This document shows, piece by piece, positions 1 through 22,255 of a stretch of 22,255 nucleotides of DNA. How positions within the stretch are numbered: position 1 is the stretch's first letter; each line of letters starts with the position of its first letter. The translations under genes were made by a program, and so were the position numbers. This stretch comes from a virus, in the IMG/VR virus record IMGVR_UViG_3300042515_002333, positions 1 to 22,255 of that record, one strand, 5' to 3'. The notes below the pieces were generated by a model. It made no database searches. It was not told where the DNA came from and saw nothing but the letters and a program-made list of their open reading frames with translations.

Positions 1-102
1 TGGGCAAGCCCCTCTAAAAAAGCCCTTTACTTGGGTGGTGTACTGGCTATCTGGCACTATACAGCACGCTGGTGTACAGCTGTTCAGTGGGTGCTTCTGG
101 CC

Positions 103-130
103 AGCATATTCAAGCTGGCGCTGCTGTCAA
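103..130 (-). promoter_or_regulatory. Possible leftward promoter near the left edge
   Basis: On the minus strand there is a perfect -35 hexamer TTGACA (130 to 125), a 16-base spacer and TATGCT (108 to 103, four of six matches to TATAAT). It would drive transcription out of the left edge of the window. The spacer carries a 6-bp inverted repeat, GCCAGC at 100-105 with GCTGGC at 114-119. No gene downstream is visible in the window, so this rests on sequence match only. Confidence 0.35.
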
Positions 131-160
131 TAAAGTTTTCCGTGTGGGCGATTTGTGCTG

Positions 161-178
161 GGAAAAGCATGCGTTTCC
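161..178. promoter_or_regulatory. 18-bp imperfect palindrome, possible operator
   Basis: GGAAAAGCATGCGTTTCC is an inverted repeat with eight of nine base pairs matching, centred on GCATGC. It lies in the non-coding left flank (1-238), between the repeated CTACCGA boxes and the possible leftward promoter at 103-130. A dimeric regulator could bind here, but nothing in the sequence identifies one. The rest of 1-238 holds no gene I can support. Confidence 0.3.
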
Positions 179-193
179 ACTCTTTCCGCTGCT

Positions 194-237
194 CATGTCG
201 GTAGCTTTTTGGCAAAGGTATCCATGTCGGTAGCTTT
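194..237 (-). repeat. Two direct copies of a 15-bp operator-like box
   Basis: The 15-mer CATGTCGGTAGCTTT occurs at 194-208 and again at 223-237, identical and 29 bp apart. Read on the minus strand each is AAAGCTACCGACATG. The same CTACCGA core recurs at 898-915 (within a palindrome) and at 1228-1234 near the start of the HTH gene. The right copy follows directly on a TTGACA hexamer (242 to 237) that overlaps the stop codon of the 48-residue gene, which resembles the arrangement at the primase promoter. I read the boxes as binding sites for a phage regulator; the regulator is not identified. Confidence 0.5.
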
Positions 238-238
238 G

Positions 239-385
239 TCAACCACAGAATCTTCCGAGCACGGCGATCGCCGCATCAATCACGCCCGCGATCGACTGAG
301 CGAGCTCGCTCGAGGTGCCGAGCTCTTGCCCCAGACGCACCATCACCAAGCTGTCGATCACGCGGGACCAGGTCAGGCGTTGCAT
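239..385 (-). CDS. Small protein of 48 residues, function unknown
   Basis: The reading frame starts at ATG 385, preceded by GAGG six bases upstream, and overlaps the end of the primase-like gene by 13 bases, which suggests translational coupling. The product begins MQRLTWSRVIDSL and ends IDAAIAVLGRFCG. It is mostly helical and hydrophobic in its second half, with no motif I recognise. It loosely recalls the 119-residue protein at 6288-6647, which also has an MTWQTF-type start to its helical part, but the match is too short to claim homology. The good ribosome site and tight spacing are the main reasons to call it real. A longer frame through the same region starting at 610 is an antisense-like artefact of the overlapping gene. 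Confidence 0.55.
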   Translation of the reverse strand: MQRLTWSRVIDSLVMVRLGQELGTSSELAQSIAGVIDAAIAVLGRFCG

Positions 386-867
386 GGAACACCTCGCAGC
401 AGCTGGGCAGGGAAGGGGCCGATCGTGACGAGCGAGGGCGGGACAATCCACTCGTACTTGCCACCGCATGGGTGCACTGACGGCGGCAGCACTGACTGGG
501 CCGCACGGCCACCGATCCGGATCTCTAGCGAGTCGGCTTTGACCACAGCTGTCAAAGGCATCCACGGCTCCCACCGGAACAGCCGGTGCTCGCCGCGGGC
601 CGATCGCCATGTCGGCGTGTGAATGTCCGTGATGCCAAGCGCTGCGAGCTGCTCGACGCCAGCCGGCTCGTCGAACTCCACGTCGACCACGCCCGACTCA
701 GGGCCGAGGAGGAGGCCGACGTTCGAACCGGTTGCCAGCCACTGCGATATAGCCTCCGGGCTATCTGTCGACTTCGTCTGCCAGGCCGCACCGAGCGGCC
801 GCTTCTCGCGACGGGCAAGCCGCACAAAGCGGCATCCGGCGTCGGCGAGGATTTCAATTTCGTTCAT
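373..867 (-). CDS. Stand-alone primase-polymerase N-terminal domain protein
   Basis: A 164-residue protein matching the archaeo-eukaryotic-type bifunctional primase/polymerase N-terminal domain. Visible motifs in order are NVGLLLG (49-55), the acidic metal site VVDVEFDEP with D62, E64 and D66, the GEHRLFRW block with H94, and LEIRIGG followed by PPSVHPCGGKYEW (127-139). In the family the first acidic motif is usually DxD, so D-x-E here is a variation. Full-length relatives continue into a helicase of several hundred residues; here only the domain is present, and the stop is followed by a 48-residue gene and then non-coding DNA. The start at 867 is chosen because GGAG lies six bases upstream; an upstream start at 921 has no such site and would overlap the promoter. 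Likely role: primer synthesis in replication of the phage or element. Confidence 0.75.
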   Translation of the reverse strand: MNEIEILADAGCRFVRLARREKRPLGAAWQTKSTDSPEAISQWLATGSNVGLLLGPESGVVDVEFDEPAGVEQLAALGITDIHTPTWRSARGEHRLFRWEPWMPLTAVVKADSLEIRIGGRAAQSVLPPSVHPCGGKYEWIVPPSLVTIGPFPAQLLRGVPCNA

Positions 868-892
868 TGGCTTCTCCGTGTGCGTGCGAATG

Positions 893-921
893 ATCATTAC
901 CGATATCGGTAGCTTGTTCAA
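893..921 (-). promoter_or_regulatory. Promoter with palindromic operator for the primase-like gene
   Basis: On the minus strand TTGAAC (921 to 916), a 17-base spacer and AATGAT (898 to 893) make a plausible sigma70-type promoter with the start codon at 867. The 14-bp perfect palindrome TACCGATATCGGTA (898-911) fills most of the spacer and touches the -10 box, so a bound dimer would block RNA polymerase. Its half-site is the CTACCGA core repeated elsewhere in the first 1.25 kb. The promoter call is from hexamer similarity only; the palindrome is directly visible. Confidence 0.55.
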
Positions 922-966
922 GTGAAGACCAGAATTTTTCCGGCGAGTACGCTTTACCCGCGAAAA

Positions 967-1218
967 TCACGTGTCAGGCGAGAATCCGCCGGGGGGCGTG
1001 CCGCGGAGCTTGCCCTTGCCGCGGGCCTTGTCGCGGGCCTTGGCCAGCCGCTCGAGCTCGTTGGCGTCGAATGCCATTGCCCTGGGGCCGACCTTCTCGC
1101 TCCAGATCGTCTTCGCCCTGGCCATCTGGCGGATGCGGCCCATCGTGCAGCCGTAGATTTCCGCGGCTTCGCGGGTCAGGCACAGCTTTCGTTTCGTCGG
1201 TTCAATGGCCACGATCAT
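967..1218 (-). CDS. Small helix-turn-helix protein, excisionase or repressor-like
   Basis: An 83-residue basic protein. Residues 14-58 read as a winged-helix DNA-binding unit of the MerR/excisionase type: LTREAAEIYGCTMGRIRQMA forms the helix-turn-helix, followed by KVGPRAMAFDANELERLA, the wing and a further helix. The tail is rich in Lys and Arg. Its position between the primase-like gene and the divergent integrase gene fits an excisionase or a lysis/lysogeny regulator. The putative promoter immediately upstream carries a CTACCGA box in its spacer, which suggests autoregulation. There is no spaced ribosome site before ATG 1218, and the predicted transcription start falls at about the start codon, so the message may be leaderless. 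Which of the two roles it plays cannot be decided from sequence. Confidence 0.65.
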   Translation of the reverse strand: MIVAIEPTKRKLCLTREAAEIYGCTMGRIRQMARAKTIWSEKVGPRAMAFDANELERLAKARDKARGKGKLRGTPPGGFSPDT

Positions 1219-1224
1219 GCCCCC

Positions 1225-1252
1225 ATACTACCGATACGGATACCGGCGTCAA
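1225..1252 (-). promoter_or_regulatory. Promoter and operator of the HTH gene
   Basis: On the minus strand TTGACG (1252 to 1247), a 16-base spacer and TAGTAT (1230 to 1225) lie just before ATG 1218. The spacer and -10 region contain TACCGATACGGATACC (plus strand 1229-1244), a degenerate version of the perfect palindrome at 898-911. With a transcription start about seven bases past the -10 box, the RNA would begin at or next to the start codon. The rest of 1219-1462 is non-coding; it holds ATGTA repeats around 1349-1362 but no convincing integrase promoter. Confidence 0.45.
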
Positions 1253-1462
1253 TTTGGGCAAATCGACGCACAGTTGACACCCCGACCGCCGCCCCCGTAG
1301 GGTTGGGGCAGCCGGGAATTGTCGAGCGGAGGGCATGCAGGTGTACAAATGTACCCATGTATGGTATCCTGACCTTTCCGCGGCATGGAGGCCGGTCTGA
1401 TCGCACTCGCGATCAGCGGTCGTTGGCAAGGATGTGTGCCCCAGCCGTTGCTGAGGTGCGCC

Positions 1463-2419
1463 ATGACGATTCGCGAATTGCTGTTGGAACGATATGCCCC
1501 CCTTCACATGCTCTCGGATCGAACCGTCGTGCTGTACATGCAGACGCTCGACCGCTTCCGCGACTACCTGGCCACCGTGCCGGGCCGCGTGGATCCCGAG
1601 CCGACGCTTGACGACCTCGACGACCTGGTCGTGAGCAAGTTCTTGCGGTGGCGCGAGGTCACGCCCCACCGGGGGAAGATCGCCGCGCGAAACTCAGTTT
1701 TGAAAGATCGCACCCAGTGCGTCGCTATCTGGACCTATGCCAGCAAGAAAAAGCTCAAGAACAGCCGCGGCGAGCAGGTCGAGTGGCCGTCGCTGCCGCC
1801 GTACCGAGCCGTCGAGCGAGTACCGCGGGCATACACCTCAGACGATGTCGCCAAGCTGATCCGTTCCGCGATGACTCGAAGCGACAAGTACAAGGGCACG
1901 ATCGCCGGAGTGCCGAACGCGTGGTGGTGGTCGACACAGATTTACGTTTCCTGGCTCACTGCGGAGAGGCTCGGTGCGATGCTCGCCCTACGCTGGGAGC
2001 ACGTCAACCTTGAAGCTCGCGAGATCACGTTTCTCGGCGAGTCGCGGAAGGGTAAGACCAGGGATATCGTGCGGGGGTTGAACCAGCAGGCCACCGACAT
2101 GCTGCGAGCAGGCCAGCGCCGGCCGGAGGATATCGTCTGGCCGTGGGACCGACGCCCTACGTCGATCTGGACCAGCCTGCGTCACCTATGCAAACGTGCC
2201 GACGTCACCTACCGGGGATTTCACGGCTTTAGGAAAGCTTCCCTGAGCTACTACCACGCCGCCGGTGGCGACGCCACGCGTCTCGCTGATCACGACCGGC
2301 CGAGCACGACGCGAAAAAGCTATTTCGATCCGAACATCGTCAACGATGGCCCGCGGGCACCGGATCTGCTGCCACCGCTCGACCTCGGCGAGGAGCCGCC
2401 GGAGCGGCCGGCGGCGTGA
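1463..2419 (+). CDS. int: Tyrosine recombinase, phage integrase
   Basis: A 318-residue site-specific recombinase that would catalyse integration and excision of the element. The catalytic set is visible: R169 in TAERLGAMLALRW, K198 in the SRKGKTRDI beta-hairpin, H254 and R257 in FHGFRK, H277 in LADHDRPSTTRKSYFDP, and the nucleophile Y287. Residues 1-110 are the SAM-like core-binding region, with a basic stretch SKKKLKNSRG at 94-103. The start at 1463 is chosen because GAGG lies six bases upstream; the open frame extends further back to 1385 without support. The gene runs opposite to the HTH gene. Only the last motifs depart slightly from the usual LGH...Y form. Length is normal for the family. 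Confidence 0.92.
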   Translation: MTIRELLLERYAPLHMLSDRTVVLYMQTLDRFRDYLATVPGRVDPEPTLDDLDDLVVSKFLRWREVTPHRGKIAARNSVLKDRTQCVAIWTYASKKKLKNSRGEQVEWPSLPPYRAVERVPRAYTSDDVAKLIRSAMTRSDKYKGTIAGVPNAWWWSTQIYVSWLTAERLGAMLALRWEHVNLEAREITFLGESRKGKTRDIVRGLNQQATDMLRAGQRRPEDIVWPWDRRPTSIWTSLRHLCKRADVTYRGFHGFRKASLSYYHAAGGDATRLADHDRPSTTRKSYFDPNIVNDGPRAPDLLPPLDLGEEPPERPAA

Positions 2420-2440
2420 TGGCGCTCGGTGACACTGGCT

Positions 2441-2480
2441 GGCACGTTGCGGCACGTTGACCGCAGTTGACGGCGATTGA
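2441..2480 (+). repeat. Helically phased TTG boxes downstream of the integrase
   Basis: GGCACGTTG occurs at 2441-2449 and 2451-2459, and GTTGAC at 2456-2461 and 2466-2471. As a result TTG falls at 2447, 2457, 2467 and 2477, exactly 10 bp apart. The boxes lie in the 125-bp gap between the integrase stop and the next start. Phased direct repeats of this sort can be arm-type integrase or excisionase sites, or operator repeats for the downstream gene. Confidence 0.4.
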
Positions 2481-2485
2481 AGCGT

Positions 2486-2513
2486 TTGCAACTTGTCTCG
2501 CGGCCGCTATGGT
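2486..2513 (+). promoter_or_regulatory. Possible promoter for the small gene at 2545
   Basis: TTGCAA (2486-2491), a 16-base spacer and TATGGT (2508-2513) each match the consensus at four of six positions. The next gene starts at 2545 after a strong AAAGGAG ribosome site at 2531-2537. This would let the gene be expressed independently of the integrase. Confidence 0.3.
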
Positions 2514-2544
2514 TGCGTGCGTCACTCGCGAAAGGAGTACACGA

Positions 2545-2856
2545 ATGGAATGCGAAACAAAAGCTTCTGAGTTTGATTTGGCGACGCGATTTGGCCTGCT
2601 GTACAGACTGAAAGACGAGGACCGCATTGCCGTCTGCAATGCCATTGCCGAAGCCTGCGAGCAATCATTTCGCCGTGGGTTCATGCAAGGCTGGATGGGA
2701 AGCGGAGATGTTGAGGTCGACGTGATGGACTGGAGATTCAACACGCCGCTATCAGAGTCTCCATCTCCACACGGCACGTATGACAACTCGTCGCTGGCAA
2801 GGCACACGCATGAGGTGGGCCTTCCCAGCCGCTGCACTCCACCCATCGATTCGTGA
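2545..2856 (+). CDS. Small unknown protein, 103 residues
   Basis: The frame begins at ATG 2545 behind an excellent ribosome site, AAAGGAG seven bases upstream. An earlier in-frame start at 2467 lies within the phased repeats and has no such site. Residues 1-55 look helical and acidic (FDLATRFGLLYRLKDEDRIA, then AIAEACEQSFRRGFMQGWMG); the C-terminal half is polar and probably unstructured. I do not recognise a family. It is the last rightward gene, separated from the leftward late operon by a hairpin. Its place next to the integrase suggests an early or lysogenic role, but nothing in the protein itself shows this. Confidence 0.65.
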   Translation: MECETKASEFDLATRFGLLYRLKDEDRIAVCNAIAEACEQSFRRGFMQGWMGSGDVEVDVMDWRFNTPLSESPSPHGTYDNSSLARHTHEVGLPSRCTPPIDS

Positions 2857-2901
2857 CGAGATTTCCCACGCTAAGGTTCACGCCTCCTACGTGAGCCGCG
2901 G

Positions 2902-2925
2902 CCCGCCGGATCTCACCCCGGCGGG
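2902..2925. terminator. Hairpin between convergent transcription units
   Basis: CCCGCCGG (2902-2909), an 8-base loop and CCGGCGGG (2918-2925) form a perfect 8-bp GC stem. It sits between the stop of the rightward gene (2856) and the end of the leftward late operon (2940), where a bidirectional terminator is expected. There is no T tract on either side, so it would be a weak or factor-assisted terminator. Confidence 0.5.
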
Positions 2926-2939
2926 TCGCCGTGGGAACT

Positions 2940-3314
2940 TCACGACGGCTCCGCAATCTTCCGCGTGAGCACCTTGAGCGTCACGCGGAAATCCTTGTCG
3001 CGGAACCAGAGCTCGAGCAGCACCAGCCAGCACGCGTTCGCCGCCTTCGCCAGCACGAGGTCCCAATCGGGCGAGATCCCGTTCCGTGCCTCCCACTGCT
3101 CGCGTACCTGGGCGTGCAGCAGCTTGCCGACGTGCGGCAGGTCGGCGTGGTTGCGGCCGCCTGAGCGAGCGATGATGCGGAGGTGTTCGTGCGGCCAGTG
3201 CCGAATGACGAGCCGCATGATCGCGCCCATGCGTTCGCGGCCGACGTCTTCTGCCAGACGGCCGGACATGCCAGACACCTGGTCGGTGAGTCGCTGTAGG
3301 GGCTCCACGCTCAC
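2940..3314 (-). CDS. Last gene of the late operon, function unknown
   Basis: A 124-residue protein, mostly helical by composition, with WPHEHLRIIARSGGRNH near the centre and LVLLELWFRDKDFRVTL near the end. No motif identifies a family. The start is taken as GTG 3314, which overlaps the stop of the preceding gene as GTGA. A second GTG at 3308 has the better spacing from GAGG (3317-3314) and could be the true start, two residues shorter. It closes the run of small lysis-region genes and is followed by the hairpin at 2902-2925. A longer frame on the same strand (2887-3570) is a Pro/Arg-rich shadow. Confidence 0.6.
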   Translation of the reverse strand: MSVEPLQRLTDQVSGMSGRLAEDVGRERMGAIMRLVIRHWPHEHLRIIARSGGRNHADLPHVGKLLHAQVREQWEARNGISPDWDLVLAKAANACWLVLLELWFRDKDFRVTLKVLTRKIAEPS

Positions 3315-3757
3315 CTCTTAGGGCATGTCCCGGTCGGGCAGGCTTTGCACCGGCACGCCCACCGGCTGCCGTCAGGTCGCACCGTGTAGCCCTTGCCGCT
3401 GCAATCGGGGCAGACCGCCGGGGGTGCCGGCTTTGGTTGTGCCTTTTCTCTTGCGTTGCGGAGGTCCTGCTGCCACAACGCGAACCCATCCTCGCAAATG
3501 CTGTTCTCCGTGCCGTCCGGATCCATAAGCGGCTTGGAGCACTGGCTGCACGTTTTGCGGTGAGCATCAAACAGCGGCGTGTCCGCTACGGCCCCTCGGT
3601 CAATGCGTCGAGGTGCCGGGGGGGGCGGCTCAACTGCGAGGGCAGCGTATGCCACGTTAACGGCGCCGGCCGTCCGGGCACGCTCGTGCTCGACCAGCTG
3701 CGGGTCGGCCGAGGTGGCCGCGAGCGTGTAGAGAATCCAGTGCCATAGAGCATGCAT
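3311..3757 (-). CDS. Zinc-finger protein with DnaJ-like Cys motifs
   Basis: A 148-residue protein. Residues 1-20 are hydrophobic (MHALWHWILYTLAATSA) and could anchor or target it. The middle has CSQCSKPL and a further Cys, a possible zinc ribbon. The C-terminus has CPDCSGKGY, CRCKACPTGTC, close to the CxxCxGxG repeats of the DnaJ zinc-binding region, but there is no J domain. Start ATG 3757 is preceded by GAGG seven bases upstream and overlaps the upstream stop as TGATG. An 8-base C tract encoding a Pro run lies at 3618-3625 and could be a slippage site. The function is unknown; zinc binding is inferred from spacing of the cysteines. Confidence 0.65.
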   Translation of the reverse strand: MHALWHWILYTLAATSADPQLVEHERARTAGAVNVAYAALAVEPPPPAPRRIDRGAVADTPLFDAHRKTCSQCSKPLMDPDGTENSICEDGFALWQQDLRNAREKAQPKPAPPAVCPDCSGKGYTVRPDGSRWACRCKACPTGTCPKR

Positions 3758-4038
3758 CACCACACCTCGTTCCTGAGTTGCTGGTGGCCGTCGGGGCCGA
3801 GCACCGCATGGGCAAGATGTACCTCATCGGCGTCCTGCGGGGCCGGCTCGGCGAACAGGAGGGCCGTCAACCCGAACCGGGCAGCCACGCCGGCCACCTT
3901 CGCGAGGAACCGTAGGACGGGCCTGTCGGGCCGCGGGGGCGTCGGGCGGATCGGCGACTCAGGAGCGGTCGCCAGCCACCAGGTGAGAGCCACGACGATC
4001 AAGCCGGCCACCGCGAGTTTCTTCTGCGTGTCAGACAT
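3757..4038 (-). CDS. Small membrane protein, 93 residues
   Basis: Residues 7-23 form a clear membrane segment (LAVAGLIVVALTWWLATA), followed by a Pro/Arg-rich linker and a second weaker hydrophobic stretch at about 44-62. The C-terminal third is polar. Start ATG 4038 has GGAG eight bases upstream and overlaps the preceding gene by eight bases. Position in a block of small membrane proteins around a putative lysin suggests a role in lysis, for example as a holin or accessory, but no family is recognised. Confidence 0.6.
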   Translation of the reverse strand: MSDTQKKLAVAGLIVVALTWWLATAPESPIRPTPPRPDRPVLRFLAKVAGVAARFGLTALLFAEPAPQDADEVHLAHAVLGPDGHQQLRNEVW

Positions 4039-4261
4039 TCGATTCGCTCCACATGCGATGCAGCCACAGAACCACGACGGCCCCGATGATCGATCCCACG
4101 AACCCGGCCGGGCCGGTGCCGAACGGCAGACCCCCGGCCACGCTCCCGATGCAGCCGATCGCGATCGTCGGCAGCCACCCGGCGGGGATCTTCGACGGCA
4201 GCAGCGACCGGGCGATGCCGCCGACGATCGCCCCGAACACGGCCCACAGAATCAGACTCAT
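4031..4261 (-). CDS. GlsB/YeaQ/YmgE-like small membrane protein
   Basis: A 76-residue, almost entirely hydrophobic protein starting MSLILWAVFGAIVGGIA. It has three predicted membrane segments with Gly-rich faces (GAIVGGIA, IGCIGSVAGG, GFVGSIIGAVVVLWL), the pattern of the transglycosylase-associated/GlsB family, which normally has about 80-90 residues. That family is usually chromosomal and stress-linked in bacteria. Here it sits directly after the papain-like protease gene, joined by an ATGA overlap, so a holin-like role in phage lysis is an attractive alternative. The start at 4261 is preferred over 4276 because of that overlap. Confidence 0.7.
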   Translation of the reverse strand: MSLILWAVFGAIVGGIARSLLPSKIPAGWLPTIAIGCIGSVAGGLPFGTGPAGFVGSIIGAVVVLWLHRMWSESNV

Positions 4262-5325
4262 AGTGACAGCCCCCATTCCGCGTTTTGTAGGTCACGCCAC
4301 TCATAGCTCGTGCCGATGGCCCACGAGTCGCCCTGCTGCAGGGCGGCTTCGATGTCTCGCCGCCGAGCCCAGAAGCTGCCATCCGGCTGGTCGTCTGGCC
4401 AGCGCGGACCTGACACCCATTTCACGTACCACGAATTTTGAATGAGCCCCATGTCGTCGGGGGAGCCGTTGTGCTTGTGCCTCACGCCCCATATCAGCAT
4501 CGCGTGGGACCAAGGCGAGCCCCTAGAAAGAGCGCCGTCTGCGTCACGCACCCGTGGCGTCGGGCCGTAGCCAACCTGCGAACACACGGCCACCGGCGTG
4601 CCCCGCTCGATCGCCGCACAGAGTTCCTGCCACGTTTGCACCTGCACGCACTTCGCCCGTCTCTTCGCAGCCTCGCGGCCGAGCTCGAGCGGCACGCCGT
4701 CGCGGCCCCACGTCTTCGAGAGCGGGATCGAGTAGGTGCTCAGATCGAACGCGCCGTACTGCGTGCGATAGAGCACGCCACCGATCGTCTTATCCTTGCA
4801 GTTGCCGGTGAGCCAGCGGGCCGCGGCGCCTCCATAGCTTCCGTCCCCTCCGTAATTTCGCTCCATCGGTGGTAGTCTGGCTGCCGTGCGGCTCCCGCCA
4901 TAAATTGGCTCGGTCGCACATTCCAGCGGGGGCTGCTTCGTCTTGCCTGCAACGTGGTCGACCGCTTCTGCCGTGTATTCTCCCAGCCCGAAAGCAAAGC
5001 TGACGCAGCTTCCGTGGTCGCCCTGGTTCCAGCACTGCCACGGCTTTCCGTAGCGTCGCTGGTGCGAGACGTTGACGGCTCGGTACAGAAACGTGTCACG
5101 CCCCGTGGCGTTCTTCATCGCGTCGGCACCGGCCTCGGCGAATGTCGGCTCGTTGAGCTCGCGGAGAAACTGGCGAACACCTTCCGGGTTTGGCGTGTAG
5201 CCGTAGGCCGCGTCGACGCGCCGGAGCAGCCGGTGCGTGTAGTGGTCGACGACCGCACCGAGGATGGCGGCCGCGATCACGAACGCGATCGCTGAGAACG
5301 TCCAGGCTCGTTGTCGGTGGCTCAA
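4258..5325 (-). CDS. Membrane-anchored papain-like cysteine protease, putative lysin
   Basis: A 355-residue protein. Residues 8-26 are a single hydrophobic segment (WTFSAIAFVIAAAILGAVV), a signal anchor that would place the rest outside the cytoplasmic membrane. The catalytic set of the C1 (papain) family is visible: Q101 and C107 in WNQGDHGSCVSFAFG, H274 in SPWSHAMLIWGV, and N297 in LIQNSWYVKW. Further cysteines at 98, 136, 176, 226, 236 and 248 may form disulfides. The start is TTG 5325: it overlaps the preceding stop as TTGA, has GGAGG about seven bases upstream, and puts the anchor at the very N-terminus. An upstream in-frame start at 5406 would add a Pro/Arg-rich stretch that is a shadow of the previous gene. 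Position among small membrane genes suggests host-envelope lysis; the substrate is unknown. Confidence 0.78.
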   Translation of the reverse strand: MSHRQRAWTFSAIAFVIAAAILGAVVDHYTHRLLRRVDAAYGYTPNPEGVRQFLRELNEPTFAEAGADAMKNATGRDTFLYRAVNVSHQRRYGKPWQCWNQGDHGSCVSFAFGLGEYTAEAVDHVAGKTKQPPLECATEPIYGGSRTAARLPPMERNYGGDGSYGGAAARWLTGNCKDKTIGGVLYRTQYGAFDLSTYSIPLSKTWGRDGVPLELGREAAKRRAKCVQVQTWQELCAAIERGTPVAVCSQVGYGPTPRVRDADGALSRGSPWSHAMLIWGVRHKHNGSPDDMGLIQNSWYVKWVSGPRWPDDQPDGSFWARRRDIEAALQQGDSWAIGTSYEWRDLQNAEWGLSL

Positions 5326-5570
5326 TCCTCGACCTCCTCGCCGATCCGCCGCAGCCGCGGGAGCACGCGTGGCAGGACCGGCCCGGGGCCGTCGTCTCGC
5401 CGGCACTCACATGGCTTGATCTGCTCGCGGATCTTCGCGAGCTCGGCGTGGATCATGACCAGCCACAGCGGGCAGGCGACGGCCGACAACGACACAAGCA
5501 CCACCGCGGCGAGGTTCGCCACGTAGAACGAATTGTCGATCAGTTCCCACAGGAAGTCGGATAGTTTCAT
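5322..5570 (-). CDS. Single-pass small membrane protein, 82 residues
   Basis: Residues 15-40 form one strong membrane segment (FYVANLAAVVLVSLSAVACP then LWLVMIH), followed by a short charged helix AELAKIREQIK, a CEC motif and an Arg/Pro-rich tail. The start ATG 5570 overlaps the upstream stop as ATGA with GAGG ten bases ahead. It is translationally coupled to the protease gene downstream. A holin or regulator of the protease is possible; no family is recognised. Confidence 0.6.
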   Translation of the reverse strand: MKLSDFLWELIDNSFYVANLAAVVLVSLSAVACPLWLVMIHAELAKIREQIKPCECRRDDGPGPVLPRVLPRLRRIGEEVED

Positions 5571-6022
5571 CGCACGGATTCCTCGGCCGCTTCGGCCAGT
5601 GCACGGTACGCTGCCACCCACTTCGCCCGCGAAACGGCGTCCAGAGGCCCGCCGGAGGTGCCGCCAACATCGTCTAGGTATTTGCCGGCGGCGGCCGTCG
5701 CGTGCGGCTGCTCGCGAGTCAGGCGGCGAGGCAGGAAGCGGCCCTCAGCCGCGGCCACCCTCACGTCCTCGATCTGCACGCCCGTCGTGATCCTGGGCTG
5801 CGACTCGCTGCCGTCGGCCTCCAGGGCCTCGGCAATGCCCCGGCAGAGGCCGGCGAATGCTGCGGCGTCCTCCGCGGCCTGCGGCCCGATCCACTTGCCG
5901 CGGAGCGAGAACCCGGCCTCCGGCTGCGGTGCCGGGGTGGGCAGGTGGGAGAACTCCACCGCTGCCGCGACGACGGCGCCGGCCAGCAGGGCCGCCGCGA
6001 TGATCATCTTCTGGCGATTCAT
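5567..6022 (-). CDS. Signal-anchored secreted protein, 151 residues
   Basis: The N-terminus MNRQKMIIAAALLAGAVVAAA is a positively charged start followed by a hydrophobic core, a signal peptide or anchor. The rest is soluble: residues about 40-75 mention LRGKWIGPQAAEDAAAFAGL, and the C-terminus is an Ala-rich helix (WVAAYRALAEAAEESVR). ATG 6022 overlaps the previous stop as ATGA and has GGAG nine bases upstream. Its neighbour upstream has the same anchor-plus-helix design, so the two could form a spanin-like pair, but I see no lipobox or other defining motif. Confidence 0.6.
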   Translation of the reverse strand: MNRQKMIIAAALLAGAVVAAAVEFSHLPTPAPQPEAGFSLRGKWIGPQAAEDAAAFAGLCRGIAEALEADGSESQPRITTGVQIEDVRVAAAEGRFLPRRLTREQPHATAAAGKYLDDVGGTSGGPLDAVSRAKWVAAYRALAEAAEESVR

Positions 6023-6291
6023 TTCCGCTGGCTCCCGTGCAACAGATCGAGCCACAGCACGTCGACGGCCTTCGCCGAGTCCTCGTCGAGGGCATCGGTA
6101 GCAGCCAGCCGGTCGCGGACCTCGAGCAGACTGTCGATCGCGTCACGGGAGGCAGGGGCGGGCTGGGATGCGGCGGCGGCCGGGGGGCGTAACAAATCCT
6201 CGACCGCTGAAAATTGCGGTATGGGATTCGTAACACCCTTCGGCCAGAACAGGAACGCGACCGCAGCGGCGACGAGCAGAAAGGTGATCAT
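6019..6291 (-). CDS. Small anchored protein, 90 residues
   Basis: It begins MITFLLVAAAVAFLFWPKG, a membrane anchor with almost no cytoplasmic part, followed by an Ala/Pro linker and a charged helix (IDSLLEVRDRLAATDALDED). The start at 6291 overlaps the previous stop as ATGA; longer alternatives reaching 6381 read through the upstream gene. The design of an anchor plus an external helix is what an inner-membrane spanin would look like. The functional call is inference only. Confidence 0.6.
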   Translation of the reverse strand: MITFLLVAAAVAFLFWPKGVTNPIPQFSAVEDLLRPPAAAASQPAPASRDAIDSLLEVRDRLAATDALDEDSAKAVDVLWLDLLHGSQRK

Positions 6292-6647
6292 GCAGACCTC
6301 GTGATCGGAAGCAGGGATTCGATGGCACCAGACGCGATTGCGAGCACGAGCGTCCGCGTGGCCGGGCGGATGACAGACCAAAATGGGTATAGAGTCAGTG
6401 GCACGCAGCGATCGGCCACCGAGTCAAACAGCGACGCGACGGCCGTCAGCACCAGCGCCTTCTTCTCAGGCCCAGTGAGTCCGGAGACGGCGTCGAGCGC
6501 CGTCACGGCCTGGTGCAGCAGGTCGAGCAGAAGCTGCCCAAACGTCTGCCACGTCATCCCCGACGCGGCCTGCGTGCGTGCGGCCGCTAGGAACGCGCTC
6601 ACCTGCGTCACGATCGCGTACAGATTGTCGCCAGATGCTGCAACCAT
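6288..6647 (-). CDS. Small helical protein, 119 residues
   Basis: The N-terminal half is amphipathic helix (NLYAIVTQVSAFLAAARTQA, then MTWQTFGQLLLDLLHQA); the second half has LTGPEKKALVLTAVASLFD and a hydrophobic end (ATRTLVLAIASGAIESLL). The start ATG 6647 overlaps the stop of the previous gene as TGATG. I know no firm family for it. Its place at the head of the small membrane gene run, and its hydrophobic helices, fit a peripheral membrane or holin-associated role, but a virion role is equally possible. Confidence 0.55.
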   Translation of the reverse strand: MVAASGDNLYAIVTQVSAFLAAARTQAASGMTWQTFGQLLLDLLHQAVTALDAVSGLTGPEKKALVLTAVASLFDSVADRCVPLTLYPFWSVIRPATRTLVLAIASGAIESLLPITRSA

Positions 6648-7150
6648 CAGTTGTCCGAGAATGTGCCGACGCCAGCGAGCGCGATGTCGAAAGTCACGCT
6701 GCCGCCGGAGGGGTTTGCGATATAGAGCGTCTTGTTGCCAGCCGTGACGGCGATACCGTCTTGGTAATCCGTCCAGCGGTAGCTGCCGCCGCGGTTGATG
6801 CGTGCCGCGTAGCCGGTCGTGTCCTGTGGCGAGATGACGCCGTAAAGCAGGTAGCGGTTAGATGTCGTTTCGTTGTTGACGACGATCACATCGCGGAGCG
6901 TGGTCACATACACCTTGCCAACGTATCCAAACGCAGACGCGGACAAGTTCGTCAGGTCAAGCGAATACGCCTGTCCGGCCGGCAGAGTGACGCGAGTTCC
7001 CCAAGCGACGTTCGCCTGCCCGGCGCCGGTGCCGTTGGCTACGTTTTGATTCGTCCGCACCTCAACGTCGCCGGTAACGCTACCGACCAGTTGGGCGTCA
7101 GCGAGCGAGAAGGTGAGCCGGTTGTTGCCGGTCAGTGTGAGGGTCGGCAT
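6647..7150 (-). CDS. Beta-rich putative virion protein, 167 residues
   Basis: The sequence alternates polar and hydrophobic residues throughout (MPTLTLTGNNRLTFSLADAQ at the start, LYIANPSGGSVTFDIALAG at the end), as in beta-sandwich phage surface proteins. It lacks cysteine, membrane segments and catalytic motifs. The start ATG 7150 has GAGG six bases upstream, overlapping the previous stop codon. It may be a decoration or fibre-associated protein; this is from composition and location rather than a recognised domain. Confidence 0.6.
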   Translation of the reverse strand: MPTLTLTGNNRLTFSLADAQLVGSVTGDVEVRTNQNVANGTGAGQANVAWGTRVTLPAGQAYSLDLTNLSASAFGYVGKVYVTTLRDVIVVNNETTSNRYLLYGVISPQDTTGYAARINRGGSYRWTDYQDGIAVTAGNKTLYIANPSGGSVTFDIALAGVGTFSDN

Positions 7151-7153
7151 CTG

Positions 7154-7378
7154 TTACCTCGGCGGCAGTTTTGAATGGTCGACGTTGAATCCGATGCGGC
7201 ATGCCCAGCATCGGCACGTGTTTTCCGCGCTCGCCGGCCTCGAGGTGATCACCCCAATTCCGGAACGCCGGAGCGGCTGGTAGTGCACGTGCTCGCCGCT
7301 CGGAGGTGCCAGCGGTTCGCGTCCGTTTGGGCCGTGCCGGAACAGCGTGTCTGCCAGTCGGGTGTGTTGGCTCTTCAC
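7154..7378 (-). CDS. Small protein with a C-terminal Cys pair, 74 residues
   Basis: The start is GTG 7378 with GGAG six bases upstream, and the stop TAA overlaps the ribosome site of the next gene. The protein is basic and polar; near its end it has CRCWACRIGFNVDH, three cysteines plus a His that could hold a metal. No family is recognised. A longer frame across 7098-7643 on the same strand is Arg/Ala-rich and lacks a plausible start, so I treat it as a shadow. Confidence 0.5.
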   Translation of the reverse strand: MKSQHTRLADTLFRHGPNGREPLAPPSGEHVHYQPLRRSGIGVITSRPASAENTCRCWACRIGFNVDHSKLPPR

Positions 7379-7408
7379 AGGCTGCTCCTGCCTCCATTGT
7401 ACCTTTGT

Positions 7409-8239
7409 TCAGGTGGGCGGCGTGCAGCCGGGGCCGCGGAGTTTGCCGTCGTTCAAGTGCGGCCAGAGCTCGTGCGAATGGCAGGCCGCCAGCAGGTTCC
7501 ACGCGGCATGCCCGAGGTGCGGCTCGCTGCGGTCGCCGGCGAGAAACTGGTAGACGTGAGCGATCGCGTGATTCAGCAGATCGTTCACGGGCATCCCTTT
7601 CTCCCAGTTCCAATCGGAATACTTCTGCGCCCCCTCCGAGCACGCCCTGGCCACCTCGCGCAGCCCGATCGGTGACACGAGGTCATACCGGAACTGCTCG
7701 AACGTGTCCGACCGGACGGCACCTGTACCAAATTTGGTAGTCGTCCCGGCCTGCGGGATCGCCACGGTAACCGCCGGAACATCTCCCGGCTCCCCACCGA
7801 CAACTCGCCGATCGAGCGGATCGTTGGCATACGGGTCGCGCAGCCGCTCATGGAGCTCTTTCTGTCGCTCTTTCACGCCGGCCCACGCGGCCTCCAGCTG
7901 CTCCGGCGGCATCGCAGCCACTGGCAGCGGATCCTCAAACGTGGCCTCCGGCACTGGCACGGCCGGCGTCAGCGTGTAGTCGGCGTATCCCTCCGGGAGA
8001 TTGAGGGCAGGTGGGGCGTGACATTTCCCGCCGTCGCAGCATCCGCCGCGAGACTCAATGGCAGCCCGCATGGCCGCATTGCTCTGCTCCAGTTCAGCGA
8101 TCGTGCTCATCAGTTCCTTCCTTTCAATTATCAAACGAGCGGAGTCGGCAGCCAGTGCGCCGCTGGTTCCGCACCACTGCCCTTGGAATCGATACGCCCG
8201 CCGGCGGGCTTCCGCTATGTACTCTTCGGTGAGTCTCAC
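7409..8239 (-). CDS. dATP/dGTP diphosphohydrolase-domain protein
   Basis: A 276-residue protein in two parts. Residues 1-65 are a helical, coiled-coil-like region with a CCDGGKC motif just after it. The C-terminal 110 residues match the phage dATP/dGTP diphosphohydrolase N-terminal family (DUF5664): RYDLVSPIGLREVARACSEG, then QKYSDWNWEKG, LLNHAIAHVYQFLAGD and HLGHAAWNLLA. The repeated acidic and His residues fit a metal-dependent nucleotide hydrolase. The start GTG 8239 overlaps the metallophosphoesterase stop as GTGA. A late-operon position is unusual for nucleotide metabolism, so the protein might act on host nucleotides or as a structural adaptor. Family assignment is from memory of the motif pattern. 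Confidence 0.65.
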   Translation of the reverse strand: MRLTEEYIAEARRRAYRFQGQWCGTSGALAADSARLIIERKELMSTIAELEQSNAAMRAAIESRGGCCDGGKCHAPPALNLPEGYADYTLTPAVPVPEATFEDPLPVAAMPPEQLEAAWAGVKERQKELHERLRDPYANDPLDRRVVGGEPGDVPAVTVAIPQAGTTTKFGTGAVRSDTFEQFRYDLVSPIGLREVARACSEGAQKYSDWNWEKGMPVNDLLNHAIAHVYQFLAGDRSEPHLGHAAWNLLAACHSHELWPHLNDGKLRGPGCTPPT

Positions 8240-9240
8240 GACGTCCGCACCACACCGTCTTTCGTGATGCGCATGTTCTGCACGTCGAACGAGCCATCGG
8301 CGTGCACGTCTACCGTCGCGAAACCCCAGTTGTATTTGTTGAGTCTCGCGTACTCCGGCCGGAGGTCAGCGAGGCAGCCTGTGCTCCAGCAAAACGTCTC
8401 GTTGCCGAACATGTCGGGCTCACAGTGCCCCGACGTGCGGTGGCCGTGGCCCTCGAGCACGGTGTGGTGCAAACGCATGAATGCACCGCGGGCCTGGTTC
8501 ACAGGGGCCGTCATGCCGCCGCCCTTTTCATGGCCGTGCAGCACCGGCAGCCGACCCAGCATGACGGGCAGCTGTTCACCCACCATCGCGATGTCGTAGA
8601 GGTTGCAATGCAGCCAGACCTCTAGGTTCATCTCAGGCTGCAGCGAGAGCTCGGCGGCATGCTGCCACAGCCAATGCTGATACCGCTCTTCGTGATTCCC
8701 CTGCTTGTAGACCATCTTCACGCCCGGGAACTCGCTCCGCAGCCACTTGAGCAGCTGCCTCACCTGGGCGAGCTCGGCACCGAAATCCCGGCTTGCCGGA
8801 TTTTTCACGTACCTGCTGATCGAGTAGAAGTCGGCAATGTCACCGTTCAGCAGCAGGCCCACGATGTTTCGCTGCTTCAAGTGCTCGACTGCGGCCCGCA
8901 GTGCCACATCCGAGTGGTAGGGCACGTGGATGTCCGAGAGCACGCCCCACAGGCCGGTAAGATTCGGATTGTAGGGCTCCCATTTGGCCGCCCGGCTTGC
9001 CGGCATGGCGACGCCTTCGCCAGGGGCGCGGGCCGGCCGCTCGAGGCCGGTCTTGCGTTTTCGCTTCCGATCACCGGCCTGCCCAAGCTGCGAGCGGATT
9101 CTCATGCGTGCCGTTTCGAGCGTGATCGCACCGTTGGCGGCCTCGACGAGCCGCCTTGCGAGCGATCGTGCTGGGTGCTGTGGGTATTCCGCGATGATCT
9201 GGCGAGCCATGCGCGCGATGTCGTCGGGTTTTGTCGGCAT
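8236..9240 (-). CDS. Calcineurin-like metallophosphoesterase with N-terminal HTH
   Basis: A 334-residue protein. Residues 1-55 are helical and HTH-like (ARSLARRLVEAANGAITLET), a basic linker follows (RKRKRK at 58-63), and the phosphoesterase domain starts near 98. Its metal-binding motifs are complete: SDIHVPYH with D103 and H105, NGDIAD with D134, GNHEER with N182 and H183, HGHE at 235-238, and GHGHRT at 264-269. The enzyme class cleaves phosphomonoesters or diesters using two metal ions; the substrate could be nucleic acid or a nucleotide. ATG 9240 has GGAGG four bases upstream. It is coupled to the diphosphohydrolase-domain gene that follows, suggesting joint action on nucleic acids or nucleotides. 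Confidence 0.85.
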   Translation of the reverse strand: MPTKPDDIARMARQIIAEYPQHPARSLARRLVEAANGAITLETARMRIRSQLGQAGDRKRKRKTGLERPARAPGEGVAMPASRAAKWEPYNPNLTGLWGVLSDIHVPYHSDVALRAAVEHLKQRNIVGLLLNGDIADFYSISRYVKNPASRDFGAELAQVRQLLKWLRSEFPGVKMVYKQGNHEERYQHWLWQHAAELSLQPEMNLEVWLHCNLYDIAMVGEQLPVMLGRLPVLHGHEKGGGMTAPVNQARGAFMRLHHTVLEGHGHRTSGHCEPDMFGNETFCWSTGCLADLRPEYARLNKYNWGFATVDVHADGSFDVQNMRITKDGVVRTS

Positions 9241-9262
9241 CGGTCCTCCGGCTAGGGGGTTA

Positions 9263-9277
9263 CTGGCAGAGTGCCAG
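9263..9277. other. Short hairpin in the gap before the phosphoesterase gene
   Basis: CTGGCA-GAG-TGCCAG is a perfect 6-bp stem with a 3-base loop in the 72-base gap 9241-9312. There is no T tract. It could protect an RNA end or attenuate transcription between the tail genes and the genes that follow; the evidence is only the inverted repeat. Confidence 0.3.
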
Positions 9278-9312
9278 ATCGGGAACGGCGTGCAATAGCA
9301 GCGGCAGGGCTG

Positions 9313-9768
9313 TCAAGCGGATGGAGCCTTGCCCCACTTCCCCGCCGGGCACTCTTGGTCGGCCCACGAAAGCTTGCTGACGTAGCCCGCCGCTCTCGCC
9401 ACAGGGCATCCGCAAAGGGTGCAGGCGTCGTTTTGGAGGTGCTCGCACGTCAAGCAGATGTCGTGGCGGCGGATGATCTCTTCGTCCGAGCACATGGGCA
9501 TGCCTGCGGCGACGTGCGAGACGGCGGCGCTGGCGAAGTTGCGGACCTTTTCAAGGAACGAGGGGGCGTCGTGGCGGGCGAGGTCTGGCTGCGGTGCTGG
9601 CGGCTGCGGTTCGTAGCCCGGCTTCGGCGTGCGTGGATACGCCGGATGCTCCACGTCGATCGTCCACTCGTCACCGTCCTGCGCGACGACGCAACGCATC
9701 ACCTCGTCGAGCGTGTAGCCACGCTCGGTGCAACGTGCCTCAAGGTGCGCGCGGTGGCAGGAGATCAT
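9313..9768 (-). CDS. Cys-cluster phage protein, probable zinc binding
   Basis: A protein of 151 residues. The N-terminal part contains HLEARCTERGYTLDEVMRCV and DGDEWTIDVEHPAYPR, a small alpha-beta unit. A Pro-rich linker leads to a Cys cluster: MCSDEEIIRRHDICLTCEHL, then ACTLCGCPVA, and SKLSWADQECPAGKWGK. This cluster with a C-terminal CPxGKW is common in phage proteins of unknown function and looks like a double zinc site. ATG 9768 overlaps the previous stop as ATGA, so I choose it; a GTG at 9798 would add ten residues and cannot be excluded. The role is unknown. Confidence 0.65.
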   Translation of the reverse strand: MISCHRAHLEARCTERGYTLDEVMRCVVAQDGDEWTIDVEHPAYPRTPKPGYEPQPPAPQPDLARHDAPSFLEKVRNFASAAVSHVAAGMPMCSDEEIIRRHDICLTCEHLQNDACTLCGCPVARAAGYVSKLSWADQECPAGKWGKAPSA

Positions 9769-10418
9769 GGGAGTGGGTTGTTTGCGCTTATGCTCCACGA
9801 GAAAGACGCCCCGACTTGGTTGCTGGTCATCGCCGCAGCGGACGATCCACCAGCCGTCGGCGTAGTGCAGGAATTAAACCCTGAAGACCGAAAAAAATAA
9901 AAACCTTGGCACCCACTATTGCCCTGCTGCGTTTGGTCAAACGCATACATAAACATTATTGCGCTGCTTACGCCTATAACAAATTTTTTCTGACAAAGCG
10001 TAAAGCAATAGTTAGGCTGTCCATTGCAATCTGTTGGGTAAAGGGCAAGGCTGTAGCTGTCGCAACTGCCAGGATCTCTTTGCAAGGCATATGTGCCGCT
10101 AATGTTTCCTAAGTTCCGAAACGTAGATAATGCGGAGTAGTTCGATACCGTGAAATAGATTGTGTCCGGCGGCGTGGTGTTTGTTGGTTTACAAAACTGG
10201 AAGCACGGCACGCACGGATTCGGGCTACACGTCGTCCCAACCCCCTTGAACACCTTCCCCGCCCCTTGGCACTGACACTGCGGCTTGACGCTGCACGTCG
10301 TGCCTTCGCAGCACGCGCCCTCTTTACAGGCTTGCAGGCAGTCGGCTTCGGTGGTGTAGGACGTGCGACCTGTGGTCGTGACGCCGCTGGGGAGGTTGGT
10401 GGATTGGTAGCAGGGCAT
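9765..10418 (-). CDS. Cys-rich secreted-type or virion surface protein
   Basis: A 217-residue protein with 18 cysteines, twelve in the first 76 residues. The block EADCLQACKEGACCEGTTCS, then CQCQGAGKVFKGVGTTCSPN, resembles the GACC...C...G.GTxC.xxPC repeats common in planctomycete secreted proteins. The C-terminal part is beta-rich and aromatic. There is no signal peptide, so disulfide formation would have to occur after lysis or at assembly. The DNA here is clearly richer in A+T than flanking genes. A run of seven T on the coding strand (9897 to 9891) precedes the C-terminus and may be prone to slippage. Function as receptor-binding or decoration protein is inferred from the position downstream of tail genes. 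Confidence 0.65.
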   Translation of the reverse strand: MPCYQSTNLPSGVTTTGRTSYTTEADCLQACKEGACCEGTTCSVKPQCQCQGAGKVFKGVGTTCSPNPCVPCFQFCKPTNTTPPDTIYFTVSNYSALSTFRNLGNISGTYALQRDPGSCDSYSLALYPTDCNGQPNYCFTLCQKKFVIGVSSAIMFMYAFDQTQQGNSGCQGFYFFRSSGFNSCTTPTAGGSSAAAMTSNQVGASFSWSISANNPLP

Positions 10419-10430
10419 GCGCCGAATCGC

Positions 10431-11114
10431 CTATACGTTGAACGTGACGCTAGTGATCGAAAACGCTTTAGTACCAGTCTCACTTACAACCGTCTGGTCA
10501 GCCTCTGGAACTAGAATGGTGCCGAATGGATAAGCCAATGTCCCAGTGCCATCATATGGGCCGTAGGCAGAAACGCTTCCCTGACATGCCACAAACGATT
10601 CAGCTTTATCAAAATAGTTTAAGGCGGTGGATACGTTCAATTGACCATTGCACGAAAAAAACCCTGGCTCTTTAAAGTCTGGGGCTCCTGCCAAATGCAG
10701 TGGTTGTTCGTCAAGGTACGCGAACGATGTGTACACGAACCTCAAACTAACGCCGGCAGTATTTATATTGACGGAAATGCTATCCGTGCATCCCTGCGGG
10801 TTTGTCGGAAACCGTGACGAAAACGTTTTGTTGTTTGTGTCCGATGGGCTTGAAGTCAACGGCAGAGTGAGCGTGCCAGAATATGCGTTGCCTTTAAATA
10901 CTTGCGTGACGCTAAGCCTAGAGTTTTCTAGCGTCAAATCATACTGCCACTTCCGTACATACGCCTCAGCCGCAATGGATACCGTTACGCTTTGTATATC
11001 TGTCACGAGACATGACAGACTCAGGCAGCAATACCATCCCCCGCAGCACCCGCAGTTCTCTGCGATCTTGCCGTCCTTGACGATCAGCGCGTTGTTTTTC
11101 GTGGCGAGTGTCAT
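10431..11114 (-). CDS. Putative Cys-rich tail adhesin, A+T-rich
   Basis: A 227-residue protein beginning MTLATKNNALIVKDGKIAEN followed by the tight cluster CGCCGGWYCCLSLSC. The rest is beta-rich (TLTLPLTSSPSDTNNKTFSS and similar) with isolated cysteines. The short N-terminal module looks like an attachment or capping part shared by phage proteins, while the remainder has a divergent composition and lower G+C, as expected of rapidly exchanged adhesins. ATG 11114 overlaps the upstream stop as ATGA. No fold can be assigned with certainty. Confidence 0.6.
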   Translation of the reverse strand: MTLATKNNALIVKDGKIAENCGCCGGWYCCLSLSCLVTDIQSVTVSIAAEAYVRKWQYDLTLENSRLSVTQVFKGNAYSGTLTLPLTSSPSDTNNKTFSSRFPTNPQGCTDSISVNINTAGVSLRFVYTSFAYLDEQPLHLAGAPDFKEPGFFSCNGQLNVSTALNYFDKAESFVACQGSVSAYGPYDGTGTLAYPFGTILVPEADQTVVSETGTKAFSITSVTFNV

Positions 11115-11836
11115 GTGCAGGCCGTTGTATCAATCCACACCAATCCGCCGTTTGCGGCGTGCGTGAGAACTTGTTGCTTAGATGCTGAGTAGCCTGTCAT
11201 GCTGTGCCAATCCCAGCCGACTAGCACCCACTCATCGGCAACATACGCGATGAGGCAAACAGAACCCGATAGCGTGGCGATGTAGTTCTTTGCCGTGTAC
11301 GTCGCACCCGAGATGACGGCATCCGTGACAGTTGTCGTGCTGCCCTTCGTCCACGTTCCCGTGAACGTGCCGCGAATGACGCCGGCTTGCATCCGAATCA
11401 GCGCCCAGTTGGAATCCTGCCACAGGACATGAGCCCCTGACGCTTTGCCGAGATCCGCCGCCTTCAGCTGCACGACGCCACCCACAGCAACCTTGCCGAC
11501 CTTCCCGCTCTCAATCGGCTCCACTGCCACGCACCAGGCCGTCGTTGTCGCGGACGGCGTGCCGCCCGTCAGCACGGGCAGCTGCTCGAACTGCGACGTC
11601 GCGTTGGTGCTGCTCCCTGGCGTGATAGCCATGCCAGTGATGGCCAGCACGCCCCACCTCGCGATGGTCGACGCGGTATTGTTCTTGGCCATCACCCACG
11701 TGTACGGGGTCGGCTGCTCGCCGCTGGCATCGCCAGCGAAACCGCCGCCAAGAGCCAGAAGGCGATTCAATCCGTTGATCTGGCTCGCGGCCAAACGGAT
11801 CGGATCGCCCGGGTTTACGTGCTGGCGTGGGTCCAT
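11111..11836 (-). CDS. Putative tail or fibre structural protein, 241 residues
   Basis: The start MDPRQHVNPGDPIRLAASQI leads into INGLNRLLALGGGF, then beta-rich sequence rich in Gly, Thr and Ala (AVEPIESGKVGKVAVGGVVQ, YIATLSGSVCLIAYVADEWV). No catalytic motif is present. The start at 11836 directly follows the previous stop with two bases between; a longer frame to 11974 is a shadow of the upstream gene. Its position between the minor tail protein and the Cys-rich adhesin suggests a linker or baseplate component, an inference from context. Confidence 0.65.
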   Translation of the reverse strand: MDPRQHVNPGDPIRLAASQINGLNRLLALGGGFAGDASGEQPTPYTWVMAKNNTASTIARWGVLAITGMAITPGSSTNATSQFEQLPVLTGGTPSATTTAWCVAVEPIESGKVGKVAVGGVVQLKAADLGKASGAHVLWQDSNWALIRMQAGVIRGTFTGTWTKGSTTTVTDAVISGATYTAKNYIATLSGSVCLIAYVADEWVLVGWDWHSMTGYSASKQQVLTHAANGGLVWIDTTACT

Positions 11837-11838
11837 GC

Positions 11839-12777
11839 TTAATTGAAGAAGGCTGCCACCGCAGCCGCCGTCGCCGTGTCTGGCCTTGAGCCCGTGCGGC
11901 GAGCCCCTGGGCTGTTGCTGATCAGCAAGCCCGACCAGTCTTTCTTCTTGTAGATGGTGTCGATGACGAGGCACCGCGGGCGTTGCACGAGCAGGCCGCT
12001 CGCCGAGGTGTCAGAGCGGTAGACCACCCACGGGTACTCCCACCCCTCCTTGAGCGTCGGTTGCAACCCCTTCACGTAGAACTCAGGATCGTTCGCTCTG
12101 ACCTGCCAGTCGAACGTGACAGTCGCGTATGGCTGGTCGCCGCTCCACTGAGCACGGCCGCCCATAAACAGGGCCTCGCCTGGCGAGAATGCTCGGAACT
12201 GCGCTGCGTTGACGGTTCCGGTGAGTGAGTAGACCGATTTCGCGAATGCGGGCGAGAGCCCAAGCTGGGCCGGCATGATCCACGTTTCGCTGTATTTCAT
12301 CGCCGGCACGACAACGTCAATTCCTTGGACGCTTGTACCTTGCAGGTTGATAGCACCCTCGAAAAATTCATTCCCATTGCCGCCAACTACACGTTCCTCG
12401 CGAGCGCTGGTGATGTGCTCCGTTGAACCCGTCGTGTCCCACGCGATCGAGCCGGCAACGAGCGAACTGTTGCTGTTGTCGCCACCGTCGCCGCCTCCCG
12501 AATCCGACACTGGCACGAGTGTCGTGTATTCGCCAGCGACCTCAAAACACTGCTTTCCAACACCCTTAATCGAGAGCCCCTTACGGCGCCAGTATCCGGA
12601 TGCAGCTGCACAATACCGCGGCAGGTAGTCGGCGATAGCGTCCTTCACCTCGGCCATTCCGCCGGGGCATTGCCCGATCAGATACTTCTTGGTGACGTTC
12701 CAGACTTCTCCCGACTCGAGCTCGTTGTCGACGCTGCCACTTTCGGAGTCGCGAAGCTCATAGACGGCATAGCTCAT
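11839..12777 (-). CDS. Putative minor tail protein, 312 residues
   Basis: The gene follows the tape measure gene with an ATGA overlap, the usual place for a distal tail or minor tail protein. The N-terminal 90 residues are mixed alpha-beta and contain CPGGMAEVKDAIADYLPRYC. A Gly/Asp/Ser linker (SDSGGGDGGDNSNSS) separates a beta-rich C-terminal part with WIMPAQLGLSPAF, TFDWQVRANDPEF and GWEYPWVVYR. No named family is evident. The C-terminus is Ala/Thr-rich and probably flexible. Confidence 0.65.
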   Translation of the reverse strand: MSYAVYELRDSESGSVDNELESGEVWNVTKKYLIGQCPGGMAEVKDAIADYLPRYCAAASGYWRRKGLSIKGVGKQCFEVAGEYTTLVPVSDSGGGDGGDNSNSSLVAGSIAWDTTGSTEHITSAREERVVGGNGNEFFEGAINLQGTSVQGIDVVVPAMKYSETWIMPAQLGLSPAFAKSVYSLTGTVNAAQFRAFSPGEALFMGGRAQWSGDQPYATVTFDWQVRANDPEFYVKGLQPTLKEGWEYPWVVYRSDTSASGLLVQRPRCLVIDTIYKKKDWSGLLISNSPGARRTGSRPDTATAAAVAAFFN

Positions 12778-15326
12778 TGGAACGCAAGCTCCGGGGCCTT
12801 CTTGTCAGCGATCTTGGTGAGGGCCGCCAGCATCGACTTGGAGATTTCGGTTCCGGCATTGATCGCGGCAACGATCTCGCTGCCGACCTGCTGGAATACG
12901 ATGCCGGTCTGTGACACTTCCATCGCGGCTTGCACCCCCTGCGCCGCCCCTTGACGCACAACGGGCGCGCGGGCCGCGACGGCGTCCATTGCGACATTCG
13001 GGGCGGCGGCCGCCGCGGCCTGTTGATGGCCGGCCATAGCCGCGTTGCCGCCGAGGGCAAGCAGGTCGCCTGCCGTCGAATTCGGATCGGCGGCCATCAT
13101 CGCGATCGCGTCCAGCTGGGCCTGGAACTCTCCAGGGGCAAGGGCAGGGGCGGCAGGCATCGCAACCGCTGCCACCTCAGGCTGCGGCTGCCCCGCCATC
13201 CTGCCGACGGCATCGGCAGTTCGCTCCGTGGCGGCCGCCGTCCGCTGGGCCGGGTCCTCGAGCTTCCCGAGCTCAGGGCCGATGGCCAGGCCGACGCCGC
13301 TCCAGTTACCGGCCGACGCGATGCCCTTGTCCTTCTTCGACTCGCCCTCTGGGGGCGGCATGAAGGCCCCCGGAGGGGCCGGCGGCAGCTTCTTCACCAC
13401 CGGCTTGCCGTCTGGCTGCTTCGGCTCTTCGTTGACCTTGGCAATGTCCTCGCCGCGGGCACGCTTTCTGGCCCGCTCGCCGTCCTCTCGCAGCTGCTTG
13501 ATCGTGTCCTCAAACCCACTATCCCGCTTCTTGATTTCCTCGTTGCGGGCCTGGGCGGCCTTCTCTCGCTCCTGCTTGCGCTGCTCGGCCCTGGCGTCAG
13601 CCGTCGGCGCCCGCTGGCGGGCCTCCTCGACGCGGGCCTCTACCTTCTTGAGCGCGTCGCTCATGCCGTTCACAGCAAAATCCCAGTCGAACGCAGCCCG
13701 GAAATACACGCCCAGCTTTTCAAAGCCTTCCTGCAGCGTCAGGATGTCGGCACCGAATAGCCCCATGAATCGGTCGAGCCCTTGGATCAACATGTCGCCA
13801 ACAAACTGCGACGTCGCGACGACGGTGTTTTTGACGAGGTCGAATGCCTGAGCAAACGCTTGGTGCATCTGTACCAGGGCGATCGCGAGATTGATGTTCA
13901 TCACCTGCCAGGCGGCACCAAAGTCGAGCCGCATGAGGGCGGCACCAATCGCGTCGGTTTCTTCCTTGAATGCCGGCGAGAGGGTGCGGGCGACCATCAC
14001 GCCACCGGCGATCGCGGCCGACACGGAAGCGACCGCCAGGCCGATCGGAGAGAACAGGGCGGGGATTAGGGGCAGGACGGCTTGAATAACGCGGAGGCCG
14101 GTCGCGAGTCCCTGGAGGGCGATCCCGGCGACAATGGATGCCACCCCCAAGCTGAACAGGGCCGCGGTGCCGCCGGCCACGATCGTCACGAGCGTGCCGT
14201 TCCGCGAGATGAAGTCGCCGACCACGGCGAGCAGCTTTGTGAACCCCTGCACGGCCTGCGTGGCGATCGGCCCCATCGATTCGATCAGCTGCACCTTGAG
14301 CACGCCGAACTGTGCGCCAAGCTGGGCGACGGCACCTCCGAACGATCCCATTACCGCGGTTGCCTTGCCGAGCGCCGTGCCGCCGGAGTTCTGGATGGTG
14401 CCCAGCACGTCATTGAACTTATCTCGCATGTTTGACAACGACATTGCGGCATTTGCACCGCGAATCTCAAAGATGTCAGTGAACAGCTTGATCCTGTCGA
14501 CGTTGCTCATACCGGCAGTCTTCTTGCCGAGGTCCTCAAGCACATCCATGAACGGACGCATGCCACCTGCGGCATCGCGAGTGCTGACTCCGAGCCCAGC
14601 CAGCTTGTCTTCTTCATTGGCGATCGACTCAATCACGCGCGCGAGGCCAGTGCCGCCGAGCGAGCCGCGGAGTCCTGCGTCCGCGAGGGTGGCAATAGCT
14701 GCAGCCACGTCGTCGAACGATTGACCAGCCTCCTGTGCTTTCGGGCCAACGTAGGAAAGCGCCTCACCGATCGAGTCGACGCTCGTGGTCGATGCGTTGG
14801 CGGTCGCTTGGAGCTTGTCGGCGATCGCCCCGAAATCGTTGGTCGTCATGCCGAACTGGGCCATCGTGCTGACGGCCACTTCGACGGCACGCGCCAGTTC
14901 CATGTTGTCTGCCGCCGCCACAGCGAGGATCGGACTGATCGACTTCATCACGCCTTCGGCGTCGAGGCCCGCCTTTGCGAGCTCGCTCATCGCACCGGCC
15001 ACCTCTTCCGGCGCCCGGCCGAACTGAACGGCGAAGCTCTTGGCCGACGCATTCAGCTGGGCGAACTGCTGATCGGTCGCCCCCGTGTTCGCCCGCACCC
15101 TCGCCATCTCCAAGCTGAACGCGGCCGCCGTCCTGGCCGCCATGATGAACGGAGCACCGAGAGCGGTGCCGCCAATCATCATGCCAGTGCCGGCCTGACG
15201 CATCTGCGTGCCCAGAGTCATCAAGCGGGCGCGGATGCGGCTCATTGCCTGCTGAAACTGCCCGTCGCGGGCAAAGATTTCAATGTATGTGCCGCCGGCA
15301 CGAATTTCCCCTGCGCTAGCCGCCAT
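12774..15326 (-). CDS. Tail tape measure protein, TP901 family
   Basis: An 850-residue protein, by far the longest in the window, that would set tail length and help DNA entry. Residues about 75-330 match the TP901-type core domain: FSLEMARVRANTGATDQQFA, then AMSELAKAGLDAEGVM, AVEVAVSTMAQFGM, and DKLQATANASTTSVDSIGEA. Residues 377-446 form a long hydrophobic stretch with several membrane-like segments. Residues about 565-640 are highly charged and coiled-coil-like, and the C-terminal third is Ala/Pro-rich. ATG 15326 has GGAGG six bases upstream and overlaps the end of the frameshifted chaperone frame by 11 bases, the classical order of chaperone then tape measure. Confidence 0.93.
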   Translation of the reverse strand: MAASAGEIRAGGTYIEIFARDGQFQQAMSRIRARLMTLGTQMRQAGTGMMIGGTALGAPFIMAARTAAAFSLEMARVRANTGATDQQFAQLNASAKSFAVQFGRAPEEVAGAMSELAKAGLDAEGVMKSISPILAVAAADNMELARAVEVAVSTMAQFGMTTNDFGAIADKLQATANASTTSVDSIGEALSYVGPKAQEAGQSFDDVAAAIATLADAGLRGSLGGTGLARVIESIANEEDKLAGLGVSTRDAAGGMRPFMDVLEDLGKKTAGMSNVDRIKLFTDIFEIRGANAAMSLSNMRDKFNDVLGTIQNSGGTALGKATAVMGSFGGAVAQLGAQFGVLKVQLIESMGPIATQAVQGFTKLLAVVGDFISRNGTLVTIVAGGTAALFSLGVASIVAGIALQGLATGLRVIQAVLPLIPALFSPIGLAVASVSAAIAGGVMVARTLSPAFKEETDAIGAALMRLDFGAAWQVMNINLAIALVQMHQAFAQAFDLVKNTVVATSQFVGDMLIQGLDRFMGLFGADILTLQEGFEKLGVYFRAAFDWDFAVNGMSDALKKVEARVEEARQRAPTADARAEQRKQEREKAAQARNEEIKKRDSGFEDTIKQLREDGERARKRARGEDIAKVNEEPKQPDGKPVVKKLPPAPPGAFMPPPEGESKKDKGIASAGNWSGVGLAIGPELGKLEDPAQRTAAATERTADAVGRMAGQPQPEVAAVAMPAAPALAPGEFQAQLDAIAMMAADPNSTAGDLLALGGNAAMAGHQQAAAAAAPNVAMDAVAARAPVVRQGAAQGVQAAMEVSQTGIVFQQVGSEIVAAINAGTEISKSMLAALTKIADKKAPELAFQ

Positions 15327-16049
15327 CCGGCACCTCCGGCTTTAGAGGCCGAAATCCGAATGCCATGAGCAGGTCGGGCGTGGCCTCGAGCGGCTTGGGC
15401 TTCGCGACGCGATAGAACGGATGGTAGTGGTACATGGTCGGGGCCGGCTCGCCGCTCTCTTCGTTGTGGTGGATCTGAGCCCAGAGGCTCATCAGCGTCG
15501 CCGTGTGCGTCCAGTTTTCGTGCTGCCGGCCATCTGCAAGCCAGACGAGCTCCCGGAGGGTGAAACTCCAGGGCTCGACTCCGACGATGCCGGCGAGATG
15601 GAACCCGAGCTCCCATGCATCTGCAGGGCCTGCTCGAACTCGCACGACGCCAGCGCCTTGTCGATCGCCGTCGCCGCTGCCGTCTCCATCTTCCTCTCCG
15701 TCTCCCGGAGCTTCTGGATCACCTTCTTCACCAGCCCCTTTCGGGGCTCTTGGAAAAAATCGGATACCTGATCGACAAGCCGCTCGACGGCTTCCTTGAG
15801 CACGCCCCCGTCGCACGCCGAGAAGAATTCATCGTCGGCCATGTCGAGCGTGGCCAGCTGCGGCCGCACAACGGCACAGATCACCTCGAGCACCTTGAGG
15901 TCGTCCGCGACCCAGCCCGAGAGCGTTTCCTTGTCGAGGTTGCAGATGTCGAGGACGTTGACGCCGCACAGGTCGCGGACGCGCTTGACCGTGAGGTAAT
16001 TCACCTCGACCAGCCACTCCCTGCCGTCAAGTGTCTTGAACTTTGCCAT
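15316..16049 (-). CDS. Tail assembly chaperone fusion (G-T type), made by -1 frameshift
   Basis: This is the long form of the chaperone. Translation starts at ATG 16049, continues in frame to the slippery site at 15759-15753, slips back one base and ends at TAG 15316, giving 244 residues. The first 99 residues equal the short form; the extension starts PRAPKGAGEEGDPEAPGDGE, an acidic Gly/Pro-rich linker, followed by the conserved GIVGVEPWSFTLRELVWLAD, then GRQHENWTHTATLMSLWAQI. That FTLREL/W...A block is typical of the T-part of G-T proteins. The frame has no convincing start of its own and lies exactly between tail tube and tape measure genes. In known phages the fusion binds tape measure and tail tube proteins during assembly. 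Confidence 0.82.
15492..16049 (-). CDS. Tail assembly chaperone, short form (G-type)
   Basis: A 185-residue product of the unshifted frame. It starts MAKFKTLDGREWLVEVNYLT and contains VRDLCGVNVLDICN and a long helical part (LVDQVSDFFQEPRKGLVKKV), with a Ser/Gly-rich tail beyond the shift point. The start ATG 16049 overlaps the previous stop as TGATG. In lambda-like phages the short form greatly outnumbers the fusion and both are needed for tail assembly but absent from the mature virion. The low-complexity C-terminus after residue 150 is where the other frame carries the conserved T-domain. Confidence 0.82.
   Translation of the reverse strand: MAKFKTLDGREWLVEVNYLTVKRVRDLCGVNVLDICNLDKETLSGWVADDLKVLEVICAVVRPQLATLDMADDEFFSACDGGVLKEAVERLVDQVSDFFQEPRKGLVKKVIQKLRETERKMETAAATAIDKALASCEFEQALQMHGSSGSISPASSESSPGVSPSGSSSGLQMAGSTKTGRTRRR
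15733..15759 (-). promoter_or_regulatory. Programmed -1 frameshift site with GNRA-loop hairpin
   Basis: On the minus strand the heptamer T TTT TTC (15759 to 15753) is in the canonical X XXY YYZ phase of the short chaperone frame, whose codons read GAT TTT TTC. Four bases later a perfect 6-bp stem AGCCCC/GGGGCT (15748-15743 with 15738-15733) closes on a GAAA tetraloop. A -1 slip here leads directly into the open frame carrying the conserved T-domain. All elements are visible in the sequence; the efficiency of slipping is not. Confidence 0.85.
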
Positions 16050-16405
16050 CAGCTGTAAGGCCAGAGTTTGAGGATCACTTCGTAGGCGAGCACGCCGCTA
16101 AACTGCCCAGCCACCTTGAGCTTGTGCACAAGGAAATTCGCGGCCGAACCGTCAATCGAAATTCGCACCGGCTGCGGCGGAAACCGGTTCCACTTAGCCA
16201 TCAGTCGGCGCACGTCTTCCGCGTGGTAAATCTGCAACGTGACCGTGTTGGCCTCGGTGAGCGTGAGCTCGCCGCGGACAGACGAATCCCACGGCGTGAC
16301 GTCAACCGTATCGAGATCAAGGTCGATGTCGAAGTCACGCGTGCCGTTCAGCACGACGCCGTCAGCGTAGATCGGTGTCTTCCTGGCGAGGCGGACCTTG
16401 GCCAC
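16049..16405 (-). CDS. Tail-tube-like protein, third of three paralogues
   Basis: A 118-residue beta-rich protein starting MAKVRLARKTPIYADGVVLN. The segment RDFDIDLDLDTVDVT aligns with VVDVDLNASGDEVDIT and VQDVSMTIEAEKVDAT in the two genes upstream, at a similar distance from each N-terminus. The start is GTG 16405 with GAGG six bases upstream. It ends at the start of the chaperone gene. Proteins of this size and position form the tail tube or its terminal rings; which of the three is the main tube protein cannot be said. Confidence 0.65.
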   Translation of the reverse strand: MAKVRLARKTPIYADGVVLNGTRDFDIDLDLDTVDVTPWDSSVRGELTLTEANTVTLQIYHAEDVRRLMAKWNRFPPQPVRISIDGSAANFLVHKLKVAGQFSGVLAYEVILKLWPYS

Positions 16406-16420
16406 AGGTCACCTCGGAGA

Positions 16421-16753
16421 TCAGGATGCGTCCGCTGCCGGTGCGTAGGTGATCGTGTACTCGTGGCGCCCCTTCGGGGTCACCTTGTCCTTGACGTCCA
16501 GCACAACGCAGCCAACGGCAGTCATGCCGCCGACAGTGATCGGGCCGGTGGCTCCGACGGTGGCGGAGTGCTGCGTGGCCGTCACCTCGACAGTCACATC
16601 AAGCAGGCCGCATCCGATCTGCTTCTCAGTGTCGCCAAACACGGTGATATCGACCTCGTCGCCGCTGGCGTTCAGGTCAACGTCGACCACATTATCAAGC
16701 GCGACACCAGGTGCCGTGACGAGCGCATTCTTTCCGAGCCTATATTTGGCCAT
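16421..16753 (-). CDS. Tail-tube-like protein, second of three paralogues
   Basis: A 110-residue protein beginning MAKYRLGKNALVTAPGVALD, followed by VDVDLNASGDEVDITVFGDT and VTVEVTATQHSATV. It resembles both neighbours in N-terminal pattern and strand order. The start ATG 16753 has GAGG followed by five bases, the same leader arrangement as the gene upstream. The C-terminus is a basic strand (PKGRHEYTITYAPAADAS). Tandem duplication with divergence is the simplest explanation of the three genes. Confidence 0.68.
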   Translation of the reverse strand: MAKYRLGKNALVTAPGVALDNVVDVDLNASGDEVDITVFGDTEKQIGCGLLDVTVEVTATQHSATVGATGPITVGGMTAVGCVVLDVKDKVTPKGRHEYTITYAPAADAS

Positions 16754-16771
16754 GTGACCCTCGCGTGGTGG

Positions 16772-17137
16772 TTAGACGGTGACCTGGTCGCCGGCGTCGA
16801 GAGCGATGCCCGGCTTGATCGTGATCGAGACGGCTTCCGCGCCACCGATCGGCTGCGTCCGCTTTGCGCTGGTGACAACACCGGTGATTGCGAAAGCAGT
16901 GCCGCCGCTGGGCGTGACGGTGACGGCCACGAGCTTGCCGTAAGTCTGAGACGAGTCACCCAGAACTGTGGCCTCGAGCGTGCGAGCCTGCAGGCCGGCG
17001 ACGGTACGCTTGTAGACCCCAGAAGAGCCCTTTGTCGTGGCGTCGACCTTCTCGGCCTCGATGGTCATCGAGACGTCCTGGACACCCGTCAGGCCAGTGA
17101 TTGTCGTGTCTTTTCCGAGATAAATGGTCGTTGGCAT
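16772..17137 (-). CDS. Tail-tube-like protein, first of three paralogues
   Basis: A 121-residue protein starting MPTTIYLGKDTTITGLTGVQ, then DVSMTIEAEKVDATTKGSSG and VAGLQARTLEATVLG. Almost the whole chain is beta-type with Thr and Val, as in phage tail tube proteins. The start ATG 17137 is chosen because GAGG lies five bases upstream; another in-frame start at 17161 has no site. It follows the tail completion genes, as the major tail protein usually does, so it is the best candidate for the main tube subunit. Confidence 0.68.
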   Translation of the reverse strand: MPTTIYLGKDTTITGLTGVQDVSMTIEAEKVDATTKGSSGVYKRTVAGLQARTLEATVLGDSSQTYGKLVAVTVTPSGGTAFAITGVVTSAKRTQPIGGAEAVSITIKPGIALDAGDQVTV

Positions 17138-17192
17138 GTGGTCCTCGCGTAGAGAAGGCACCTATCGCCAGTATACATGAACAGATGGCCAC

Positions 17193-17915
17193 CTACCCGA
17201 CGCGGAACCGCCCCTCGAACTCCCTCGCGATGCGTCCGCGGCGAATGCCCTCGAGCATTGCAGGGAACATGAACGCACGTTGTGGGTAGACGAAAGTCTG
17301 GCGGAAGCTGGACGTCAACTCCCAGTTTCGCGTGTTCCGCGGCCCCTTGCCGACGCGATACCATGCCAGAATTCCCTTGTAGCCGCGGTCATACTTCGGG
17401 ATCCACGCCCACGCTGCCATGCGCTGCGTCCCGCCATGCTCGTGCAGGCTGGCGATATAGGGGGCACCGTCCATGAACGCGCCGACCACGACCGATTCAG
17501 TCGACGGGTCGTATTGGTAGGTGATCGACCGCCGCAGTGTGCCAAAGTGCGTGTGCGGAGGCGTGCCGGCTTGGCTCGGCGGACGAAACTTGATTTCAAA
17601 GATCCGCTCGCGGATTTTCCGTTTCGTGCGATCGTTGATGTCGCGGCGTGCCAGCAACTCACGCAGGCTTGCATCAGGGTTTGCCCGCATGACCTTCAGC
17701 TGCGGCTTTGCCAGGCCCATCTTCTTGATACTGCGGCGACTGATCTGCATCACGACCGATCCGGCCGAATACAGCCCGCGGTAGATCGCTTTGTCGAGCG
17801 CCTTCTGCACGCTCGCACGATCAAAAAAGAAGTCGAAGTTGATCCGCATCGGGATCGTCGGGCCGGAGAGCCCGGAGCCGAGCGGATTGCGGCCGGCAGG
17901 GAGGAGGATGCTCAT
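17193..17915 (-). CDS. HK97 gp10-like / minor capsid or tail completion protein
   Basis: A 240-residue protein. The N-terminal part starts MSILLPAGRNPLGSG and then has helices (RASVQKALDKAIYRGLYSAG, VVMQISRRSIKKMG). The central segment RPPSQAGTPPHTHFGTLRRS is the usual PP.xx.GxLRrSI motif of the HK97 gp10-like family, followed by VVVGAFMDGAPYIASLHEHG and the closing YPQRAFMFPAMLEG (family: RPFMxPAL). ATG 17915 overlaps the upstream stop as ATGA; a start at 17981 would read into the Pro/Thr/Gly tail of the previous gene. It would act at the head-tail joint. Confidence 0.78.
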   Translation of the reverse strand: MSILLPAGRNPLGSGLSGPTIPMRINFDFFFDRASVQKALDKAIYRGLYSAGSVVMQISRRSIKKMGLAKPQLKVMRANPDASLRELLARRDINDRTKRKIRERIFEIKFRPPSQAGTPPHTHFGTLRRSITYQYDPSTESVVVGAFMDGAPYIASLHEHGGTQRMAAWAWIPKYDRGYKGILAWYRVGKGPRNTRNWELTSSFRQTFVYPQRAFMFPAMLEGIRRGRIAREFEGRFRVG

Positions 17916-18421
17916 GCGCCGGTTGCCCCCGTCGGTCCCGTGGGTGCTACCGGCACCCACTTGTCGACCGGCACGTCCCACTGCACGCTGACCTGCGACA
18001 TGAAGACGTTGCGGGCCTCAAGCAGTTCCGGATCGTAGGGCAGGGGGTTGCCGACCTCGGTCCAGTCTGTGTTCTCTGGCAGCCCAGACGGCTGGATGAA
18101 GTTAGACCGGATCGCGTCCACGATCTCCTGGCAGAGATCCTCTAGGGCGACGATTTCTGACTCGCTCCCGACGTGCTGTGCGACGACGATGCCGGTCGAG
18201 ACGTCGGCCACCTCCATGCCACGGGTTTCGGTTTTCATCGTGTACGGCCCGGGCACGACCGACACACGCAGCATGCCGAGATCCTCGAGGCCGTAGTCGG
18301 GCTTGCGTTGCATGACGGCGCTGATCGTGCCGCCGGGCACGCTGCCCCACGTGAATGCCGAGAGGGCGGCGGCGAGCCGCGTGGCGACGTTACGCGAGAT
18401 GTGAGGACTGAGGGTTGGCAT
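17912..18421 (-). CDS. Tail terminator-like protein with a collagen-like tail
   Basis: A 169-residue protein placed between the glycan cassette and the gp10-like gene. It starts with a helix (RNVATRLAAALSAF), then beta-rich sequence (LGMLRVSVVPGPYTMKTETR) and a helix (LEDLCQEIVDAIRSNF), the plan of small tail terminator proteins. The last residues VAPTGPTGATGA form collagen-like triplets, the same Gly-Pro-Thr style as the fibre at 21099-21746. The start ATG 18421 abuts the stop of the glycosyltransferase. Assignment is from order and general plan. Confidence 0.6.
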   Translation of the reverse strand: MPTLSPHISRNVATRLAAALSAFTWGSVPGGTISAVMQRKPDYGLEDLGMLRVSVVPGPYTMKTETRGMEVADVSTGIVVAQHVGSESEIVALEDLCQEIVDAIRSNFIQPSGLPENTDWTEVGNPLPYDPELLEARNVFMSQVSVQWDVPVDKWVPVAPTGPTGATGA

Positions 18422-19480
18422 CTATCGCTCCTGGGGGCCGGGGATGTTCGTCGTGAGCTCGAGCTCCAAGCGGCCGACCGCTGCCGCCGTCTCCTGTGAC
18501 GAGTGCCGGCGGAACGCCTCGCGGGCGTGCTCCAGGGCCTCCTGCTTGAGTCCGAGGCTGTAGGCCGCCGTGGCGGCAATCTCCGGGGCACGGTGGCCGT
18601 AGGCCACCGGGTCGCTTGTGTGGCTCTGCCGATCGGCTGGTGCCATTGCCGCTCGCCTAGACCAGTGCAGGGCTCCAACGGCGTCGCCGGCATCCCAGCA
18701 CGCCTCGCCGAGGGCCAGATAGCCCTCCGGCTCGTGGGGCGACTCCTCAATGGTCCTCAACAGCCAGTTGCCGGCTTTCTCCGGCTGCCGGCGGGCGAGC
18801 ACGCGGTACGCATAGGCCCGCTCGCAAGCCGTCCCGCCGGGGAGCGTGAGGTAGTGCTCAAACGCCTCCACGATCCCGGGCTGGTCGTGGTAGTCGAGTT
18901 CGCGGGCGAGATACCAGTGCATCCGGGCATCGTGCGGGGCCTCGCGGACGGCTTGCCGCAAGAGGGTGAGGTCTGTCTTGTGCTGCTTGCCCGGCTGACG
19001 GTGGTGACGGATGAGCGTCTGCTCGCAGTGCGTCTGCACCTCATAGTCGTTCCATCGCACCAGCCCCTCGTGCGTGGCCCCAGTCCACCGGTAGCCAGCC
19101 CGCAGGTGAATGCGGTCGCTCTTGAACCGCAGGGCTTCGCTCCACTGGTACCAATACCGGAGCTTGGTCGTTTCCGGCTTCCAGGCCGCCTCCAACGCAT
19201 CACGCCAGCCCGGGTCGAGGACCTCATCAAGATCAAGCCGGATCGCGACGTCGACGTGGGCCGGCAGGTGGTGTAGCGACAGGTTGTGGGCATCGTCCCA
19301 CCGCCACGGCACCACGTTTCCGCGGGCCACCGTCACGCCGGCCGCCTCGAGCAGCTGCACGGTGTCGTCGGTCGAGCCGGTGTCGGTGACGATCCGCACG
19401 TCGGCGTCGCGGCACGACGCCTCCCACGCCGCGACGTTCCCTGCCTCATTCTTCGCGAGAGCGTAGATGCCGATGACCAT
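18422..19480 (-). CDS. GT2 glycosyltransferase with C-terminal TPR-like helices
   Basis: A 352-residue enzyme. The N-terminal GT-A domain shows YALAKNEAGNVAAW (6-19), VTDTGSTDDTVQLL (31-44), WRWDDAHNLSL (59-69) and the metal and nucleotide-sugar motif RLDLDEVL (D83 and D85). From about residue 175 the sequence becomes helical repeats (RMHWYLARELDYHDQPGIVE, then EPEGYLALGEACWDAGDAVG), like TPR units. It would transfer a sugar from a nucleotide donor, to a protein or glycan not known here. ATG 19480 has GGAGG four bases upstream and overlaps the methyltransferase stop as TGATG. Together with its two neighbours it forms a glycan cassette within virion genes. Confidence 0.85.
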   Translation of the reverse strand: MVIGIYALAKNEAGNVAAWEASCRDADVRIVTDTGSTDDTVQLLEAAGVTVARGNVVPWRWDDAHNLSLHHLPAHVDVAIRLDLDEVLDPGWRDALEAAWKPETTKLRYWYQWSEALRFKSDRIHLRAGYRWTGATHEGLVRWNDYEVQTHCEQTLIRHHRQPGKQHKTDLTLLRQAVREAPHDARMHWYLARELDYHDQPGIVEAFEHYLTLPGGTACERAYAYRVLARRQPEKAGNWLLRTIEESPHEPEGYLALGEACWDAGDAVGALHWSRRAAMAPADRQSHTSDPVAYGHRAPEIAATAAYSLGLKQEALEHAREAFRRHSSQETAAAVGRLELELTTNIPGPQER

Positions 19481-20034
19481 CAAGCCTCCACAAGCACGGC
19501 GACCTTCCGCAGCCCGTCATGGAAATAGACCGGCTCGCGTCCGCTCTCTTCGCCAAACTCCTCGACGGCCCGCTCGACCTCCGGGTTGTCGCAGTCATCG
19601 GCCAGGATCACCGGTACGTGAGCCACCAGCCGCAGATCAGCCAGAGCTCCTGCATAGGAGTGGTCGCCGTCCACGTGGGCGAAGTCGGCCGGGGGCAGCT
19701 GCTGCAGGTCATGACTGTTGGCGACGATCAGCTGTGCGTCGATGCCAAGCGAGTCGACAACGCTCTGCCAGTGCTGCAGGCACGCAGGACTGTCGGCGTC
19801 GAGGGCACCGTCCACGCAAAGAAACTTCGCGTCAGGCGCCACGACATGAAAAGACGCGAGCGAGTAGCCGCACCGCGTTCCGATCTCAATCACGCTCGAC
19901 GGCTTGTACTCGCGGCACACACGTGCCTTGGCGGCATAGTGGCCAACGGCCTCCGGCGAACACGGAAACCAGTCTCCTGGCATCCAGTGAATCCGCAGTC
20001 GGTCGCCAACCTGGTCCTCAAGCTCGTCACCCAT
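19480..20034 (-). CDS. Class I SAM-dependent methyltransferase
   Basis: A 184-residue enzyme with a Rossmann fold. Visible motifs: VIEIGTRCGYS (48-58, motif I, SAM binding), LCVDGALD (71-78), and FAHVDGDHSY (117-126), followed by PVILADDCDNPEV. The pattern fits the Methyltransf_24 type, often found beside glycosyltransferases and acting on sugars or small molecules. The start at 20034 has GGAGG five bases upstream; a TTG at 20046 is in frame but lies in that site. It overlaps the upstream gene by eight bases and the glycosyltransferase gene by one, indicating tight co-expression. Confidence 0.83.
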   Translation of the reverse strand: MGDELEDQVGDRLRIHWMPGDWFPCSPEAVGHYAAKARVCREYKPSSVIEIGTRCGYSLASFHVVAPDAKFLCVDGALDADSPACLQHWQSVVDSLGIDAQLIVANSHDLQQLPPADFAHVDGDHSYAGALADLRLVAHVPVILADDCDNPEVERAVEEFGEESGREPVYFHDGLRKVAVLVEA

Positions 20035-21091
20035 CGTTTCCTCCAATCAATGCCAGAACCTGGGACACACTCATCTCGGCCATCCACGCCTCAGCGTCGC
20101 GCACGCCGAACGTCGCCACCAACTGGTCGCCACGCCTGGCGAGCCCGGCCGCGAATTCAATCGTTCGCTTTTCGCGAAACGCGAAAGCCGGGGACCAACC
20201 GATGATGTCGCAGCTATCCCCAAACAGCACGAACCGGTGCTCATAGATGCGGCGGCCTTCGTCATCGGCCACCTCGTGCACCAAGCACAGCCATCTGCCG
20301 TCACCGGCGTCGATAACTTGCGAGCCTCCACGCCAGCCGCGTGCAATCGCCGGCGACTGCCCTCGGCGGTCGATCTTCCACTCGCTTCCGTTGCGTGAAA
20401 CGAATGCCGTGCGGCCATCTTCCCAGCACGAATAGAGCCAGCTATCTGCGCCGACAATCGGCATCCAGTTCTTTTCGTGACGCCCCGGGCACGGCTCGTC
20501 GAGCATCGCCGCGTCGATGATGCTCGCCATGTGCGGCAGAAGCGTGGCCGTGGCAATCCTGCACGTGCCGTCGCGGCCCGCCCAGTTGCGAACGGTGGCG
20601 CTCACCCGCATTTCGCCGTCGATCGAATTGAGCCTGCAGTCCTCCAAGCCGACCACCGGATAGTTTGATTTCGGGTAGAGCGGGTCGGGCATGCCAGCCA
20701 CCTCGCCCTGCACTGCGAGAGACTTGTCGAGTCGCACCAGCATGTTCACCGTGCGGATCGTCTCGCCGTCGGCCGGCGGGATCACGTACCGTCCGTCCAC
20801 GATCGTGTAGTTACTCGACCGCACGATTGCCAGGTAGCCTTCGTCGTGCGAGATGATGGTTGGATTGAATGTCGACCAACCTTCTTGGGCCGGCTCAACG
20901 TCGAAGCGGTGAAAGCGGCACCCGACGAGCTCGTCGAGCGTCTGCGTGTACCAGCTGCGATTGCGTCGCACGAGCCGCTCCTTTTCGGGCGTCAACTGCA
21001 TCGCCAGCAGCGTCTCGCACGCTCGCCGACCAGCGTCGAGCTCGCCAGCGTAGTAAGCGTGCACGGCCAGCTGGTAAAGGTGCTCGATCAT
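20027..21091 (-). CDS. GH130/GH43-like beta-propeller protein
   Basis: A 354-residue protein. Residues 1-55 are helical and TPR-like (MIEHLYQLAVHAYYAGELDA). The rest is beta-propeller-like with FNPTI (75-79), GYLAIVRSSNY, VNMLVRLDKSL, GLEDCRL (148-154) and EKNWMP (206-211), the order and style of GH130-related proteins, in which the ED-R and KNW.P motifs contribute to the active site. Members act as mannoside phosphorylases or glycosidases, but this call is by motif only and the protein could bind rather than cleave glycans. ATG 21091 has GAGG five bases upstream. It opens the three-gene cassette with the methyltransferase and glycosyltransferase. Confidence 0.65.
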   Translation of the reverse strand: MIEHLYQLAVHAYYAGELDAGRRACETLLAMQLTPEKERLVRRNRSWYTQTLDELVGCRFHRFDVEPAQEGWSTFNPTIISHDEGYLAIVRSSNYTIVDGRYVIPPADGETIRTVNMLVRLDKSLAVQGEVAGMPDPLYPKSNYPVVGLEDCRLNSIDGEMRVSATVRNWAGRDGTCRIATATLLPHMASIIDAAMLDEPCPGRHEKNWMPIVGADSWLYSCWEDGRTAFVSRNGSEWKIDRRGQSPAIARGWRGGSQVIDAGDGRWLCLVHEVADDEGRRIYEHRFVLFGDSCDIIGWSPAFAFREKRTIEFAAGLARRGDQLVATFGVRDAEAWMAEMSVSQVLALIGGNDG

Positions 21092-21098
21092 GCAAGCC

Positions 21099-21746
21099 TC
21101 ACGAAGTGGCGGCCGACTTGATTGCAGCCCTGAGCGTCGCGTTGCTGTTCACGGCCGCGATGACGTCGGCGATCGTCAGCGAGCCAGTAGGTCCTGTCGG
21201 GCCGGCAATAGACACCGCAGCCGGCCATGTGGCGTTGAACTTTGGGCCGAAAAACTGCTTGCCTGTGATGTCGAACGCAAAGTCGCCATCCTTTCCGACG
21301 TTGGAGTTGGGCGTGCCCGCCACGGCGACGATCGTGGCGCCGTCGACGCCGACTGGGCCGGTGGCCCCCGGCGTTCCTGTCGGCCCGGTGATGCTTTGGC
21401 CAGCCGGCCCCGTCGAACCGCCCGGCCCCGTCGGACCCTGAGCTCCAGACTGCAGCTGCAGCGGCGAGCCCCACGAGCCGTCGGCCTTCGGCCCATAGAG
21501 GCGGCCGTTGGTCGTGTCGAGAAAGAAGTCGCGGGCGTTGCCAAAGCCGTTCGATGGAGCCCCGGAGCCGCCGTAGAACTGCGAGCCGTCAGACCCTGTC
21601 GGGCCTGTCACGCCGGTGGCAGGAAGCCATGCAGATCCGCTCCACGCGAGCACCTGATTGGCGGCAGGAGCGGTCGCCGACACTGGGCGACCCTGCAGCT
21701 GAGTAGCGTTGCCGCTGAGTGTGGCTGGCAGCGAAAAGTAGGGCAT
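21099..21746 (-). CDS. Collagen-like tail fibre with duplicated module
   Basis: A 215-residue protein. The N-terminus MPYFSLPATLSGNATQLQGR leads to VSATAPAANQVLAWSGSAWL, a segment common in phage fibres. Two related modules follow, at about 52-102 (DFFLDTTNGRLYGPKADGSW) and 134-181 (DFAFDITGKQFFGPKFNATW), each next to Gly-X-Y stretches such as GPTGPGGSTGPAGQ and GPTGTPGATGPVG. A helical segment (IADVIAAVNSNATLRAAIKS) ends the chain and may trimerise it. ATG 21746 has GGAG seven bases upstream. It is probably a host-contacting fibre and a possible target for the glycan enzymes encoded just downstream. Confidence 0.8.
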   Translation of the reverse strand: MPYFSLPATLSGNATQLQGRPVSATAPAANQVLAWSGSAWLPATGVTGPTGSDGSQFYGGSGAPSNGFGNARDFFLDTTNGRLYGPKADGSWGSPLQLQSGAQGPTGPGGSTGPAGQSITGPTGTPGATGPVGVDGATIVAVAGTPNSNVGKDGDFAFDITGKQFFGPKFNATWPAAVSIAGPTGPTGSLTIADVIAAVNSNATLRAAIKSAATS

Positions 21747-21797
21747 GGTTAAGCTCCAAAAGTGTTCTGCCACGATCGCGGCTGGCGGCAAATAGCA

Positions 21798-22094
21798 CTA
21801 CTGCAACTGCACCCACGTAGCCGTCGCCTCGTCCAGCACGAAGCCATCGCCGGGGCTTGGCGGCACGAATGCGTCAATATCATCTCGATATATATGACCG
21901 ATGGCCGCATAGTTGCCTCGAAAAGGCGTCCCTCCATTGAGATGCACGCCACCTTGCGTGTGGTAGCTCGTTCTCAGGCATCGCTGACCCCTGACGGCAG
22001 CGTAGTAAGACTCCCAGTCACCAGTGGTTTCGTCGTTTCCGACGATGACCTCCGTGACGAAATTGTTTTCATCAAGAAATGCGTAGTGTGCCAT
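21798..22094 (-). CDS. Small phage protein of a cyanophage-type family, unknown role
   Basis: A 98-residue protein starting MAHYAFLDENNFVTEVIVGN, followed by CLRTSYHTQGGVHL, PFRGNYAAIGHIY and DAFVPPSPGDGFVLDEATAT. This succession (AHFA.LDENN.V..VI, TSYN, FRGNYAGIGY.YD, DAFI.PKP) is frequent in tailed phages of marine cyanobacteria, usually near tail fibre genes, with no known function. ATG 22094 has GGAG six bases upstream, overlapping the preceding stop codon. It is not obviously enzymatic. Confidence 0.72.
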   Translation of the reverse strand: MAHYAFLDENNFVTEVIVGNDETTGDWESYYAAVRGQRCLRTSYHTQGGVHLNGGTPFRGNYAAIGHIYRDDIDAFVPPSPGDGFVLDEATATWVQLQ

Positions 22095-22096
22095 AG

Positions 22097-22255
22097 CTAG
22101 CTCCACGAGACCGTGTCGGTGCCTGCCGTGATCGTGACTACGGTGTCACCGCCGCTCGTCTCTGTGGTCGTCGTGAGGCCAGCACCGATCGTGATTCGCA
22201 AAGCCGCAGAAAAACGAAGCACGACGATACCTGAGCCGCCGTTGCCAGCCGTCAG
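22097..22255 (-). CDS. Glycine-rich tail protein, C-terminal fragment
   Basis: An open frame runs from the right edge to TAG 22097 and encodes the last 52 residues of a protein. It starts LTAGNGGSGIVVLRFSAA, where GGSGIVVLRF is the end of the glycine-rich domain often seen in phage tail adhesins, and continues with Thr-rich beta sequence (TTTTETSGGDTVVTITAG) to the terminal DTVSWS. The rest lies outside the window. It is the first gene of the visible late operon and likely a tail tip or fibre protein. Confidence 0.65.
   Translation of the reverse strand: MTAGNGGSGIVVLRFSAALRITIGAGLTTTTETSGGDTVVTITAGTDTVSWS

Follow-up and report, generated by a model that had tools for sequence, protein, structure and literature searches.

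The production of two tail-building proteins from one gene by means of a -1 slip is well known in tailed phages. In phage lambda the slip takes place at the heptamer G GGA AAG, and the short protein G and the fusion GT are made in a ratio of approximately 30:1 (PMC5009743). The E/E+E' pair of phage P2 depends on a heptamer of the U-run class (T TTT TTG). In HK97 (gp13/gp14) and in the phages of Xu et al., a chaperone frameshift fusion is likewise encoded ahead of the tape measure gene (PMC10885494). The window analyzed here, a stretch of 22,255 nucleotides of viral DNA (positions 1 to 22,255 of IMG/VR virus record IMGVR_UViG_3300042515_002333), carries a locus that resembles each of these. With lambda it shares a gene located before the tape measure gene, a predicted -1 slip at a heptamer (here T TTT TTC), and a predicted pair of products, one short and G-like and the other a G-T-like fusion; with P2 it shares the class of the heptamer and its location just ahead of the tape measure. 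We conclude that the tail assembly chaperone gene of the window very probably contains a lambda G/GT-type programmed -1 ribosomal frameshift. The signal, its conservation and replacement among relatives, the double coding that follows it, and the resemblance of the shifted product to Phage_tail_T are all supported by sequence evidence, and the coordinates of the features are collected in Table 1.

Table 1. Predicted features of the chaperone locus, with positions in the window and the basis for each.
Feature	Positions	Strand	Basis
Tape measure protein, directly downstream of the chaperone gene	12774-15326	minus	PF10145 E 4.8e-39; phrog_28 E 1.8e-62
-1 frame extension, 145 codons and stop, starts PRAPKG	15316-15753	minus	predicted fusion of 244 aa
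T-like domain of the predicted fusion (approximately -1 residues 43-115: PADAWELGFHLAGIVGVEPWSFTLRELVWLADGRQ...)	15409-15627	minus	conserved family-wide; PF06223 in 12/35 members
0-frame stop codon, 86 codons past the slip	15492-15494	minus	
0-frame tail assembly chaperone (G-like), 185 aa	15492-16049	minus	AlphaFold2 mean pLDDT 77.8; Foldseek viral list rich in chaperones
0-frame C-terminal helical region (codons 103-146), missing from the fusion	15612-15743	minus	AlphaFold2 model; third-position variation
Hairpin AGCCCC-GAAA-GGGGCT, putative stimulator	15733-15748	minus	-12.8 kcal/mol, z = -3.35
Spacer CAAG between heptamer and stem	15749-15752	minus	sequence
Slippery heptamer T TTT TTC (codons 97-99, GAT TTT TTC)	15753-15759	minus	22/22 close and 28/40 non-redundant relatives, at the aligned column

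Identification of the 0-frame protein as a probable chaperone draws on its predicted structure and on its neighbors. Its sequence matched no chaperone family, and sequence and fold searches of the PDB with the chaperone returned nothing meaningful. Profile comparison of the family yielded nothing against HK97 gp13, and in single-template comparisons there was no significant match to lambda G or lambda T. When the AlphaFold2 model of the 0-frame protein was compared with viral models by Foldseek, the first-ranked match was a tail assembly chaperone (E 8.7e-3, probability 1.00), followed lower in the list by more tail assembly chaperones and a "pre-tape measure frameshift protein G", with none of the matches reaching E 0.001. 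The gene lies between one or more putative tail tube genes and the tape measure gene, and the upstream gene at 16421-16753 weakly resembles a major tail protein (phrog_10528, E 0.0021). In the model, the slip falls at the end of a helix formed by residues 81-98, and this helix is followed by two others (residues 103-135 and 138-146) and a disordered tail. Residues 1-99 are common to the 0-frame chaperone and the predicted fusion.

The initial annotation had described T TTT TTC as standing in the correct codon phase and four bases before a hairpin, and both statements are borne out: the 0-frame reading GAT TTT TTC is the phase required for a -1 slip at this heptamer, and the gap consists of four bases. 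In the chaperone gene this is the sole X XXY YYZ heptamer whose Y is A or T, and the 23 window genes scanned contain four in all. Two viral-contig searches provided 22 distinct close sequences, including the window, with pairwise nucleotide identities of at least 73% (median 81%) over codons 1-94. TTTTTTC is found at the same codon in every one of them. GAT represents 17% of the Asp codons and TTT 20% of the Phe codons in the first 94 codons, and both are used at the site by 22/22 sequences; no other minority codon located 5' of codon 95 is invariant in the close relatives. All 22 also have a -1 frame that stays open as far as the same region, and their 0-frame stop falls at codon 186 or 187. 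Just 5' of the heptamer, the Val95 codon (15765-15767, minus strand) is GTA in 18 of the 22 close relatives, GTA accounting for 3% of Val codons. A Shine-Dalgarno-like upstream stimulator (CAGGTA, approximately 7 nt 5' of the heptamer) was considered as a candidate and rejected as too inconsistent among relatives.

In viral contigs, profile searches recovered numerous loci at 30-45% identity; a nucleotide search of the annotated phage collection gave no match, and the P0001 search of genome contigs returned none. In the distant relatives examined, the T-like domain is encoded -1 relative to an ORF that lies upstream and starts approximately with M-x-x-F-x-D-x-x-G-R-x-W (in L125, the upstream part is cut off). 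A -1 frame closed between the site and the domain, named beforehand as a finding that would speak against the frameshift, was seen in none of the relatives examined. Within a non-redundant set of 40 chaperone sequences (median pairwise identity 36%), T TTT TTC occupies the aligned column in 28, and some X XXY YYZ heptamer is located within three codons in 33; the background elsewhere is 0.0024 per codon, and a simple binomial calculation, which ignores shared ancestry, gives approximately 3e-52. Where the heptamer is replaced, A AAT TTT stands one codon upstream (L048, L051, and L127), or T TTT TTT stands one codon (L059) or two codons (L073) upstream. A full X XXY YYZ is missing at the site in 7/40. 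Only a T TTT run is left there in L128, L102, L064, and L046, and L086 (2983-3169), L099, and L104 (2899-3109) have TTC TTC or TAC TTC and no slippery run, with the T-like domain still in the -1 frame. The frozen minority codons in close relatives, together with the other slippery heptamers in relatives, indicate that the heptamer is conserved beyond the constraint imposed by the amino acids. In many distant relatives (L049, L053, L055, and others) the sequence is T TTT TTC CCN, and the first heptamer is overlapped by another, T TTC CCN; the codon after the heptamer is CAA in the window.

The hairpin is less uniform. It had been presented as a perfect 6-bp GC stem with a GAAA loop, and the length and the loop are as described, the stem being composed of five G-C pairs and one A-U pair rather than of G-C pairs throughout. 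The folding energy refers to a 24-nt fragment and the z value to dinucleotide shuffles. An alignment of related phages had been expected to show both heptamer and stem kept; among close relatives this holds for the heptamer and for five of the six stem pairs, which are unvarying in 17 distinct close sequences, and fails for the innermost pair, which is lost in 7/17. No covariation or compensatory change was found in the stem among these 17 sequences, and Rfam gave no match anywhere in the window. The GNRA tetraloop, initially proposed as part of the signal, is not conserved; the loops are GAAA, GCAA, GGAA, GACG, GCAG, GGAG, and AGGAAG over a 5-bp stem. Because the loop varies in this way, the GNRA cap is incidental.

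Ribosomes might slip at the heptamer without any part being played by the hairpin, which would then be a by-product of the double coding. At each invariant position of the stem, no other base would fit the residues found in the two frames, in a test that is partly circular because the permitted residues were drawn from the same sequences. Since both frames constrain the stem bases, a stimulatory role of the hairpin is confounded with double coding, and the lack of compensatory change, the loss of the innermost pair, and a downstream fold that differs in shape and distance in distant relatives all favor the by-product reading. Two observations argue for a function, however. Minority codons are frozen in the stem arms of the close relatives (CCC, which makes up 5% of Pro codons, and GGG, which makes up 19% of Gly codons), and across the 40-relative family folding is stronger in the 40 nt 3' of the site than in windows taken upstream in each gene (mean z -1.21 vs -0.17, Mann-Whitney p 1.2e-7). 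This family-wide difference speaks for a structure of some kind after the site but does not establish that relatives have one in common, and we consider it rather unlikely that the hairpin has no role.

The -1 frame is open from approximately 69 nt 5' of the heptamer to 15316, and it overlaps the start of the tape measure gene (15326) by 11 bases. After the slip it reads PRAPKGAGEEGD...FTLRELVWLAD..., continuing to 15316 (a longer excerpt reads PRAPKGAGEEGDPEAPG...DAWELGFHLAGIVGVEPWSFTLRELVWLADGRQ...), and with the 99 shared residues its 145 codons make up the predicted fusion. The -1 domain of the window itself reached no family in Pfam or PHROGs. Among 35 family members, 12 match PF06223 (Phage_tail_T), the family named for lambda T, in this domain; the best match has E 7.4e-5 and 23.5 bits, and all family matches seen fall below the curated cut-off of 25.9, making for a weak resemblance. 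A Foldseek search with a model of the T domain (pLDDT 66) ranked the tail assembly protein GT of phage N15 first, at E 1.1, and was discounted as evidence.

Variation among relatives shifts from one frame to the other along the gene. Per-position entropy, calculated from related sequences unweighted by tree, is 0.31/0.15/0.83 at 0-frame positions 1/2/3 in codons 1-94, where variation is found at the third position. In codons 107-140 the pattern is mixed (0.46/0.43/0.67), with the 0-frame third position still highest. In codons 146-185 it is 0.07/0.60/0.20, and the variable 0-frame second positions correspond to -1 third positions; past the 0-frame stop, the -1 frame has an ordinary coding pattern. 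This suggests that the 0-frame helical stretch is kept as protein, and that the -1 frame is kept loosely in the linker and strongly in the T-like domain.

Alternatively, the -1 frame could be an independent gene that starts within the overlap, in the window at the GTG of -1 codon 37, with the heptamer incidental. The -1 frame of the window does contain GTG codons, including one in the linker, and the T-like domain starts well past the slip, after a weakly constrained linker. These GTG codons lack a Shine-Dalgarno-like motif in a simple test, however, and between the previous stop and the domain the -1 frame has no ATG, GTG, or TTG in 16/40 relatives, with the domain core located in 14. The core was not located in two of the 16 (L090 and L094) or in L052, one of several such cases, and their empty start lists are uninformative; the safe count is therefore at least 14. 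A -1 stop codon lies directly against the heptamer in L083. A gene with its own start would furthermore leave the frozen GAT TTT TTC and the replacement by A AAT TTT unexplained, and we regard it as highly improbable.

Six Ts are a short run for transcriptional slippage. Although such slippage is known in bacteria (PMC5009743) and the heptamer contains a run of this length, a change of frame by RNA polymerase instead of the ribosome has very little probability, because in L127 the arrangement persists on A AAT TTT ACC, which has four Ts only, and in L048 and L051 it persists on five. The appearance of A AAT TTT or T TTT TTT in place of the heptamer also argues for slippage by the ribosome and against slippage by the polymerase on a T run.

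The programmed -1 ribosomal frameshift is the reading that we prefer, as did the initial annotation, and it is supported by the deeply conserved slippery codons, the heptamer replacement, the start-less -1 frames, and the switch in substitution pattern. The course first ascribed to the -1 frame, through an acidic linker to the FTLRELVWLAD domain and the tape measure start, was recovered. The lambda G/G-T arrangement is also supported, by double coding, -1 frames without starts, weak Phage_tail_T similarity, and a place just ahead of the tape measure gene. The majority of ribosomes would stay in the 0 frame and make the 185-aa G-like chaperone. A minority would slip at T TTT TTC, leaving GAT TTT TTC for the -1 frame, probably with help from the downstream hairpin, and would make the 244-aa G-T-like fusion consisting of residues 1-99, an acidic Gly-rich linker, and the T-like domain. 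If the parallel with lambda holds, residues 1-99 would bind the tape measure protein, and recruitment of the tail tube protein would fall to the T domain.

Other genes of the window were noted in passing. Upstream of the chaperone gene, 16049-17161 holds three short consecutive genes (118, 110, and 129 aa), of which 16049-16405 and 16421-16753 are nearest; one of the three has a weak match to a baseplate hub (E 0.014), and they may be tail tube paralogues. The predicted protein at 17912-18421 ends in a collagen-like GPTGPTGATGA tail, and it is this tail that overlaps the ORF start of the next gene. The region 18422-21791, possibly a tail-fibre modification cassette, includes a methyltransferase gene (PF13578, 19480-20046) between two genes without a Pfam match, the first of which looks glycosyltransferase-like by eye; a collagen-like GPTG-repeat protein (21099-21791) adjoins the methyltransferase group. 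The C-terminal part of 7409-8239 matches the N-terminal domain of dATP/dGTP diphosphohydrolase (PF18909, E 1.6e-18). A plus-strand ORF at 1385-2419 has a match under the family cut-off to Phage_integrase (PF00589, E 7.6e-5), a hint that the phage is temperate.

A search of genome contigs with the family alignment of the -1 domain recovered seven loci: five from records titled Planctomycetota or Phycisphaerales, one from an uncultured bacterium, and one from a Thermoplasmatota MAG. Because five of the seven are in Planctomycetota- or Phycisphaerales-titled records, the hosts are probably Planctomycetota; no paper on frameshifting in planctomycete phages was found in the literature that could be searched. 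The broader proposal, that a chaperone family, probably of Planctomycetota phages, uses a deep slip (32-86 codons before the stop in the non-redundant family, median 58.5) to swap the C-terminal helix for a linker and T domain, seems to us evenly poised. If it is true, the difference between the two products would extend beyond the T domain to their self-assembly, and a fusion without the C-terminal helix could help to show the role of the C-terminus of G-type proteins. With this locus the known tail-chaperone frameshifts gain a probable further family, deeply divergent and apparently widespread, whose phages seem to infect Planctomycetota, and the exchange of T TTT TTC for A AAT TTT at the same place is evolutionary evidence for slippage beyond one motif.

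The depth of the slip sets this locus apart from the described systems. In lambda the slip occurs 5 codons before the end of G and GT keeps almost all of G, and in P2 the distance from slip to stop is 6 codons, whereas 86 codons (258 nt) follow the slip here. The stretch in which a shift is possible measures 61 nt in lambda, 34 nt in P2, and 49 nt in HK97, compared with approximately 330 nt at this locus. Slip-to-stop distances average 26 nt for the SEA-PHAGES phages and 36 nt for those of Xu et al., figures that as means leave room for other deep slips, and the PRFect predictor largely fails at slips approximately 260 bases before the 0-frame stop (PMC10885494). With the slip 86 codons before the 0-frame stop, the predicted fusion would drop the C-terminal helical part of the chaperone instead of extending the chaperone.
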